Shown here one piece after another: positions 1 through 64,000 of a stretch of DNA of 64,000 bases (positions are counted from its first letter, which is position 1; each line of letters starts with the position of its first letter). The notes below the pieces were generated by a model that was not told the origin of the DNA, ran no database searches, and saw only the letters and a list, made by a program, of their open reading frames with translations. The DNA lies in the NCBI RefSeq assembly GCF_004336745.1, contig NZ_SJXD01000011.1, forward strand, positions 1-64,000, in the 5' to 3' direction. The translations under genes and the position numbers were made by a program. Source of the DNA: Roseococcus sp. SYP-B2431 (lineage in GTDB: Bacteria > Pseudomonadota > Alphaproteobacteria > Acetobacterales > Acetobacteraceae).

Positions 1-51
1 GCGGGAGAGTCGGTCAGCGCCAGGCCACCCAACCGAAAACACACTCACCAC

Positions 52-125
<74 letters not shown>

Positions 126-144
126 CCCAACCAATGACAAAACA

Positions 145-174
145 AAAGCCCGTCGCCAAAAAGCGACGGGCTTT
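145..174 (+). terminator. hairpin terminator of tRNA-fMet
   Basis: A perfect 12-bp inverted repeat (aaagcccgtcgc / gcgacgggcttt) with a six-base loop lies 19 bases after the tRNA. The 3' arm ends in ttt, giving only a short U tract, but position and stem quality fit an intrinsic terminator. Confidence 0.75.
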
Positions 175-218
175 CCGCGTTCAGCACCCTCGCAGCCAAG
201 CATTAGCGCATTTTCCGA

Positions 219-821
219 TCAGTCTGGGTCATATCCTGCTGCGCTGAAGTAGTTGGCGCACTCTCTTGGGGAGAAGAGCTGGCTGATGCGTCCGATGGTT
301 TTGCACAGGCCGTCAACGGTGCGCTCGGCAGCTTTGCGCAGCAGGGCTTTGAGCTTGGCAAAGGCGTTCTCGATCGGATTAAAGTCGGGGCTGTAAGGCG
401 GCAGGTAGAGCAGGCTGGCCCCAACGGCTTCGATGGCAGTCCGAATGCCAGGCCGCTTATGGCTGCCGAGATTGTCCATGATGACGATGTCTCCAGGACG
501 CAGATCGGGAACGAGCACCTGATCGACATAGGCCTGAAAGCTCACGCCATTGATCGGTCCATCGAGCACCATCGGCGCGACCATGCCGGTGTTGCGCAGG
601 CCGGCGACGAAAGTCGTGGTCTTCCAATGACCATGCGGGATCGCGGCACGCAGCCGTTGGCCTCGCAGCGCCCGGCCTCGGCTGCGGGCCATGCTGGTAC
701 TGGCCCAGGTTTCATCGATGAACACCAGACGGTTTGGGTCGAGATCGAGTTGTCCCTCGAACCATTCGAGGCGTCGCCTCAGGACGTCGGGGCGGTCCTG
801 CTCGGCGGCGTGGGCCGTCTT
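219..821 (-). CDS. IS630 transposase, catalytic part (ORF B, reached by -1 frameshift)
   Basis: This is the DDE catalytic domain of the IS630 transposase. The three acidic residues appear in FIDETW, IVIMDNLGSHK and PDFNPIEN, with the usual spacing. It has no convincing start of its own. It joins the upstream ORF in the -1 frame at a run of seven A residues (minus strand of 820-826), where continued reading gives KKTAHAAEQDRP, a sequence typical of unsplit IS630 transposases. The frameshifted product would be about 315 residues, the normal size. I read this as programmed frameshifting, so the element may be active, although a simple indel pseudogene cannot be excluded. Confidence 0.85.
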   Translation of the reverse strand, partial: KTAHAAEQDRPDVLRRRLEWFEGQLDLDPNRLVFIDETWASTSMARSRGRALRGQRLRAAIPHGHWKTTTFVAGLRNTGMVAPMVLDGPINGVSFQAYVDQVLVPDLRPGDIVIMDNLGSHKRPGIRTAIEAVGASLLYLPPYSPDFNPIENAFAKLKALLRKAAERTVDGLCKTIGRISQLFSPRECANYFSAAGYDPD

Positions 822-1165
822 TTTTTGCGCGTGATCCCGTGCCGCTTGAAGAACCGCCAGATCGCGCTCTCGCTGCAGGACAGGCCAGCCGGGGCCAACT
901 GCGCCCGGATCTCCGCTAGGGTAAGATCGGGCTGGCGCTCCACCAGGTCCAGGATCAGCGCAGAATGGGCCTCGACCCGGCCGGAGCGACGATCACCTCC
1001 CAATGCGCCAGGCGTCACCGAGCCCGTTTCACGAGCCAGGGTGCACCAACCAATGGCGCTGGAGATGCCGACGCCAAAGCGAGCTGCCACGCGTCGTCGC
1101 GAGGCACCCTCAGCCACCGCAGCAACCACACGTTCCCGCAAATCCACCGATAGGGCTTTCGACAT
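779..1165 (-). CDS. IS630 transposase, N-terminal helix-turn-helix part (ORF A)
   Basis: N-terminal DNA-binding half of the transposase (128 residues if read alone). It starts MSKALSVDLRERVV, followed by a helix-turn-helix typical of IS630 (RRVAARFGVG), and ends past the frameshift site near FFKRHGITRKK. The start at 1165 was chosen over an upstream in-frame codon at 1210 because family members begin at this methionine. It makes a functional protein only through a -1 slip on the A7 tract at 820-826, which joins it to the DDE domain. Confidence 0.82.
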   Translation of the reverse strand: MSKALSVDLRERVVAAVAEGASRRRVAARFGVGISSAIGWCTLARETGSVTPGALGGDRRSGRVEAHSALILDLVERQPDLTLAEIRAQLAPAGLSCSESAIWRFFKRHGITRKKRRPTPPSRTAPTS

Positions 1166-1410
1166 CTCTGCCAGCCTCCTCGCCGGCAGATAGCTTGAAT
1201 CGGACTTCAACCGTGTCGGGGAAGGCTACCGATTCATTTAGGTCGAGGAACGCTCTAGACGGCAAGGCACGGGATGGGAGGCGGGCGATGCCGCCCTGTT
1301 CCTGATCTCTCACGAGACGCCCTAGGTGGCCGGGTAAAGTCTGTTGGTCGATGGCGGGCTGCGGGTGGGCATTTTGCGCGAGGCGTGACCGCCCGGACGC
1401 CCCATGAGCG

Positions 1411-1434
1411 GCGGCCCGGGCAACCCCGGGCCGC
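1411..1434. terminator. GC-rich hairpin, probable terminator
   Basis: A perfect 10-bp inverted repeat (gcggcccggg / cccgggccgc) with a four-base loop lies 16 bases past the stop of the minus-strand stress protein. It has no T tract, so termination is inferred from position and stem strength. Confidence 0.5.
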
Positions 1435-1450
1435 TCTCGGTCATCAGCGA

Positions 1451-2020
1451 TCAGCGGCCGATCGGCCGATCGGTCGTGTCGCTGTAGCCGGTCCAGCCGC
1501 CGGCCCGGTAATCCGCCTCCCGTGCCGCGAGGTCGACATGCGTGTAGCGGTCGAGGATCGCGCGCGCTTCGAGCTCGCGGGCATCGTCGATCTTCACGGT
1601 GACCAGGCTGCCGCCCCGCCGCATGCCTTCAGCGTAGACATGCGCTTCCTCCTCGCTCACGCCGAGGCTCGTCAGGCTGCCGATGAGTCCCCCGGCGGCG
1701 GCGCCGGCGCCCGCGCCGGTCAGCGTCGCGGCGAGGATGCCGGCCGCGACGACGGGGCCGAAGCCGGGGATCGCGAGGGCGCCGAGCGCGGCCGCGAGGC
1801 CGGCCCCGCCGCCGACCAGCGTTCCCACGGTGGCGCCGACGCCGGCGCCGGATTTGGCTTCCTGCTCCTCGAGGACCGGCGTCGTGCCGTAGCGGTTGTC
1901 GGGATTGCCGGCGGCGATGCCGATGTCCGCATGCGAGAAGCCGGCGGCTTCGAGGTCGCGAACCGCCGCGAGGGCGTCGTCATGCTGGTCGAAGAGGCGG
2001 CTGATGGTCTTGGTGGCCAT
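1451..2020 (-). CDS. general-stress-type protein with YflT-like N-terminus and glycine zipper
   Basis: A 189-residue protein. The N-terminus (TISRLFDQHDDALAAVRDLE) resembles the YflT/general stress protein 17M module, a small alpha/beta fold found in heat- or osmotic-stress proteins. It is followed by a long Gly/Ala-rich region (about residues 55-120) with repeated GxxxG spacing that could form membrane-associated helices, then a charged segment (VTVKIDDARELEARAIL) repeating the same kind of fold. The start at 2020 has a good AGGAG site upstream. The biochemical activity is unknown. Its neighbours, a small secreted protein and an AlkB-like dioxygenase, fit a stress-related region. Confidence 0.75.
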   Translation of the reverse strand: MATKTISRLFDQHDDALAAVRDLEAAGFSHADIGIAAGNPDNRYGTTPVLEEQEAKSGAGVGATVGTLVGGGAGLAAALGALAIPGFGPVVAAGILAATLTGAGAGAAAGGLIGSLTSLGVSEEEAHVYAEGMRRGGSLVTVKIDDARELEARAILDRYTHVDLAAREADYRAGGWTGYSDTTDRPIGR

Positions 2021-2058
2021 GATGATTGATCTCCTGGGTTCTGTTGCTTCGGACCGGC

Positions 2059-2364
2059 TCAGCGCGCGGGGGCGGCGCCCTCGACGACGTTGCCGCGGAA
2101 ATCGACGCCGACCGCCGTGACCGTGCCGTTCCGAGAGGCGCGCCCGCGCCAGACTCCCTGATCGTCCTTCTGCAGTTCGGTCACATTGGTGAATCCTGCG
2201 GCTTCGAGGCGGCCGCGGGCCTGGGCCTCGGTGAAGCTGTTGGCGCCGGCGGCGGGCGCCGCGGTGACGGGCTGGCTCGGTGTCGCGGACGGCGCCTGGG
2301 CGCTGGCGAGCGACGCGCCCGAGACGGCGGCAGCGACGATGGCGATGATGAATGTGGGCCGCAT
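2059..2364 (-). CDS. small secreted protein, possibly PepSY-like
   Basis: A 101-residue protein with a clear signal peptide (hydrophobic residues 4-20, cleavage near ASA-QA), an Ala/Pro/Thr linker, and a compact C-terminal domain (about residues 43-98: EAQARGRLEAAGFTNVTELQ, then a strand containing WRG and a final VGVDFRGNV). That helix-strand pattern resembles PepSY-type secreted modules, but the match is weak. It probably acts in the periplasm. It lies 38 bases upstream of the stress protein on the same strand and may be cotranscribed with it. Confidence 0.68.
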   Translation of the reverse strand: MRPTFIIAIVAAAVSGASLASAQAPSATPSQPVTAAPAAGANSFTEAQARGRLEAAGFTNVTELQKDDQGVWRGRASRNGTVTAVGVDFRGNVVEGAAPAR

Positions 2365-2554
2365 GTCTGGTCCTCCTGGATGATGGCTGTGCCGTATGCA
2401 CTCGCATGGGCTTAACGGCGAAAGGACCGTGGAGTTCAGGCGGAGGTAACAATTCTTGCGGCAAGGCAGGCCGCGACGACCCGGACGGTGACCATGTACG
2501 CCGCGGCGCGGCAGCCTCGCCCGGAGCGTGCCAAGGCGCCTGGGACGCCCGCGA

Positions 2555-3139
2555 TCAGGTGGCGTCCGGCAGCGGTTCCGGCAGATGGTCCCTCAGGCTT
2601 CGGAAGGTCACCGACCATCGGGGGAGTTCCATTTCCGCGATGCTGTGCTCCCAGTCGTGCCGCGCCTCCCCGGCGAGGTGGTAGGCGCCGCGGGGCGGCA
2701 AAGGAAGGTTCACCCGCTCGAACTTCCCGCCCTGGCGTCGCCGGAACCGCATGGTGGCCGCCGCGCCGAGCGAGAGACCGACCACATGCTCATAGGCCGG
2801 GCGGTCCTTGTGCCAGCCGATGCCTGCGCCGGGACCGTAGCGGATCAGAAGCGCCTGGCGGAGATCCTCCTCGGCCAGTCGGGCGAAGCGCGCGGCGCGG
2901 CTGCGATAGGGGAGCAGCCATTCGGGAAAGGGCCCGCCACGCTGCACCCGGCCGGCGTCGAAGTCATAGGTCCAGCCATAGGAGGTCGTCAGCCGCTTGC
3001 CCGTCCAGCCCTGGAAGCGAAAGGGCGACAAATCCGCCGCATCGATCGCGGCGATCAGCGACTTCTCCTCCGTCGCGGTGACGAGGTCGTTCGTGGTGGC
3101 GAGGCCGGGCAGGGGCGGTGCACCGAACAGGTCCAGCAT
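2555..3139 (-). CDS. AlkB-like 2-oxoglutarate/Fe(II) dioxygenase
   Basis: A 194-residue 2OG-Fe(II) oxygenase of the AlkB superfamily, which oxidatively removes alkyl groups from nucleic acids or related substrates. The iron ligands appear as H and D in GIGWHKDRPAY and the distal H in EARHDWEHS. The 2-oxoglutarate-binding arginines follow in RWSVTFRSLRD. The substrate-side motif LLIRYGPGAGIGWH is also typical. The start at MLDLFG (3139) gives the family's usual length; a longer reading frame upstream has no family support. It is transcribed away from the DUF2934-glgX operon. Classical AlkB and the shorter plant-type AlkB proteins cannot be separated here, so no symbol is given. Confidence 0.85.
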   Translation of the reverse strand: MLDLFGAPPLPGLATTNDLVTATEEKSLIAAIDAADLSPFRFQGWTGKRLTTSYGWTYDFDAGRVQRGGPFPEWLLPYRSRAARFARLAEEDLRQALLIRYGPGAGIGWHKDRPAYEHVVGLSLGAAATMRFRRRQGGKFERVNLPLPPRGAYHLAGEARHDWEHSIAEMELPRWSVTFRSLRDHLPEPLPDAT

Positions 3140-3364
3140 GTTTACGCCTCTCCCTGGCAGATCGCGCGCCCGCGCCGCCTGCGGCCACGCCCGGTCCACG
3201 CTGTAGTCTAAGTGGTCTCGAACATATAGGGAACATGCTGCGCAGGCCGCGGCCGGCGGAAGGGCGTGAATGATCGCGACCGGCGATGCGTCCATTGAAA
3301 CTCGCGCCACGGCAGGGGGTTCTATGGGAGCCCTTCCATCCGAACCGTTCAGCACGGGGTCATC

Positions 3365-3661
3365 ATGTCCGACGAATACGAACTCCTCCAGCAGCGCATC
3401 CGCGAGAGGGCCTACGAGCTTTGGGAAGAGGCCGGCTCGCCCGAAGGCGAAGAGCAGCGATTCTGGCACGCGGCCAGGATCGACATCGACCAGCAGGAGG
3501 CGAAGCTGGACAAGGAGGTCGCGGCCAGCTTTCCCGCGAGCGATCCCCCCTCTTCCTCGGTCGTAACGGGCGCCACCGGCGAGTCCCCGGCCACCGAAGC
3601 TCTCGACGAAACGGGCGCCCCCGTCGCGAAGGCGAAGCCCGCCAAACGCGGCGCCAAGTGA
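3365..3661 (+). CDS. DUF2934 domain protein
   Basis: A 98-residue hydrophilic protein. The N-terminal half (about residues 8-50: IRERAYELWEEAGSPEGEEQ and HAARID) is a DUF2934 module, common in rhizobia and Acetobacteraceae and of unknown function. The C-terminal half is Ala/Pro/Lys-rich and probably disordered. Its stop overlaps the GTG start of glgX (GTGA), so it is the first gene of the glycogen-to-trehalose operon and likely translationally coupled. A small regulatory or stress role is an inference from position only. Confidence 0.8.
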   Translation: MSDEYELLQQRIRERAYELWEEAGSPEGEEQRFWHAARIDIDQQEAKLDKEVAASFPASDPPSSSVVTGATGESPATEALDETGAPVAKAKPAKRGAK

Positions 3662-5721
3662 GGCGCATCGAGGCGGGCTCGCCCTTTCCCTTCGGCGCCA
3701 CGGTCACGCAGCGCGGCACCAACTTCGCCATCTTCTCCGACAATGCGGAGGGGATGGAGCTCTGCCTGTTCGACGGCCTGGGCGCGACGGAGCAGGAGCG
3801 CATCCCCGTCACCGAATGCACGGACGGCGTCTGGCATTGCCATCTCCCGGGCATCGGCCGGGGCCAGGTCTATGGCTGGCGCGTGCACGGACCCTGGGCG
3901 CCCGAGGCGGGGCATCGCTTCAATCCGGCCAAGCTGTTGCTGGATCCCTATGCGCGGCAGCTCGTGGGGGAGATCCGGTGGGACGACGCGCTGCATGCCT
4001 ATCCCATCGGCGCCGGCGACGATGCGGACCTCCAGCTCGACGATCGCGACAGCGCGCCCTTCATGCCCAAGGCGCGCGTGGTTCCCGAACTGCCGCTGAC
4101 CGCGACCTCGCCGCCGCGCAACTTCTGGCCGCGCACCATCATCTACGAAGCGCATGTGCGTGGGCTGACCATGCGCCACCCGTTGATCCCCGACGAGGCG
4201 CGGGGCACCTTCGCCGCGCTGGGCTCCGCGCCCATGGTGGAGCATCTCCAGCGTCTCGGGGTGACGGCGCTGGAACTGCTGCCCGTGCAGGCCTTCACGC
4301 AGGATCGCAACCTCGTGGAAAAGGGGCTGGCCAACTACTGGGGCTACAACACGCTCAACTTCTTCGCCCCCGAGCCGCGCTATCTCGGCGCCGGCGGGCT
4401 CGAGGAAATCGCGATGGCGGTCGACCGCCTGCACCAGGCCGGCATCGAGGTGATCCTCGACGTGGTCTATAACCACACCTGCGAGGGCAATCACCTCGGG
4501 CCCACGCTGTCGTGGCGGGGCATCGACAATGCCAGCTACTACCACCTCATGCCCGGCGAGCCGCGCTTCTACGACAATCTCACCGGCACCGGGAACGCGC
4601 TGAACACCAGCCATCCCCGCGTGATGCAGATGGTGATGGACAGCCTGCGCCTCTGGGCCACGGTCTATGGCGTCGACGGTTTCCGCTTCGACCTCGCGAC
4701 CACCCTCGGCCGGCGTCCCGACGGCTTCGATCCGGGGCATCCGCTCTTCCTGGCCATGCGGCAGGACCCGGTGCTCGGGCGATGCAAGCTCATCATGGAG
4801 CCCTGGGATGTCGGACCGGGCGGCTATCAGCTCGGCAATTTCCCGCCCGGATTCTCGGAGTGGAACGGCGACTATCGCGACGTGGTGCGCGACTTCTGGG
4901 TGGGATCGGAGGGGCTGCTGCCCGCCTTCGCGTCCCGCTTCGCCGCCTCGTCGGACCTCTTCGCCGGAGGGCGGCGGCGGCCGTGGTCCAGCGTGAACTT
5001 CATCACCGCCCATGACGGATTCACGCTGCAGGACCTCGTCTCCTACGATCACAAGCACAACGAGGCCAATGGCGAGGACAACCGCGACGGCCACGACGAC
5101 AACAAGAGCTGGAACTTCGGCGCCGAGGGCGAGACCGACGATCCCGAGATCCTGGAGCGCCGCGCGCGCCAAAAGCGCAACCTGCTGGCATCGCTCTTTC
5201 TCTCGCAGGGCGTGCCGATGATGCTGGCCGGCGACGAGATGGGCAATTCGCAGGGCGGCAACAACAACGCCTATTGCCAGGACAACGAGATCGGCTGGGT
5301 CGACTGGGACAAGCAGGACGAGGCGCTCACCGGGTTCGTCGCGCGCCTCACCGAGCTTCGCAAGCGGCGCAGCGCGCTGTCGCGTCCCGCCTTCCTCACG
5401 GGCGTGCGCAACGAGCGCGGCGTGCCGGACGTCGCCTGGTTCGCCGTGAACGGCGCCCGCATGACCGAAGAGGAGTGGAACAAGCCGCATGCCAAGTGCC
5501 TGGTCGTGCGGCTGGCTCCGGCGGCGCAGGGCGATGCCAGCCTGCTCATCATGCTCAACGCGGCGCATCACGGCATCGACTTCACCATCCCGCCCGGCGG
5601 CACCGGCCAGTGGGAAGCGGTGCTCGACACGGCCGAGCGCCTCGAGGGCGAGCGCCGCGCCACGGGCCAGACCGTCATCGCGGAAGGCCGTTCGCTCATT
5701 GTCTGGGAGGCGCGGGCGTGA
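3658..5721 (+). CDS. glgX: glycogen debranching enzyme GlgX
   Basis: A 687-residue isoamylase-type GH13 enzyme that cleaves alpha-1,6 branches from partly degraded glycogen, releasing linear malto-oligosaccharides for TreY. An N-terminal CBM48-like domain (about residues 5-110: [22 protein letters not shown]) precedes the barrel. The conserved GH13 regions are [25 protein letters not shown] (nucleophile D), IMEPWDVG (acid E) and [10 protein letters not shown]. The GTG start at 3658 gives the normal N-terminus and overlaps the previous stop; the longer open frame upstream is antisense-like noise. The stop overlaps the treZ start (GTGA), so glgX, treZ and treY form one coupled operon. Confidence 0.94.
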
Positions 5722-7463
5722 CGACGCGCTTCGGTCCTGTGCTGCGGCCGGACGGCACCTTGTTCCGCCTCTGGGCGCCCGATGCGAAGCGCGTCTCGCT
5801 CGCGCTGCCGGAGGGCGACCCGATCCCGATGCGGGCCGGGCAGGAGGGCTTCTTCGAGCTGATGCGGCCCGATGCGCGCGCCGGCCAGCGCTATCGTTTC
5901 CTGATCGGCGACCAGCCCATCCCCGACCCCGCCTCGCGCCGGCAGGAGGGGGATGTCATGGGCTGGAGCGTGGTGCGCGCAGACCTGCCGCCGCTGCGCC
6001 GCCCCACGCCGCCCAGGCCCTGGCACGAGGTGGTGCTGGCCGAGCTCCATGTCGGCACGGCGACGCCCGAGGGCAGCTTCGAGGCGCTGATCGGCCGGCT
6101 GGATCACTTCGTGGATTGCGGCATCACCGCCATCGAGCTGATGCCCGTCGCGGATTTCCCTGGCCGCCGGAACTGGGGCTATGACGGCGTCCTGCCCTTC
6201 GCGCCCGACGAGGCCTATGGCTCGCCCGCGGCGCTGCGCGTCCTCGTGGATGCGGCGCATGAGCGCGGGCTCGGGGTGATGCTGGACGTCGTCTACAACC
6301 ACTTCGGCCCGGAGGGAAATTTCCTGCCCCTCATCGCCAGGCGGTTCTTCACCGAGGCCCACCACACGCCCTGGGGCGCGGCGATCGACCTGGAGCAGCC
6401 CCTGGTGCGGCGCTTCTTCGTCGAGAATGCCCTGATGTGGCTCGGCGAATACGATTTCGACGGGCTGCGCTTCGATGCCGTGCATGCCTTCGCGCCGCCC
6501 GGCGGCGACCTCCTGCTGGCGGAGTTGGCCGAGGCCTGCCGCGCCCTGAAGCCCGAGGCCTGGCTCGTGCTTGAGAACGACCACAATGCCGCGCGGTGGC
6601 TGGAGCGGGACGGCGACGGCCAGCCGCGCTTCTACACCGCGCAATGGAACGACGACGCGCATCACGCGCTGCATGTCACCGCCACGGGCGAGGGCTCGGG
6701 CTACTACGCGGATTATGCGGAAGATCCCGTCGCGGCGCTCGGGCGCGCGCTGGCCGAGGGCTTCGTCTATCAGGGCGAGGCCTCCGCCCATCGCGACGGC
6801 CAGCCGCGCGGCGAGGTCTCGGCGCGGCTGCCGCCCCAGGCTTTCGTCAACTTCGCGCAGAACCACGACCAGATCGGCAACCGGCCGCTCGGCGACCGGC
6901 TGGCGGCCGCGCTGGAGCCGGAGCGCCTGGCCTTCCTGCGCTTCCTTCTGCTGATGGGGCCGGCCATCCCCATGGTCTTCCAGGGCGAGGAGGCGGGGCT
7001 GGAGACGCCCTTTCCCTTCTTCTGCGATTTCTCCGGCGACCTCGCCGAGGCCGTGCGCCAGGGCCGCGCCAGGGAGTTCTCCGAATTCTTCGCCACGGCC
7101 GGCGAATTGCCGGATCCGCTCGCCCCCGAGACGATGGAGGCCGCAAGGCTCCCCTGGGAGCGCATGACGCCGGCCGCGCTGGCCGCCTTCCAGACCCTGG
7201 CGGCGCAGCGCCGTCGGCTGGTCTGGCCGTTGCTGGCGACCGCCTATCACGGTGCCGAGCTGCGGCGGGAGGGCGCCATCCTGTCCTGGCGTTGGGGCTT
7301 CGATGCGGGGGTGCTCTGCCTCCTGGCGAATCCGGACGTCGTGCCTTCGGAAATCCAGCTTCAGCCGCGCCAGGACGGGGTGACGGCAGGCGACGCCGTC
7401 TTCGACGGCACGCATACGCGGCTCGGCCCCTGGTCGGCCTGCGCCTGGGTGGAGCCCACATGA
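5718..7463 (+). CDS. treZ: malto-oligosyltrehalose trehalohydrolase TreZ
   Basis: A 581-residue GH13 enzyme that hydrolyses the bond next to the terminal trehalosyl unit of malto-oligosyltrehalose, releasing free trehalose. An N-terminal beta-sandwich ([20 protein letters not shown]) comes first. The GH13 regions are [33 protein letters not shown] and [31 protein letters not shown] is characteristic of TreZ and distinguishes it from branching enzymes. The GTG start overlaps the glgX stop, and the stop overlaps the treY start (ATGA). It works in the cytoplasm directly after TreY. Confidence 0.94.
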
Positions 7464-9934
7464 CCCGTCCCGACTGGCGCGCGACCTACCGGCTGCAGCT
7501 TCACGCCGGCTTCACCTTCGACGATGCGCTGGCGATCCTCCCCTATCTGGAGGAGCTGGGCGTCAGCCATGTCTACGCCTCGCCGCTCTTCGCCGCGCGA
7601 CGGGGCTCGGCGCATGGGTACGACGTGGTGGATCCGACGCGCATCAATCCCGAGCTCGGCGGCGAGGAGGGATTCCGCCGGCTCAGCGACGCGCTGCGCG
7701 GGAAGGGCATGGGGCTGCTGCTCGACATCGTGCCCAACCACATGGTCGCCGACCGCGCCAACCCCTGGTGGATGGGCGCCCTGGCCGGCGGGCGCGAGGG
7801 GCCGGGCGCGTCCATCTTCGACATCGACTGGGAGCGGCACCCGCAGCTCCTTCTGCCGGTGCTCGGCGATACCCTGACCGAGACGCTCGCGCAGGGCGCC
7901 ATCACGCTGGATCTGGCGGGCGAGGGGTGGCTGGTGGCCTGCGCCTATGGCGAGCACGCCTGGCCGCTGCGCCGGGAGGATGCGGCGGAGCTGCTGGAGG
8001 CTGCCGGTCTTGCCGCGCAGGGCGGCCACTGGCTATCCGACCGCTCGCCCGATTTTTCTGCCGCGCGCGCGGCGCTGCGGGCCCTGGACCCGCCGCAGCG
8101 GGAGGCCCTGCGCGCCGTGCTGCGCAAGCAGGACCTGCCCGCCCTGCTGGACCGCCAGCACTGGCGCCCGCTGCACTGGCGCTCCGGCCGCGACGCGCTG
8201 TCCTCGCGCCGCTTCTTCAATGTCAACGAGCTGGTGGGCGTGCGTGTGGAGCGGGAGGAGGTCTTCGCCCTCACGCATCGGCTGGCGCTGGAGCTGGTGC
8301 GCGAAGGCCGGGTGGACGGCTTTCGCATCGACCATATCGACGGCCTCGCCGACCCGGCCGGCTACACGGAACGCCTGCGCGAGGCCGTGGGGCCGGGCGT
8401 GCCGGTCCTGGTGGAGAAGATCCTCGGCCCGGGGGAGGAACTGCGCCCCGGCTGGCCCGTGGACGGAACCACCGGCTACGAGCGCCTGAACGTGCTGAAC
8501 CGGCTGTTCGTTTCCGGAGAAGGCTATCGGACGCTGGCCACGCATCTGGAGGCGCAGGGCTGGGTGACGGGTGAGCCGGCGGCGCGCCTCGTCGCCGCCA
8601 AGCGCCAGATGCTGGAGGAGAGTTTCTCGCCCGAGCTGGACCAGCTTGCCGACCTCGCCGGGTCGCTTGCCGATCCGGAGCGCGCGATCGAGTTCGCCCG
8701 GCCGACCCTGCGCGCGGCACTCGCGGCCCTGCTGGTGCATTGCCCCGCCTATCGCAGCTACCTGACCGGCGCGCCGCCGGGCCCGGAGGACCGCGCCCTC
8801 TGGGAGGCGATGCTCGCCGGCGCCGAGGCCGAGGGCGATCCCTGGACCGCCTCCGCCGCGCGCTGGCTGGCGGAAATCATCCTGGCCGGCGGGGAGGGCG
8901 CGGCGGCCGAGCTTCGCCTTCGGTTCCAGCAGCTCAGCGGGCCTTTGACGGCCAAGGGCCTGGAGGACACCGAGTTCTATCGCTACGTCGCGCTGACCTC
9001 GGTGAACGAGGTGGGCGGCGAGATCGAGGCCGCGGCGGGCGACATCGGCGCGTTCCACGCCTGGGCCACGCGCCGCGCCGCGCTGAATCCGCTCGACCTG
9101 ACGCCGCTCGCCACCCATGACACCAAGCGCGGCCCCGAGGTGCGGGCGCGGCTGAATCTCCTCTCCCTGGAGCCCGAGGCCTGGATCGCCGCCTGCACGC
9201 GCTGGATGGAGACGAACACCGCGCTTCGCCCGGCGGAGGGCCCGGACCCGGCGGACGAGTGGCTGATCTACCAGACCATGCTCGGCGCCTGGCCGATCGG
9301 CGCCGACCGGCTGCGCGAATACCTCACCAAGGCCCTGCGCGAGGCCAAGCGACACACGCGCTGGGAGAATCCGCAGGAGCCCTATGAGCAGGCCTGCCTG
9401 GGCTTCGCCGCCGCCCTGCTGGAGGATCCGGCCGCCGAGGGCTTCCGCCGGGACATGGCGGCCTGGGCGGAGCGGCTGACGCTGCCGACCCGCGTCAACG
9501 GCCTCGCGCAGACCATCCTGCAGCTCACGCTGCCAGGCGTGCCCGACCTGTACCAGGGCACCGAATGGTGGGACTTCTCCCTGGTCGATCCCGACAACCG
9601 CCGGCCCGTGGACTATGCCGCGCGCGCCACGGCGCTCCAGGCCCCCGTGCCGGGACTGGCGGAGGATGCGACCGGCCTCTCGAAGCAGCGCGTGATCCAG
9701 CGGCTGCTCCGTCTTCGCAAGGAGCGGCCCGGCCTGTTCCAGGGCTATCGGCCGCTCGATGCGCCCCCGGGCTTCCTAAGCTTCACCCGGGGCGAGGGCG
9801 CGCTGCTGGTCATGGTGCCCCTCGAGGCCGAGAAAGCCGTCTCGCCTCCGGCGCTGCCGCCCGGCTCGTGGCGGGATGTGCTGGCGGAGGCCGGGCCGGC
9901 GGGAGGGCCGTTTCGTGTCCTCGTTGGGCCGTGA
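7460..9934 (+). CDS. treY: malto-oligosyltrehalose synthase TreY
   Basis: An 824-residue GH13 enzyme that isomerises the reducing-end alpha-1,4 bond of malto-oligosaccharides to alpha-1,1, making the TreZ substrate. The start [18 protein letters not shown] is typical. Catalytic regions are [23 protein letters not shown] (nucleophile), [10 protein letters not shown] (acid) and [16 protein letters not shown]. Near the C-terminus, [25 protein letters not shown] is diagnostic of TreY. It is the last gene of the operon; only 30 bases separate it from the convergent HNH gene. No treS, otsA or otsB lies in the window, so this route may be the local source of trehalose. Confidence 0.94.
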
Positions 9935-9964
9935 GCACGGCCGCCGGCGGAGGACCGTCCGGTC

Positions 9965-10552
9965 TCAGCCTTCGTCCAGCTCGGAATCCCAGTACAGGTA
10001 GTCCCGCCAGCTCTCGTGCAGGTGATTGGGCGGGAAGCTCCGGCCATTTTCCTGCAGCTCCCAGCTCGTCGGCTGGCGCGGCATGTGGCGCGGCGTCATG
10101 TGGCACTCGCGCGGCAGCTTGTCGGCCTTGCGCAGGTTGCAGGGGCCGCAGGCCGCCACGACATTCTCCCAGCTCGTCCGCCCGCCCCGGCTGCGCGGGA
10201 TCACGTGGTCGAAGGTGAGGTCCTGCGCGGGCAGGTCCTCGCCGCAGTACTGGCACTCGAAGCTGTCGCGCAGGAAGACGTTGAAGCGCGTGAAGGCCGG
10301 GCGCCGGGCCGCGGGGATGTACTCGCGCAGCGCGATCACCGAGGGCAGCCGCAGCGCGAAGGACGGCGAGCGCACCTCGGTCTCGTATTCGCTGAGCACC
10401 GAGACGCGGTCCAGCACCACCGCCTTCACCGCATCCTGCCAGGACCAGACGGACAGCGGAAAGTAGGAGAGCGGGCGGAAGTCGGCGTTCAGCACCAGGG
10501 CAGGGAAGCCGCCCGGGCCGGAAATCTGAGGAATGAGACTGCCGTCGGGCAA
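9965..10552 (-). CDS. HNH endonuclease
   Basis: A 195-residue protein of the HNH family. The zinc/HNH core runs CQYCGEDLPAQDLTFDHVIPRSRGGRTSWENVVAACGPCN: two CxxC pairs hold the structural zinc, the DH is the catalytic start, and the N and final residues follow. The N-terminal half (LVLNADFRPLSYFPLS, LDRVSVLSEYETEVRSP) is the conserved extension of a widespread single-copy proteobacterial HNH family whose role is not established. I chose the TTG at 10552 because a strong AGGAGGAG site lies six bases before it; the longer open frame to 10654 is Arg-rich and lacks family similarity. It is divergent from gluQ. Confidence 0.86.
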   Translation of the reverse strand: MPDGSLIPQISGPGGFPALVLNADFRPLSYFPLSVWSWQDAVKAVVLDRVSVLSEYETEVRSPSFALRLPSVIALREYIPAARRPAFTRFNVFLRDSFECQYCGEDLPAQDLTFDHVIPRSRGGRTSWENVVAACGPCNLRKADKLPRECHMTPRHMPRQPTSWELQENGRSFPPNHLHESWRDYLYWDSELDEG

Positions 10553-10756
10553 GCGATGCTCCTCCTGGCCGCGATGGCGGAGGTTCCGACGCCGGGAGAG
10601 GCTAGGCTTCCGGACTCGGGTGCGCCGCCAACAACTGCGCCGCATGCATGACACCCTTGCCGCACTGCCGCAAGTCGGGGCTATTGCGCCGATGCGCCTT
10701 TCATGGGCCCGTCACAAGCCCTTGCGGCAACGGCCGATTCGCGCGAGAGCCGCGCC

Positions 10757-11587
10757 ATGATGCCCGAGATGCCCGCTGGAAGCGTGACGCGCTTCGCGCC
10801 TTCGCCCACCGGATTGCTGCATCTGGGCCACGCGCATGCGGCGCTTTTCGCGCGGCGGACGGGGGCGCGGTGCCTGCTGCGGATCGAGGACATCGACGCC
10901 GGCCGCTGCCGGCCGGAATTCGCGGCGGCGCTGATCGAGGATCTCGCCTGGCTGGGCCTGGAATGGGACGGAACGCCGCGCGTGCAGTCCCGCCATTTTA
11001 TCGACTACCGTCGCACCCTGGACGCGCTGGCCGGGCGCGGGCTGCTCTACCCCTGCTTCTGCACGCGCGGCGACATCGCCTCCGCGATCGCGGCCCAGCA
11101 CGGGGTGCCGGCGCATTCCTATCCCGGCACCTGCCGCGGAATGCCGCGCGGGGAGGCCGAGGCGCGGATCGCGCGGGGCGACGCCCATGCGCTGCGGCTA
11201 GACGTCGCGCGGGCCCTGGCCGCGACGGGGCCTCTCGCCTTCACCGACCTGATCCAAGGCCCGCGCCGCTGCGCGCCCGAGGCCCAGGGCGACGTGGTGC
11301 TGGCCCGCAAGGACACGCCCGTCTCCTACCACCTCTGCGTGACCCATGACGACGCGCTCCAGGGCGTCACGCTGGTCACGCGTGGCGAGGATCTGCTGGA
11401 GGCGACCGACATCCACCGCCTGTTGCAGGCGCTGATGGGCTGGCCGGAGCCGCTCTACGCGCATCACGCCCTGATCCTGGGGCCGGACGGGAAGCGCCTG
11501 GCCAAGCGGGACAGGGCGCCGACGCTGCGGGCGCTGCGGACGGCGGGGCACCGGCCGGACGAGGTGCGCGCCATGGCCGGATTCTGA
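10757..11587 (+). CDS. gluQ: glutamyl-Q tRNA(Asp) synthetase
   Basis: A 276-residue paralogue of glutamyl-tRNA synthetase lacking the anticodon-binding domain. It activates glutamate without tRNA and attaches it to queuosine in the wobble position of tRNA(Asp). The class I signature is FAPSPTGLLHLGHAHAA (HIGH-type), the KMSKS-like loop is GKRLAKRD, and zinc ligands appear as C-x-C in YPCFCTR with a downstream Y and C in SYPGTCRG. The length fits GluQRS, not the full 470-residue GltX. The ATG at 10757 was chosen; a second ATG follows immediately. It presumes queuosine synthesis elsewhere in the genome. Confidence 0.92.
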   Translation: MMPEMPAGSVTRFAPSPTGLLHLGHAHAALFARRTGARCLLRIEDIDAGRCRPEFAAALIEDLAWLGLEWDGTPRVQSRHFIDYRRTLDALAGRGLLYPCFCTRGDIASAIAAQHGVPAHSYPGTCRGMPRGEAEARIARGDAHALRLDVARALAATGPLAFTDLIQGPRRCAPEAQGDVVLARKDTPVSYHLCVTHDDALQGVTLVTRGEDLLEATDIHRLLQALMGWPEPLYAHHALILGPDGKRLAKRDRAPTLRALRTAGHRPDEVRAMAGF

Positions 11588-11663
11588 CAGCCTCGCGCCG
11601 GGTCCCGGCCGCCCGGCGCCCTGCACATTCCCGGCGGACGGCATCGCGGCTAGCCTCGGCGCC

Positions 11664-12548
11664 GTGACGCCCAGAACAACCGGCCTGCTCCTGCTGCTCG
11701 CGACGACCGTCAACTGGGGCGCCACCTGGCCGCTGCTGAAGTTCATCATGACCGAACTGCCGCCGCTGACGCTGCGCGCCTGGGGCGCCGGCGCCGCGGC
11801 CCTGCTGCTGATCGCGATCACGAAAGCGCTGGGCGTCCCGCTCGCCGTGCCGCGGAGCCAGAGGGTGCGGCTGGGACTCTATGCGCTGCTCAACGTGACC
11901 GCCTGGATGGCCCTGGGCACCCTCGCGCTCCGTTGGCTCTCGGCCTCGGAAGGCGCGATCCTGGCCTATACCATGCCGATCTGGACCGCCCTCTTCGCCT
12001 GGCCGATCCTCGGCGAGCGGCCGGGCCTCGGGCGCATGGCGGGGCTGCTCATCGGCTTCGGCAGCGTGGCCGTGCTCTTCGCCGGGCGCGGCGCCGAGGT
12101 GGGAATCGAGAAGCTGCCGGGCATGGCGCTCATCCTCGCCTCCGCCGTGCTCTTCGCGATGGGCTCGGTGCTGTCCAAGCGCATGCCGCTGCGGCTGCCA
12201 CCGCTCTCCGCGCTGACCTGGCAGATGGCACTCGGCGCCATCCCCATGCTGGCCCTGGCGCCGTTCCTGGAGCATGCGGATGTGGGCGCCGTCTCCGGCG
12301 CGGTGTGGTTCTGGTTCGGCTGGATGGTGATCTTCTCGATGGGCTTGTCCTACTTCACATGGTTCGGGGCGCTGGCGCGGCTACCCGCCTCCACCGCCGC
12401 GCTCGGCACCTTGCTCGCGCCGGTCCTGAGCGTGGTCGGCGCGGCCGTGGTGCTGGGCGAGCCGCTGGGCCTGCGCGAACTCGGCGCGCTGGGCGGCGTG
12501 GCCGTCGCCGTCACCCTCGCCATCACGCAGCCGGAGCGCCACGCATGA
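11664..12548 (+). CDS. EamA/DMT-family transporter
   Basis: A 294-residue inner-membrane protein with ten predicted hydrophobic segments arranged as two EamA repeats (about residues 8-140 and 150-285). The first repeat contains NWGATWPLLKF and ALRWLSASEGAILAYTMPIW, typical of the drug/metabolite exporter superfamily. The second ends ALGTLLAPVLSVVGAAVVLGE. The substrate cannot be predicted. The GTG start at 11664 follows a 76-base gap after gluQ, and its stop overlaps the start of the rRNA methyltransferase gene (ATGA). Confidence 0.88.
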   Translation: MTPRTTGLLLLLATTVNWGATWPLLKFIMTELPPLTLRAWGAGAAALLLIAITKALGVPLAVPRSQRVRLGLYALLNVTAWMALGTLALRWLSASEGAILAYTMPIWTALFAWPILGERPGLGRMAGLLIGFGSVAVLFAGRGAEVGIEKLPGMALILASAVLFAMGSVLSKRMPLRLPPLSALTWQMALGAIPMLALAPFLEHADVGAVSGAVWFWFGWMVIFSMGLSYFTWFGALARLPASTAALGTLLAPVLSVVGAAVVLGEPLGLRELGALGGVAVAVTLAITQPERHA

Positions 12549-13726
12549 GTCTTCCCCTGATCCGCCTGCTGCCGGCCCGCGACAGGCGGGTGAAATCCGG
12601 CCATCCCTGGGCCTTCTCGAACGAGATCGCCATGAATGCGGAGCTGCGGGCCCTGCCGCCCGGCAGCCCCGTGCGGCTGGAGGGCGACGACGGGATGAAG
12701 CACGGCGTCTGGCACTTCAACCCACACAGTCTGATCGCGGCCCGCGTGCTGGACCGCAATCCGGAGGTCGAGCCCGGCGGCAACTGGTACCGGCGGCGGC
12801 TCTCCGACGCGCTGGCGCTGCGGGCGCGGCTCGGCGTGCCGAATTTCTGCCGGCTGGTGCACGCCGAGGCCGACGGGCTGCCGGGCCTCGTGGTGGACCG
12901 CTTCGACGACGTGATCGCGCTGCAGGCCAATACCGCGGGCATGGAGGCCGCGACGCCGCTCATCGTGAAGGCGCTGGGGGAATTGCTGTCTCCGCGCGCC
13001 ATCGTGTCGCGCAACGATTCCGCGGTGCGCACGCTCGAGGGGCTGGCGCTCGGCTCGGGCCTGCTGCATGGGACCGAGGCGCGCGCCCGCGTCGAGGAGG
13101 GCGGCATCGGCTTCGAGGTCGACCTGCTCTCCGGCCAGAAGACCGGCTGGTTCTTCGACCAGCGCGAGAACCGCGCGCGCGTGGCCGCCCTCGCGAACGG
13201 CGCCACCATGCTCGACGCCTTCTGCCACACCGGCGGCTTCGGCCTGCTGGCGGCCAAAGCGGGCGCGGCCCAGGTGACGCTGCTCGACCGTTCGCAGCCC
13301 GCGCTGGACCTCGCCATGGCCACGGCCGCCGCCAATGGCCTGGCCGAGCGCGTGGCCGCCCAACGGGGCGAGGCGCTGGAGGCGCTGGAGCGCATGGTCG
13401 GCGCGCGGAAAACCTTCGACATCGTGGTGGCCGACCCGCCGGCTTTCGCCAAGTCGCGCAAGGACATCCCGGCGGCGCTGCGCGCCTATCAGCGCCTCGC
13501 GCGGCTCTGTGCCCAGCTCGTCGCGCCGGGCGGCTACCTGTTCATCGCCTCCTGCTCGCACCATGCCGCGCCGGCGGAGTTCTTCGAGGCGGTGGCCCAG
13601 GGCGTCTGGCGCGCGCGGCGCGAGGCGCGGATCCTCTGCAGCTCCGGGGCGGGGCCGGACCATCCGGTGCATCCCATCCTGCCGGAGAGCGCCTATCTGA
13701 AGGCGCAGCTGCTCCAGCTGGCATGA
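12545..13726 (+). CDS. RlmI-like class I rRNA (cytosine-C5) methyltransferase
   Basis: A 393-residue SAM-dependent methyltransferase of the RlmI/RlmK-type family that methylates 23S rRNA cytosine. An N-terminal PUA-like domain (about residues 8-75: RRVKSGHPWAFSNEI) precedes an EEHEE-like subdomain and the Rossmann domain. SAM motif I is LDAFCHTGGFGLLAAKAGA and the catalytic loop is VVADPPAFAKSRKD. The second cysteine-bearing motif is IASCSHH. The GQKTGWFFDQRENR segment is a hallmark of the family. It is coupled by ATGA overlaps to the transporter before it and the DUF3293 gene after it. Confidence 0.9.
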   Translation: MSLPLIRLLPARDRRVKSGHPWAFSNEIAMNAELRALPPGSPVRLEGDDGMKHGVWHFNPHSLIAARVLDRNPEVEPGGNWYRRRLSDALALRARLGVPNFCRLVHAEADGLPGLVVDRFDDVIALQANTAGMEAATPLIVKALGELLSPRAIVSRNDSAVRTLEGLALGSGLLHGTEARARVEEGGIGFEVDLLSGQKTGWFFDQRENRARVAALANGATMLDAFCHTGGFGLLAAKAGAAQVTLLDRSQPALDLAMATAAANGLAERVAAQRGEALEALERMVGARKTFDIVVADPPAFAKSRKDIPAALRAYQRLARLCAQLVAPGGYLFIASCSHHAAPAEFFEAVAQGVWRARREARILCSSGAGPDHPVHPILPESAYLKAQLLQLA

Positions 13727-14157
13727 CGCGCGACGCGGCCTATCGGCGAACCCTCTACCGGAGCGGCGGGGTCGTGGTGCGCGTGGGCTGGCGCAGCGCG
13801 AGCGCCGAGGCCTGGATGGCCCGGCACGGCGCGCACGAGGCCTGGTTCCTGGGGGCGTGGAACCCGTTCAGCCGGAGGATGCCGCCGCGCTGGAACGAGG
13901 CCGCGCATCGGCGGCTGCGGCGGGACGTCGCTTCGCTTCCTGCGTCCGAGGCCGAAGGCAGCCTGGGCCGATGGTCGGAGGATATGCTGCTCCTCGCGGC
14001 CAGGACCGCGACGATCCGCAGGCTGATGCGCCGATACCGGCAGGCTGCCGTGGTCCACGTTCCGAGACAGCGACGCGCCCGTCTGCTGTGGCAGGCGCGC
14101 CCCATGCGGTCGTGGGCGTCGAAGACTTTCCAACGCATGGGAATCACCGCAGGGTGA
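13723..14157 (+). CDS. DUF3293 domain protein
   Basis: A 144-residue basic protein. The conserved core has FLGAWNPFSRRMPPRWNEAAHRRL followed by a segment ending DMLLLAARTATIRRLMRRYRQAAVVHV and RRARLLW, the pattern of DUF3293. Members are single-domain proteins of unknown function, usually near nucleic-acid enzymes. The ATG overlaps the stop of the RlmI-like gene, so translation is likely coupled. No signal peptide or membrane segment is visible. Confidence 0.78.
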   Translation: MTRDAAYRRTLYRSGGVVVRVGWRSASAEAWMARHGAHEAWFLGAWNPFSRRMPPRWNEAAHRRLRRDVASLPASEAEGSLGRWSEDMLLLAARTATIRRLMRRYRQAAVVHVPRQRRARLLWQARPMRSWASKTFQRMGITAG

Positions 14158-14209
14158 CGGCGGGAGAGGCGGGCGCAGTGTCGCGCTGGCCGCCGCCGGA
14201 GATGCCAGG

Positions 14210-14812
14210 ATGCGCTACGTCGCCGAGATGCAGGTGGCCCAGAACGATTTCGAGCTCGGCTTTCCGAGCATCAACTGCTGCAACGCCGTCATCTATGCGA
14301 CCAACCGCGGCCTCTTCGGCTTCCACAGCTACGGCGGCGACACGAAGGCCAAGTGGGACGAGCGCGCGGCTCTCTTCGCGCAGTTCGTCCTTGCCGCCGC
14401 CGCCGGCCCGGTGACGGGAAGCCGCCTCTACAGCGTGACCTTCGTCGGGCGGCGAGGCTACTCCTCGCCGGATGAATGGCGGGAGGAGCTGGTGGCCTAT
14501 GCCGATGCGTTGCATTTCGGCGGCAAGCTCCGGGGCGTCGATCTGTCGCAGATCCTTCTCGGCAACGGAGACTCCGCCTATGTCCGGGCGCGGCGGGCCG
14601 GCGACAAGTGCGAGATCTGCTGCAAGCCCTGGAGCGATGCCGATCGGCTGACCTTCGGCGTCCCCAATCCCGCTCTGCACCAGGAGATGTTCACCCAACG
14701 CGTCGCGGGCCACAATCAGATCACGCTCCGGAACATCCCGGGCCAGATCCTGACGCACATGAACCAGGCGGGGGCCAATCGCGCCCATTCCAGGCGGCTT
14801 CGGGGTCTCTGA
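14210..14812 (+). CDS. unknown protein, possible CheD/CNF-like deamidase fold
   Basis: I do not recognise this 200-residue protein with certainty. Residues 18-45 read FPSINCCNAVIYATNRGLFGFHSYGG: a Cys at the end of one strand, a short hairpin, and a His after the next strand. This recalls the Cys-His arrangement of CheD, YfiH and CNF1-type glutaminyl deamidases. A central segment contains TFVGRRGYSSPDEW and a Cys pair (CEICCKPW). The C-terminus is Arg-rich and could be disordered. A GGAGATGCCAGG stretch precedes the ATG. It lies 52 bases after the DUF3293 gene and is convergent with the patatin gene. The deamidase idea rests on local motif shape only. Confidence 0.6.
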   Translation: MRYVAEMQVAQNDFELGFPSINCCNAVIYATNRGLFGFHSYGGDTKAKWDERAALFAQFVLAAAAGPVTGSRLYSVTFVGRRGYSSPDEWREELVAYADALHFGGKLRGVDLSQILLGNGDSAYVRARRAGDKCEICCKPWSDADRLTFGVPNPALHQEMFTQRVAGHNQITLRNIPGQILTHMNQAGANRAHSRRLRGL

Positions 14813-14855
14813 CCGCCCATGCTTCCTGTCACGACGGTCGCCTCCGCGCCGCCGG

Positions 14856-15920
14856 CTACAGATACCGCTCGATATCCAGCGTGCTCTCGCGTCCCACCTT
14901 GTCGAAGCTCTCGCGGAGGAAACGGTCTGCCGCCTCCCGCCCGTAGTCGCGCAGCGTGGTCAGGAAATCCCACTCTCCGTTGAACTTGGTGCTGAGCTTG
15001 AAGGCCCGCATCCGCTCCTCGTCCTCGATCGAGTGGAGGAAGATGCGGCGGTAGCGCGGCTGTTCCAGCCGGCCCGCGTCCAGCATGCGCTGGACGAAGT
15101 CGATCGCGCGCATCTCGCTCATCAGCGAGGCGTTGAAGCTGATCTCGTTCAGCCGGTTCATGATGTCGCTGGTGGAGGTCGGCAGCTCGGGGCGCAGCAG
15201 CGGGTTCAGCTGCACCAGCACGATGTCGGCGGCCATGCGCTCGTGATAGAGCGGCCAGAGCGCCGGATTGCCGAGATAGCCGCCGTCCCAATAGGCCTCG
15301 CCGTCGATCTCCACGGCCTTGAACACATTGGGCAGGCAGGCCGAGGCGAGCAGCGCATCCACCGTGATCTCCTCGCGCCGGAAGATCTTGGGCTTGCCGG
15401 TGCGGACGTTGGTGGCCGAGATGAACATCCGCACCGCGCTCTTGTCCTCCCGCAGCCGCGCGAGGTCGAGGCTTTCGTCCAGCGCCTTGCGGAGCGGGTT
15501 GAACTCCATCGAGAAGGGGTTGAGCTGATAGGGGCTGAGCACACGCGTCATCGTGTCGAAGGCATTGTAGGCGAGGCTGTAGGTCATGTCCCAGCCCCAG
15601 AGCGCCTTCTCCACCGGATGCGCGCGGAGCGGCGAGACGGCGAACTTGGCCCCGAGCGCGCGCCAGAAGCGCTCCAGCGCGGCCTTGGCGCCGGCGCGCC
15701 CGTTCTCCAGCAGCCCCAGCGCCAGGATCGCGCCGTTGATCGCGCCCGCGGAGGTGCCCGAGAGCCCGTCGAACTCGACGCGATCGTCCTCCAGCAGCCG
15801 GTCCAGCGCGCCCCAGGTGAAGGCGCCATGCGTGCCGCCGCCCTGCAGGGCCAGGTTGATGCGCCGCGTGGTCCGCTGGGGCAGCGCGGGAGCCGGGATC
15901 CCGGCGGGGGCAATGTCCAT
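14856..15920 (-). CDS. patatin-like phospholipase / possible intracellular PHB depolymerase
   Basis: A 354-residue serine lipid hydrolase of the patatin family. The oxyanion loop is LALQGGGTHGAFTWG, the nucleophile elbow GLSGTSAGAING (GxSxG), and the second catalytic residue lies in YWDGGYLGN (DGG), forming a Ser-Asp dyad. There is no signal peptide, so it should act in the cytoplasm or on membranes. Its start overlaps the stop of the 3-hydroxybutyrate dehydrogenase gene by one base (TGATG), so the two are cotranslated. Because of that pairing I suspect it acts on PHB or its oligomers rather than phospholipid, but this is inference. Confidence 0.88.
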   Translation of the reverse strand: MDIAPAGIPAPALPQRTTRRINLALQGGGTHGAFTWGALDRLLEDDRVEFDGLSGTSAGAINGAILALGLLENGRAGAKAALERFWRALGAKFAVSPLRAHPVEKALWGWDMTYSLAYNAFDTMTRVLSPYQLNPFSMEFNPLRKALDESLDLARLREDKSAVRMFISATNVRTGKPKIFRREEITVDALLASACLPNVFKAVEIDGEAYWDGGYLGNPALWPLYHERMAADIVLVQLNPLLRPELPTSTSDIMNRLNEISFNASLMSEMRAIDFVQRMLDAGRLEQPRYRRIFLHSIEDEERMRAFKLSTKFNGEWDFLTTLRDYGREAADRFLRESFDKVGRESTLDIERYL

Positions 15921-16726
15921 CAGGCGGCGAGCCAGCCGCCGTCGATGGAGAGCGCCGACCCGTTCACGCCGCCCGAGCCGGGACCGACGAGGTAGAGCGC
16001 CATGCGCGCGACCTCCTCGACCTCGATCCAGCGCTTGGAGGGCTGCTTCTCGAGCAGATGGTCCTTCAGCGCCGCCTCCTCGCTCACGCCGAACTTCTCG
16101 GCGAGCGGCTTCACCTGCGCCTCGGCCAGCGGCGTGCGCACGAAGCCCGGGCAGATGGCGTTGCAGGTGACCGGCGACTGCGCGATCTCCAGCGCGACCG
16201 ACTTGGTCAGCCCGACCACGCCGTGCTTGGCCGCGACATAGGCCGTCTTGTAGGGGCTCGCGACCAGGCCGTGCGCGCTGGCGACGTTCAAGATGCGCCC
16301 GTGCTTCCGCTCCAGCATGCCGGGCAGGGCGGCGGCGATCGCATGGAAGTTGCTGCTGAGGTTGATGGCGATGATCGCGTCCCACTTCGCCGCAGGAAAA
16401 TCCTGCACCGGCGAGACGAACTGGATCCCCGCATTGTTCACCAGGATGTCGAGCTTGCCGAAGGCCTTCTCCGCCTCGGCCACCATGCCGCGCACCTCCT
16501 CGGGCTTCGACATGTCGGTCGCGCTGTAGGGCGCCTCGGCCATGCCCATGAGCGCGCCGATCTCGGCCCGGGCCGCGGCGATCTCCTCCGGCCGGCCGAA
16601 GCCGTTCAGCATGACCCGCGCGCCAGCCTCGGCGTAGATCTTCGCGATGCCAAGGCCGATGCCCGACGTCGAGCCGGTAACCAGGGCTGCCTGCCCGGCG
16701 AGAATCCGCTCCATGCGTTCCATCAT
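15920..16726 (-). CDS. bdhA: D-3-hydroxybutyrate dehydrogenase
   Basis: A 268-residue short-chain dehydrogenase that oxidises D-3-hydroxybutyrate to acetoacetate with NAD. The nucleotide-binding motif is VTGSTSGIGLGIAK, NNAG follows in LVNNAGIQFVSPV, and the catalytic Ser-Tyr-Lys set lies in NVASAHGLVASPYKTAYVAAKHG. The substrate-specific helix region with CNAICPGFVRTPL and EKQPSKRW is characteristic of BdhA. Several starts are possible (16726, 16723, 16711); the first is given. It is the upstream member of a two-gene operon with the patatin-like hydrolase. Confidence 0.93.
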   Translation of the reverse strand: MMERMERILAGQAALVTGSTSGIGLGIAKIYAEAGARVMLNGFGRPEEIAAARAEIGALMGMAEAPYSATDMSKPEEVRGMVAEAEKAFGKLDILVNNAGIQFVSPVQDFPAAKWDAIIAINLSSNFHAIAAALPGMLERKHGRILNVASAHGLVASPYKTAYVAAKHGVVGLTKSVALEIAQSPVTCNAICPGFVRTPLAEAQVKPLAEKFGVSEEAALKDHLLEKQPSKRWIEVEEVARMALYLVGPGSGGVNGSALSIDGGWLAA

Positions 16727-16957
16727 TCCATTTTTGTTGCGCCGCCATAGCGGAGAATGGGCGCTCGCTCAATCAATCCGCGGCGGGCCATTCGGTCGCA
16801 GGCATCTTGCCAGGGAACCCTGCATCATATGCCTGCGCGACAGACGCGACGCAGGCAGGGATCGCCCGACGACATCGGGCCGGCATAAGGCCGGCGCACG
16901 GGGCCGGTCTGCCGGTCCGGTCCACCCCGTCCCATCCCATCCCATCCGGAGATTACC

Positions 16958-17140
16958 ATGCCCCAGCTCCTCCTCGCCGTCATCGCCGCCGTCGTCGTGA
17001 GCACGGGCGCCGATGCCGCCACCATCGGCCATGGCCTGCGCTTCGTGGGCGCCGCTCAGCCTTCCTCGCCGCAGCGTCCGGACCCGGCGTCGGCCACCGG
17101 CCGTCCTGCCACGCAGCTCCAGGCCGAAGCGGCGCGCTGA
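16958..17140 (+). CDS. small secreted or periplasmic protein
   Basis: A 60-residue protein of unknown function. It starts MPQLLLAVIAAVVVSTGADA, a compact signal peptide with probable cleavage after ADA, followed by a short polar Pro/Ser/Gln-rich tail. A GGAG site lies seven bases before the ATG. Three copies of the pentamer cccat lie directly upstream (16931-16945). It is isolated from other plus-strand genes apart from a tiny ORF that follows. Confidence 0.5.
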   Translation: MPQLLLAVIAAVVVSTGADAATIGHGLRFVGAAQPSSPQRPDPASATGRPATQLQAEAAR

Positions 17141-17188
17141 GCCGCAGGCGGCCCTCGGCATGAACTGCCCGAGCCGCCCGAACGGCTG

Positions 17189-17296
17189 GTGACCGAGCTC
17201 CGCGCCATCGGCGAGACGCAGAACCAGGAATGGGCCCGGCGCGCCGGCCCCGAGGGCCAGCAGGCGCTGGAGCGCTACCGCGCCGCGCTCCGCTGA
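17189..17296 (+). CDS. possible 35-residue small ORF
   Basis: GTG-initiated reading frame ending three bases before the stop of the convergent histidine kinase. The product (TELRAIGETQNQEWARRAG then a helix ending RYRAALR) is amphipathic and not visibly an antisense shadow, and it lies in the same frame as the small secreted gene upstream, past that gene's stop. It could be a tiny protein, or the tail of a gene broken at 17138. The ribosome site is poor. Confidence 0.25.
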   Translation: MTELRAIGETQNQEWARRAGPEGQQALERYRAALR

Positions 17297-17299
17297 AGG

Positions 17300-20200
17300 T
17301 CAGGCGGCCGGCGCGGCGCCGCCCAGCGCGGGCCGCGCCACCGCCAGCGTATCGGCCAGCAGCTTGTCCAGCTGCCCCCGCGCCGCCTCCACCCCGATCA
17401 CGTCCTCCGCGCGCGCCGCCTGCTCCATGGCCTGCGCGGCCTCCGCCAGCAACCGCGCGCCCACCATGCGCGACGAGCCCTTCAGCCGGTGCGCCGCCTC
17501 CGCCAGCCGTGCCCCGCTGGCCTCCTTCAGCCGCGCGATGTCGTGCGCCGCCTGCTCGGCGAAGCTCTCCAGGATGCCGAGCAGCCGCTCCCGGTCCTGC
17601 CCGAAGAGCCCGCGCAGCGCGTCGGGATCGAAGAGCGCCCCGCCGGTGGACGCGCCCTCCCGCGTCAGGCTTGGCATGAAGCGCCCGAGCGCGCGGGAGA
17701 GCCCGTCCAGGGTCACGGGCTTGGCCACGAAGCCGTCCATCCCCGCCGCGTAGCAGCGCTCGGCCTCGCCCTTCAGCGCATTGGCCGTGACGGCGATCAG
17801 CGTCGTGCGGGGCAGGCCCTTCGCCTGCTCCTCCTGCCGGATCGCCCGCGCCATCTCGAAGCCGTCCATCACCGGCATGTGGATGTCGAGCAGCACGACC
17901 GAAGGCCGGTGCCACTGCCAGTGCGCCAGGCCCTGCGCGCCGTCGTCCGCGGTGGCCGCGGGGATGCCGAGCAGCTCCAGCTGGCGGGTGATGACCTCGC
18001 GGTTCACCGGATGGTCGTCCACCACCAGCACGCGGCCGAGCGGGGCGGTGCCGACGGGCAGCACGGGCGCGACCGCCGGCGCCGGCACCGTCGGCACCGG
18101 CGCTTCGGCGAAGCCGAGCCGCAGCGTCACCACGAAGCGGCTGCCGCGCCCGGGCGTGCTCTCGGCGCGGACCTCGCCCTCCATGAGCTCGGCGAGGCGG
18201 CGGACGATGGAGAGGCCGAGCCCCGTGCCGCCGAAGCGCCGCGTCGTCGAGCTGTCGGCCTGGGTGAAGGGCTGGAACAGCCGCGCCAGCGTCTCGGCAT
18301 CCATGCCCACGCCGCTGTCCTCGACGATCAGGCGGATCAGCGCCAGGTTGCCCTCCGCCCGCGTCTGCGCGGCCAGGCGGACGAAGCCGCGCTCGGTGAA
18401 CTTCAGCGCGTTGCCGATCAGGTTGAAGAGGATCTGCCGCACGCGGGTGGGGTCGCCCTCCAGCCAGTCGGGGCCGGGGTCGGGCGGGTCGGCGAAGAGG
18501 GTGAGGCCGCGCTGGCGGGCCTGGGGCATCAGGGTCTCGACCGTGCCCTCGATGAGGCCGCGCAGGCTGAAGGGCAGGGTCTCCACCTCCATCCGGCCCG
18601 CCTCGATCTTCGAGAAGTCCAGCACGTCGTCGATGATGCGCAGCAGCGACTGAGCGCTCTCGCGCATCACCGCCACGCTGCGCGCCTGGTCGGTCGCGAG
18701 CTCCGAACGGTCGAGGATCTCCATCATGCCGAGCACGCCGTTCATCGGCGTGCGGATCTCGTGGCTCATGGCCGCGAGGAAGGCGGACTTGGCATGGGCC
18801 GCTGTCTCGGCGGCGTCGCGCGCGGCCTCCGCCTCCGCCTGGGCGGCCAGCGCGGCCTGCTCGCTCGACTTCAGCGCCGTCACGTCGCGCGCGTGGCTGA
18901 TCATCCGGTTGCCGGAGAGCAGGGTGTAGGTGAACTCGACCCAGCGGCCGCCGGGCATCTGCCGCGCGTAGCGCTGGCTTCCATGCGCGCGGATGTGGTC
19001 ATAGACCATGTCCTCCCGCGCCGCGGCCTCGGCCTCGATGTCGTCCACCGGGCCGAAATCGCCCCGCTCCGCGAGCCAGCGGATGCCGTCGCGAAAGGCG
19101 ACGCCCGGCGCGAAGAGCTCCTGCGGCGCATCCAGCAGCTCGCTGTGGCGCTTGTTGGCCAGGATGATCCGCGTGTCCGCGTCGAAGAGCGTGACCAGCG
19201 CGTCGGTGCTGTCCAGCACCTCGCGCAGCAGGGTCCGCTCGGATTCCAGCTCCGCCTCGCGGCTGCGCAGCGCCGAAAGGTCTCGCGCGAAGGAGATGAC
19301 GCGACCGCCCGAGATGAGCTTGAAGTTGAACTCGATCCAGCGGCCGTTGGGCAGCAGCCGCACGTAGCGGTCCAGATCGCCCGAGAAGACGGCGGCGAGG
19401 CGCGCGCCGACCACCGTCTCCTCGTCCTGGTCGAAGCCGAAATCCCCGCGGCGATAGATGAAGCGGATGATCTCCGAGAAGGAGCGGCCGGTCTCGTGCA
19501 TCTCGGCCGGCACGCCGATCAGCTCCTCGAAGCGGCCATTGGCCAGCAGCACGCGCCCCTCGGCGTCGAGCACGATGATGACGGAATCGCTGCTGTCCAG
19601 CACCTCGCGCAGCATCGCGCGCTCGGTGGTCAGCTCCTCCTCGTGTTGCTTGAGCTCGGTGATGTCGCGCCCATGGCCGATGAGGCGGCCGTCCGAAACG
19701 CGCACATAGGTGAATTCCATCCAGCGCCCGTCGGGCATCTGGCGGCTGCTGCCCTGCGTCTCGCCGGCATAGACGCGGCCGATGCGCTCGCGCACGAAGG
19801 CGCCGACCTCCGCTTCGGGCACGGGGCCGAAATCGCCGCGCCGCGTCAGGAAGGCCACGCCGTCCGCGAAAGCGCGGCCGGGCGCGAACAGCTCCTGCGG
19901 GACGCCGATCAGCTCCTCGTGCCGGCTGTTGGCGAGCAGGACACGGCCCGTCTCGTCGAAGACCGTGACGAGGCTGTCGGTGCTGTCCAGCACCTCGCGC
20001 AGCAGGGTGCGCTCCGTCTCCAGCTCCGCCTCGCGCTGCTTCAGCGGGGTGATGTCGCGCGCCTGGGCGATGAGGCGGCCGCGCGAGACCCGACGGTAGC
20101 TGAACTCGATCCACTGGCCCCCGGGCATCCGGCGGTCGAACCGCGCGACCCTGCCCGCGTAGATGTCCTTCACGCGGCCCTGTACCAGGGCCTCGACATC

Positions 20201-21985
20201 CGTCACCTCGCCGTAGAAGCCGAGGGAGATCAGCGCGCGGATGCCGGCCTCGAAGGAGGCGCCGGTCTCGAAGAAGGGCTCGGGCAGGCCCATCATGTCC
20301 TTGTTCCGGCCATTGGCGAGCAGCACCCGCCCCTCGGCGTCGAAAAGCGAGAGCAGGGCGTCGCTGCTGTCGATCACCTCGCGCAGCAGGGTGCGCTCGG
20401 CCTCCAACTCCTCCTCGCGCTCCTTCAACTGAGTGACGTCGCGCGCATGGCCGATGACGCCGCCGCCGGTGAGCGGCGCGAAGGTGCGCTCGATCCACCG
20501 CCCGTTCGCCATCCGGCGCACCTCGCGCCGCACCCGGCCGGCGTAGATGTCGGCGAGGCGGCGGCGGATGAAGGCCTCCTCGGCCGCCGCGTCGCCGGGC
20601 GGGCCGTGCTCGCCGCGGCGGTAGAGGAAGCGGATGCCCTCGGCATGTCTGGCGCCGGGGGCGAAGAGCTCCGGCGGCATGCCGATCAGCTCCTCATGGC
20701 GGCCATTGGCCAGCAGCACCTTCGCCTCAGCATCGAAGACGGCGACCACGGCGTCGTTGCTGGCCAGCACCTCGCGCAGCAGGGTGCGCTCGGCCTCCAG
20801 CTCCTTCTCGCGCGTCTTGAGCTCGGTGACGTCGCGGTAGAGGGCGAGCACGCCGCCATCGGGCAGCGGGCACATGTGGAACTCCAGCCAGCGTCCGCCG
20901 GCGAGCTGGCGGGTGTAGCGGTTGCCGCCCGGCTTGCGGAGGACGGACAGGCGCTCGGCGACGAGGGCTTCCAGCGCCCCGGGGTCGGTGGGCGGCGGGC
21001 CGAAATCGCCGCGCATCACCTGGAAGCGATGCAGATCCCGGACATGCATCCCCGGCTCTGTGACCTCCGGCGGCAGCCGGTGGAATTCGCGCATCGGCCC
21101 GTTGGTGAGGCGCAGCCGGGCATCGGGGCCGACGAGCGCCACGCCGTCGGGCAGGTTGTGCACGACCGAGGCCAGCACCTCGCGCTCGGCCTCCAGCGCG
21201 AGCTCGGCGGTCTTCAGCGCGGTGATGTCGCGGACGAAGCCGAGCAGCCTGCCGTCAGCCATCAGCTGGAAGTTGTACTCGACCCAGGTGCCGTCCTGCA
21301 TGCGCGCGGGGAAGGTGAGGGTGCCGGCCCGAAGGATCTCCGCGCGGCGCTCGCGGACGAAGCGCTCGGGATCCTCCACCGCGCCGAAGTCGCCGCGCGC
21401 GACCATGTGCCGCAGGATGGCCAGGTGCGAGGAGCCGGGGCGCGCCAGCTCGGGCGGGATGCTGAGCAGCTCGCCCGTGCGGTCGGAGTTCTCGAGGATG
21501 GTGCCGTCCTCATCCGCATCCATCAGCACCACCACGTCGCGCGTGCGGCTCAGCAGGTGCTCGACGCGGGCGCGGCCGGCGGCCAGGCGCTGCTCGGCCT
21601 CGCGGGCCTCGGTGACGTCGCGGCAGAGGGCGACGCGCGCGCCGCCGGGCGCGTCCAGGACGCTGAGCGCGAGGTGCCGCCCGTCGCCGGCCTGCCAGGC
21701 GATGTCCTTGCGGCCGGGTCCGGCGAAGGCGGCGAGGACGCCGACGGCGTCGGCCGGGCGCAGGAGGCCGGCCGCCTCCATCGCGGCGATCTGGTCCGTG
21801 AGGGGCGTGCCGGCGGCGGAAATCGGCGCGGGCAGGCCCAGCATCTCGTCCATCGCGCGGTTGGCGAAGCTGCGCCGCAGCTCCGCGTCGTGCAGCGACA
21901 TGCCGCCGCCCATACCTTCGAGCAGAACGGGCAGGAGCGCCGCGGCGGCCTCCGGCGAAAGGGCAGGCATATGGGTATCGGGCAT
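17300..21985 (-). CDS. hybrid histidine kinase with eight PAS modules, receiver and HPt domain
   Basis: A 1561-residue sensor kinase with no membrane segment, so a cytoplasmic sensor. About residues 10-1015 hold eight successive PAS modules of the PAS_7 type. Modules 4-8 are near-repeats of about 125 residues, each opening ERTLLREVLDSSDALV.LFDAEGRVLLAN and ending in a GHARDITELK-like linker. Next come HisKA (FLAAMSHEIRTP, phospho-acceptor His1075), an HATPase with N box NLIGNALKF and G boxes DSGVGM and GTGLGLSIV, a receiver (Asp1367 in LLDIHMPVMDGFEM) and an HPt domain (His1499 in AHRLKGSS). All phosphorelay residues are intact. A start 15 bases downstream (21970) is an alternative. No response regulator is adjacent. 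Confidence 0.92.
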   Translation of the reverse strand: MPDTHMPALSPEAAAALLPVLLEGMGGGMSLHDAELRRSFANRAMDEMLGLPAPISAAGTPLTDQIAAMEAAGLLRPADAVGVLAAFAGPGRKDIAWQAGDGRHLALSVLDAPGGARVALCRDVTEAREAEQRLAAGRARVEHLLSRTRDVVVLMDADEDGTILENSDRTGELLSIPPELARPGSSHLAILRHMVARGDFGAVEDPERFVRERRAEILRAGTLTFPARMQDGTWVEYNFQLMADGRLLGFVRDITALKTAELALEAEREVLASVVHNLPDGVALVGPDARLRLTNGPMREFHRLPPEVTEPGMHVRDLHRFQVMRGDFGPPPTDPGALEALVAERLSVLRKPGGNRYTRQLAGGRWLEFHMCPLPDGGVLALYRDVTELKTREKELEAERTLLREVLASNDAVVAVFDAEAKVLLANGRHEELIGMPPELFAPGARHAEGIRFLYRRGEHGPPGDAAAEEAFIRRRLADIYAGRVRREVRRMANGRWIERTFAPLTGGGVIGHARDVTQLKEREEELEAERTLLREVIDSSDALLSLFDAEGRVLLANGRNKDMMGLPEPFFETGASFEAGIRALISLGFYGEVTDVEALVQGRVKDIYAGRVARFDRRMPGGQWIEFSYRRVSRGRLIAQARDITPLKQREAELETERTLLREVLDSTDSLVTVFDETGRVLLANSRHEELIGVPQELFAPGRAFADGVAFLTRRGDFGPVPEAEVGAFVRERIGRVYAGETQGSSRQMPDGRWMEFTYVRVSDGRLIGHGRDITELKQHEEELTTERAMLREVLDSSDSVIIVLDAEGRVLLANGRFEELIGVPAEMHETGRSFSEIIRFIYRRGDFGFDQDEETVVGARLAAVFSGDLDRYVRLLPNGRWIEFNFKLISGGRVISFARDLSALRSREAELESERTLLREVLDSTDALVTLFDADTRIILANKRHSELLDAPQELFAPGVAFRDGIRWLAERGDFGPVDDIEAEAAAREDMVYDHIRAHGSQRYARQMPGGRWVEFTYTLLSGNRMISHARDVTALKSSEQAALAAQAEAEAARDAAETAAHAKSAFLAAMSHEIRTPMNGVLGMMEILDRSELATDQARSVAVMRESAQSLLRIIDDVLDFSKIEAGRMEVETLPFSLRGLIEGTVETLMPQARQRGLTLFADPPDPGPDWLEGDPTRVRQILFNLIGNALKFTERGFVRLAAQTRAEGNLALIRLIVEDSGVGMDAETLARLFQPFTQADSSTTRRFGGTGLGLSIVRRLAELMEGEVRAESTPGRGSRFVVTLRLGFAEAPVPTVPAPAVAPVLPVGTAPLGRVLVVDDHPVNREVITRQLELLGIPAATADDGAQGLAHWQWHRPSVVLLDIHMPVMDGFEMARAIRQEEQAKGLPRTTLIAVTANALKGEAERCYAAGMDGFVAKPVTLDGLSRALGRFMPSLTREGASTGGALFDPDALRGLFGQDRERLLGILESFAEQAAHDIARLKEASGARLAEAAHRLKGSSRMVGARLLAEAAQAMEQAARAEDVIGVEAARGQLDKLLADTLAVARPALGGAAPAA

Positions 21986-22083
21986 TTGGGGATCAGAGCT
22001 AGCACGCGGGCGCGGGCGGTTCTGTCGCGTGTGTCGCGCGCCCCATGTGGCGCCGGATCCACTGGGTTGTGACGAATCCGGGA

Positions 22084-24312
22084 TCAGTCCGGCCGGGGCC
22101 TCCAGGTGTCCAGCTGGGCGTGGTTCAGGAAGAATTCGTCGCGCGGGAACATGTCGGTGAGCGGCGGCGCGGCCCGCGGGGTCTCGGGCGTCCAGACGGT
22201 GACCCCGCCTTCCACGAGCCGCGACAGGTCGGTCGAGGCCGCGTTGCCGCGCCGCGCATGGGCCGCGATGTCGGGCCGGCGCAGCAGCTCCATCAGCGCG
22301 GCGTGGTCGAAGGGAATGGGCCGGTCGCTGCCGATCATGGCCTGGATCGGCGTGAGCAGGATGGCGTGGGGGAAGGCGGCGGCGAAGGTGTCCACCACGC
22401 GCCAGGTCGGCGCCCATTGCACGTAGAGGCCGCCGGGCGCCAGCCGCTCGCGCAGCTGCGCCAGGAACTCGGCGCTGTAGAGCAGGCCGGAATGCGAGGA
22501 TTGCGGCCGGATCGCATCGGCCTCGATGACGTCGTAGCGCTCGTCGCCGCGCGTCAGGGCGCGCCGGCCGTCGCCGTATTCGAGGCGCAGGCGCGGATCG
22601 GCCAGCAGGGCGGCCACGCCGGATTCCGGCCGCTCACGCGCGATCTCCTCCAGCGTGTCGAGCACCGGGGCCACGAGCTCGATGGCGCGGATCTCCCGCG
22701 TGGCCGGGTTCACCGCGGCGCCGTAGGGCGTTCCGCCGGAGCCCACGCCGATGGCCAGCACGCGCTCGGGCGCGGGATGCAGGAGCGGTCCCAGCATGCC
22801 GAGCAGGATGTGCTGCTCCAGGAAGGGCACGAAGCCCTGGCCGTGGCCCATGATGAAGAAGCGGCCCGGCGCCCGGCCCTCGCCCTCGCCGAACTCGCGC
22901 CAGAAGGAGATGCCGGAGCGGTCCTCGGCCCAGGCGAATTCCACGCCCTCCGGCAGCCCGTGCATGCGCGACCAGAAGCGCTGGTTGGAGGGCAAGGCGA
23001 GCGCGATGAGCGCGGTGCAGCCGGCCAGCGCCAGGATCGCCGGCCGCGAGCGCCGCGCCTGCCGGAGCCAGAAGCCCAGCAGCGCCAACGAAAGGACGGC
23101 CAGCAGCACCAGCGTCCCCATCGTGCCGAGGAGATGGAAGGTCACGAGGCCGGTGCCGATCGACCCTGCCGCATTGCCCAGGATGTTGGCCAGCTGCACC
23201 CAGCCCACGCGCGCGCCGACGCTCGCGAGATCCTGCTGCACGGCGCGCTGCACGAAGGGGAAGGTCATGCCAATGACGAAGGAGGGTGGCGCCACCACGA
23301 CCACGATGATCGCCGTCGAGAGGACGATGGCGCGGTGGTGGAAGCGGTCGAAATCCGCGCCCATCCGGTCGGCCAGCAAGGGCTCGCCCATGGCCCACCA
23401 CAAGACGCCGAGCAGCGCCACCGCCAGCACGAAGCCGCCGCCCTGGGTGAGGAAGAAGGCCGGGCGGGGATCCTTCATCCGTCGCACCATGCGGGCCGCC
23501 AGCGCCATGCCGAGCCCGTCGGCCAGCAGGAAGGTGCCGAGCACGGTGGGGAAGAGATAGGCGTGATACTGCCCCACCTGGCCCAGCATCCGCACCCAGA
23601 CGATCTCCAGAGCCACGATGACGTAGCCGGAGAGGAAGACCAGCAGGCACCAGAGCCGGAGGCCGCCGAAGGGCTCCGCCTGCGCCGCCGCGCGCGCTGC
23701 GGGCCGCGGCGCCTCGGCCGGCATGGCGTGCATCAGCGTCAGCGGGATCAGCGCGGCCGTCAGGTTCAGCGCCGCGGCGAAGCCGAGCGCGCCGGGATAG
23801 CCGAGATGGCCCACGATGACCCATCCGCCCAGCAGGGCGCCGAGGCCGGCGCCCAGGGTGTTCCAGCCATAGAGCGTGCCGATTCGGGTCGCGAGGCTTT
23901 CGAGGTCCGTCGCGATGGCGCGCGCCAGGAGGGGCAGGGAGGCGCCCATCAGCGTGGTCGGGATCACCAGCCCGGCGAAGCACAGGGCGAAGACGGCCAG
24001 CGGCTGCTCCACCGCGTCGGAGAGGCCGACGGCGATGAGGTCGTAGAGGAAGGGCTTGGAGAGCAGCGCGCAGAGCGCCACGCCCGCCTCGCAGAGCGCG
24101 AAGGCGAGCAGCGCGCGGCGCGGCGGCAGGCGGTCGGCCAGCTTCGCCCCCAGGATGGAACCGAGCCCCAGCCCGCCCAGGAAGGCGCCGACCACCAGCG
24201 CCGCCGAGACCGTGTCCGAGCCCGCGAAGACGCCCAGCATCCGCTGCCAGACGATCTGGCAGAGCAGCGCGCCGAAGCCCGAGCAGAAGAAGGCGATCGT
24301 CAGCCGGACCAT
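22084..24312 (-). CDS. membrane protein fused to spermidine-synthase-like domain
   Basis: A 742-residue protein. The N-terminal two thirds (to about residue 470) contain a dozen or more hydrophobic helices with MFS-like repeats (SGFGALLCQIVWQRMLGVFAG and SGYVIVALEIVWVRMLGQVG). The C-terminal part is a Rossmann fold like polyamine synthases: AIGVGSGGTPYGAAVNP, AIELVAPVLDTLEE and YDVIEADAIRPQSSHSGLLYS. Here the usual catalytic DXXD/D site of spermidine synthases reads EADAIRP, so true aminopropyl transfer is doubtful. The start at 24312 is preceded by GGGAG at good spacing. Such fused proteins are widespread and mostly uncharacterised. It may be cotranscribed with the downstream kinase, 98 bases on. 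Confidence 0.85.
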   Translation of the reverse strand: MVRLTIAFFCSGFGALLCQIVWQRMLGVFAGSDTVSAALVVGAFLGGLGLGSILGAKLADRLPPRRALLAFALCEAGVALCALLSKPFLYDLIAVGLSDAVEQPLAVFALCFAGLVIPTTLMGASLPLLARAIATDLESLATRIGTLYGWNTLGAGLGALLGGWVIVGHLGYPGALGFAAALNLTAALIPLTLMHAMPAEAPRPAARAAAQAEPFGGLRLWCLLVFLSGYVIVALEIVWVRMLGQVGQYHAYLFPTVLGTFLLADGLGMALAARMVRRMKDPRPAFFLTQGGGFVLAVALLGVLWWAMGEPLLADRMGADFDRFHHRAIVLSTAIIVVVVAPPSFVIGMTFPFVQRAVQQDLASVGARVGWVQLANILGNAAGSIGTGLVTFHLLGTMGTLVLLAVLSLALLGFWLRQARRSRPAILALAGCTALIALALPSNQRFWSRMHGLPEGVEFAWAEDRSGISFWREFGEGEGRAPGRFFIMGHGQGFVPFLEQHILLGMLGPLLHPAPERVLAIGVGSGGTPYGAAVNPATREIRAIELVAPVLDTLEEIARERPESGVAALLADPRLRLEYGDGRRALTRGDERYDVIEADAIRPQSSHSGLLYSAEFLAQLRERLAPGGLYVQWAPTWRVVDTFAAAFPHAILLTPIQAMIGSDRPIPFDHAALMELLRRPDIAAHARRGNAASTDLSRLVEGGVTVWTPETPRAAPPLTDMFPRDEFFLNHAQLDTWRPRPD

Positions 24313-24446
24313 TGGCGCTCCCGTTGATGGCGTTATCGTTACCCTCGATTCATGTGAGCGGGATCGCCGGAATGGATCAAGCGGCGATTGACCCGGGCCC
24401 CGGCTTCGCTGTCCCATGCGGGGGGGATCATTCGAGGAGGAACGAC

Positions 24447-25508
24447 ATGCGCGCCTGGGCCATCACGGAGCTGGGACAACCGCTCCAGGAGATCGAGCTG
24501 CCGACGCCGGAGCCTCATGGCGACGAGGTCCTGCTGGAGGTCACCCATGCCGGCGTCTGCCACTCCGACCTGCATATCTGGGAGGGCGGCTACGACCTCG
24601 GCTCGCGCGGGCGGCTCAGCATGGCCGACCGGGGCATGAAGCTGCCGCTGGCGCTGGGCCACGAGATCGTCGGCCGCGTGCTGAAATGGGGTCCGGGCGG
24701 CGAGGGGAAGGGGCTGGAGAAGGGGCAGGTCCGCCTGGTCTATCCCTGGGTTGGCTGCGGCGAATGCCCGCGCTGCGCGCGCGACGAGGAAAATCTCTGC
24801 ACGGCCAAGCCGCGCGCGCTCGGCGTCTATCAGAACGGCGGCTACGCCACGCATGTCCTGGCCTCGCATTGGAAGCACCTCGTGCCCATCGAGGGCATCG
24901 ATCCGGCCCTGGCCGCGACCTACGCCTGCTCCGGGGTCACGGTCTATTCGGCGATCAACAAGATCCTGCCCATGGAGCCGGACGAGTTCATCGTGGTCGT
25001 CGGCGCCGGCGGCCTCGGGCTGAATGCGATCGCCATCCTGAAGGCGCTGGGGCACCGGGCCATCTGCGCCGTGGACATCGACGAGGCGAAGCTGGCCGCC
25101 GCCAGGGAGCAGGGCGCCAGCCAGACGGTGCTGGCCGGCAAGGACACGGCACAGGGCATCATCGAGGCCTGCGGCGGACCGGTGATGGGCGTCATCGACC
25201 TGGTGAACGGCTCGCAGACGGCGCTCGCCGCCTTCGATGCGCTGGGCCGGGGCGGCAAGCTGGTGCAGGTCGGCCTCTTCGGCGGCGAGCTGAAGCTGCC
25301 CCTGCCGCTGATGGCCATCCGCGCCCTGACCATCCAGGGCAGCTACGTGGGCAACCTCAAGGAGCTGCGGGCGCTGATCGAGATCGCGAAGAAGGGGCAG
25401 ATCCCGGGCATCCCCATCACGACGGAGAAGTTCGAGAATGCCGACGCCGCGCTGAACCGCCTCAAGGACGGCAAGGTGACCGGGCGGACCATCCTCGTCG
25501 CGGCCTAG
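24447..25508 (+). CDS. zinc-dependent alcohol dehydrogenase (MDR family)
   Basis: A 353-residue medium-chain dehydrogenase. Catalytic zinc ligands appear in GVCHSDLHIWEGG (Cys), LALGHEIVGRV (His-Glu) and the Cys of TYACSGVTVYSA. The structural zinc site is CGECPRCARDEENLC, with all four Cys present. The NAD-binding Rossmann motif is VVGAGGLGLNAIAIL. A strong GAGGAGG site lies just before the ATG. It would oxidise an alcohol or reduce an aldehyde; substrate unknown. It is followed after 76 bases, on the same strand, by the CoA-transferase and lyase genes, suggesting a shared catabolic route. Confidence 0.9.
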   Translation: MRAWAITELGQPLQEIELPTPEPHGDEVLLEVTHAGVCHSDLHIWEGGYDLGSRGRLSMADRGMKLPLALGHEIVGRVLKWGPGGEGKGLEKGQVRLVYPWVGCGECPRCARDEENLCTAKPRALGVYQNGGYATHVLASHWKHLVPIEGIDPALAATYACSGVTVYSAINKILPMEPDEFIVVVGAGGLGLNAIAILKALGHRAICAVDIDEAKLAAAREQGASQTVLAGKDTAQGIIEACGGPVMGVIDLVNGSQTALAAFDALGRGGKLVQVGLFGGELKLPLPLMAIRALTIQGSYVGNLKELRALIEIAKKGQIPGIPITTEKFENADAALNRLKDGKVTGRTILVAA

Positions 25509-25584
25509 CGGCGGCCCGTCTGGCGCTCCGCGGCCGGGAGGAGGATGATGCCCCCCGGCCAGGCTTGAGCGGGGAACGGGTGTT

Positions 25585-26844
25585 TTGGACGAGATGACGG
25601 CAGCGACGGCGCAGGCGGTCCCGGGCGGCACGAAGCCCTTGCCGCTGGCGGGCCTCCGGGTGCTGGAATTCTGCCACGTCATCATGGGCCCGTCCTGCGG
25701 GCTGGTGCTGGCCGATCTCGGCGCGGAGGTCATCAAGATCGAGCCGGTGGAGGGCGACCGCACGCGCCGGCTGTCCGGCTTCGCGGCCGGCTTCTTCGGC
25801 ACCTTCAACCGCAACAAGCGCTGCCTCGCGGTGGACCTCAAGGCGCCCGAGGGCCGGGCCGTCATCGGCAAGCTGCTCGAGACGACCGACGTGCTGATCG
25901 AGAACTTCGCGCCCGGCACGATGGAGCGGCTCGGCTTCGGCTACGAGGAGCTCGCGGCAAAGCACCCGCGCCTCATCTATGGCGCGCTGAAGGGATTTCT
26001 CTCCGGTCCCTACGAGAACCGCCCGGCGCTGGACGAGATCGTGCAGTTCATGTCCGGCCTGGCCTATATGACGGGCCCGCCGGGCCGTCCCCTGCGGGCC
26101 GGCGCCTCGGTCTGCGACATTCTGGGCGGCGTGCTCGGCGTGGTCGGCATTCTGGCCGCGTTGCAGGAGCGCGGGCGCACGGGGCAGGGGCAGCTCGTGA
26201 AGTCGGCGCTGTTCGAGAGCGCGGGCTTCCTCATGGCCTCGCACATGGCGGGCGAGGTGGTCACCGGCCGCCCCATGCCGCCGATGCCCGACCGGCAGGG
26301 TGCCTGGGCCATCTACGAGACCTTCGCGACCTCGGACGACCGGCAGTTCTTCCTCGGCATCACCAGCGACAATCACTGGCGCCGCTTCTGCGAGGGGTTC
26401 TCGCGCCCCGACCTGCTCGCCGACCCGCAACTGAGGACCAACGAGGATCGCGTCGCCGCGCGGCCGTGGCTGAAGAAGATCGTCGCCGACCTGGTCCTGA
26501 CCCGCACCCATGAGGAGATGTCCGAGCTTTGCGAGCGCGGCTCCATCCCCTTCGCTCCGGTGGCCCGCCCGGGCGACCTCTTCGACGACCCTCAGCTCAA
26601 TGCCCATGGCCGGATGCTGGAGGTCGAGATGGGCGGTGGCCGCGTCTCGAAGCTGCCGCGCCTGCCCATCGAGATGGGCGACCACGACACCGGCCTGCGG
26701 AGCCAGCCCGGCGGGATCGGGCAGGACACGCTGGCGATCCTGGCCGAGCTCGGCATCACCGAGGAGGAAGGCCAGGCCCTTGTTGCCCGGGGGATCGTGG
26801 GCGCGGCCTCAACGTACAGCATTCCAGAAGGGCACCGCTCATGA
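25585..26844 (+). CDS. class III (CaiB/BaiF) CoA-transferase
   Basis: A 419-residue family III CoA-transferase, which moves CoA between carboxylates through an aspartyl-CoA intermediate. Family features include LAGLRVLEFCHVIMGPSCG, ADLGAEVIKIEPVEGDRTR, NRNKRCLAVDLK, the catalytic Asp in RPALDEIVQFMSG, and a C-terminal domain with NEDRVAARP. The start is TTG (25585) or the in-frame ATG at 25594; a GGGGAA site fits the TTG better. The stop overlaps the lyase start (ATGA). A likely role is activating a 3-hydroxy-3-methylglutarate- or citramalate-like acid to the CoA ester the lyase then splits; that substrate is inferred. Confidence 0.9.
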   Translation: MDEMTAATAQAVPGGTKPLPLAGLRVLEFCHVIMGPSCGLVLADLGAEVIKIEPVEGDRTRRLSGFAAGFFGTFNRNKRCLAVDLKAPEGRAVIGKLLETTDVLIENFAPGTMERLGFGYEELAAKHPRLIYGALKGFLSGPYENRPALDEIVQFMSGLAYMTGPPGRPLRAGASVCDILGGVLGVVGILAALQERGRTGQGQLVKSALFESAGFLMASHMAGEVVTGRPMPPMPDRQGAWAIYETFATSDDRQFFLGITSDNHWRRFCEGFSRPDLLADPQLRTNEDRVAARPWLKKIVADLVLTRTHEEMSELCERGSIPFAPVARPGDLFDDPQLNAHGRMLEVEMGGGRVSKLPRLPIEMGDHDTGLRSQPGGIGQDTLAILAELGITEEEGQALVARGIVGAASTYSIPEGHRS

Positions 26845-27800
26845 CCGACCTGCCGATATCCATCGATATCCACGAGGAAGGCCCGCGCGAGGGCTTCCAG
26901 ATCGAGCCCGGCCCCATCCCGACGGCGGAGAAGATCAGGCTCATCGAGGCGCTGGCCGAGACCGGCCTTCACCACATCCAGGCCTGCTCCTTCGTCAATC
27001 CGCGGGTGGTGCCGGGCTGGGCCGATGCGGAAGCGACTATTGCGGGCTTCACGCCGAAGCCGGGCGTGCACTACACGGCGCTGTGGTTCAACGGCAACGG
27101 GCTGGAGCGGGCGCTGGCCTTCCGCGACAAGCTGCACATCACCGGCAGCATCTCGATCACCGCGTCCGAGGCCTTCACGCGCAAGAACCTCAACCGCAGC
27201 CATGCCGAGAACCTGGAGGCGATGCGCAAGCTGACCGCCACCCATATCTCGCACGGCGTGGCGGTGACGCGCATCGGCGTGCAGGCGGCCTTCGGCTGCA
27301 ACTACCAGGGGGACATCACGCCCGCGCAGGTGATCTCGACGCTGGAGGACGCCTTCGCCATCGCGCAGGAGTACGGCCAGCAGATCCAGCGCATCTCGCT
27401 GGCGGACACCATGGGCTGGGCCGCGCCGCAGCGCGTCGAGCGCGTGGTCGGCGAGGTCCGCAGCCGCTGGCCGGAGCAGAAGATCGGCCTGCACCTGCAC
27501 GACACGCGCGGTCTCGCGGTGGCGAACGCGCATGCGGGGCTGCGCATGGGCGTGGCGCAGTTCGACAGCACCGTCGGCGGGCTCGGCGGCTGTCCCTTCG
27601 CGGGCCAGAAGGGCGCGGCGGGGAACATCTGCACGGAGGAACTGGTGCTGCTCTGCGAGGAGATGGGCATCCACACGGGCGTGGACCTGGACCGGCTCAT
27701 CGAGGTCGGGCGCATGGCCGAGGAGATCGTGGGGCACGTGCTGCCGAGCGAGCTGATCCATGCCGGGAGCCTGGGCGCATTCCGCCGGCGGGCGGCCTGA
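26841..27800 (+). CDS. hydroxymethylglutaryl-CoA lyase family protein
   Basis: A 319-residue TIM-barrel lyase of the HMG-CoA lyase/DRE-TIM group, cleaving 3-hydroxy-3-methylacyl-CoA to acetyl-CoA plus a keto acid. The start region EGPREGFQIEPGP departs from the canonical R-D-G-L-Q-N-E of true HMG-CoA lyases. The metal-binding HLHDTRG and the signature GGLGGCPFAGQKGAAGN with its catalytic Cys are present. These divergent homologues usually sit beside class III CoA-transferases, as here, and may act on related acids. It is coupled to the CoA-transferase by an ATGA overlap and is convergent with pleD. Confidence 0.87.
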   Translation: MTDLPISIDIHEEGPREGFQIEPGPIPTAEKIRLIEALAETGLHHIQACSFVNPRVVPGWADAEATIAGFTPKPGVHYTALWFNGNGLERALAFRDKLHITGSISITASEAFTRKNLNRSHAENLEAMRKLTATHISHGVAVTRIGVQAAFGCNYQGDITPAQVISTLEDAFAIAQEYGQQIQRISLADTMGWAAPQRVERVVGEVRSRWPEQKIGLHLHDTRGLAVANAHAGLRMGVAQFDSTVGGLGGCPFAGQKGAAGNICTEELVLLCEEMGIHTGVDLDRLIEVGRMAEEIVGHVLPSELIHAGSLGAFRRRAA

Positions 27801-27822
27801 AGCGGAGCCCCAGGCCGTCTGT

Positions 27823-29190
27823 TCAGACCGCTGATTTGTCCAGCGCCGGATCGGCGAGATAGGCCCGGTTCCGGCCGTCGCGCTTGGCGCGGTACAGCGC
27901 CTCGTCCGCCGATCCGATCAGCCGCTCGGACGAGATCGCCGGTCCGCCCACGGCGACGCCGATGCTCACCGTGATCGGCACGACCACGTTCCCCGCCTGC
28001 ACCGGCTCCGCGGCGATCGCTTCGCGCAGGCGGTCGGCCACCGCGAGCGCATAGCCGCTCGGCGCGCCGGTCAGCACGGCCAGGAACTCCTCGCCGCCGT
28101 AGCGGGCCACCACATCGGCCGCGCGGAGCTGGATGCGCAGCCGCTCGGCCACGTCGCGCAGCGCTGCGTCGCCGACATTATGGCCGTGGGTGTCATTGAT
28201 GGCCTTGAACTTGTCGATGTCCACGAGCAGCACCGCGGCCTCCTCGGTGCGCAGCAGCCCGTCGAGGTGGCGGCGCACGTAGCGGCGGTTGCGCAGGCCG
28301 GTGAGCTGGTCCGTGACAGCCATCTCGAGCGACCGGTCCAGCTCCAGCCGCAGCCGCTCCTGATAGCGCCGGCGGCGGATCTGGTTGCGGGCGCGGGCGC
28401 GCAGCTCGTTGGGGTCGAGCGGACGGAAGGCGTGGTCGTTCGCGCCGAGGTCGAAGCCGCGCAGCACCTGCATCTTCTGGGCGGGATCGGCCAGCAGCAG
28501 CAGCGGCAGGTCGCGCGTGGCGTTCTGCGCGCGCAGGCGCGAGGCCAGCCGCAGCACCTCCATCGCATCCTCCGGCAGGGCGAGGAGGGCGAGGTCGTGA
28601 TCGCCCTTGGCCAGCTGGCGCTGGGCCTCGTCGATGCTGGAGACCGTGGCGACCACGATGGCGTCCGCCTCCAGCGCCTCGCGCACCTGCTGCACCTCTT
28701 CGGGCCGGTTGCCCATCACCAGGGCGCGGGCGCCGGCCACGGAGATCAGCGGATCGGGCTGGGATTCGATGCCGAGGTCCCGCGCCGTCTCGGAGCGCAG
28801 GCGCCAGGCGTCCTGCACCTGCTTCACGCGCAGGAGGGCGCGCAGCCGGGCGAAGAGCGTGGCATCGTCCACGGGCTTGGAGAGGAAGTCGTCGGCGCCC
28901 GCATCGAGTCCCCGGACGCGCTCGGTGCTGTCGGTCAGGGCGGTGACCATGACCACCGGGATATGCTGGGTCCGTGCGTCGGCCTTGAGCGCCCTGCACA
29001 CTTCGTAGCCATCCATTCCCGGCATCATGACATCCAGGAGAATGACGTCTGGCATTTGCGTGAAAGCTGTCGCGAGCGCTTCCGGCCCGCTGGAGGCCAG
29101 CAGCACTTCGTAATACTCGGCCTGTAGCTTGGCCTCGAGCAGGCGTAGATTGGCCGCGATGTCATCCACCGCGAGAATGCGGGCGGTCAT
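27823..29190 (-). CDS. pleD: PleD-type response regulator / diguanylate cyclase
   Basis: A 455-residue REC-REC-GGDEF protein that makes cyclic di-GMP. REC1 (residues 1-120) has the acidic pair VDD, the phospho-acceptor Asp in ILLDVMMPGMDG and the Lys of FLSKPVDD. REC2 (about 150-280) lacks a phosphorylatable Asp (LALLALPEDAMEV), as in Caulobacter PleD, where it serves as a dimerisation adaptor. The cyclase domain carries ARYGGEEFLAVL, with an RxxD inhibitory site (RAAD) five residues before it, so product inhibition is expected. The full-length match to PleD architecture supports the name; its partner kinase is not in the window. Confidence 0.93.
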   Translation of the reverse strand: MTARILAVDDIAANLRLLEAKLQAEYYEVLLASSGPEALATAFTQMPDVILLDVMMPGMDGYEVCRALKADARTQHIPVVMVTALTDSTERVRGLDAGADDFLSKPVDDATLFARLRALLRVKQVQDAWRLRSETARDLGIESQPDPLISVAGARALVMGNRPEEVQQVREALEADAIVVATVSSIDEAQRQLAKGDHDLALLALPEDAMEVLRLASRLRAQNATRDLPLLLLADPAQKMQVLRGFDLGANDHAFRPLDPNELRARARNQIRRRRYQERLRLELDRSLEMAVTDQLTGLRNRRYVRRHLDGLLRTEEAAVLLVDIDKFKAINDTHGHNVGDAALRDVAERLRIQLRAADVVARYGGEEFLAVLTGAPSGYALAVADRLREAIAAEPVQAGNVVVPITVSIGVAVGGPAISSERLIGSADEALYRAKRDGRNRAYLADPALDKSAV

Positions 29191-29240
29191 CGGACGGAGG
29201 TTCCTCTCAGGCCAGGCAAGGACGGCAACAGGAGCATCAC

Positions 29241-29834
29241 GTGTCTGAAATGACGTTCGATCGAGAAGGAGCGGCCAATAAAAGCCTCTTCTTCCGGCGC
29301 TGGTTGCGCAATCCCCTGCAGATGGGCTCCATCATCCCCTCCTCGCCCGCGCTCTGCCGCAGGATCGCGGCCGCCGTCGAACGGGGGCCGGACGAATACG
29401 TCCTCGAGCTGGGCGCCGGCACCGGCGTGATCTCCCGCGCGCTGCTCGCGGCCGGCGTCCCGGCGAACAGGCTCGTCGTGGTCGAGATCGTGCCCGAGAT
29501 GGCCGGCTTCCTGCGCGAGAGCCTGCCGGGCGTGAACGTGATCTGCGGCGACGCCTTCGACTTGAAGAACACCCTGCCCGCGCACATGCACGACCAGATC
29601 GGCACCGCGATCTGCGGCATCCCGCTGGTGCTGCTGCCCCTGGAGCGGCAGGCGGCCTTCCGCGATGCGGTCGAGGCGGTGGCGCCGGGGAAGGGCTACC
29701 TGCTCTACACCTATTGCGCGACCTCGCCGTTGCCGTACCGCAAGCTTGGGATGACCGGCCAGCGGCTCGCCTTCACGCTGGCGAACTTCCCGCCGGCGAG
29801 CGTCTGGCGCTACCGGCCGGCCGTCCGTCCCTGA
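29241..29834 (+). CDS. SAM-dependent methyltransferase, phospholipid N-methyltransferase-like
   Basis: A 197-residue class I methyltransferase resembling Rhodobacter-type PmtA, which methylates phosphatidylethanolamine towards phosphatidylcholine. The family-typical start is FFRRWLRNPLQMGSIIPSSP. SAM motif I is VLELGAGTGVISRALL, followed by VVVEIVPEMAGFLRE (ribose-binding acidic residue) and GDAFDL. The GTG at 29241 with AGGAG seven bases before it is chosen. It is divergent from pleD across 50 bases. Whether it methylates lipids or another amine cannot be decided from sequence alone. Confidence 0.8.
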   Translation: MSEMTFDREGAANKSLFFRRWLRNPLQMGSIIPSSPALCRRIAAAVERGPDEYVLELGAGTGVISRALLAAGVPANRLVVVEIVPEMAGFLRESLPGVNVICGDAFDLKNTLPAHMHDQIGTAICGIPLVLLPLERQAAFRDAVEAVAPGKGYLLYTYCATSPLPYRKLGMTGQRLAFTLANFPPASVWRYRPAVRP

Positions 29835-29927
29835 GCTCTGCGGTTCCGCGCCGATTGACATGCGATCGCAGATAGCATGACGGGCGGGCGCCGAGGAGGG
29901 GTTCTTCCCGATCGGCGCGATCGCCGC

Positions 29928-30563
29928 TCAGCTGGCGAGGGTGTATTCCACACCATCCTTTCCGACGAGCCTGGCCAGCAGGCGTCGGTGCGGGCCGTGG
30001 CGAACGGCGAGGGCCTCTCCGAGGCCGCGGTCGCGCAGGGCGAGGCGGAGCGCGTCGACCTCGGGATGCTCGGCCTCCAGCGCGACCAGGCGGAGCTGGC
30101 TGTCGTGCAGGCGCTTTCCCGCCCGCTCGCCCTTCCACTCGATCAGGCAGGGAATGAGGTTGTCCATGTCCTGCCGCTGCGGGGGCTGGGCGAAGCGCCA
30201 GGAGAGCTCGCCGCGATGCATCTCGCGGATCGTGCCGCCGCGCGGGCCGAGGCGCGACATGACCGCATCCATGGCGGTGGTGCGCGCGACCCAGGTCAGC
30301 AGCCGCGGGCCGGATTCGAGCATGGTGTGCGTCGCCGGGTCGTCGAGGTCGAAGAGGCGCGGATGGGCGGGCTCCGGCTGCGAGGGATCGGGCGCGATCA
30401 CCTCCAGGTAGCAGTCCGGGCCGAGGCCGAGCAGGAGGTTGTGCGTGCCCGCGCCGTCGTGCCTGCCGCCGGGCTGCGGCTTCACGCCCAACTCGCGCTC
30501 CACGAAGGCGGCGCCCTCCTCCAGGGTGCGGGCACCGATGACGATGTGGTCGATCTCGGCCAT
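29928..30563 (-). CDS. VOC-superfamily (glyoxalase-like) protein
   Basis: A 211-residue protein with a glyoxalase-like fold. The first beta-alpha-beta module is EIDHIVIGARTLEEGAAFVERELG, with a metal-candidate His (IDH), then HNLLLGLGPDCYLEVIAPDP, the pattern of the Glyoxalase_3 group. A second module spans roughly residues 95-150 (EMHRGELSWRFA). Members often have no known substrate. It stands alone, 93 bases from the convergent methyltransferase gene and 141 bases from the DUF1194 gene. Confidence 0.8.
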   Translation of the reverse strand: MAEIDHIVIGARTLEEGAAFVERELGVKPQPGGRHDGAGTHNLLLGLGPDCYLEVIAPDPSQPEPAHPRLFDLDDPATHTMLESGPRLLTWVARTTAMDAVMSRLGPRGGTIREMHRGELSWRFAQPPQRQDMDNLIPCLIEWKGERAGKRLHDSQLRLVALEAEHPEVDALRLALRDRGLGEALAVRHGPHRRLLARLVGKDGVEYTLAS

Positions 30564-30704
30564 GGCTCAGCGCGCCGCGGAGCGGCAGCAAGGGGAGGAT
30601 GGGCTACGGGGCGCCGGCATATGATGTTCCTCGATCGTGAGAAGGAACGATGATCCTGCCGCGTCGGTCCCGCAAGGAGAACCGCCGCGGCCGATCTGCC
30701 CGGA

Positions 30705-31448
30705 TCAGGCGAGGGCGCGTTCCACCCGCGGGCCGGGCGCGGGAACCGACGCCACCTCGCGGATGATCTTCCGCCGCACCGCCTGCTCGAAGCTCTCGAA
30801 GCCGTCGGCCACCATCAGGAAGGCGCCGGGGCCGCCGATGACGCGCTCCTGGTAGTACTCGTCAAGCGGCTGCATGGCCCCAAGCCCCGGAGGCGGCGGC
30901 GTGCGGTCCAGCACGGCCAGGCCGTTGACCACCACGCCCTGGTTCAGCAGCTCCTGCCGGGCAGAGCCGACCTCGCGGCCGGAGTTGTTGATGCCGTCGC
31001 CCGAGATGTCGATCACCCGGCGCGTGCCCTCGAAGCCCTGGCCGTAGAGGCCGGCGGCGAAGTCCATCGCGCCGGAGATCGAGGTGTAGAGATGCGTCCG
31101 CCGTGGCGCGGCGTCGATCGCCTGGGCGAAGCGCTCGGCGGAGTCGGGGCCGTCCAGCTTCATCCAGGGGATGAGGTGCTCCTGGATGTTCCAGTCGGAC
31201 CAGGTGAAGAAGGTACAGGCGATGGAGCCGACCGGCCCGCGCATCATCGCCTCGATAAGGCGCGGGTCGCGGAAGGCGGCGGCATAGCCGTCGAACTGCA
31301 TCTCCTGCTCCTCGGAATCCACCGAGCGGGACACGTCCACGGCGAGGACCAGCTCCACATCCACCGGCTCCATGGCCCTGGCGGCGCGGCGCCCCAGGAG
31401 GACGGCCGGTGCGGCGAGCGCCGCAGCGAGAATTTGACGACGATGCAT
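30705..31448 (-). CDS. exported DUF1194 / von Willebrand A-like protein
   Basis: A 247-residue exported protein. It has a twin-Arg-containing signal (HRRQILAAALAAPAVLLGRRAARA) and an A domain from about residue 30, with a MIDAS-type metal site DVSRSVDSEE, Thr in RRTHLYTSISGAMDF and Asp in RRVIDISGDGINNSGRE. This is the DUF1194 arrangement, thought to bind a divalent ion and protein partners in the periplasm. A GGGGG stretch precedes the start at 31448. A 9-mer ATAGGTATT, shared with two promoters near 63 kb, lies 82 bases upstream. Confidence 0.86.
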   Translation of the reverse strand: MHRRQILAAALAAPAVLLGRRAARAMEPVDVELVLAVDVSRSVDSEEQEMQFDGYAAAFRDPRLIEAMMRGPVGSIACTFFTWSDWNIQEHLIPWMKLDGPDSAERFAQAIDAAPRRTHLYTSISGAMDFAAGLYGQGFEGTRRVIDISGDGINNSGREVGSARQELLNQGVVVNGLAVLDRTPPPPGLGAMQPLDEYYQERVIGGPGAFLMVADGFESFEQAVRRKIIREVASVPAPGPRVERALA

Positions 31449-31529
31449 GCGAGCCCCCTTCGAACCAGGAGCCGTGCAGCGATTTCTCCCAAGTCCGTTC
31501 CGAATTTCCGTCCACATCGGACAGGGGTC

Positions 31530-31538
31530 AATACCTAT
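31530..31538 (-). promoter_or_regulatory. ATAGGTATT motif upstream of DUF1194 gene
   Basis: The 9-mer ATAGGTATT on the minus strand, 82 bases before the DUF1194 start. The identical word occurs in the two intergenic regions at 62749-62757 and 63823-63831, in the same orientation relative to the downstream gene. A shared operator or promoter element is inferred. Confidence 0.3.
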
Positions 31539-31571
31539 TTGCTGCAACGCAGCATGACTTGACAGGTTCTT

Positions 31572-31590
31572 CTGCCGAAATTTTCGGCAG
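31572..31590. terminator. 9-bp inverted repeat after DUF924 gene
   Basis: Perfect ctgccgaaa / tttcggcag repeat with a one-base loop, 43 bases past the DUF924 stop. A loop this tight would open by a pair or two in RNA. It may terminate the DUF924/dehydrogenase transcript or serve as an operator for the DUF1194 gene. Confidence 0.35.
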
Positions 31591-31632
31591 GTCGCGACCC
31601 ATTTCTGGTCTCGTCCCGAAGGGATCGGCCTG

Positions 31633-32211
31633 TCAGAAGCCCGCGCCGGGCTGGGCGAGGTAGGCCTGCTCGGCCAGCGTGCTGTCCCGGCCTAGGACGG
31701 CGTTGCGATGGGGGAAGCGGCCGAAGCGGCGGATGACGTGCCAGTGCCGCCAGGCATAGTCGATGGTGCCGCCGGGCCGGGCGCTCTGGGGGACATCGCG
31801 CAGCCCCTCGAAGGCCGCGACCGACTCGTTCTGGGCCGCCATCGACTCCGCGTGCTCGAGGGGGAGGTAGAGGAAGCCCCGCTCGACGGGCGTCAGGTCG
31901 AGATCCAGGCGCTCGCGGATTACGCGCCGTGCCAGGACGAGGGCCTGCGGATCGCTGGCGAAGGCCTCGGGCGAGCCGCGGAACAGGTTCCGCGGGAACT
32001 GGTCGAGCAGGATCGCCAGGGCGAGGGCGCCCTCGGGCGTGTCGGCCCATGAGTTAAAGCGGCCTTCCCGGGCAGGGATGACGAGCCCGCCGAAACGGGC
32101 GCGGATTTCCGCGTCGAAGGCGTCGTCGCGCCTGAACCAGAGCTCTCGATAGCCGTCCCGCCCGTCGCGGAACCAGAAATCCAGGATGTCGCGGATCAGG
32201 TCTTGTTCCAT
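31633..32211 (-). CDS. DUF924 family protein
   Basis: A 192-residue alpha-helical protein of the DUF924 family, of unknown function. Conserved features are DILDFWF near the N-terminus, the segment LALAILLDQFPRNLFRGSPEAFASD, FLYLPLEHAES, and HWHVIRRFGRFPHRNAVLGR. No catalytic activity has been assigned from these. The ATG at 32211 overlaps the stop of the large dehydrogenase gene (TGATG); a GTG one codon upstream is also possible. Translational coupling to the dehydrogenase suggests they work in the same condition. Confidence 0.88.
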   Translation of the reverse strand: MEQDLIRDILDFWFRDGRDGYRELWFRRDDAFDAEIRARFGGLVIPAREGRFNSWADTPEGALALAILLDQFPRNLFRGSPEAFASDPQALVLARRVIRERLDLDLTPVERGFLYLPLEHAESMAAQNESVAAFEGLRDVPQSARPGGTIDYAWRHWHVIRRFGRFPHRNAVLGRDSTLAEQAYLAQPGAGF

Positions 32212-35081
32212 CACAGGGCGCGGTCCAGCACGCGGATGGAATGCACGGCCTCGCGGCCGGCGAGGTCCTGGATCTGGTGGCGGCAGGAGGTGCCGTCGGC
32301 CACGACGACATCATCCGCCCCAGCGGCCCGCACCGCCGGCAGCAGGGACAGCTCCGCCATGGCGACGGACGTCTCGAAGTTCCTGGCCTCGTAGCCGAAG
32401 GCGCCGGCCATGCCGCAGCAGCTCGACGGGATCGGCTTCACCTCCATCCCCGGCACGCGCTGCAGCGCCTTCACCGCGGCGGGGAAGGCACCGAAGGCCT
32501 TCTGGTGGCAATGGCCGTGGATATGGGCCGTGCCGGCAACGGGCTTCAGCGTGGGCAGCGCCTCCTTCGCCTCCAGGAACTCGGTCGCCAGGAAGGCGCG
32601 CTTCGCCAGGGCTTCCGCCGCCGGGCCGGGCAGGAGCGAGGGGAACTCGTCGCGCAGGGTCATGAGGCAGGAGGGCTCCAGCCCAAGCACCGGCGCCTCG
32701 GATTTCGACAGAGCCTCCAAGGTGCGCCGCGCCTCGGCGCGGGCCTCCTCCACCATGCCGGCCGCCAGATAGGTGCGGCCGCAGCAAAGGGGGCGGCCCT
32801 CGGCCTTGGGCGCGGTGACCCGATAGCCGGAGGCGGCCAGCACGCGCACCGCGGCGCGGAGGTTCTCCGGCTCGAAATAGCGGTTGAAGGTGTCGCCGAA
32901 GAGGATGACCTCGCCCTTCCAGCCGTCGCTGCGCGCCTCCTCGTCACGGAAGACGTCGCGGCGGAAGCGCGGCAGGCTGCGCTTCGCGGAGAGGCCGAGG
33001 AAGCGCTCGGACAGCTTCTGCAGCAGCGGCACGCTGTCGCGCATGTTCGCGAGCCAGGGGGCGAAGCGGGCGTAGCGCGCGAGCATGGGCAGCGCGGCCA
33101 CCAGCCGGTCCTTCAGCGGTACGCCGTGCCTGGCGTTGCGCGCGGCGAGATGCTCGATCTTCATCTTCGCCATGTCCACGCCGGTCGGGCATTCGCGCTT
33201 GCAGCCCTTGCAGGAGACGCAGAGCGACATCGCCTCACCCACCTGCTCACTTGCCAGCGCATCGGGCCCGAGCTGGCCGGTCAGCGCGAGGCGCAGCGTG
33301 TTGGCGCGGCCGCGGGTGAGGTGCTGCTCATCGCGCGTCACGCGATAGCTGGGGCACATCACATTGGCGTCGAATTTCCGGCAGGTGCCGTTGTTGTTGC
33401 ACATCTCGACGGCGCCGAGAAAACCGCCCTGCGACCCCGGCCAGGCGGACCAGTCGAGCACGGGCTTCACCCCCGCATCCGCCGCGTATTCCGGCGCGTA
33501 GCGGAACAGCGTCCGGTCATCCATCTTCGGCGGCCGCACGACGCGGCCGGGATTGAGCAGCGCCTTGGGGTCGAACTCGTCCTTCACCGCCTCGAAGGCG
33601 CGGGCGATCTTCGCGCCGAACATGGGCTCGTTGAATTCAGAGCGGACGATGCCGTCGCCATGCTCGCCGGAATGCGAACCCTTGTACTCCCGCACCAGCG
33701 CGAAGCATTTTTCGGCGATCTCGCGCATCTTCCGCACGTCCTCGCCGTCCTTCATGTTCAGGACGGGACGGACATGCAGGCAGCCGACGCTGGCATGGGC
33801 GTACCAGGTGCCCTTGGTGCCGTATTCGGCGAAGACGTCGTTCAGCCGCTCCGTATAGTCGGCGAGATCGTCGAGGCCGACCGCGCAGTCCTCGATGAAG
33901 GAGACCGGTTTCCCGTCGCCCTTCATGGACATCATGATGTTGAGACCGGCCTCGCGCACCTCGGCGATCGCGGCCTGGAAGCCGCCATCCACCGCGCGCA
34001 CCACCTGCCCCGGCAGGCCGAGATCGCCCATCATCTCCTCGAGCCGTTCGAGCTGCTGCAGCAGCGGGCCGTCCTCCTGCCCGTGGAACTCGACGATGAG
34101 CAGGCTGTCCGGCTCGCCGATCACCATCTGGTCGATGGTCGCGCGGTAGATCGGGATGGAGCGGCCGAGGTCGATCATCGTCCGATCGACCAGTTCGACC
34201 GCTTCGGGATCCAGCGTGACGAGGTGGCGCGACGCCTCCATCGCGCGGCGGAACGTCGGAAACTGGCAGATGCCGACGACCTTACGCGGCTTGATCGGCC
34301 AGAGCTTCAGGTCGAGCGCGGCTGAGAAGGCCAGCGTGCCCTCGGAGCCCACCAGCAGGCGGGAGAGATTGCCGCGACCGTTCGCGCGCGCATCCGGCGT
34401 CAGCGCGTCGAGGTTGTAGCCGCCCACGCGCCGAAGCTGGTGCGGGAATTTCTCCGCGATCTCGGCGGCCTCGCGCTCGCCCAGCGCGTGCAGCCGCGCG
34501 ACCAGATCCGTGTTCGGCGCGCCCTCGCCGAAGATGTGGCGCGAGCCGTCGGCCAGGATCGCGTCGATGGCGCGGACATTGTCGGCCATCAGCCCGTAGC
34601 GGATCGACTTGCCGCCGCAGGAATTGTTCCCCGCCATGCCGCCGATGGTGCAGCGCTGCCAGGTGCTGGGATCGACCGGGAAGAATTTTCCCGTGCTCTT
34701 GATCGTTTCGTTCAAGGCTCCGAGCGTGATGCCAGGCTCCACGCGGGCCGTGTCGCCCTCCACGCGGATCACCCGGCGCAGGTATTTCGAGCAGTCCAGC
34801 ACCAGCGCGCGGTTCACCGTCTGGCCGCACTGGCTGGTGCCGCCGCCGCGCGCGAGGATGGGGATGCCCTCCTCGCGGCAGATCGCCATGGCGGCCTCGA
34901 CATCGGCGGCGGTCTTGGGGATTAGCACGCCGACCGGCTCGATCTGGTAGATGCTGGCATCCGTCGCGTAGCGGCCGCGATCGGGCGCAGAGAACAGCAC
35001 CTCCCCCTCCGTCTCGCGCGACAGGCGCTCGGCCAGGCGGGAATCACCGATTTTGGTCTTGGGAATCGTGATGGCGTTCAT
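32211..35081 (-). CDS. fused FAD-linked D-2-hydroxyacid dehydrogenase with Fe-S/CCG domain (YdiJ-like)
   Basis: A 956-residue cytoplasmic flavoprotein. Residues about 40-260 form the FAD-binding PCMH domain (GVLIPKTAADVEAA, ARGGGTSQCGQTVN, NNSCGGKSIRYG, VGSEGTLAF). The FAD-oxidase C domain continues to about 530 (HSGEHGDGIVRSEF). A ferredoxin-type region has two Cys clusters (VEMCNNNGTCRKF and CVSCKGCKRECPTG). The C-terminus carries CCG-type motifs (PLCCGRTYLAAG, HGHCHQKAFG, SSCCGMAGAFG). The order matches E. coli YdiJ, a D-2-hydroxyglutarate dehydrogenase, while D-lactate or glycolate remain possible. It is divergent from a glyoxylate-processing gene set, which makes glycolate-type substrates worth testing. 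Confidence 0.9.
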   Translation of the reverse strand: MNAITIPKTKIGDSRLAERLSRETEGEVLFSAPDRGRYATDASIYQIEPVGVLIPKTAADVEAAMAICREEGIPILARGGGTSQCGQTVNRALVLDCSKYLRRVIRVEGDTARVEPGITLGALNETIKSTGKFFPVDPSTWQRCTIGGMAGNNSCGGKSIRYGLMADNVRAIDAILADGSRHIFGEGAPNTDLVARLHALGEREAAEIAEKFPHQLRRVGGYNLDALTPDARANGRGNLSRLLVGSEGTLAFSAALDLKLWPIKPRKVVGICQFPTFRRAMEASRHLVTLDPEAVELVDRTMIDLGRSIPIYRATIDQMVIGEPDSLLIVEFHGQEDGPLLQQLERLEEMMGDLGLPGQVVRAVDGGFQAAIAEVREAGLNIMMSMKGDGKPVSFIEDCAVGLDDLADYTERLNDVFAEYGTKGTWYAHASVGCLHVRPVLNMKDGEDVRKMREIAEKCFALVREYKGSHSGEHGDGIVRSEFNEPMFGAKIARAFEAVKDEFDPKALLNPGRVVRPPKMDDRTLFRYAPEYAADAGVKPVLDWSAWPGSQGGFLGAVEMCNNNGTCRKFDANVMCPSYRVTRDEQHLTRGRANTLRLALTGQLGPDALASEQVGEAMSLCVSCKGCKRECPTGVDMAKMKIEHLAARNARHGVPLKDRLVAALPMLARYARFAPWLANMRDSVPLLQKLSERFLGLSAKRSLPRFRRDVFRDEEARSDGWKGEVILFGDTFNRYFEPENLRAAVRVLAASGYRVTAPKAEGRPLCCGRTYLAAGMVEEARAEARRTLEALSKSEAPVLGLEPSCLMTLRDEFPSLLPGPAAEALAKRAFLATEFLEAKEALPTLKPVAGTAHIHGHCHQKAFGAFPAAVKALQRVPGMEVKPIPSSCCGMAGAFGYEARNFETSVAMAELSLLPAVRAAGADDVVVADGTSCRHQIQDLAGREAVHSIRVLDRAL

Positions 35082-35206
35082 GCCGCTATCTATCCCCAGA
35101 ACGCCGCGCCGTCAGATGGATAATCCTCATGAAGCGCACGAGCCGAACTCATTGGCACAGCCACCCCGATCCGGGCATAGGACAGCCAGCAAGAGGATCA
35201 CGCCCC

Positions 35207-36391
35207 ATGGCCTATTTCACGACCAAGACCTCGCCCGGCCGCCATTTCCTGCAGATTCCGGGCCCCTCCAACGTGCCGGACCGGGTGCTGCGCGCGCTCG
35301 ACAACCCGACCATGGACCATCGCGGCCCGGATTTCGGCAAGCTGGGCGGCCAGATCCTCGAGAAGATCAAGGGCGTCTTCAACACGCAAAGCCACGTCAT
35401 CATCTACCCGGCCTCCGGCACCGGCGCCTGGGAGGCGGCCCTGGTCAACACGCTCTCGCCCGGCGACCGCGTGCTGATGTGCGAGACCGGCTGGTTCGCG
35501 AGCCTCTGGCGCGAGATGGCCGAGCGGCTGGCCCTCCGGCCCGAATTCCTCCAGGGCGACTGGCGCCGCGGCGCCGAGCCCTCCGAGATCGAGGCCTATC
35601 TGCGCGCCGACAAGGCGCATGAGATCAAGGCCGTGGCCGTGGTGCACAACGAGACGAGCACGGGCTGCACCAGCCGCATCGCCGAGGTCCGCAAGGCCAT
35701 CGACGCTGCCGGCCACCCGGCCCTGCTGCTGGTGGACACCATCAGCAGCCTCGGTTCGGTCGACTACCGGCATGACGAATGGGGCGTGGACGTCACCGTC
35801 GCCGGCTCGCAGAAGGGGCTGATGCTGCCGCCCGGCCTGTCCTTCAACGCGGTCAGCGCCAAGGCGCTGAAGGCCAGCGAGACGGCGAAGCTGACGCGCA
35901 GCTTCTGGGACTGGAAGCCGATGATCGCCTCCAACGCGACCGGCTTCTTCCCCTACACGCCGGCGACCAACATGCTCTACGCGCTGGATACGGCGCTCGA
36001 CATGCTCTTCGAGGAGGGCATGGAGAACGTCTTCGCCCGCCACGACCGCATGGCCGAGGCGACCCGCCGCGCCGTCCGCGCCTGGGGCCTGGAGATCCAG
36101 TGCCAGGAGCCGGGCCACTACTCCCCCGTGCTGACGGCGGTGCGCGTGCCGGAAGGCCACAGCGCCAACGGGCTGCGGGCGACGATCCTGGAGAAGTTCA
36201 ACATGTCGCTGGGCAACGGCCTCGGCCAGTTGAACGACAAGGTCTTCCGCATCGGCCATCTGGGCGATGTGGGCGAGCTGCACATGGTCGGCACGCTTTC
36301 GGGCGTGGAGATGGGGCTGCGCGCGGCCGGCATCCCGCACAAGCCGGACGGCGTGAAGGCGGCGATGGACTACATCGCGGGCAACGCCTGA
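35207..36391 (+). CDS. serine-glyoxylate-type aminotransferase (class V)
   Basis: A 394-residue PLP enzyme of aminotransferase class V. The N-terminus GRHFLQIPGPSNVPDRVLRA is characteristic of alanine/serine-glyoxylate aminotransferases. The PLP lysine lies in VAGSQKGLMLPPG, the aspartate contacting the ring in LLLVDTISSLGS, and the C-terminal domain has FRIGHLGDVGE. It moves an amino group from serine (or alanine) to glyoxylate, giving hydroxypyruvate and glycine. An AGAGGA site precedes the ATG. Hydroxypyruvate isomerase and tartronate-semialdehyde reductase genes follow on the same strand, so serine as donor is the best guess. Confidence 0.9.
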   Translation: MAYFTTKTSPGRHFLQIPGPSNVPDRVLRALDNPTMDHRGPDFGKLGGQILEKIKGVFNTQSHVIIYPASGTGAWEAALVNTLSPGDRVLMCETGWFASLWREMAERLALRPEFLQGDWRRGAEPSEIEAYLRADKAHEIKAVAVVHNETSTGCTSRIAEVRKAIDAAGHPALLLVDTISSLGSVDYRHDEWGVDVTVAGSQKGLMLPPGLSFNAVSAKALKASETAKLTRSFWDWKPMIASNATGFFPYTPATNMLYALDTALDMLFEEGMENVFARHDRMAEATRRAVRAWGLEIQCQEPGHYSPVLTAVRVPEGHSANGLRATILEKFNMSLGNGLGQLNDKVFRIGHLGDVGELHMVGTLSGVEMGLRAAGIPHKPDGVKAAMDYIAGNA

Positions 36392-36484
36392 AGCTTTTTC
36401 CGCCCTCCGGCGCCGGGCGCCGCCTCCGGCGGCTTGGCTTCGCCGCGCCATGGCAGCGGGAGTTGTCAGGTCGGTTGGGCGGCG

Positions 36485-36503
36485 CCGGCCGCCTTGCGGC
36501 CGG
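36485..36503. repeat. 7-bp GC-rich hairpin in aminotransferase-isomerase spacer
   Basis: Inverted repeat ccggccg / cggccgg with a five-base loop in the 218-base spacer between the aminotransferase and isomerase genes. It could form an RNA hairpin. No T tract follows. Confidence 0.35.
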
Positions 36504-36524
36504 ATGATCCTGTTCGGTGAGTTG

Positions 36525-36552
36525 GGCAAAGGCACCGCAAGGCGCCTTTGCC
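36525..36552 (+). terminator. 9-bp hairpin upstream of hyi, attenuator or processing site
   Basis: Inverted repeat ggcaaaggc / gcctttgcc with a ten-base loop, 57 bases before the putative isomerase start. With the hairpin at 36485 it gives the spacer two stem-loops, which could lower read-through from the aminotransferase gene or stabilise the downstream mRNA. Confidence 0.35.
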
Positions 36553-36609
36553 AGCCCGGACAAGCTCGGGCAGTCTTCGCCCCAATCAGCGCCGCCGGGG
36601 AGAAAACCC

Positions 36610-37392
36610 ATTCCTAAATTCGCCGCGAACATCTCCATGATGTTCAACGAGATGCCCTTCCTCGACCGCTTCGCCGCCGCCCGCGCGGCCGGCTTCGAGG
36701 CGGTGGAATTCCTCTTCCCCTATGAGCATCCGGCGGAAGAGATCGCCAGGCGGCTTGAGGGCAACGGCCTCGCCAACGTGCTGTTCAACGCGCCCCCCGG
36801 CGACTGGAACAATGGCGAGCGCGGCATGGCTTCCCTGCCAGATCGCCGCGCCGAATTCCGGGAAAGCATCAAGCGCGCCCTCGAATACAGCGCCGCGCTG
36901 AAATGCCCGCGGCTGCACGTGATGGCCGGCCTCGTGCCGGCCGGCGTGCCGCGCGACACGCTGCTCTCCACCTATGCCGCCAATCTCGACTTTGCCGCCG
37001 AGGAATGCGCCAAGCTCGGCGTGAAGCCGGTGATCGAGCCGATCAACCACCGCGACATCCCCGGCTTCTTCCTCAACACCACGACGGAAGCCACGCGCAT
37101 CATCGACGCGATCGGGCCCGAGCGGCTGGGCCTGCAGTTCGACCTCTACCATTGCCAGATCACCGAGGGCGACGTCTCCCGCAAGGCGGCCGAGCTGCTG
37201 CCCTATATCGCGCATATGCAGGTCGCCGACACGCCGGGCCGCCACGAGCCCGGCACCGGCGAGGTGAACTGGCCCTTCGTCTTCGACGCCATCGACGCGA
37301 GCGGCTATCGCGGCTGGATCGGCTGCGAGTACCGCCCCAAGGGCGAGACCCTCGCCGGCCTGGGTTGGTTCGCGAAGTACCGCGCGGCATAG
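36610..37392 (+). CDS. hyi: hydroxypyruvate isomerase, apparent ATT start
   Basis: A 260-residue TIM-barrel isomerase that interconverts hydroxypyruvate and tartronate semialdehyde. Family features include PKFAANISMMFNEMPFLDRF at the N-terminus, AVEFLFPYEHP, NAPPGDWNNGERGMASLP, VIEPINHRDIPGFFL with the catalytic Glu, FDLYHCQITEGD, and IGCEYRP with the second Glu. Homologues start M-PKFAAN. Here that position is an ATT codon, seven bases after a strong GGGGAG site. The only other in-frame upstream start is a GTG at 36517, which would add an unlike 31-residue tail. I take ATT as the start. It belongs with the aminotransferase and reductase genes. Confidence 0.88.
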   Translation: MPKFAANISMMFNEMPFLDRFAAARAAGFEAVEFLFPYEHPAEEIARRLEGNGLANVLFNAPPGDWNNGERGMASLPDRRAEFRESIKRALEYSAALKCPRLHVMAGLVPAGVPRDTLLSTYAANLDFAAEECAKLGVKPVIEPINHRDIPGFFLNTTTEATRIIDAIGPERLGLQFDLYHCQITEGDVSRKAAELLPYIAHMQVADTPGRHEPGTGEVNWPFVFDAIDASGYRGWIGCEYRPKGETLAGLGWFAKYRAA

Positions 37393-37480
37393 CCGCGAGC
37401 CGGCCGATTCAGACTTCCGCGCCCTTCGGCGCTCCAGTCATCGGACGGCCGTCCTCATTCTCGAAAGGAAAAGACAGCAC

Positions 37481-38356
37481 ATGAAGATCGGATTCATCGG
37501 CCTCGGCATCATGGGCCTCCCCATGGCGCAGAACCTCGCCAAGGGCGGCCACGAGATCATCGTCCCCGAGCGCAAGTCGCTCTCCGCCGAGAGCCGCGCC
37601 GCCTACAAGGTCGTGGCCGACGCCACCGCCGTCGCCCAGGCCGCCGAGATCGTCATCCTGATGGTGCCCGACACCCCCGACGTGGAGCGCGTGCTCTTCG
37701 GCGCCGGCGGCGTCGCGGCGGGCCTCAGCAAGGGCAAGCTCGTCGTCGACATGAGCTCGATCAGCCCGACGGCGACCAAGGAGTTCGCTTCCAAGGTCAA
37801 TGCGCTGGGCTGCGACTATATCGACGCCCCGGTCTCGGGCGGCGAGGTCGGCGCGAAGAACGCCGCGCTCACCATCATGATCGGCGCTAGCCAGGCGGCC
37901 TTCGACCGGGCGCTGCCGCTCTTCCAGCTGATGGGCAAGAACATCACGCTGGTGGGCGAGAACGGCGCGGGCCAGGTCACCAAGGTCGCGAACCAGATCA
38001 TCGTGGCGTTGAACATCGAGGCCGTCTCGGAGGCGCTGGTCTTCGCGTCGAAGGCGGGGGCCGATCCGGCCAAGGTGCGGGCCGCGCTGATGGGCGGGTT
38101 CGCCAATTCCCGCATCCTGGAGGTCCATGCCGAGCGGATGATCAACCGGACCTTCGACCCCGGCTTCCGCATCGAACTGCACCAGAAGGACCTCAACCTG
38201 GCGCTGCAATCGGCCAAGGAACTGGGCGTGGCGCTGCCGAACACGGCCTCGGCGCAACAGCTCTTCTCCGCCTGCGCGGCCATGGGCGGCAAGGGCTGGG
38301 ACCATTCGGGGATGGTGCAGGCGCTGGAGAAGCTGGCGGATCACAAGATCGGGTGA
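37481..38356 (+). CDS. glxR: 2-hydroxy-3-oxopropionate (tartronate semialdehyde) reductase
   Basis: A 291-residue beta-hydroxyacid dehydrogenase. The NAD(P)-binding motif is FIGLGIMGLPMAQNLAKGGH, the substrate loop DAPVSGGEVGAKNAALTIM, and the catalytic Lys lies in GAGQVTKVANQII; the C-terminal HQKDLNLAL follows. Family length is 290-300. It reduces tartronate semialdehyde to D-glycerate, completing a hydroxypyruvate-to-glycerate route with the isomerase 88 bases upstream. Glyoxylate carboligase (gcl) is absent from the window. Other members use 3-hydroxyisobutyrate, but the context favours tartronate semialdehyde. Confidence 0.9.
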   Translation: MKIGFIGLGIMGLPMAQNLAKGGHEIIVPERKSLSAESRAAYKVVADATAVAQAAEIVILMVPDTPDVERVLFGAGGVAAGLSKGKLVVDMSSISPTATKEFASKVNALGCDYIDAPVSGGEVGAKNAALTIMIGASQAAFDRALPLFQLMGKNITLVGENGAGQVTKVANQIIVALNIEAVSEALVFASKAGADPAKVRAALMGGFANSRILEVHAERMINRTFDPGFRIELHQKDLNLALQSAKELGVALPNTASAQQLFSACAAMGGKGWDHSGMVQALEKLADHKIG

Positions 38357-38375
38357 TGGGCCCGATCGGTCGTGG

Positions 38376-38395
38376 GCCCCGGGACAGCCCGGGGC
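38376..38395 (+). terminator. hairpin after glxR
   Basis: Perfect 8-bp GC repeat gccccggg / cccggggc with loop acag, 20 bases past the glxR stop. There is no T run, but the position fits transcript end. The remaining bases to rpmG (about 38400-38640) show no gene or other clear signal. Confidence 0.5.
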
Positions 38396-38641
38396 TGTCG
38401 GTCGGAAGCTGGGTGCGGTTCGCATCCAGCTCAGGATGGGAAGGGAAGGGGCCGGTCAACCAAGGCGGGACGCCGATCCGGCGAAGTGCTCGCGCGCCGC
38501 GCGCCAGCATGGGCACTTCAGGCGGGAGCCGCCGGAAGCGCGAGTCCTGCCCTCAAATCAAGGGCCAAAGGCTTTGTCGAGCGCCTCTGCTGGCGGGGAG
38601 GCAATAGGCCGCCCCTCCCGCGTCCCAGGTCTTCGGCGAGA

Positions 38642-38809
38642 TTACTTGATCTTGCCTTCGCGGTAGACGACGTGCTTGCGCGCCTTGGGGTCGTACTTCA
38701 TCAGCTCGAGCTTGCCCGTGGCCGTGCGGGTGTTCTTCTTCGTCACGTAGAAGTGGCCCGTGTCGGCGCTGCTGATCAGCTTGATGAGGACGGTATTGGC
38801 CTTGGCCAT
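38642..38809 (-). CDS. rpmG: 50S ribosomal protein L33
   Basis: A 55-residue ribosomal protein of the large subunit, easily missed because of its size. The translation begins [18 protein letters not shown], continues [36 protein letters not shown], and lacks the CxxC pairs of zinc-binding L33, so it is the zinc-independent (C-) form. It is the last gene of the minus-strand housekeeping block, 110 bases downstream of rnr, an arrangement common in Rhodospirillales. Confidence 0.95.
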
Positions 38810-38919
38810 GGTCTTGTGCTTCGCTCTTTGCGCGCGGAGATGCGCAGGTGCCGGAAAGGAAGGGGTCTTCTAGCGGCCCAGGGCGCGGGGTCAAGTCTTT
38901 TGGCTGTCCCGCAGCCTGT

Positions 38920-41370
38920 CTACTGGCGCTTCCGGCCCCGCCCGCCGCGGAGCCGGGCCGGGGCCCCGCCCATCAGCAGCTCGAAGACCATGCTGCCCGT
39001 CTCCGGATTGGCCTCGCGCAGGCGGGCCTCCACCTCGTCGCCCAGCTTGAGCACCTGGCGCGAGTGCCGCCCCGCGACGCTGCGCTTGTCCTCGGCCACG
39101 ATCCAATGGTCGTTCGGCAGCGCCTTCATGGGCACGAAGCCCGAGGCGCCCGTCTCGCTGAGCTGCACGAAGACGCCGAAGGGATGGATGCCCGAGACCC
39201 GCGCGGCGAAGGTCGCGCCCACCTTGTCCGCCAGATAGGCCGTCAGGTACCGGTCCACCGCGTCGCGCTCGGCCATGGCGGCGCGGCGCTCGGTGGCGGT
39301 GATGTGCTCGGCCGTCTCGGGAAACCGCGCCAGCTCCGCCTCGGCGATCCCGTCCGGACCCAGCTTGAGGCCGCGGATCAGCGCCCGGTGCACCAGCAGG
39401 TCGGCATAGCGCCGGATCGGCGAGGTGAAATGGGCGTAGCGCGAGAGCGCCAGGCCGAAATGCCCGATATTGTCCGGGTCGTAGGCCGCTTGGGACTGGC
39501 TGCGCAGCACCGTCTCATGGACCATCCGCGCCTCCGGCCGATCCCTCACCTTGTCCAGCAGCGTCGCGAAGTCGCGGGGCTGGAGCTGGCCCACAGGGTT
39601 GATGGAGAGGCCCAGCGTCTCCAGGAACTCCTTGAGGGAGGCCAGCTTCTCCTCCGAGGGCGGGGCATGGATCCGGTACATGCAGGGCTGGCCCAGCCGC
39701 TCCAGCTCCTCCGCCGCGCAGACATTGGCGGCGACCATGAACTCCTCGATGAGGCGGTGGCTGTCGAGGCGCGGGCGCGGGATGACGGCGGTGACCTTGC
39801 CCGCCGGATCCAGCAGCACGCGGCGCTCCGGCAGATCGAGGTCCAGCGTGCCGCGGCGCTCGCGGGCCGAGAGCAGGGCGCGGAAGGCGCCATAGAGCCG
39901 GGCGACATGGCCCTCGGCCAGCCCCTCCGGATCCTCGCCGGCATCGGCCGCGGCCTGCACCTGCTCGTAGGTCAGCCGGGCCGCACTCCGCATCAGGCCG
40001 CGGCCGAACTTGTGGCCGGTCTTCGTGCCCGCCTTGTCGAAGCGCATCTCGACGAAGAGGCAGCCGCGCTCCTCATGCGGCCTGAGGCTGCACCAGCCGT
40101 TGGACAGCGCCTCGGGCAGCATGGGCACGACGCGGTCGGGAAAGTAGACCGAGTTGCCCCGGGTCCAGGCCTCGCGGTCCAGCGCGGAGTTGGGCGTCAC
40201 GTAGTGCGCCACGTCGGCGATGGCGACGATGACCTTCCAGCCGTCCTCGTCCGGCTCGGCGAAGACGGCGTCGTCGAAATCGCGCGCGTCGTCGCCGTCG
40301 ATGGTGACGAGCGGGATGGCGCGCAGGTCGGTGCGCTTGCCGAGCGGAGTCGCCCTGGCGCGCTCGGCCTGTTGGACCGCCTCCGCCTCGAAGACATCCG
40401 GGATGCCGTGCGCGTGGATGCAGATGAGCGAGACCGAGCGCGGCTCGCCCATCAGGCCCAGCCGCTCGACGATCTTCGCAGGGCGCAGGCCGAATCCGGT
40501 GGAGGGCAGGGGCTCCGCCAGGACGATCTCGCCCGGCTGGGCGCCGCCGGCCTGGCCGGGCGGGACGGTCCATTCCGCCTTCTGGCGCCGGTCGGTCGGG
40601 ATGATGCGGCCGTCCTGGTAGACGCCCAGGATGCGGCGGCGGTCCTCGACGGCGCCGAGGCGCTTCAGCGTGCGCCCCTCGTATTTCTCGCCGGAGATGT
40701 GGCGGAGCTTCGCCAGCACGCGCTCGCCGGCGGCCAGGGCCGTCTGTCCGCGCCGCTCGGGGTGCATGTAGACGACGGGCTTGCCGGCGCCTTCCCAGGC
40801 GACGGGTCGGGCGATGGGGTCGCCGTCGGGATCGGTGCCGAAGACCTCGACCACGGCGGTCTCGGGCAGGCGGTCCGGGACGGTGGCGGTCTGTTGGTGC
40901 CTGCGTCCCGAAGAGGCTCCTGGCGTGCGCTCGCCAGGCTGGGGCCGGCCCCGGGGGCCGCGGGGACGCGCGGCCTCCGCCAGCTCGGCCGGGGTGGATT
41001 CGACGCGCCGCGGCGGAGCGTTCTCCGTCCTAGGGCCGCCGCCCTCGAAGCTGCGCTTGCCGACGGGCTTCACGGCCGCGTCGAACTTCAGCTCGGACAG
41101 CAGCTGCCGCAGCGCCGGCCGCAATTCCGTCGCCAGCCCGAAATGCCGGGCCAGCTCGGCCTTGCCGACGCGGCCGCCCGCGGAGGCGATGAAAGCCTTC
41201 ACCTCGGCCTTGCTCGGCAGGGGCTGGCCCTTGGGGGCCGTCTTCACCTTGGCGCGGGGAGCCTTCCCGGAGCGCTGGGGCGGCGGCGGATTTCCGACAC
41301 CGTCCGCCCGCGCCTTGGCATTGGACTTGCGGGCCTTCTGCCCCTTCTTCGGAGGCCCGTTGCGCGGCAT
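38920..41370 (-). CDS. rnr: ribonuclease R
   Basis: An 816-residue 3'-to-5' exoribonuclease that degrades structured RNA. A basic, disordered N-terminus (about 1-45) is followed by a winged-helix region (KAEVKAFIASAGGRVGKAELARHFG), cold-shock-type domains, the RNB catalytic domain with the Asp-rich site TIDGDDARDFDDAVFAE and SPIRRYADLLVHRA, and a C-terminal S1 domain (VSGIHPFGVFVQLSETGASGFV). A Lys/Arg tail is present as in other RNase R proteins. It starts two bases after topA ends, so the two are cotranscribed. Confidence 0.95.
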   Translation of the reverse strand: MPRNGPPKKGQKARKSNAKARADGVGNPPPPQRSGKAPRAKVKTAPKGQPLPSKAEVKAFIASAGGRVGKAELARHFGLATELRPALRQLLSELKFDAAVKPVGKRSFEGGGPRTENAPPRRVESTPAELAEAARPRGPRGRPQPGERTPGASSGRRHQQTATVPDRLPETAVVEVFGTDPDGDPIARPVAWEGAGKPVVYMHPERRGQTALAAGERVLAKLRHISGEKYEGRTLKRLGAVEDRRRILGVYQDGRIIPTDRRQKAEWTVPPGQAGGAQPGEIVLAEPLPSTGFGLRPAKIVERLGLMGEPRSVSLICIHAHGIPDVFEAEAVQQAERARATPLGKRTDLRAIPLVTIDGDDARDFDDAVFAEPDEDGWKVIVAIADVAHYVTPNSALDREAWTRGNSVYFPDRVVPMLPEALSNGWCSLRPHEERGCLFVEMRFDKAGTKTGHKFGRGLMRSAARLTYEQVQAAADAGEDPEGLAEGHVARLYGAFRALLSARERRGTLDLDLPERRVLLDPAGKVTAVIPRPRLDSHRLIEEFMVAANVCAAEELERLGQPCMYRIHAPPSEEKLASLKEFLETLGLSINPVGQLQPRDFATLLDKVRDRPEARMVHETVLRSQSQAAYDPDNIGHFGLALSRYAHFTSPIRRYADLLVHRALIRGLKLGPDGIAEAELARFPETAEHITATERRAAMAERDAVDRYLTAYLADKVGATFAARVSGIHPFGVFVQLSETGASGFVPMKALPNDHWIVAEDKRSVAGRHSRQVLKLGDEVEARLREANPETGSMVFELLMGGAPARLRGGRGRKRQ

Positions 41371-41371
41371 G

Positions 41372-44092
41372 TCAGGCCGTCACCGCCGCTGGCTTCTTCG
41401 CCGCGGGCTTCTTCTTGGCCGCAGCCTTCGCAGGTGCAGCCTTCTTCGCAGGAGGGGCCTTCTTCGGGGCGGCCGCCTTCTTGGCCGCCGTGGCTTTCAC
41501 GGGGGCGGGACGGGCCTCGGCGGCCGGCTTCGCGGCGGCCTTGCGGGCCGGCGCCTTCTTGCCGCCCTTGCCGCGCGGCGGCAGCTCCTTGCCCTTCTCG
41601 GCCAGCAGCGCCACGGCCTCGTCGAGCGTCACTGCCTCCATCTCGACCCCGCGGGGCAGGTTCGCGACGCGCGTGCCGTGCAGCAGGTAGGGTCCGAAGC
41701 GGCCGCGCCGCACCTCGACGATGCCGCCCTTCGGATGGTCGCCAATGGTGATCCCGCGCGGCTTGGCGCTCGCCATCAGGTCCACGGCGCGGTTGAGGCC
41801 GATGGTCAGCGGGTCGTCGTCGCGGTCCAGCGACTTGCTGAGCGCCCCCATCTTCAGATAGGGCCCGAAGCGGCCGAGATTGGAGGAGATCTCCTCGCCG
41901 GTCTCGGGATGAAGCCCCACGATGCGCGGCATGGAGAGCAGCACCAGCGCCGTCTCCAAGGTCATGGTCTCGGGGTCCATCCCGCGGGTCAGGCTGGCGC
42001 GCCTGGGCTTGGTGGGCTTGCCCTTGGCGTCCGTGCCACCCTCGCCGAGCTGTGCGTAGATACCGTAGGGACCGCGCCGGAGGGTGACCTGCTCGCCGGA
42101 TGCCGGGTCGGTGCCCAGCACGCGCACGCCGTCCGCGAGCGGGCCGCCGCCCTCGCCCTCGGCGCCGGGCACCGCGAGCGGCCGCGTGTAGCGGCATTCG
42201 GGATAGTTGGAGCAGCCGATGAAGGCGCCCGTCCGCCCGAGCCGCAGGCCGAGCCGGCCCGCCCCGCAATTCGGGCAGACGCGCGGATCGCTGCCGTCAT
42301 CGGCCTTGGGGAAGAAGTGGGGGCCCAGCTCCTCGTCCAGACGGTCGATGACATCGCTGATCTTGAGGTCCTTGGTCGCGTCGATCGCGTCCCGGAAGTC
42401 GGCCCAGAACTGCCGCATGACCTCGCGCCACTCCGCCCTTCCGCCCGAGATGTCGTCGAGCTGCTCCTCGAGGCCGGCGGTGAAGCCGGTGTCCACGTAT
42501 TTCTCGAAGAAGGCGACGAGGAAGGCCGTGACGAGCCGCCCGCGGTCCTCGGGCGTGAAGCGCCGCTTGTCGAGCTTCACGTATTCGCGGTCCTGCAGGA
42601 CCTGGAGCACCGAGGCATAGGTGGAGGGGCGCCCGATGCCGAGCTCCTCCATCTTCTTGACCAGCGAGGCCTCGGAATAGCGCGGCGGCGGCTGGGTGAA
42701 GTGCTGCGTGGCCTCGACGCCCTGGCGCTTCAGCGGATCCCGCTCGCGCATGGGCGGCAGGATGCGGCTGTCCTCGTCGGCATCCTCCGGCGCGTCGTCC
42801 TGATCCTCGCGGTAGAGCTTCAGGAAGCCGTCGAAGGCGATGACGCTGCCGGTGGCGCGCAGCCTGGTCTTGCCGCTCGGCTCCACCAGCTCGACGCTGG
42901 TCTGGTCCAGCTCGGCCGATTGCATCTGGCTGGCGACGGCGCGCTTCCAGATCAGCTCGTAGAGCTTGCGCTGCTGGTCGTTGAGGTAGCGGGCGACCTT
43001 CTCCGGCGTGCGGGAGACGTCGGTGGGGCGGATCGCCTCGTGCGCCTCCTGGGCGTTCTTGGCGCGGCTGGAATATTCGCGCGGCGCGCCGGGGATGTAG
43101 TCCTCGCCGAACTCGGACTTGATGTGGTTGCGCAGCTCGGTGATGGCCTCGCGCGCCATCTGCACGCCGTCCGTCCGCATATAGGTGATGAGGCCGACCG
43201 TCTCGCCGCCGATCGCGACGCCCTCGTAGAGACCCTGCGCGGTGCGCATCGTGGCCTGGGCGCCGAAGCCGAGCTTGCGGCTGGCCTCCTGCTGGAGGGT
43301 GCTCGTCTGGAAGGGGGCGGGCGGATTGCGCTTGACGCGGCGCTTCTCGACCGAGCCGACGCTGAACTCGGCGGCCTCTACGGCGGCCTTGGCCGCCATG
43401 GCCAGCGCCTCGTTCGGCAGGTCGAACTGCTCGAGCTTGCGACCCTCGTGATGGGTCAGGCGGGCCGAGAAGGGAGCGCCCGCGGGCGTGGAGAAGCGGC
43501 CCTGCACCGTCCAGTATTCGCGCGCGAGAAACCGCTCGATCTCGGCCTCGCGCTCGCAGATCAGGCGCAGCGCCACGCTCTGCACGCGACCGGCCGACTT
43601 GCTGCCCGGCAGCTTGCGCCAGAGGACCGGCGAGAGGGTGAAGCCCACCAGATAGTCGAGGGCCCGCCGGGCGAGATAGGCCTCGATCAGCGGCAGGTCG
43701 AGCTCGCGCGGATGGGCTATGGCGTATTGCACCGCCCGCTTGGTGATCTCGTTGAAGGTGATGCGCTGGACGTTCACGCCCTTCAGCGCGCCCGATTTCG
43801 CCAGCATGTCCTTCACGTGCCAGGAGATGGCCTCGCCCTCGCGATCCGGATCGGTCGCAAGGTAGAGGTGCTTGGCGCCCCGCAGCGCCTGGGTGATGGC
43901 CTTGACCTGCTTCGCCCCGCGGTCGTCGGCCTCCCAGTCCATGGCGAAGTCCTCGTCCGGCCGGACGGAGCCGTCCTTGGGGGGAAGATCGCGAACATGG
44001 CCGAAGGAGGCGAGGACCTTGTAGTCGGCCCCGAGATACTTCTCGATGGTCTTTGCCTTGGCGGGGCTCTCGACGACGACGATGTTCGTCAC
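41372..44092 (-). CDS. topA: DNA topoisomerase I
   Basis: A 906-residue type IA topoisomerase that relaxes negative supercoils. The Toprim domain opens NIVVVESPAKAKTIEKYLG with the acidic site in ATDPDREGEAISWHV. The catalytic Tyr is in GLITYMRTDGVQM. One clear zinc ribbon remains (CPNCGAGRLG, IGCSNYPECRYTRP), and further repeat domains follow. The last 65 residues are an Ala/Lys/Pro-rich tail resembling histone H1, probably extra DNA contact. The start is GTG (44092); homologues begin at this point. Confidence 0.96.
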   Translation of the reverse strand: MTNIVVVESPAKAKTIEKYLGADYKVLASFGHVRDLPPKDGSVRPDEDFAMDWEADDRGAKQVKAITQALRGAKHLYLATDPDREGEAISWHVKDMLAKSGALKGVNVQRITFNEITKRAVQYAIAHPRELDLPLIEAYLARRALDYLVGFTLSPVLWRKLPGSKSAGRVQSVALRLICEREAEIERFLAREYWTVQGRFSTPAGAPFSARLTHHEGRKLEQFDLPNEALAMAAKAAVEAAEFSVGSVEKRRVKRNPPAPFQTSTLQQEASRKLGFGAQATMRTAQGLYEGVAIGGETVGLITYMRTDGVQMAREAITELRNHIKSEFGEDYIPGAPREYSSRAKNAQEAHEAIRPTDVSRTPEKVARYLNDQQRKLYELIWKRAVASQMQSAELDQTSVELVEPSGKTRLRATGSVIAFDGFLKLYREDQDDAPEDADEDSRILPPMRERDPLKRQGVEATQHFTQPPPRYSEASLVKKMEELGIGRPSTYASVLQVLQDREYVKLDKRRFTPEDRGRLVTAFLVAFFEKYVDTGFTAGLEEQLDDISGGRAEWREVMRQFWADFRDAIDATKDLKISDVIDRLDEELGPHFFPKADDGSDPRVCPNCGAGRLGLRLGRTGAFIGCSNYPECRYTRPLAVPGAEGEGGGPLADGVRVLGTDPASGEQVTLRRGPYGIYAQLGEGGTDAKGKPTKPRRASLTRGMDPETMTLETALVLLSMPRIVGLHPETGEEISSNLGRFGPYLKMGALSKSLDRDDDPLTIGLNRAVDLMASAKPRGITIGDHPKGGIVEVRRGRFGPYLLHGTRVANLPRGVEMEAVTLDEAVALLAEKGKELPPRGKGGKKAPARKAAAKPAAEARPAPVKATAAKKAAAPKKAPPAKKAAPAKAAAKKKPAAKKPAAVTA

Positions 44093-44167
44093 TTCAGGGT
44101 CTGTCCTTACCGCCTCCGCCGCAATGGCTCACGGAAAGCGCTCCAGAGAATTGATTTTGCACGTAAC

Positions 44168-45232
44168 TCAGGCCAGTGCCACCCGGTTGCCCGGCAGGGT
44201 TTCGATGCGTCCGGCCATCTCCAGTTCGAGGAGCAGGGCCGAGAGCCTCGGGGCGGATAGCTGGCAGCGCCGACCCAACTCGTCAACCGCTATCGGTGTA
44301 GACCCCATCATTTCAATAACTTGTGCGGCAGCATCCGAAGCGGGGGGAGGCTCCTCGGCCGGTTCCTCCGGCAATTCCGCCAATAGCGGCATCCGGAAGA
44401 GCGGCGCTTCGGCCGGCGCTTCGGGGAGGTGGAGCAGGATATCCTCGACGGTTTCCGTCAGCCTGGCGCCGCGCCGGATCAGGTCGTTGGAGCCGCGCGA
44501 GCGCGGGTCGAGCGGATGGCCCGGCACGGCGAAGAGCTCCCGCCCGGCCTCCGCGGCGAGGCGCGCGGTTATGAGGGTGCCCGATTGCAGCGCCGCCTCG
44601 ATGACGACGACGCCCAGCGAGAGCCCCGCCACGATGCGGTTGCGGCGCGGGAAGTGCCGGGCCAGCGGCGCGGTGCCGAGCGGCGCCTCGCTCAGAACGA
44701 GGCCGCCTTCGGCGGCGATGCGCTCCTGCAAGGCGGCGTTCTCGCGCGGATAGGGCCGGTCCAGCCCGCCGGCGACGGCCGCGATGGTGGTGCCGGAGCG
44801 CAGCGCCCCGGTATGCGCCGCCGTGTCGATGCCCCGGGCCAGGCCGGAGACGACGCAGATGTCGCGCACGGCCAGGGCGTCCGCGAGATCCTCGGCGAAG
44901 CGGCGGCCCGTGCCGCTGGCATTGCGCGCGCCGACCAGGGCCACGCCGCGCCGGCCGAAGGCGGCGAGGTCGCCCCGGGCGGCGAGGACGAGCGGCGCAT
45001 CCTCCAGCAGGGCGAGCAGCGGCGGATAATCCTCCTCGCCGAGGAAGAGGAGATGCGCGCCCAGGGCCGCCAGCCCCTCCATCTCGCGCAGCGCTGCGTC
45101 GCGGGGGAAGGCCCGCCGGCCCAGCGCCTCCAGCGCGGCCTCCGGCGTGCCGTGGCGCGCCAGGAGCCGGCCGTGCATGACATGGCCGACGCCCTCGGTC
45201 CGCGCGAGGCGCAGCCGCGCGAGGCCGTCCAA
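44168..45232 (-). CDS. dprA: DNA-processing protein DprA
   Basis: A 354-residue protein that loads RecA on incoming single-stranded DNA during transformation. The Rossmann-like core carries ALVGARNASGTGRRFAEDLA, VVSGLARGIDTAAHTGAL, GGLDRPYPRENAAL, FPRRNRIVAGLS and ALQSGTLITARLAAEAGRE. The C-terminal winged helix (about residues 295-350) is typical of alphaproteobacteria. The TTG at 45232 with a preceding AGG is used; it lies four bases after the plsY stop. The full competence machinery is not in the window. Confidence 0.93.
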   Translation of the reverse strand: MDGLARLRLARTEGVGHVMHGRLLARHGTPEAALEALGRRAFPRDAALREMEGLAALGAHLLFLGEEDYPPLLALLEDAPLVLAARGDLAAFGRRGVALVGARNASGTGRRFAEDLADALAVRDICVVSGLARGIDTAAHTGALRSGTTIAAVAGGLDRPYPRENAALQERIAAEGGLVLSEAPLGTAPLARHFPRRNRIVAGLSLGVVVIEAALQSGTLITARLAAEAGRELFAVPGHPLDPRSRGSNDLIRRGARLTETVEDILLHLPEAPAEAPLFRMPLLAELPEEPAEEPPPASDAAAQVIEMMGSTPIAVDELGRRCQLSAPRLSALLLELEMAGRIETLPGNRVALA

Positions 45233-45236
45233 GGAT

Positions 45237-45821
45237 CTACCTGCCTTCGCCGATGCGCGGCTCGGTGCCGGCGAGCAGCCGCTGGATGTTCTCCTTGTGC
45301 CGCCAGATCACATGGACACCCAGGATCAGCAGCCCGAGGGCGGCGCCCGGGGTCGCGAAGACCAGCGCCGCGGCGGGCGCAACGGCGATGGCGGCCATGG
45401 CGCCCACGGAAGACCTCCTGGACAGCCTCGCGGCGACGAGCCAGGTCAGCGCCGCGATCAGGAAGATCGGCCAGGCGAGGCCGAGCATCACGCCCAGCGC
45501 CGTCGCCATGCCTTTTCCGCCCTGGAAGCCGAGCCATGGCGGGTGGCAATGGCCGAGCACCGCCGCGACGGCCGCCGCGGGCTCCCAGCCTGGGCCCGCG
45601 ATCCAGCCGGCCAGCCAGACGGCGGCTGCGCCCTTGAGCGCGTCGAGGAGCAGCGTCGCCGCCGCCAGCTTCTTGTTGCCCGTGCGCAGGACATTGGTCG
45701 CGCCGATATTGCCCGAGCCGATGCTGCGGACATCGCCGAGCCCGGCCGCCCGGGTCAGGAGCAACCCGAAGGGGATGGAGCCCAGCAGCGCCGCCAGGAG
45801 GATCGCGCCCGCGCCGAGCAT
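45237..45821 (-). CDS. plsY: glycerol-3-phosphate acyltransferase PlsY
   Basis: A 194-residue integral membrane enzyme that moves the acyl group from acyl-phosphate to glycerol-3-phosphate, the first step of phospholipid synthesis. The three conserved motifs appear: GSIPFGLLLTR and SGNIGATNVLRTGNK, then LGHCHPPWLGFQGGKGMAT, and the C-terminal IWRHKENIQRLLAGTEPR. Five or so hydrophobic segments match the family. The start at 45821 overlaps the stop of the pyrC-like gene by one base (TGATG). The long open frame upstream is a pyrC shadow. Confidence 0.95.
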   Translation of the reverse strand: MLGAGAILLAALLGSIPFGLLLTRAAGLGDVRSIGSGNIGATNVLRTGNKKLAAATLLLDALKGAAAVWLAGWIAGPGWEPAAAVAAVLGHCHPPWLGFQGGKGMATALGVMLGLAWPIFLIAALTWLVAARLSRRSSVGAMAAIAVAPAAALVFATPGAALGLLILGVHVIWRHKENIQRLLAGTEPRIGEGR

Positions 45822-47089
45822 CAGGAAAACACCCGGCGGCCGGCCTTGAAGGTGGCCATCACCTTGCCCTCGAGCGCGCGCCCGTCGAAGGGCGAGTTCT
45901 GCGCCTTGCCGGGCAGGGTCCCGGCCTTCACCTGCCAGCCGCGGTCCAGCCAGAAGAGGCAGAGGTCGGCCGGCGCGCCCTCGGCGAGCCGGCCGGAGTC
46001 GAGGCCGAGCAGCCTGGCCGGCCGGCTGGTCAGCAGCGCCAGCGCGTCGAGCAGCTTCAGATCCTCGCCATGCACCCGGGCGAGGGTGATGCCGAGCAGC
46101 GTCGCGAGGCCCACGCCGCCGGCCTCGGCCTGGGCGAAGGGCAGCCGCTTGTCGTCCGCATCGCGCGGCTGGTGGTCGGAGGCGATGGCGTCGATCGTGC
46201 CGTCGGCGAGCGCGGCGACCACGGCCTGCCGGTCCGCCTCGCGCCGCAGGGGCGGCGAGAGCTTGGCATAGGTGCGGTAGTCGCCGATCGCCGTCTCGTT
46301 CAGGTCGAAATAGGGGGGCGCCGTGTCGCAGGTGACGTGAAGGCCCTCGGCCTTGGCGGCGCGGATCAGCTCCAGCGCGGCGCCGGTGCTGACATGGCCG
46401 AAATGCACATGGCCCGAGGTGAGCCGGGCCAGCGCGATGTCGCGCGCGACCAGGATGGCCTCGGCCGCGGCGGGGATGCCGGGCAGGCCGAGCCGTGTGG
46501 CCAACTCGCCCTCGGTGGCGGAGCCGGTGCCGGCGAGGCTCGGCTCCTCCGGGTGCTGGACCACCATGGCGCCGAAGGTGCGCGCATAGGACAGGGCGAG
46601 GCGCATGGTGCGCGCATTGCCGATCGCGCGGCCGCCGTCGCTGAAGCCGACCGCGCCGGCCTCGCGCAGCAGGCCGAACTCCGAGAGCTCCTTGCCCGCG
46701 CAATGCTTGGTCGCGGCGGCGAAGGGCAGGAGGGTGAGGCTGCCGGTGGCCTCGCCGCGGCGGATGACGAACTCGACCAGCGCGGGATCGTCCAAGGCGG
46801 GCTGGGTGTCGGGCAGCAGGGCCAGGGTGGTGATGCCGCCGGCCGCCGCGGCCTGGGCGGCGGAGGCGATGGTCTCGCGGTGCTCGCCGCCGGGCTCGCC
46901 GATGCTGGCGCGCATGTCCACCAGGCCGGGGCAGAGGCAGGCGCCGGCGGCATCGAGCGTCTCGGCGCCCTCGGCGGGCGCGCCCTTCAGGCTGGCGATG
47001 CGGCCGTCCTGGAGCAGGATGGAGCCGGTCGCATCCAGCCCGGAGGCGGGGTCGAGCAGGCGGGCATTGGTGATGAGGAGCGGCTTCAT
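45821..47089 (-). CDS. dihydroorotase-like protein, probably non-catalytic (PyrX/PyrC')
   Basis: A 422-residue amidohydrolase of the dihydroorotase family. The metal-binding HxH motif of active enzymes (PGLVDxHxHLREPG) reads PGLVDMRASIGEPG here, so both His are gone. The downstream site that reads DHAPH in active forms is SDHQPRD. Other positions persist: QHPEE, VHFGHVST and the IASDH aspartate. This matches the inactive dihydroorotase homologues that stabilise aspartate transcarbamoylase in many proteobacteria. It probably forms a complex with PyrB, encoded nearby. A true pyrC should exist elsewhere. It starts with an ATGA overlap to the GNAT gene. Confidence 0.88.
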   Translation of the reverse strand: MKPLLITNARLLDPASGLDATGSILLQDGRIASLKGAPAEGAETLDAAGACLCPGLVDMRASIGEPGGEHRETIASAAQAAAAGGITTLALLPDTQPALDDPALVEFVIRRGEATGSLTLLPFAAATKHCAGKELSEFGLLREAGAVGFSDGGRAIGNARTMRLALSYARTFGAMVVQHPEEPSLAGTGSATEGELATRLGLPGIPAAAEAILVARDIALARLTSGHVHFGHVSTGAALELIRAAKAEGLHVTCDTAPPYFDLNETAIGDYRTYAKLSPPLRREADRQAVVAALADGTIDAIASDHQPRDADDKRLPFAQAEAGGVGLATLLGITLARVHGEDLKLLDALALLTSRPARLLGLDSGRLAEGAPADLCLFWLDRGWQVKAGTLPGKAQNSPFDGRALEGKVMATFKAGRRVFS

Positions 47090-47565
47090 GCGAGGGGCTT
47101 TTCCATGAAGACGCGGCGGTGGCCGCCCTGCTCGGCGCGGCGGGTCTCGGCATAGCCCAGGCGCGCGTACAGCGCGATGTTCTCGACCATCTTCTCGTTC
47201 GTGTAGAGCCAGATACGGCGGTGGCCGCGGCGGCGCGCCTCGGCCTCGGCGAAGTCCATCAGTTTGCGGCCGTGGCCCTTGCCGCGCGACGCGGCGGCCA
47301 CCGCGATGTTGTCGATCAACAGGCCGTCCTCCGTGTCCTCCAGGACCAGGGCGCCGATCGACACGCCGTCCAGCTCCGCGATCCAGGCCTGGCCGGCGGC
47401 GATGCGCGCGGCGTAGTCGTCGGTCATGGGCGCGGGCTCGCGCCCGAGGCGGGGCACGTAATGGGCATAGGCCTCGCGCACGAGGGCGCGCAGGGCGCCG
47501 GCTTCCCCGGGCCTGGCGAGGCGGGGGGCCGTGTGCCCCGGCCCCAGGCTCCGCTCCCCGCTCAC
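47086..47565 (-). CDS. GNAT-family N-acetyltransferase
   Basis: A 159-residue acetyltransferase. The GNAT core has a strand pair in [18 protein letters not shown], the acetyl-CoA P-loop in [31 protein letters not shown], and the C-terminal [13 protein letters not shown]. The substrate is unknown. The GTG start at 47565 overlaps the pyrB stop (GTGA), and its own stop overlaps the pyrC-like start (ATGA), so it is tightly embedded between the two pyrimidine genes. Use of the GTG gives a normal-length protein; the longer reading frame is antisense-like. Confidence 0.85.
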
Positions 47566-48512
47566 GCGTTGCGCCGCAGGTCGCGCGAGAGGATGTCGAG
47601 GACGGCCATGCGGACGGCCACGCCCATCTCCACCTGCTCGCCGATGACGCTGCGCTCCGGGTCGTCGGCGATGGCGCTGTCGATCTCGACGCCCCGGTTC
47701 ATCGGGCCGGGGTGCATGACGATGGAATCGGGCTTGGCATGGGCCAGCTTGGCGGCGTCCAGCCCATAGAAGCGGAAGTATTCGCGCGGGGAGGGGACGA
47801 GGCCGCCGCTCATGCGCTCCTTTTGCAGGCGCAGCATCATGACCACGTCGGCGCCATCGAGGCCGGCGCGCATGTCGTGGAAGACCTCGACGCCGAGGCG
47901 GGCGCATTCGGCGGGGATCAGCGTCGGCGGGCCGACCACGCGGACGCGGGCGCCCATGGCCGAGAGCAGGTGGATGTTGCTGCGCGCCACGCGGGAATGC
48001 AGCACGTCGCCGCAGATGGCGACGGTCAGGCTGTCGAGATGGCCCTTGCGGCGGCGGATGGTCAGGGCGTCGAGCAGGGCCTGGGTGGGGTGCTCGTGCG
48101 TGCCGTCGCCCGCATTGATGACGGCCGCGTCGACCTTCTGCGCCAGCAGCGCGGGCGCGCCGGACTGCGCGTGGCGGATCACCAGGAGATCGGTGTGCAT
48201 GGCGTTCAGCGTCGAGGCGGTGTCGAGCAGCGTCTCGCCCTTGTTCACGCTGCTGGTGGAGACGGACATGTTGACGATGTCCGCGCCCAGCCGCTTGCCG
48301 GCCAGCTCGAAGGAGGTGCGGGTACGCGTGCTGTCCTCGAAGAAGAGATTGATGAGGGTCCGGCCGCGGAGCAGGTCGCGCTGGGTCTTCCCCTGCCGGT
48401 TGAGGAGCGCGTAGCTCTCGGCGAGGTCGAGCAACGCGGAGATATGGGGCGCTTCCAACCCCTCGATGGCGAGGAGATGGCCGGTGGGGAGGATGGGGTA
48501 GGAGAAGGACAT
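47562..48512 (-). CDS. pyrB: aspartate carbamoyltransferase catalytic subunit
   Basis: A 316-residue enzyme that joins carbamoyl phosphate to aspartate in pyrimidine synthesis. The carbamoyl-phosphate loop is [20 protein letters not shown], and other marks are [53 protein letters not shown] and [13 protein letters not shown]. No regulatory pyrI is nearby, consistent with the type that pairs with a dihydroorotase homologue. The start at 48512 has GGGA six bases upstream. It heads the eight-gene minus-strand block. Confidence 0.95.
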
Positions 48513-48724
48513 CGCATTCCCGTCACTGACGGCGATGCTGTTAGCACCTGCGCCGATTCCGAAAAAGCCGACGGATCCTGCGTTGTCCGCCATCTCCGGT
48601 GCCGCATAGATGAGCCGATTATTGCAAATTTTACAACCAGTAATCCATATTTCTGTAACGAAATTCGTTGGCTTGGTATAAGCTGCAATGATATCGATGT
48701 ATGCTGTGCGATATCGAGGGTTCC
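48513..48724. promoter_or_regulatory. AT-rich divergent intergenic region, pyrB / lipoprotein gene
   Basis: A 212-base divergent spacer, clearly AT-richer than the window in its second half (about 48600-48720). It includes a possible -10 (TATAAG, 48677-48682) for the lipoprotein gene without a convincing -35. No attenuator for pyrB was recognised. The base composition suggests foreign or promoter DNA for the plus-strand unit. Confidence 0.4.
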
Positions 48725-50008
48725 ATGTGTGTATCACGGAATTTTCGTGCAAAAGGCCGCCGGTCCAAATTCCTGAATATCGGAGCATGGGCCATATGTG
48801 GCCTGGGGATGGCCGCGTGCTCAGGTTGGCGGGCGGGTCCTGAAAGTCCCTATCGTGATCTGTCGGGGACCATCGACGCATTCGAGGCGGTCTATTCGGC
48901 ACAGGAACTTCAGAGATGCCTTGCCGAGCCCTTGTCGGACCGTCCCGGCTCGGCCCATCAGGTGTGCCGCGACCGTATTTCGCAGGCGCTGATGGCGGTC
49001 ATCGACGTGCGCTATGCCATCTTCGAGCAGGGCCTGCTCGATACCCAGAGGTTCACGGGCCTCGGCGCGACGATTCTCCAGCTCGGACTGTCGGCCGGCG
49101 CCAGCGTCGCGTCCGGCGGAACCACCCAGGCCCTTGCGGCGGCGTCCACCGCCATCGGCGGCGTGAACGAGGCGGTCAGCCGCGAGGTGCTGGTCAACCG
49201 GACGGCCACTGCCCTGATGAGCTCCATGCATGCGCGCCGGAACGAGATCTCCCTGCGCGTCCGGACCGGGCTCGGCCGGACCGCAGCGGCCTATCCCCTC
49301 GGCGTCGCCCTGTCGGACCTGTTTGCCTACTACCGCGCGGGCACTCTGGCGGGCGCGACCACCGCGCTCAGCGAGGCCGCGAGCACCCAGGCCATCACGG
49401 CGCGCCAGGGCGTGGACAGCACGCTCGGGATCGTTCCGTCGGTGCGGATCGTGCCGCAAGCCAATCCCGGCCTTCCGGTTCCCCGGCCGGGTGCGACACA
49501 GGAGCAGCGGACGGAAGGCCGGCTCGGGCCCCCGATCCGGCCCGACGACGATCCCTCGGCGCGGGAGTTCGCGAATATCCTTGTTCCGCGCAACGCGACT
49601 CCCGAACAGCGACGCGTGATCCGCGAGCGCATGCTCCTGGCCATGGCGGCCGAGGGTGTCGTCGGCGTGGAACTCTGGCGCCTGCAGGCCGATCCCGCGC
49701 GACGGGCCGAAAGGCAGCGCGTGCTGCTTCGCTACCAGGCTCTCGCCCCGCAGGCCGATTCTCCCGCACCGCTGCCGGAGCGCCCGCCCGCGGAGGATCC
49801 GGCGGCGAAGGAACTCAGGGACATCCTGGCCCCGTCGGGTTCGACCCCGGCGCAGCGAAGCGTCATCCGGGCCCGCATGTTCCGGGCCATGGCCGCTGCC
49901 GGAATCCCGGGGGGCGATCTGACCGATCTTGTGGCCAATCCCGGGCGTGAAGCCGAGCGAGGCCGATTGCTGGCGCAATATCGCGCCCTGCTGGCAGGAG
50001 GCGAATGA
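48725..50008 (+). CDS. lipoprotein with tandem 65-residue repeats, unknown function
   Basis: A 427-residue protein I do not recognise. Residues 12-32 form a lipoprotein signal ([21 protein letters not shown], lipobox Cys32), so the mature protein is likely anchored in a membrane. Residues about 50-225 are helical with an Ala-rich segment. Two tandem repeats of about 65 residues close the protein: [27 protein letters not shown].. and [27 protein letters not shown].., each ending in a [16 protein letters not shown] helix. The ATG at 48725 has GAGGG just upstream; an upstream ATG (48701) lacks one. Its stop overlaps the peptidase gene start (ATGA), so the pair is coupled. Confidence 0.72.
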
Positions 50009-51267
50009 TGGCAGACGAGGTCTGGGGGCCGTTCGAATCCGAGGAGACCTTCACCCAGTTCAGGATCATCGCTGAAGACGGCGGAACGCCCGAGAAGCCT
50101 GTGCTGGTCGAGGAACTCCGCAGCAAGGAGGGCAAGATCTTCGCCATCGTGCGGGATCTATCGGCCGCGGCGGCGGGGCCGCCGGCTCCAGGGAGCGACA
50201 TTCCGGATGCGCCACCCGTCGCCGAATTCGAGTCGCCCGATCCTGCGCCCGCAGGCGCCCCTGGAACCTTCGTGTCGGCGCGAAAGACGGCCCATCTGAC
50301 GATCACCTATCTGGATGCGCAGGGGCGCGGACTCATTCGCCAGGGCGGAACCCGCGCCTGGAGAAACTGCAATCCCGGCAACATCCAGCGCGGCCCCTTC
50401 GCGCTTGGCAAAGGCGCGATCGGCGATGACGGGCGCTTTGCCGTCTTCCCCGACGAGGGGACAGGCCGGAACGCTCTCGTCGCGCTGCTGCGCGGGCCGA
50501 AGTACTTCGACCTCAGCCTTCGCGACGCCATTTTCAAATATGCCCCGCCGACCGAGAATCCTTCCGATCGCTACGTGCAGTTCGTCAGCGAGAAGGCCGG
50601 TATCGGACCAGCCCAGCGCCTGCGCGAGGCCGACGACAAGATCCCCGCCATGTCCGAGGCGATCAAGGTCATAGAGGGCTGGAAGGAAGGAGAGGAGGCC
50701 CTTCTCGGAGCGACCGGCGCCGTCGATGCTGGCGCTGGAAAGCCTCCGCTTCCGGTCGTGTCGCGGGCTGCCGGGAACTGGATGGAGATCGCGCGCCAGG
50801 AGGCGGCGCGGCCGCCGGTGGACCGGACCGAATGGGCGGGCGGGAAGTCCAACCCCCGAATCCTCGATTACTTCCGGATTGGCACGGCCTGGCGCGAGGT
50901 GACCCAGGACGAAACCGATTGGTGCGCGGCCTTCGTGAACTATTGCCTGGTCAATGCAGGCCATCCCGGAACCAACAGCCCCGGGGCAAGGTCCTTCTTC
51001 TGGAACCGGAACGGGCGCTTCGAGAGCCTGGCGGCACCCAAGCCGGGCTGCATCGTGGTGATAAGGCGGCTGCCGTTCGACGATCCCAAATGGGCGCTCG
51101 GGCCGGGGCATGTCGGGTTCTTCGTCGCCGGGACCGACAGTTCCGTGACCCTGCTGGGCGGCAACCAGTCCAACACCGTCCGCGAGAGCAACTTCCCGAA
51201 GGAGGAGCGGAGTGGTGGAAAGGTCGTCGCGAAGGTGGTCGCCTACATGATGCCGATCACTTCGTGA
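50005..51267 (+). CDS. TIGR02594-type cysteine peptidase/amidase with N-terminal unknown domain
   Basis: A 420-residue protein without a visible signal peptide. Residues about 85-225 hold a domain seen in some phage- or secretion-associated proteins (RAWRNCNPGNIQRG, AIGDDGRFAVFPDEGTGRNA). The C-terminal third (about 255-418) is a CHAP/NlpC-like TIGR02594 domain: WMEIARQEA, then Cys307 in DETDWCAAFVNYCLVNAG, His369 in PGHVGFF, and VTLLGGNQSN. Family members cleave peptidoglycan cross-links or peptides. No export signal is evident, so delivery by a secretion system or lysis is possible. The start at 50005 overlaps the lipoprotein stop (ATGA) and follows AGGAGG. The 3' end overlaps ruvX by 11 bases. 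Confidence 0.8.
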   Translation: MMADEVWGPFESEETFTQFRIIAEDGGTPEKPVLVEELRSKEGKIFAIVRDLSAAAAGPPAPGSDIPDAPPVAEFESPDPAPAGAPGTFVSARKTAHLTITYLDAQGRGLIRQGGTRAWRNCNPGNIQRGPFALGKGAIGDDGRFAVFPDEGTGRNALVALLRGPKYFDLSLRDAIFKYAPPTENPSDRYVQFVSEKAGIGPAQRLREADDKIPAMSEAIKVIEGWKEGEEALLGATGAVDAGAGKPPLPVVSRAAGNWMEIARQEAARPPVDRTEWAGGKSNPRILDYFRIGTAWREVTQDETDWCAAFVNYCLVNAGHPGTNSPGARSFFWNRNGRFESLAAPKPGCIVVIRRLPFDDPKWALGPGHVGFFVAGTDSSVTLLGGNQSNTVRESNFPKEERSGGKVVAKVVAYMMPITS

Positions 51268-51730
51268 GGCCGGCCGTCGCGTCCAGCGCCGCCTGCAGCG
51301 TATAGGCCGCCGCCGCGGCATCCACGCTGGCCGCCCGGCGCTTCCGGGTGAGGTCAGCCTCCTCGATCATGGCCCGGTTCACGGCGGCGCTCGACAGCCG
51401 CTCGTCCCACATCGCGACCGGCAGGCCGGTGGCCGCGCCGAGCGCCAGCGCCCAATCGGTCGCGGCCTGGGCCGCGGGGCCCCGTGTGCCGTCCATCGAG
51501 AGCGGCAGCCCGACCAGCAGCCCGGCCGCCCCTTCCTTCGCGCAGATCGCCGCGATCTCGGCCGCGTTCGTCTTGAGCTTGCCGCGCTTCAGGCTGCCAT
51601 AGGGGCTCGCCAGCATCAGCGTCACGTCGCTGAGCGCCAGCCCGATGGTCTTCGCGCCAGGGTCCAGCCCCAGCACCCGCGCATGGCGGGGGAGGGCGGC
51701 GCGGAGATCGGCCATGTTGAAGAGTGCCAT
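51257..51730 (-). CDS. ruvX: Holliday junction resolvase-like protein RuvX
   Basis: A 157-residue RNase H-fold protein of the YqgF/RuvX family. The first catalytic acid lies in VLGLDPGAKTIGLALSD, the second region in LLVGLPLSMDGTRG with the family Q/D, and the third in WDERLSSAAVNRAM. It is implicated in 16S rRNA maturation or junction resolution. The start at 51730 gives the usual length. It is divergent from gatC and convergent with the peptidase gene, whose 3' end it overlaps by 11 bases. Confidence 0.9.
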   Translation of the reverse strand: MALFNMADLRAALPRHARVLGLDPGAKTIGLALSDVTLMLASPYGSLKRGKLKTNAAEIAAICAKEGAAGLLVGLPLSMDGTRGPAAQAATDWALALGAATGLPVAMWDERLSSAAVNRAMIEEADLTRKRRAASVDAAAAAYTLQAALDATAGLTK

Positions 51731-51775
51731 GCGCGGCCTTATGGTCCGCCCCCTCCAGGAACGGAAGCATATGTG

Positions 51776-52069
51776 ATGTCGCTCGATGCCGCGACGGTGC
51801 GTCGCGTCGCCAATCTGGCCCGACTGCGCCTCGATGAGACCGAAGTCGAAAAGCTCCAGGCCGAGATCAACGGCATCCTGGGCTGGATCGAGCAATTGCA
51901 GGCGGTCGATACGGAGGGCGTCGAGCCCATGGCCGGCGGCTCGCCCGTCGCCGGGAACCTCCGGTGGCGGCAGGACGCCGTGACCGATGGCGGCCAGGCC
52001 GATGCCGTGCTGCGCAATGCGCCCGACCGCGAGGGCGAATATTTCGGCGTGCCGAAGGTGGTGGAATGA
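51776..52069 (+). CDS. gatC: Asp-tRNA(Asn)/Glu-tRNA(Gln) amidotransferase subunit C
   Basis: A 97-residue subunit that clamps the GatA-GatB interface. The N-terminus is [22 protein letters not shown] and the tail has [29 protein letters not shown], both diagnostic. It lets organisms without AsnRS or GlnRS make Asn-tRNA or Gln-tRNA. The stop overlaps the gatA start (ATGA). Confidence 0.95.
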
Positions 52070-53550
52070 TGCGTCCGACCGATTACACGATCGCCGGGGG
52101 GCTGCGCGCGCTGGAGCGCCGCGAGATCAGCGCCGTCGAGCTGACCGAGGCCTATGTGAAGGCCATCGAGGCGCATAACCCGCGCCTCAACGCCTATATC
52201 ACCGTGACCGCCGAGCAGGCGCTGGCGGAGGCCGGGGCCTCCGACGCGCGCCGCGCGAAGGGCGAGGCCGGCGCGCTGGAGGGCATCCCCCTCGGCATCA
52301 AGGACCTCTTCTGCACGGCGGGCACAAGGACGACCGCCGCCAGCAGGATCCTCGGCGAGTTCGTGCCGCCCTATGAGAGCACCGTCAGCGGCAACCTCAA
52401 GCGCGACGGCGCGGTCTTCCTGGGCAAGCTGAACCTGGACGAGTTCGCCATGGGCTCCTCCAACACCACCAGCGCCTTCGGGCCGGTGGAGAACCCCTGG
52501 TCGCGCGCCAACGATCCCACGAAGCGGCTGGTGCCGGGCGGCTCCTCGGGCGGCTCGGCGGCGGCGGTGGCGGCGCGGATGGCCATGGGCGCCACGGCGA
52601 CGGATACGGGCGGCTCCATCCGCCAGCCCGCGGCCTTCTGCGGCATCGCCGGCATCAAGCCGACCTATGGGCGCTGCTCGCGCTGGGGAATCGTGGCCTT
52701 CGCGAGCTCGCTGGACCAGGCGGGGCCGGTGGCGCGCAACGTCGAGGATTGCGCGATCCTGCTGCGCAGCATGGCGGGCTTCGATCCGAAGGACAGCACC
52801 AGCGCCGACCTGCCGGTGCCGGATTTTCAGGCCGCCTGCACGCGCTCGGTGAAGGGGCTGCGGATTGGCGTACCGGCGGAATACACCATGCCGGGGCTGG
52901 CGCCGGAGATCGAGGCGCTGTGGCAGCAGGGGCTCGCCTGGCTGAAGGACGCCGGGGCCGAGATCGTGCCGATCAGCCTGCCGCACACGAAATACGCGCT
53001 GCCCACCTATTATGTAGTGGCGCCCGCGGAGGCCTCGTCCAACCTCGCGCGCTATGACGGGGTGCGCTTCGGACTGCGCAGCGCGGAACGTGATTCCGAC
53101 CTGCGCGACCTTTACGAGCGGACGCGTGCGGCCGGCTTCGGCGCGGAGGTGCGGCGGCGCATCATGATCGGCACCTATGTGCTGAGCGCCGGCTACTACG
53201 ACGCCTATTACCTCAAGGCCCAGAAGGTCCGTGCGCTGATCGCCCGCGACTTCACGGCAGCCTGGGAGAGAGTGGACGCCATCGTGACGCCCGCGACCCC
53301 CACCGCCGCCTTCCCGATGGACGAGCGGCAGGACGATCCTGTCACCATGTACCTCAACGACGTCTTCACCGTGACGGCCAATCTCGCGGGGCTTCCGGGC
53401 ATCGCGGTGCCGGCGGGGCTGGACGGGCAGGGGCTCCCGCTGGGCTTGCAGGTCATCGGCAAGGCCTTCGACGAGGAGACGGTCTTCGCCGTCGGCTCCG
53501 CGCTGGAGCGGGCGGCCAACTTCACAGCCAAGCCGCAGGTGATGGCATGA
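52066..53550 (+). CDS. gatA: Asp-tRNA(Asn)/Glu-tRNA(Gln) amidotransferase subunit A
   Basis: A 494-residue amidase-signature subunit that releases ammonia from glutamine for the transamidation. The catalytic Lys is in [12 protein letters not shown], the cis-Ser/Ser pair in [17 protein letters not shown] and [16 protein letters not shown] codons at 52066 and 52069 are adjacent; the first overlaps the gatC stop. Its stop overlaps a low-GC unknown gene, which separates gatA from gatB. Confidence 0.96.
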
Positions 53551-54209
53551 CCTTCGCCTTCGACCCGAGAAAGCTTTCCGACGATCAGTTGCTGAACCTC
53601 AGCCGGTGGCTAGCGGATAATGGCCAAGGAGATTCGGAAAAAGCTCGCTTAGTGCGAATCGAATTGGCCCATAGGCGGCCAGCTTCCGCTCGGCGGCCCG
53701 CTAATACAACTAGGGCGGCCATAGATGCATCAAGTGCAGCGGCATTGCTGTCCCTGGCTGTTCTGCGGGAGCGGCTGGCTGAATGCGAAGGGAAAGATAG
53801 CCCTGAGTGTGACGAGATCCGGGACGAGTTTCAGCGAAGCGACCACTCCCGTATCAACCCTGATGAGATTCTTGAGCTGATTCGGTCCTACGCCAAGCTG
53901 GGAAAATACCTGTGCTACAAGGACATCACCGATCATTATGGATTGCGATTTGATCGGGTTAGACACCCCTTGGCGAAGCTGCTGGATGAGATCTGTGAAG
54001 AACAGTACAGGAAAAATGGAATTTTTCCCACGTCGATCATAGTGCCCAAACCCAGCGTTGCTTCGGGACAGATGACGTCTGATATCATCAAAGGGTTCGA
54101 TGATCTGTTCGATCGGCTGAATACACCCGATCAGTCGCGTGGTGAAAGTCGGATCCGAAACGAACAGCAGCGAATGTTTTCCTGGGCTAGGGGCGAGGCA
54201 GCTGAATGA
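53547..54209 (+). CDS. unknown protein inserted between gatA and gatB, possible winged-helix domain
   Basis: A 220-residue protein I do not recognise. Its base composition is much more AT-rich than its neighbours from about 53590 on, suggesting recent acquisition. The N-terminus is polar; residues about 60-105 form an acidic helical section, and residues about 110-165 read [20 protein letters not shown] and [21 protein letters not shown], then [10 protein letters not shown]. That pattern resembles small winged-helix modules in phage and restriction-associated proteins, but this is a weak judgement. Both ends overlap neighbours (ATGA with gatA, ATGA with gatB), so it is translated within the amidotransferase operon. 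Confidence 0.7.
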
Positions 54210-55663
54210 GTGCGAGCTACACCATCGAAGGGGACACCGGCCCCTGGGAAGTCGTCGTGGGCCTCGAGGTCCATGCGCAGGTGCTGTCGCAGTCCAAGCT
54301 GTTCTCGGGCGCGGCCACCGCCTTCGGCGCCGAGCCGAACAGCCAGGTCAGCTTCGTGGATGCCGGCTTCCCCGGCATGCTGCCCGTCATCAACGGCGAG
54401 TGCGTGGCGCAGGCCGTGCGCACGGGCCTCGGGCTGAACGCGAAGGTAAATCTCTGGTCGCGCTTCGACCGGAAGAACTATTTCTATGCGGATCTGCCGC
54501 AGGGCTACCAGATCAGCCAGTACAAGGACCCGATCATCGGCGAGGGCGTGATCGAGATCACGCTGGCCGACGGCACGACCAAGAACATCGGCATCACGCG
54601 CCTGCACCTGGAGCAGGACGCGGGAAAGTCGCTGCACGACCAGCATCCGAGCAAGTCGTTCATCGACCTGAACCGTTCCGGCGTCGCGCTCATGGAGATC
54701 GTGAGCGAGCCCGACATGCGCTCCCCCGAGGAGGCCGGCGCCTATCTCGCCAAGCTGCGGCAGATCGTGCGCTACCTCGGCACCTGCGACGGCAACATGG
54801 ACGAGGGCTCCATGCGCGCCGACGTGAACGTTTCCGTCCGCAAGGCGGGCGAGGGCTTCCGGACGCGCTGCGAGATCAAGAACGTGAACTCGGTCCGCTT
54901 CGTCATGCAGGCCGTGGAGGCCGAGGCGCGGCGGCAGATCGAGGTCTGGGAATCCGGCGGCACCGTCGAGCAGGAGACGCGGCTCTTCGACACGGCGCGC
55001 GGCACCACGCGCTCCATGCGGTCGAAGGAGGACGCGCACGACTACCGCTACTTCCCCGATCCGGACCTGCCTCCGCTGGTGCTGGAGCAGTCCTGGGTGG
55101 ACCAGCTCAAGGCGAGCCTGCCGGAGCTGCCGGACGCGCGGCGCGCGCGCTACGTGGCGCTCGGCCTCTCGCCCTATGACGCTCATGTGCTGACGATCGA
55201 GAAGGAGACCGCGACCTTCTTCGAGATCGTGGCCAAGGGGCGCGACGCCAAGGTCGCCGCCAACTGGGTAACGGGCGACTACTTCGCCGCACTGAACCGG
55301 CTGAAGCGCGACGTTTCCGACAGCCCGGTGAGCGCCGAGAACCTCGGCGCGCTCCTGGACCTGATCGCGGACGGCACGCTGTCCGGCAAGCTCGCCAAGG
55401 ATGTCTTCGAGGCGATGCTGGAGGTCGACGAGGCACCGGCGCAGATCGTCGAGAAGCGCGGCCTGCGCCAGGTGACGGATACGGGTGCCATCGAGGCGGC
55501 GGTGGACGGCGTGCTCGCCGCGAATGCCGACAAGATCGCGCAGTACAAGGGCGGGAAGACGGGGCTCTTCGGCTTCTTCGTGGGGCAGACCATGAAGGCC
55601 ATGGGCGGGAAGGGGAATCCCGCCATCGTCAATGATCTGCTGAAGCAGAAGCTCGACGGCTGA
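54206..55663 (+). CDS. gatB: Asp-tRNA(Asn)/Glu-tRNA(Gln) amidotransferase subunit B
   Basis: A 485-residue kinase-transamidase subunit. The N-terminal core has [49 protein letters not shown] and [20 protein letters not shown], all conserved. The tail domain (about residues 300-483) ends [28 protein letters not shown] and contacts the tRNA. Start at 54206 overlaps the stop of the inserted gene. A bidirectional hairpin follows the stop. Confidence 0.96.
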
Positions 55664-55669
55664 GACGCC

Positions 55670-55696
55670 GGCAGGGGCGGCGCCGCCGTCCCTGCC
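55670..55696. terminator. bidirectional hairpin between gatB and convergent small gene
   Basis: Outer stem ggcaggg / ccctgcc encloses a second GC stem gcggc / gccgc, giving one long hairpin in a 44-base convergent spacer. It could terminate both gatCAB and the minus-strand small protein gene. No clear T run. Confidence 0.5.
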
Positions 55697-55707
55697 GCGG
55701 TCCGGCA

Positions 55708-55953
55708 TCAGGGACGGGCGGGATCGTCCACGGCCTCGCCGTCGCCGTCTTCCCGGTCTTCGTCGTCATCCTCGTCGTCGAGGTCCAGGATGTCGGCGTC
55801 GCGCACCACCGCGAGGCAGGCGGCGTAGGTTTCGAGGTACCAATTTCGGTCGCCATCCTCCTCCTTGCCTTCGGCCACGGCAATCATGCGCAGCAGTGCC
55901 AGCGCCACGGCGGCATCGCTGTCGCCCTCGATCTCGATTGTCACATCCGACAT
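55708..55953 (-). CDS. small acidic protein, unknown
   Basis: An 81-residue protein of unknown function, with a folded-looking N-terminal half (MSDVTIEIEGDSDAAVALALL, ending in WYLETYAACLAVV) and a very acidic C-terminal tail of about 25 Asp/Glu residues. The ATG at 55953 is preceded by GGAGGG at good spacing; the longer frame to 56028 has no ribosome site. It could bind cations or a basic protein. It is convergent with gatB. Confidence 0.68.
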   Translation of the reverse strand: MSDVTIEIEGDSDAAVALALLRMIAVAEGKEEDGDRNWYLETYAACLAVVRDADILDLDDEDDDEDREDGDGEAVDDPARP

Positions 55954-56029
55954 CTCTGTCCCTCCGTTCATGGAATGAACCGATTTCACGCCGCGGGCTG
56001 CGACAGGATCATCGCCATTCCATGACACT

Positions 56030-56344
56030 TCAACGCGCGATGCGGTCGATCAGCCGATCATTGTAGCGCTGGGCCATCCCGGGGATGAGCAGCGCGTCCA
56101 GCAGCCACCAGATGCCGATGACGCCCAGGCCGAGATAGCCGATGAAGATGAGGGTCAGCAGCATCGAGACGCCGAAGATCGCCAGCATGACCAGGCCCGA
56201 GCCCCAGCGGCCCAGATACATCCGGTGCACGCCGCCATAGCCCAGGAAGAACCAGATCAGATAGGCGGCCACCACGGAGCGGCTGGCCGCGTCGTAGCGC
56301 ATGCGCGCGACCATGTCGTCGGAGGGGCGGGTGGGCGTCTGCAT
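56030..56344 (-). CDS. TM2 domain protein
   Basis: A 104-residue inner-membrane protein. After a cytoplasmic N-terminus, the TM2 module has two hydrophobic helices joined by a short loop: YLIWFFLGYGGVHRMYLGRWGSGLVMLAIF, then LGLGVIGIWWLLDALLIPGM. The GVHRMYLGR segment is the family mark. Function unknown in bacteria. It is 76 bases upstream of the acidic protein gene on the same strand. Confidence 0.88.
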   Translation of the reverse strand: MQTPTRPSDDMVARMRYDAASRSVVAAYLIWFFLGYGGVHRMYLGRWGSGLVMLAIFGVSMLLTLIFIGYLGLGVIGIWWLLDALLIPGMAQRYNDRLIDRIAR

Positions 56345-56430
56345 CGGCGTGATCCTTTCGGGCCCGGCTTTCCGGGCGGCGCATTCCAGCCATAAGGTGG
56401 TGGAAACACCCGTCCACGAAAAGGCACGCC

Positions 56431-57063
56431 ATGACGATCGAGTTGCATAGCTGGAACACCCCCAATGGCCGCAAGATCAGCGTGGCGCTGGAGGAGATGG
56501 GGCTGCCCTATACGGTGAAGACCGTGAACATCGGCAGGGACGAGCAGTTCGAGCCCAGCTTCCTGGAATTCTCGCCGAACAACCGCATCCCGGCGATCCG
56601 GGATCCGGACGGGCCGGGCGGGAAGATGATCACCGTCTTCGAGAGCGGCGCGATCCTCTACTATCTCGCTGAGAAGACCGGGAAGTTCATGCCGAAGGAC
56701 CTCCGCGCCCGCATCCCCGTGATGGAATGGCTCATGTGGCAGATGGGCGGCTTCGGCCCCATGCCGGGCCAGGTGCATCACTTCCTGATGCAGCCCGAGG
56801 GTCCGGCGCGCGACTATGGCTTCAACCGCTACCACAAGGAGACGAAGCGGCTCTACGGCGTGCTGGACCGCCGCCTGGCCGGCCGCGACTTCGTGGCGAC
56901 GGAAGGCGAGCCGAGCATTGCCGACTTCGCCATCCTCGGCTGGGCCTGGCGGCACGAGCGGCACCAGGTCTCCTTCGACGACCTGCCGAATGTCGGCGCC
57001 TGGTACGCGCGGATGATGGCGCGGCCGGCGACGGCCAAGGGCTTCGAGGTGGCGCTGAGCTGA
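56431..57063 (+). CDS. glutathione S-transferase, YfcG/YghU-like
   Basis: A 210-residue cytosolic GST-fold protein. The thioredoxin-like N-domain (ELHSWNTPNGRKISVALEE) has the Asn/Thr-type motif of the disulfide-reductase (Nu) subgroup, with glutathione contacts in NNRIPAIRDPDG and FESGAILYYLAEKTG. The C-domain contains MQPEGPARDYGFNRYHKETKRLY and the N-capping box PSIADFAILGWAW. This resembles E. coli YfcG/YghU, which reduce disulfides with glutathione. It lies between the TM2 gene and tRNA-Ser; no operon partner on its strand. Confidence 0.88.
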   Translation: MTIELHSWNTPNGRKISVALEEMGLPYTVKTVNIGRDEQFEPSFLEFSPNNRIPAIRDPDGPGGKMITVFESGAILYYLAEKTGKFMPKDLRARIPVMEWLMWQMGGFGPMPGQVHHFLMQPEGPARDYGFNRYHKETKRLYGVLDRRLAGRDFVATEGEPSIADFAILGWAWRHERHQVSFDDLPNVGAWYARMMARPATAKGFEVALS

Positions 57064-57145
57064 AGACTCGAAAGGCCGGTTTGACGGCGCGGAAACGGCC
57101 CTGTATCAACCGGCTCGCATACGTCGTGTGAACTTCAAGCCCTGC

Positions 57146-57235
57146 GGAGGGGTGGCCGAGTGGCCGAAGGCGGCGGTTTGCTAAACCGTTATAGGATGTC
57201 AAGTCCTATCGTGGGTTCGAATCCCATCCCCTCCG
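57146..57235 (+). tRNA. tRNA-Ser (GCU)
   Basis: Class II tRNA of 90 bases with a long variable arm (stem around ataggatgtcaagtcctat). The anticodon GCT lies in the loop ttGCTaa and reads AGC/AGU. The acceptor GGAGGGG pairs with CCCCTCC, and CCA is encoded at 57236-57238. tRNA-Ser genes are frequent integration sites; a catabolic gene block lies just downstream, but I found no direct repeat marking an att site. Confidence 0.95.
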
Positions 57236-57463
57236 CCAGTTCCTTTCGTGTTTCCATTTCTGCTGGCAAGCCCCGTCCGCAACGCCAAGCGCAGGAACGC
57301 GCGAAGGCCCGCGTCAGGAAGCAGGCACCCTGACCGGCACCGCAACCCGGAACACATCAGGCCCTCGCCAAGGGCTACTGAACTCGACAGGCCTCCGCGT
57401 CACAACGAGGCGGCCGCCGCCTCCAACCCATCCCCAGCGCACCCCGCGGCCCTCGTGCTGCCC

Positions 57464-58435
57464 TCAGTCGGCAAAGGCGCCTGCCGCCTCGATGATCGGC
57501 CGCCAGCGCGCGATCTCCTCGATATGGTAGCGGCGATGAAGGGCGATGCTCGCTCGGTCCGGCGTGGCGGGATCGGTGACGAGGTCGGCGAAGCGCGAAC
57601 GCAGCCGCTCCTCGCGGAGCGCCGCCTGCAACGCGGTGGATATCCGCTCCTGCACCGCCTCCGGGGTGCCCGCCGGTGCATAGAGGCCGTGCCAGGTGGT
57701 CATGACGAAGGCGGGCGCACCGGCCTCGGTCGTGGTGGGTATATCCGGCAGCCCGGGCAGGCGGGCGGAGCTGGTCACGGCAAAGGCGCGGATCCTGCCG
57801 TCGCGGATGAAGGGCGCGGTGTTGGTCGCCTGGTCGCAGAGCAGGTCGAGGCGCCCGGCCATGAGTTCGGTGATGGCCGGAGCGGTGCCGCGAAAGGCGA
57901 CGATGGTTGCCCTGTTGCCCGCGGCACCTTGCAGCAGCAGGCCGCAGAGATTGGCGGCCGAGGCCAGGCCCGCGGTGCCGAGGTTCAGCTCGTTGCCGCG
58001 CCGCCGCAGCTCGCCGAGCAGCCCGGCGAAGTTCTCTGCCGGGAAGCCGGGCCGTGCGATCACCGTCATCGCGGCATCGGACACGAGGCCGAGCGGCGCG
58101 AAGTCCGCGGCGGTGTCATAGGCGAGGCGGCGGAACAGCGTCGCGCCGGCCGCCAGGCCCACATTGCTCATCAGCAGCGTGTAGCCGTCGGGCCGCGCCT
58201 GGGCGACGCGCTGGGCACCGAGATGGGCAGGGGCCGTATTCTCGACCAGGACGGGCTGCGGCATGTGGCGCGTCATGCTTTCCGCCACGATCCGGGTGAC
58301 CACGTCGGTGGGGCCGCCGGCAGCCCCGCCCGCGACGATGATGACGGGCCGGTTGGGATAGTCCTGCGCCCGGGCTGCCGCGCACCCGATGGTCACGGCT
58401 GCGAGGGCCAGCAAGGCTTGGCGGATGGGCGTCAT
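57464..58435 (-). CDS. tripartite tricarboxylate transporter (Bug/TctC) binding protein
   Basis: A 323-residue periplasmic binding protein. The signal peptide (RQALLALAAVTIGCAAARA) is cut near AQDYPNRP, the usual start of mature Bug proteins. The ligand-loop marks are IIVAGGAAGGPTDVVTRIVAE, VENTAPAHLGAQRVAQARPDGYTLLM and FRGTAPAITELMAG, with a GLP.IPTTTEAG motif near the C-terminus. Many Bug proteins serve no adjacent permease, as here, and the cargo cannot be predicted. It lies 117 bases downstream of the ferredoxin reductase gene and is probably the last gene of the oxygenase operon. Confidence 0.88.
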   Translation of the reverse strand: MTPIRQALLALAAVTIGCAAARAQDYPNRPVIIVAGGAAGGPTDVVTRIVAESMTRHMPQPVLVENTAPAHLGAQRVAQARPDGYTLLMSNVGLAAGATLFRRLAYDTAADFAPLGLVSDAAMTVIARPGFPAENFAGLLGELRRRGNELNLGTAGLASAANLCGLLLQGAAGNRATIVAFRGTAPAITELMAGRLDLLCDQATNTAPFIRDGRIRAFAVTSSARLPGLPDIPTTTEAGAPAFVMTTWHGLYAPAGTPEAVQERISTALQAALREERLRSRFADLVTDPATPDRASIALHRRYHIEEIARWRPIIEAAGAFAD

Positions 58436-58552
58436 GCGTCTTCTCCCTCCGCGATCGCAGGGGCACGCCGCGGTTCCCGCATGTTTGGGATCATCCGCGC
58501 GCGCGTGCAAGGCGCCGTCACCCGCCTTGCCTCCGAGGGCGCGAAGACCAGC

Positions 58553-59716
58553 CTAGGCGTCGGCCATCAGGGCTCCCGCGAGGCGCTGGCGCGCCTGACG
58601 CAGCGCGCGAACCGCGTTCCAGCCCAGCGCCCCGACCAGCCGCCCCTCGACCCGGCACAGGGCGACGAAGCGCCCCGGCGCCGCGGCATCGGGCTCTATC
58701 TCGATCTCGCCCCCCGGAGGAAAGAGCCCGTAGCTCTGCAGCTTCACGTCGAACTGATCGGACCAGAGGAAGGGGATCGGCCGAAAGGCCTCCCGCGCGC
58801 CGAGCAGGTTGCGCGCGGCAGCGGCGCCCTGTTCGGAGGCATTCATGCGATGCTCGATGCGAAGCCGCCGCCCATAGCCCTCATGCCACCAGGATGCGAG
58901 GTCGCCCGCCGCGTAGATGCCGGGTGCCGCCTGGCAGAAGGCGTCGCAGACCACGCCATCGGCGAGGTCGAGCCCGCTGCCGGCCAGCCAGCCCGTCGTC
59001 GGCACCGATCCGATGGCGACCAGCACCAGCTCCGCCGGAAGGATCCGGCCGCCGGGGAGGCGCAGGCCGGTCACGTGATCCGCGCCCTCGATTCTGAGGA
59101 CCTGCGTGGACGGCAGTAGGGCCACGCCCGCCTCCCGATGCCGCTGCGCGATCATCTCGCCGATGCGCGCGCCGAACTGCCGGGCCATGGGCAGCGCGGC
59201 CTGGCCCACCAGCGTGACCTCGCAGCCCAGCCCCCGCGCGGTCGCGGCGAACTCCGTCCCCAGCACGCCGGAGCCGATCACGGCGACGCGAGGCTTCGCC
59301 GCAAGCGCGTCACGGATCGCCAGCGCATCGTCGAGGCCGCGCAGCACGTGGACCCCGGCCGGCATGCGCCCCGGCAGCCGGCGCGGACGAACGCCGGTCG
59401 CCAGGATCAGCCCGTCGAAATCGAGGCCGTCGTTATTCTCGAGAGTCACCCGCCGCGCGGCGACATCCAGCGAGACGGCCCGCACACCCAGCCGCCATTC
59501 GGCGCCGAGCGCGTCGAGCGCCGCCTGGTCGCGCAGCGCCAGCCGCCCGGCCTCCCAGGCGCCCGACATGAGCTGCTTGGACAAAGGCGGCCGGTCGTAG
59601 GGCGCGTGCCGCTCCTCGCCCACGAGGGTGATGGTGCCGCCGAAGCCTTCGGCCCGCAGGGTCTCCGCCGCCGCCAGCCCCGCCGCGGAGGCGCCGACGA
59701 TGACGACGCGCCTCAC
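58553..59716 (-). CDS. FAD-dependent ferredoxin reductase of a P450 system
   Basis: A 387-residue NAD(P)H-dependent flavoprotein of the class I P450/dioxygenase reductase type. FAD-binding Rossmann motif VVIVGASAAGLAAAETL, the conserved YDRPPLSKQLMSG segment, an NAD-binding motif VAVIGSGVLGTEFAATARGLG, and the FAD-contact GIYAAGDLASWW are present. The GTG start overlaps the ferredoxin stop (GTGA). It should pass electrons from NAD(P)H to the 3Fe-4S ferredoxin. Length is typical of putidaredoxin-reductase-like enzymes. Confidence 0.91.
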   Translation of the reverse strand: MRRVVIVGASAAGLAAAETLRAEGFGGTITLVGEERHAPYDRPPLSKQLMSGAWEAGRLALRDQAALDALGAEWRLGVRAVSLDVAARRVTLENNDGLDFDGLILATGVRPRRLPGRMPAGVHVLRGLDDALAIRDALAAKPRVAVIGSGVLGTEFAATARGLGCEVTLVGQAALPMARQFGARIGEMIAQRHREAGVALLPSTQVLRIEGADHVTGLRLPGGRILPAELVLVAIGSVPTTGWLAGSGLDLADGVVCDAFCQAAPGIYAAGDLASWWHEGYGRRLRIEHRMNASEQGAAAARNLLGAREAFRPIPFLWSDQFDVKLQSYGLFPPGGEIEIEPDAAAPGRFVALCRVEGRLVGALGWNAVRALRQARQRLAGALMADA

Positions 59717-59907
59717 ACCTCGACCTTGATCGCCAGCGCCGGGCAAAGGCGGATCGCCTGCCGGACCTCGGCCAGCTTGTCGTCCGGCGGCGTCTCGTCC
59801 AGCAGGATGACGATGCCGTCCTCCTCGCGCTGGTCGAAGACGGTCGGGGCCGCCAGCACGCATTGGCCGGCGCCGCAGCACTTGTCTTCTTCGATGGTCA
59901 CTCGCAT
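59713..59907 (-). CDS. 3Fe-4S ferredoxin partnering the P450
   Basis: A 64-residue ferredoxin. Cluster Cys occur at positions 10, 16 and 55 (DKCCGAGQCVLAAP and LCPALAI), a Cx5C...CP arrangement typical of single 3Fe-4S ferredoxins of actinobacterial and proteobacterial P450 systems; Cys11 is an extra residue. It sits between P450 and reductase genes, 13 bases after the P450 stop, with its own stop overlapping the reductase start. It is the electron shuttle of the oxygenase. Confidence 0.92.
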   Translation of the reverse strand: MRVTIEEDKCCGAGQCVLAAPTVFDQREEDGIVILLDETPPDDKLAEVRQAIRLCPALAIKVEV

Positions 59908-59920
59908 CGCTGAATTCCCC

Positions 59921-61165
59921 CTACCAAGCGACCGGCAGATGTTCGATGCCGTAGACGAAGTTGTCTTCCTTGAAGTCCAGCTCGGAGACCGGCACCGCGA
60001 GGCGCATTGTCGGAATCCGCCGCATGAGCGTGCCGATGGCGATCTGCAGCTCCGCGCGCGCCAGCGGCTGGCCGAGGCACTGGTGCACGCCGAAGCCGAA
60101 GGCGACATGGCCCCGCGCGTCGCGGCGGATGTCGAAGCGGTCGGCATCGGGGAAGACCTCCGGGTCGCGGTCGGCGGCCGGGTTGTGGCAGATGATGCCC
60201 TCGCCGGCGCGGATGGTGACGCCGCCGATCTCGATGTCCTCGATCGCCGTGCGGCGGCGTCCTGCATGGGCCGCGTCGACGTAGCGCAGGATCTCCTCGA
60301 TGGCGCCGTTCAGCAGGGAGGGATCCTCGACCAGCGCCTTCTGCTGCTCGGGATGCTCGAGCAGCGCCAGCAGGCCGAGCGACATGGTATTGGCCGAGGT
60401 CTCGTGCCCCGCCACCAGGAGCAGGCGGCCGATGCCGATGAGCTGCTGCTTGGTGATGTGCCCGGGGCGCAGCTGGGTCACGACCAGCCGGCTGAACATG
60501 TCCTCGCCCGGATCGGCGTTCTTGCGGTCGATCAGCGAGCCGATATAGCCGTCGCAGAGCTCCACGATCGCCGCCGAGGCCACGGCCGGCGGCGTCTTGC
60601 CGTTGGCGATGACCATGCCCTTCTCGTGGAAGTAGTGCTGGTCCTCATAGGGCACGCCCAGCAGGTCGCAGATCATGATCATCGGCAGGGCGAGCGTGAG
60701 CTCATGCACGATGTCGGCGGGCGGGCCCTTGGCGAGGATGGCGTCGATCCGCTCGTCCACCAGGGACTGGATGCGCGGCCGCATGGCCTCGATGCGCTTC
60801 ACCGTGAAGTCGGCCGTCAGCATGCGCCGGAAATACGGGTGCTGCGGCGCGTCCATGGTGATGAAGCTCGGATACTTGGCCCGCACCATGGCCATGCCCG
60901 GATTCGCGCCGGGATAGCCGGGCCTGGAATTGTCGGCGCTGACGCGCGGGTCGGCGAGCAGCGCGCGCACATCCTCGTAGCGCGTGACGAGCCAAGCTTC
61001 CTGGCCCGTCCACATCTTCACCCGCGCGATGGGCTGCGTCTTCCGCAGCTCCCGCAGCTCGGGCGGCGGGTCGAGCGGGCAGCCGCTGCGGCGCGTCGGA
61101 TAGTCGGGGACCCGCCCCGCATGGAAAGGGCAGCCCGCGGCAGCGGCGTCGTGCGAGACGGACAT
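59921..61165 (-). CDS. cytochrome P450 monooxygenase
   Basis: A 414-residue soluble bacterial P450. The heme-binding loop is AFGFGVHQCLGQPLARAEL with the thiolate Cys363. The I helix carries VAGHETSAN (AGxxT-like, here with S in place of the usual second T), and the ExxR pair is IEEILRYV. The N-terminal GCPFHAGRVPDYPTRRSGCPLDPPPEL is typical of CYP105/107-like families. It inserts one oxygen atom into an unknown substrate using electrons from the ferredoxin and reductase encoded next. It is 12 bases downstream of the flavin hydroxylase gene. Confidence 0.94.
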   Translation of the reverse strand: MSVSHDAAAAGCPFHAGRVPDYPTRRSGCPLDPPPELRELRKTQPIARVKMWTGQEAWLVTRYEDVRALLADPRVSADNSRPGYPGANPGMAMVRAKYPSFITMDAPQHPYFRRMLTADFTVKRIEAMRPRIQSLVDERIDAILAKGPPADIVHELTLALPMIMICDLLGVPYEDQHYFHEKGMVIANGKTPPAVASAAIVELCDGYIGSLIDRKNADPGEDMFSRLVVTQLRPGHITKQQLIGIGRLLLVAGHETSANTMSLGLLALLEHPEQQKALVEDPSLLNGAIEEILRYVDAAHAGRRRTAIEDIEIGGVTIRAGEGIICHNPAADRDPEVFPDADRFDIRRDARGHVAFGFGVHQCLGQPLARAELQIAIGTLMRRIPTMRLAVPVSELDFKEDNFVYGIEHLPVAW

Positions 61166-61177
61166 GGGATCTCCTTC

Positions 61178-62698
61178 TCAGGCGGCCTGATCGCTCTTCT
61201 TCAGGAAGTCGGCGAGCTGGTAGGATTGGGTGACGTTCCTGGCCATGCCCGTCGCGCGGCCCCAGTCGTAGGTGCGGTAGCTGTGCCCGCGCGTGACGTA
61301 TTGCCCACCCGCGTAGAACATCTCGTATTGCAGGTGGCGCGAGGCGAATTCCGTGCCCACGGCGTCCCAGGTCAGCTTCATCAGCTTCACCCGCTCCTCG
61401 CCCGTCATGGCCGGCGAGATCTGCGTCGCCGCGATGACGCGCGACAGCTCGGGATGCGAGAAATCCTCCACCGACGAAGGCAGCATCAGCAAGGCGCCGC
61501 CGGCCAGCTCGCGGATCACCTGGATCACCTGCGGGTACATCTCCTGCGACTGGACCTGGGCTGCGTAGAGCAGGTGCTTGTTCGGCAGGTAGTATTCGCC
61601 GACCATCTGCCCGCCGGCCTCCATGCCCAGCACCATCCCCTCGATCAGCGCGGCTTGCGAGGCCAGCTTGCCCAGTTGCTCGCGCACGGGCGGCATGTTC
61701 ACGGTGCCGATGGTCTCCGCCACCCCGCGGGCGAGGCCCACCAGGAAGCGCAGCTTCACCGAGAGGCGGATCTGCGCCTGGTAATTCTGGTAGACATGGG
61801 CCCCGGTGTCGTGGAGCTGGGCGCGGCACATGTCGGTGTCGCGATAGACGAAGATGCGCTCCCAGGGAACCTTCACGTCGTCGAAGAAGATGAGGGCGTC
61901 GTTCTCGTCGTAGCGGAAGGAGAGCGGGTGGTCGTATTCGCTGGTCGCCGCCTCCTCGAAGCTGCGGCGGGAGAGCAGCTTCATGCCCTTGGCGTTCATC
62001 GGCAGGGCGCAGGAGAAGGCCATGTCCTCCTCGCCGCGCTTCAGCGGCTGGCCGGAGCCCACGAAGATCTCGTTGGCCATGATGGCCGAGGTCGCGAAGA
62101 GCTTGGCGCCGCGGATGGTGATGCCGGAGCTGTCCTCGTCGACGATTCGCGCGATCATGTCCTCCGCGCCCTCGCCCTGGTCGCCGAAGGCCTTGGAGCG
62201 GTCGCCCTGCACGTTGTTGATGACGTAGGTGAGGAAGAGGTCGTTGGCGCGCGCGTGCTCGTACCAGTCTCGGAAGGCCTTGCCGCGCGCGGGGTCGTGG
62301 CGGTCGAAAACCTCGGCGCCCATGTACTGCGCGGAGACAGAGGAGGCGACGTGGTCGGGCGAGCGGCCGAGGAAGCCGCAGGTGAGCTCGGCCCATTCCA
62401 CCAGCGCCTTGCGGCGCTCCACCATCTCCCCGTAGCTCCTCGGATGCTGCCAGGCGCGGTTGACGCGCCGGCCGCCGCCGAGATCGAAGGTCATGCGCTC
62501 GATATTCTCGGGGCGGGCCTGGTGGTCGTAGAGCATGGCGGCCGAGCCGATGGCGTTCCGGTAGGCCGGGTGGGCGGTGACATCGCCCACGAGCTTGCCG
62601 TTGAGGTAGACGGCACGGCCGTCGCGGACGGCGCTCAGGTGCTGGGCCCCATCCTTGACGATGCAGTCCTGGACGGCCGGCGGGTTCGCGCTGCTCAT
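61178..62698 (-). CDS. 4-hydroxyphenylacetate 3-hydroxylase family (HpaB) flavin monooxygenase
   Basis: A 506-residue FADH2-dependent aromatic hydroxylase. Family marks include GRAVYLNGKLVGDVTAHPAY near the N-terminus, VINNVQGDRSKAF, ITIRGAKLFATSAIMANEIFVG, FFDDVKVPWERIFVYRD and SQEMYPQVIQVIRELAGGALL. Such enzymes need reduced flavin from a small reductase (HpaC), which is not encoded nearby, so the partner is elsewhere or the ferredoxin reductase substitutes. Substrates in the family include phenols, chlorophenols and polyketide-type aromatics. It is the first gene after a promoter-like site and palindrome, and is followed by the P450 gene. Confidence 0.93.
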   Translation of the reverse strand: MSSANPPAVQDCIVKDGAQHLSAVRDGRAVYLNGKLVGDVTAHPAYRNAIGSAAMLYDHQARPENIERMTFDLGGGRRVNRAWQHPRSYGEMVERRKALVEWAELTCGFLGRSPDHVASSVSAQYMGAEVFDRHDPARGKAFRDWYEHARANDLFLTYVINNVQGDRSKAFGDQGEGAEDMIARIVDEDSSGITIRGAKLFATSAIMANEIFVGSGQPLKRGEEDMAFSCALPMNAKGMKLLSRRSFEEAATSEYDHPLSFRYDENDALIFFDDVKVPWERIFVYRDTDMCRAQLHDTGAHVYQNYQAQIRLSVKLRFLVGLARGVAETIGTVNMPPVREQLGKLASQAALIEGMVLGMEAGGQMVGEYYLPNKHLLYAAQVQSQEMYPQVIQVIRELAGGALLMLPSSVEDFSHPELSRVIAATQISPAMTGEERVKLMKLTWDAVGTEFASRHLQYEMFYAGGQYVTRGHSYRTYDWGRATGMARNVTQSYQLADFLKKSDQAA

Positions 62699-62717
62699 GG
62701 AGATGTCCTTCCGAAGG

Positions 62718-62747
62718 GAGATGCGCGCAATCCGCTGCGCGCATCTC
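62718..62747. promoter_or_regulatory. 11-bp palindrome, candidate operator upstream of the oxygenase operon
   Basis: Perfect inverted repeat gagatgcgcgc / gcgcgcatctc with an eight-base loop. It overlaps the last base of the -10 hexamer of the promoter at 62747-62775 and covers the expected transcription start, 20 bases before the hydroxylase ATG. A regulator of the MarR or TetR type is plausible; an mRNA hairpin masking the ribosome site is the other reading. Confidence 0.55.
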
Positions 62748-62775
62748 TAATACCTATCTTAAAAAGCTATTTCAA
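62747..62775 (-). promoter_or_regulatory. sigma70-like promoter of the HpaB-P450 operon
   Basis: On the minus strand, TTGAAA (-35, complement of 62770-62775) and TATTAG (-10, complement of 62747-62752) stand exactly 17 bases apart, a good match to the sigma70 consensus. The spacer is A/T-rich. The -10 overlaps a perfect palindrome. The embedded word ATAGGTATT also occurs at 63823-63831 and 31530-31538. Confidence 0.6.
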
Positions 62776-62782
62776 GACGCAT

Positions 62783-63772
62783 TCAATCGAGTCGGGCATT
62801 GGCGAGCTGCACCATACGGCCCCAGCGCGGACGCTCGTCGGCGATCTTGCGCTTCAGGGCTTCCGGATCGGGAAGCAGCGGATTCGCGCCCGCGGTGCGG
62901 ACACGCTGCTGGAAGTCCGGCTCGGAGAGGATGGCATGCATGGCGCCGGAAAGCTTCGTCACCGCGGCCTGCGGCATGCCGGCCGAGGCGAGCACGCCCG
63001 TCCAGACCGTCGCCTCCAGCTGCGGCATGCCGACCTCGGCCATGGTCGGCACCTCCGGCAGCGTCGGCCAGCGCGTGCCGCCGGTGACGGCCAGCGGCGC
63101 GAAGTCGCCCGAGCGGACATAGGCGCTGAGCGAGGCCACGTCGGTGATGGTGAAGCGCAGGTCGCCGCGCAGCATGGCCTGGGCCGTCTCGGCCGCGCCG
63201 CGGAAGGGCACGTGCAGGCCGTCCAGCCCGTTCTGCTCCATGAAGAGCGCGCCCAGCAGGTGGGGCGAGGTCGCGATGCCGTTGGAGCCATAGGGGATCG
63301 GCTCGCGCTGCGCCTTCGCCCAGGCGATGAACTCCGCCATGTTCCGCGCGGGCACGGCGCGCGAGGGAACGGCGGCGAGGTTGTAATACTCCCAGACCAG
63401 CCCGATCGGCGTGAAGTCGCGATCGAGGTCGTAGGGGATCGAGCGATAGACGAAGGGATTGCAGAGCAGCTGCGAGACCGTCGCCACGATCAGCGAATAG
63501 CCGGCCGGCTGCGATTTCGCCACGTTGTCGAGGCCGATGATGCCGTTGCTGCCCGAGCGATTCTCGACGGTGAAGGGCTGGCCCAGGCGTTCCTGCAGCT
63601 CGCGCGCCAGCAGCCGCGTGAGGATGTCCGAGGCGCCGCCGGGCGGGTTGGGGACCACGAACCGGACCGGGCGGTCAGGATAGTCCTGGGCACGGGCGAC
63701 GCTCAGCACGGCGGGGGCGGCGAGCAGCCCGCCCAGCAGGGCGCGGCGTGGGGCGATCAGGTCATGGGCCAT
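62783..63772 (-). CDS. tripartite tricarboxylate transporter (Bug/TctC) binding protein
   Basis: A 329-residue periplasmic binding protein. The N-terminus has a twin-Arg-like signal (APRRALLGGLLAAPAVLSVARAQ) and the mature start QDYPDRPVRFVVPNPPGGASDILTRLLA. Ligand-contact regions are VENRSGSNGIIGLDNVAKSQPAGYSLIVA and VPFRGAAETAQAMLRGD, with the C-terminal VPTMAEVGMPQLE. No transporter membrane subunits lie alongside. It is upstream of the hydroxylase gene in the same direction and shares an ATAGGTATT motif 51 bases before its start. It may import the substrate of the oxygenases. Confidence 0.9.
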   Translation of the reverse strand: MAHDLIAPRRALLGGLLAAPAVLSVARAQDYPDRPVRFVVPNPPGGASDILTRLLARELQERLGQPFTVENRSGSNGIIGLDNVAKSQPAGYSLIVATVSQLLCNPFVYRSIPYDLDRDFTPIGLVWEYYNLAAVPSRAVPARNMAEFIAWAKAQREPIPYGSNGIATSPHLLGALFMEQNGLDGLHVPFRGAAETAQAMLRGDLRFTITDVASLSAYVRSGDFAPLAVTGGTRWPTLPEVPTMAEVGMPQLEATVWTGVLASAGMPQAAVTKLSGAMHAILSEPDFQQRVRTAGANPLLPDPEALKRKIADERPRWGRMVQLANARLD

Positions 63773-63822
63773 GGAAATCTCCGCTTGGGGATGGGTGCTG
63801 CGCCGGGCGTTCTTCTTGGAAA

Positions 63823-63831
63823 AATACCTAT
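63823..63831 (-). promoter_or_regulatory. ATAGGTATT motif upstream of the second Bug gene
   Basis: The word ATAGGTATT on the minus strand, 51 bases before the start codon, exactly the distance seen between the same word and the hydroxylase start. It may hold the -10 (TATTTT). No -35 match was found at 16-18 bases, so activator-dependent transcription or a shared operator is possible. Confidence 0.35.
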
Positions 63832-63890
63832 GTGACGAAGTGAAGCGGCGCAAGTCGAAATTGCGATACGGTCGTCCCCCCGGTTCCGCC

Positions 63891-64000
63891 TCAGCCGGCC
63901 GCGGCGCGAAGCGAGCGCCATTCGAGCAGGGCCGCCGTGACCGCCTCCGGCTGCTCGAGAGTGGAGAGGTGCCCGCAGACCGGGACGACGACGAGGCGCG
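63891..64000 (-). CDS. alpha/beta hydrolase, 3' end only
   Basis: The last 36 codons of a gene that runs past the window's right edge. The segment VVPVCGHLSTLEQPEAVTAALLEW carries the C-terminal catalytic His of an alpha/beta hydrolase (GH followed by LEQPEAV), typical of the epoxide hydrolase/haloperoxidase/carboxylesterase fold. It lies upstream of the second Bug gene, in the same orientation, with a 119-base gap, and probably belongs to the same catabolic block. Confidence 0.7.
   Translation of the reverse strand, partial: RLVVVPVCGHLSTLEQPEAVTAALLEWRSLRAAAG

Follow-up and report, generated by a model that had tools for sequence, protein, structure and literature searches.

A P450 and HpaB-family oxygenase block in Roseococcus sp. 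SYP-B2431 suggests one half of a degradation pathway divided across the genome

Camphor oxygenation involves luciferase-type FMN enzymes, and putidaredoxin, its ferredoxin, is of the 2Fe-2S type. The CAM plasmid pathway unites a P450 chain with two-component flavin monooxygenases, whose reduced flavin is supplied either by chromosomal reductases or by the reductase of the P450 (PMC6843404). In cluster I of Rhodococcus pyridinivorans DMU114, an HpaB-family pair (cxyAB) lies close to a P450 and adjoins catABC; the accessible portion of that paper names no enamidase and gives the P450 systems as inactive on the substrate tested (PMC12442393). For 4-hydroxyphenylacetate 3-hydroxylase (HpaBC), itself a two-component flavin monooxygenase, published work lists Arg113, Tyr117 and His155 as the substrate triad of the oxygenase EcHpaB (PMC10816480). 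The locus described here shares features with all of these, but unlike the CAM pathway it joins an HpaB-type enzyme with a 3Fe-4S-type ferredoxin.

Two further comparisons concern an enamidase and the DUF1185 family. The enamidase structure 2vun is that of Eubacterium barkeri nicotinate fermentation, a pathway that is anaerobic and reductive. The PF06684 (DUF1185) proteins BB2672 and SPO0826 are encoded beside regulators and genes of branched-chain amino-acid transport or metabolism; a role in amino-acid metabolism was proposed for them (PMC2954203).

Gene block and HpaB active site

The window, the whole 64,000-nucleotide stretch analysed (contig NZ_SJXD01000011.1, positions 1 to 64,000), ends with the following features.

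57464–58435, minus strand: Bug2 solute-binding protein (PF03401, 162.9 bits)
58553–59716, minus strand: ferredoxin reductase (FdR), GTG start at 59716 (PF07992; PF14759, Reductase_C)
59713–59907, minus strand: single-cluster ferredoxin, 64 aa (Pfam Fer4_15/Fer4_13)
59921–61165, minus strand: cytochrome P450 (PF00067)
61178–62698, minus strand: HpaB-family two-component flavin monooxygenase, predicted oxygenase component, 506 aa (PF11794, HpaB_N; PF03241, HpaB)
62749–62771, no strand: one-mismatch candidate for a MarR-type operator, AATAGCT-N9-AGCTATT, 50 bp upstream of hpaB
62783–63772, minus strand: Bug1, tripartite tricarboxylate-type solute-binding protein (TctC; PF03401, 194 bits)
63891–64000, minus strand: 3′ end of an alpha/beta hydrolase (ABH) gene (open reading frame; Pfam Abhydrolase_6/1)

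Open reading frames and Pfam agree with the families and the transcription order given in a preliminary description, namely ABH end, Bug1, HpaB, P450, ferredoxin, FdR and Bug2. Its gaps of at most 13 bases were also recovered, being 12 bases from hpaB to P450, 13 from P450 to ferredoxin, and a 4-base GTGA overlap of ferredoxin stop and FdR start; Bug1 lies 84 bases from hpaB and FdR 117 bases from Bug2. A strict scan found no sigma-70 promoter or terminator. Beyond the window end the ABH gene continues (63891–64607 in full on the contig), followed by an SDR gene (64628–65392). P450, ferredoxin and FdR genes in a row make up a class I P450 chain, along which electron transfer is predicted. The ferredoxin motif CxxAxxC...CP was judged by eye as 3Fe-4S type, the Pfam names being those of single-cluster 4Fe-4S-type domains, and the best solved matches of the P450 are 5y1i and CYP105Q4.

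With its length of about 500 aa and its HpaB_N and HpaB domains the hydroxylase belongs to the HpaB family, and it is 34% identical to EcHpaB over the aligned part. The protein misses the NCBIfam equivalog cut-offs (289 bits vs 885 for TIGR02310, 265 vs 480 for TIGR02309), and, unlike HpaBC, the triad positions read Arg-His-Tyr in all 81 HpaBs compared, with Arg kept. Among the six FAD contacts listed for EcHpaB, Thr196 and Tyr461 are kept in 81 of 81, His155 is Tyr in every one, and Val158 varies. Plasmid searches returned only relatives below 60% identity, some named "4-hydroxyphenylacetate 3-monooxygenase", which lie outside the 81-protein comparison. The fold is also that of 4-hydroxybutyryl-CoA dehydratase and vinylacetyl-CoA isomerase, of the same family, and 1u8v and 6vjr are among the structure matches; however, that the protein is a relative of these enzymes and no oxygenase is highly improbable, since it scores 261 bits to EcHpaB vs 75 and 105 to the dehydratase/isomerase enzymes and retains both FAD contacts, and a flavin reductase often accompanies its relatives (see below). 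On scores and residues this reading was rejected. What is marked out is an HpaB subfamily lacking the substrate triad of the enzyme from which such proteins take their annotation.

Rarity and context of the hpaB-P450 pair

The pairing had been called unusual, and of 80 HpaB relatives just 2 indeed have a P450 no more than 3 kb from hpaB (66 loci with 3 kb or more on each side, 72 with that much downstream), the P450 relatives in those two being at 70% and 65%. Scoring up to four candidates per genome, the P450 was matched at E ≤ 1e-110 in 3 of 395 genomes of the order, its own and two at 50–51% (E 1e-124 to 1e-125), and at E ≤ 1e-130 in 1 of 385 genomes of the class, its own; some genomes are common to both samples. 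The P450 and ABH genes of locus L010 were missed by automatic gene clustering and recovered by tblastn and phmmer.

The two other genera in which hpaB and P450 adjoin are Paracraurococcus and Bradyrhizobium. The three P450-linked HpaBs form no clade and occupy three places in the tree, so the link could be opportunistic. This speaks for an explanation in which P450 and HpaB act on different substrates, the P450 module having merely been inserted behind hpaB and sharing its promoter; so do the rarity of the pair and a second P450-ferredoxin copy of Bradyrhizobium dw_78, in a stretch without hpaB or operator. We nevertheless consider separate substrates rather unlikely, as the order SDR-ABH-Bug-hpaB-P450-ferredoxin is identical in Roseococcus and Paracraurococcus although the proteins are only 63–83% alike, and Bradyrhizobium keeps hpaB-P450-ferredoxin-FdR, with a divergent ABH gene on the other side of hpaB. 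In Bradyrhizobium sp. dw_78 both the hpaB-P450 pair and the enamidase gene are situated close to contig ends. ABH relatives at 83%, 78% and 63% occur in three HpaB loci (L010, L019 and L051), a Bug1 relative (69%) is placed between ABH and HpaB in L010, and an FdR relative (58%) in L019.

A flavin reductase and an enamidase homologue on a second contig

It had been stated that no HpaC-type gene is nearby, with the reservation that a partner might lie just outside the window. None is near, and there is no PF01613 match from the contig start to C1:683994; however, this picture was incomplete, as the genome holds five PF01613 matches, one of them on another contig, C29. There, a PF01613 flavin reductase forms an operon with a DUF1185 protein, an enamidase homologue and an HpcH/HpaI lyase. 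The proposed regulon would thus be like HpaBC in its separate reductase, and unlike it in having the reductase gene on another contig rather than next door and in including an enamidase homologue.

In a Rubritepida metagenome-assembled genome, an hpaB 93% identical to ours is flanked by counterparts of these genes (DUF1185 87%, enamidase 95%, flavin reductase 84%, the last match extending to the contig end). In Paracraurococcus, P450, hpaB, flavin reductase and enamidase are together on one 34-kb contig, along with DUF1185, lyase, two Bug proteins, LIV transporter, MarR, ferredoxin, ABH, SDR and LLM (luciferase-type monooxygenase); its flavin reductase is of another branch, 35% identical to that of C29. 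Among the 80 relatives, whose fetched flanks reached up to 10 kb (35 loci lacking the full 10 kb on one or both sides), 43 showed a flavin reductase, 39 an enamidase, 35 DUF1185, and 67 one or more of these; the fetched flanks of the other 37 yielded no flavin reductase. The enamidase homologue was present in all five relatives' genomes searched, at 79–95%.

A single FdR serving both oxygenases had been suggested earlier. The closely spaced, partly overlapping adjoining genes would suit this, and there is a precedent on the CAM plasmid, where putidaredoxin reductase provides the diketocamphane monooxygenases with reduced FMN (PMC6843404). However, the C29 flavin reductase belongs, in the Rubritepida genome, to the hpaB cluster, Paracraurococcus has a flavin reductase and a P450 with no FdR found in the locus, and for 78 of the 80 relatives the 3 kb around hpaB yielded no P450. 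A shared FdR is therefore not needed; as the only flavin source it was set aside, and that it supplies HpaB at all appears quite unlikely.

The C29 amidohydrolase is similar to 2vun over nearly its whole length (341 bits, residues 2–384 of 398), and hydrolysis of a cyclic enamide is predicted, homology pointing to a type of reaction at best and to no particular substrate. Unlike the fermentation enzyme, it goes here with oxygenases. DUF1185 shares with BB2672 and SPO0826 the family and the neighbouring regulators and branched-chain amino-acid transport or metabolism genes but, unlike them, stands in an oxygenase/enamidase setting. These neighbours bear on the substrate, for which a hydroxylation cascade on phenolic or polycyclic aromatics had been proposed. 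The best solved HpaB relatives are 4-hydroxyphenylacetate and chlorophenol monooxygenases, four Bradyrhizobium loci have a UbiD-cluster gene with an operator site, and in DMU114 the HpaB-like cxyAB and P450 are near catABC (PMC12442393), all of which fit such a cascade. Against it, genes for enamidase, amidase and subunits of molybdenum hydroxylase occur among the relatives' neighbours, and the residues at positions 117 and 155 are swapped in all 81 HpaBs. Because of the frequent enamidase neighbour and the altered triad the phenolic or polycyclic substrate is doubtful, and we rate the aromatic cascade as improbable, if far from negligible.

A candidate MarR-type operator and the proposed pathway

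The inverted repeat before hpaB was first noticed by eye and then counted against a reversed-pattern control, its consensus being settled once the own sites were known. At up to 2 mismatches, 58 sites occur in 1.49 Mb vs 2 for the reversed pattern; 29 of 80 loci carry a site, and in many relatives, of several species, sites are conserved upstream of hpaB and pathway genes. The window holds 1 site against 0.02 expected. At up to 3 mismatches the own genome has 19 distinct sites vs 11 for the control, and only one of the others matches as well as that of hpaB, none better. Four of the 19 enter the argument, preceding hpaB (C1:62749-62771), SDR/ThDP (C1:65522-65544), the C29 MarR gene (C29:215369-215391) and LLM (C1:1146888-1146910); the last three are weaker than that of hpaB, and those of SDR/ThDP and LLM have 3 mismatches, the level at which chance sites are common. 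The C29 site also stands directly before a divergent sensor-kinase gene. The own LLM is the best own match, at 76%, to the LLM near hpaB in L010, L012 and L019, and the proposed regulon contains, on C29, a MarR-family gene (L125:14636-15259, MarR_2 44 bits) whose product is predicted to bind the candidate sites and govern induction.

A match with 1 mismatch at C23:388865, where a Cas3-like gene ends, was taken as chance. Four of the remaining 14 sites were examined: C1:1009475, flanked by SHMT-family and hydantoinase/oxoprolinase genes, and C12:346750, which precedes a Bug gene by 178 bp, have no synteny tie to the pathway here, and for C1:1008161 and C1:1004221 no link to it was seen. The own DUF1185-enamidase operon has no site immediately before it, only a degenerate one by eye; for R. 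harenae and Rhodovarius the enamidase stretches that were fetched contain none with up to 3 mismatches, nor does the Bradyrhizobium dw_78 stretch that carries the second P450, and a 16-mer comparison of own promoter regions gave no common word.

The preliminary description had held that its idea of one shared pathway would weaken if hydroxylase and P450 are rarely kept together. They are, and the three P450-linked HpaBs form no clade, so the idea is weakened; it is partly restored by the operator and the SDR and ABH neighbours that are held in common, and tight spacing and the adjoining genes in two other genera also speak for it. Both oxygenases of the block probably work one after the other in one pathway. 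On balance we favour, by a modest measure, a degradation regulon that is under MarR control and split across the genome, and of which this block would be the oxygenase operon; its core would be HpaB with the C29 flavin reductase and enamidase homologue, the P450 an add-on and a nitrogen heterocycle the probable substrate. The C29 flavin reductase would deliver reduced flavin to HpaB for the hydroxylation of a small ring, probably that of a nitrogen heterocycle, from which a lactam or cyclic enamide could arise. Opening and breakdown of the ring would then fall to three C29 proteins, the enamidase homologue, the DUF1185 protein and the HpcH/HpaI lyase. The P450, with its own ferredoxin and FdR, may oxidise a substituted precursor into the HpaB substrate.

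A bolder version is possible, though we hold it tentatively and short of probable: a new aerobic nitrogen-heterocycle route, in which an HpaB subfamily with inverted Tyr/His, an enamidase and DUF1185 form a MarR regulon in Alphaproteobacteria and Burkholderiaceae, joined by P450 modules in three lineages that would widen the range of starting compounds. DUF1185, given its chorismate-mutase-like fold, would then perhaps be an enamine/imine hydrolase. In the PMC literature no paper was recognised as describing an HpaB/enamidase/MarR regulon; a two-component pyrrole-2-carboxylate monooxygenase is reportedly the subject of a published work, and pyrrole-2-carboxylate or a hydroxypyridine would be a candidate substrate here.

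Taken from sequence, the evidence suggests that this gene block accounts for half of a degradation pathway and that the rest of the pathway, with a likely helper enzyme, is encoded elsewhere in the genome. An odd operon thereby becomes a testable regulon, with a likely flavin donor for HpaB and a predicted operator and regulator, and DUF1185, a family of unknown function, gains a chemical setting. If this is right, nitrogen rings would here be opened aerobically by a new route.

The oxygenase block and its P450

The gene order, strands and spacing given for the oxygenase block in the preliminary description were borne out by open reading frames and Pfam searches. The genome of Roseococcus sp. 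SYP-B2431 comprises 4.7 Mb in 31 contigs, with the window as bases 1-64000 of contig C1, and the first two of the following features lie past the window end, after the remainder of the alpha/beta hydrolase gene.

C1 64628-65392, same strand as the block: SDR gene
C1 65544-69390 (fetched locus L006:15544-19390), divergent from the SDR gene: thiamine-diphosphate (ThDP) enzyme, starting at 65544, and two more Bug genes
Window 59138-63835, + strand: 1565-aa open frame, antisense to the first Bug gene, hpaB, the P450 and ferredoxin genes and part of the ferredoxin reductase gene

The ThDP enzyme reaches 671.5 bits against the PRK08327 model (cut-off 456). The DNA with the antisense frame has a GC content of 70%, and the frame is most likely a codon-bias artefact of this composition.

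The presence of HpaB and a P450 within one cluster has already been published, as a section of PMC12442393 describes. We compared 80 loci of HpaB relatives, found with patterns from our own protein and retained as the best 80 of 265, so that close relatives are favoured. A P450 lies within 3 kb of hpaB in two of them, Paracraurococcus LOR1-02 (L010) and Bradyrhizobium dw_78 (L019); 72 of the loci extend 3 kb or more past hpaB on its downstream side. Across the order, 33 of 395 genomes, ours included, carry an HpaB relative at E<=1e-100, and only three of the 395 have a match to this P450 at E<=1e-110, namely our own and two at 50-51%; across the class, at E<=1e-130, it is matched in one of 385, our own. 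Among five genomes with close HpaBs, two have this P450 at 65-70%. In an HpaB tree (82 rows), each of the three HpaBs linked to a P450 groups with P450-less HpaBs from its own family, and the link requires three changes (a single change in 0% of 200 bootstrap trees), which may represent one gain and two losses. Bradyrhizobium sp. dw_78 also carries a second P450-ferredoxin pair (L167:4436-5864; 64 and 63% to our proteins), in a stretch without hpaB and without an operator-like site at up to 3 mismatches.

Genes around hpaB and a shared operator-like site

The flanks of the 80 loci, complete to 10 kb left and right of hpaB in only 45, contain a flavin reductase in 43 (within 5 kb in 42), an enamidase-like amidohydrolase in 39 and a DUF1185 protein in 35, at least one of these three being present in 67. 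A luciferase-type monooxygenase (LLM) occurs in five, and some loci also have an amidase, molybdenum hydroxylase subunits or UbiD. Single representatives were confirmed by Pfam/NCBIfam as Amidohydro_1, PF06684, PF01613, MarR, DUF2848, cupin, NtaA/DmoA-type luciferase monooxygenase and LLM. The amidohydrolase of a Rubritepida MAG (L008) matches the solved enamidase 2vun at 349 bits, its second-best solved relative giving 37 bits, and our own copy matches 2vun at 341 bits. Part of a 2010 report describes the DUF1185 fold as a chorismate mutase variant and notes the family near branched-chain amino-acid transport genes and regulators (PMC2954203).

Several promoters of our genome share ATAGCTT, noticed by eye, which in relatives forms one half of the MarR-type candidate operator AATAGCT-N9-AGCTATT; this consensus is identical to sites in Bradyrhizobium and Tardiphaga, but was fixed after our own sites were known. 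A scan of the 80 loci (1.49 Mb) at up to 2 mismatches gave 58 sites, distributed over 29 loci, versus 2 for the reversed pattern, counts that are inflated by closely related strains. In 15 loci an hpaB was assigned a site in its upstream region, and most other sites precede flavin reductase, MarR, LIV, DUF1185 or LLM genes. Four Bradyrhizobium loci (L018, L020, L021, L029) carry cupin-cluster and UbiD-cluster genes at ~14000-19500, together with a second HpaB (51-52%) and a site upstream of the UbiD-cluster gene, confirmed as UbiD by Pfam in L029.

In our genome, 19 distinct sites were found at up to 3 mismatches versus 11 for the reversed control, and in the window alone one site versus 0.02 expected (2 of 100 shuffles had a site). 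The best has 1 mismatch and lies 50 bp before hpaB; C23:388865 (L156:8865), equally good, falls in the 3'-terminal part of a Cas3-like gene and is probably due to chance. A 2-mismatch candidate is located 110 bp upstream of a MarR gene on contig C29, just before a divergent sensor kinase as well. One candidate with 3 mismatches falls between the SDR and ThDP genes and reaches the predicted start of the ThDP gene. Another with 3 mismatches lies ~40 bp upstream of an LLM gene; among the 12 matches in our genome to the LLM near hpaB in L010, L012 and L019, this LLM ranks first (76%, next 51%). Another 2-mismatch candidate (C1 1009475; L157:9475-9497) separates divergent SHMT-family and hydantoinase/oxoprolinase A genes. 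Since the latter family opens lactams, this gene might be a further regulon member, or the site might be chance.

The C29 operon

The C29 row reads DUF1185, enamidase, flavin reductase, Bug and HpcH/HpaI lyase, followed by the convergent MarR gene. Its DUF1185, enamidase and flavin reductase genes are 87, 95 and 84% identical to those of the Rubritepida MAG (L008/L171), where the three adjoin an hpaB 93% identical to ours; therefore hpaB and its partners stand together in the MAG and apart in our genome. Such splitting is not unique, as Rhodovarius crocodyli has the enamidase and this hpaB on different contigs and R. harenae has them ~26 kb apart; in both, the sequence retrieved around the enamidase gene had no site at up to 3 mismatches.

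A 34-kb Paracraurococcus contig unites DUF1185, enamidase, lyase, Bug, LIV transporter, flavin reductase, MarR, ferredoxin, P450, hpaB, Bug, alpha/beta hydrolase, SDR and LLM, and a ferredoxin reductase was not found on it. Its flavin reductase belongs to another PF01613 branch and is only 35% identical to that of C29, one of five PF01613 matches in our genome, which tempers the case for the C29 enzyme as the HpaB partner. With this branch weighed, we lean slightly, and a shade less than without it, towards a split MarR regulon, of which our literature search found no published account. It had been proposed that the ferredoxin reductase might supply both oxygenases; camphor catabolism provides a precedent in the portion of PMC6843404 concerned, although such sharing is unnecessary here.

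A probable HpaB subfamily and a proposed pathway

Our HpaB has both HpaB domains by Pfam, scores 289 bits against the 4-hydroxyphenylacetate enzyme model (cut-off 885) and is 34% identical to the reference EcHpaB over the aligned part. Arg113, Tyr117 and His155 of EcHpaB are vital for substrate binding, and its FAD contacts include His155, Ile157, Val158, Arg164, Thr196 and Tyr461, according to an excerpt of PMC10816480. In our protein and the best match of each of the 80 loci, positions 113/117/155 are Arg, His and Tyr in 81 of 81, whereas the alkylphenol hydroxylase AphA retains Arg-Tyr-His (PMC6710988, in part). Thr196 and Tyr461 are conserved in 81 of 81, Ile157 in 80 and Arg164 in 62, ours included; Val158 is variable (Asn in ours) and His155 is replaced by Tyr. 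From the low model score, the low identity, the altered triad and the mostly retained FAD contacts, these proteins look like a distinct flavin monooxygenase subfamily, and naming ours a 4-hydroxyphenylacetate hydroxylase is not justified. No published account of an Arg-His-Tyr subfamily was found in the literature search. The only other HpaB_N match in our genome (C1:1116633; L126:10552-12084) has 28% identity to its best match within this group, and the PF01613 matches are located elsewhere.

In the pathway that we propose, the MarR repressor would control the split regulon, the P450 chain would oxidise a precursor, and the C29 flavin reductase would supply reduced flavin to HpaB for ring hydroxylation. 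The enamidase homologue would hydrolyse the lactam or enamide formed, DUF1185, which presumably resembles RidA, may assist enamine or imine hydrolysis, and the HpcH/HpaI lyase would cleave the acid.
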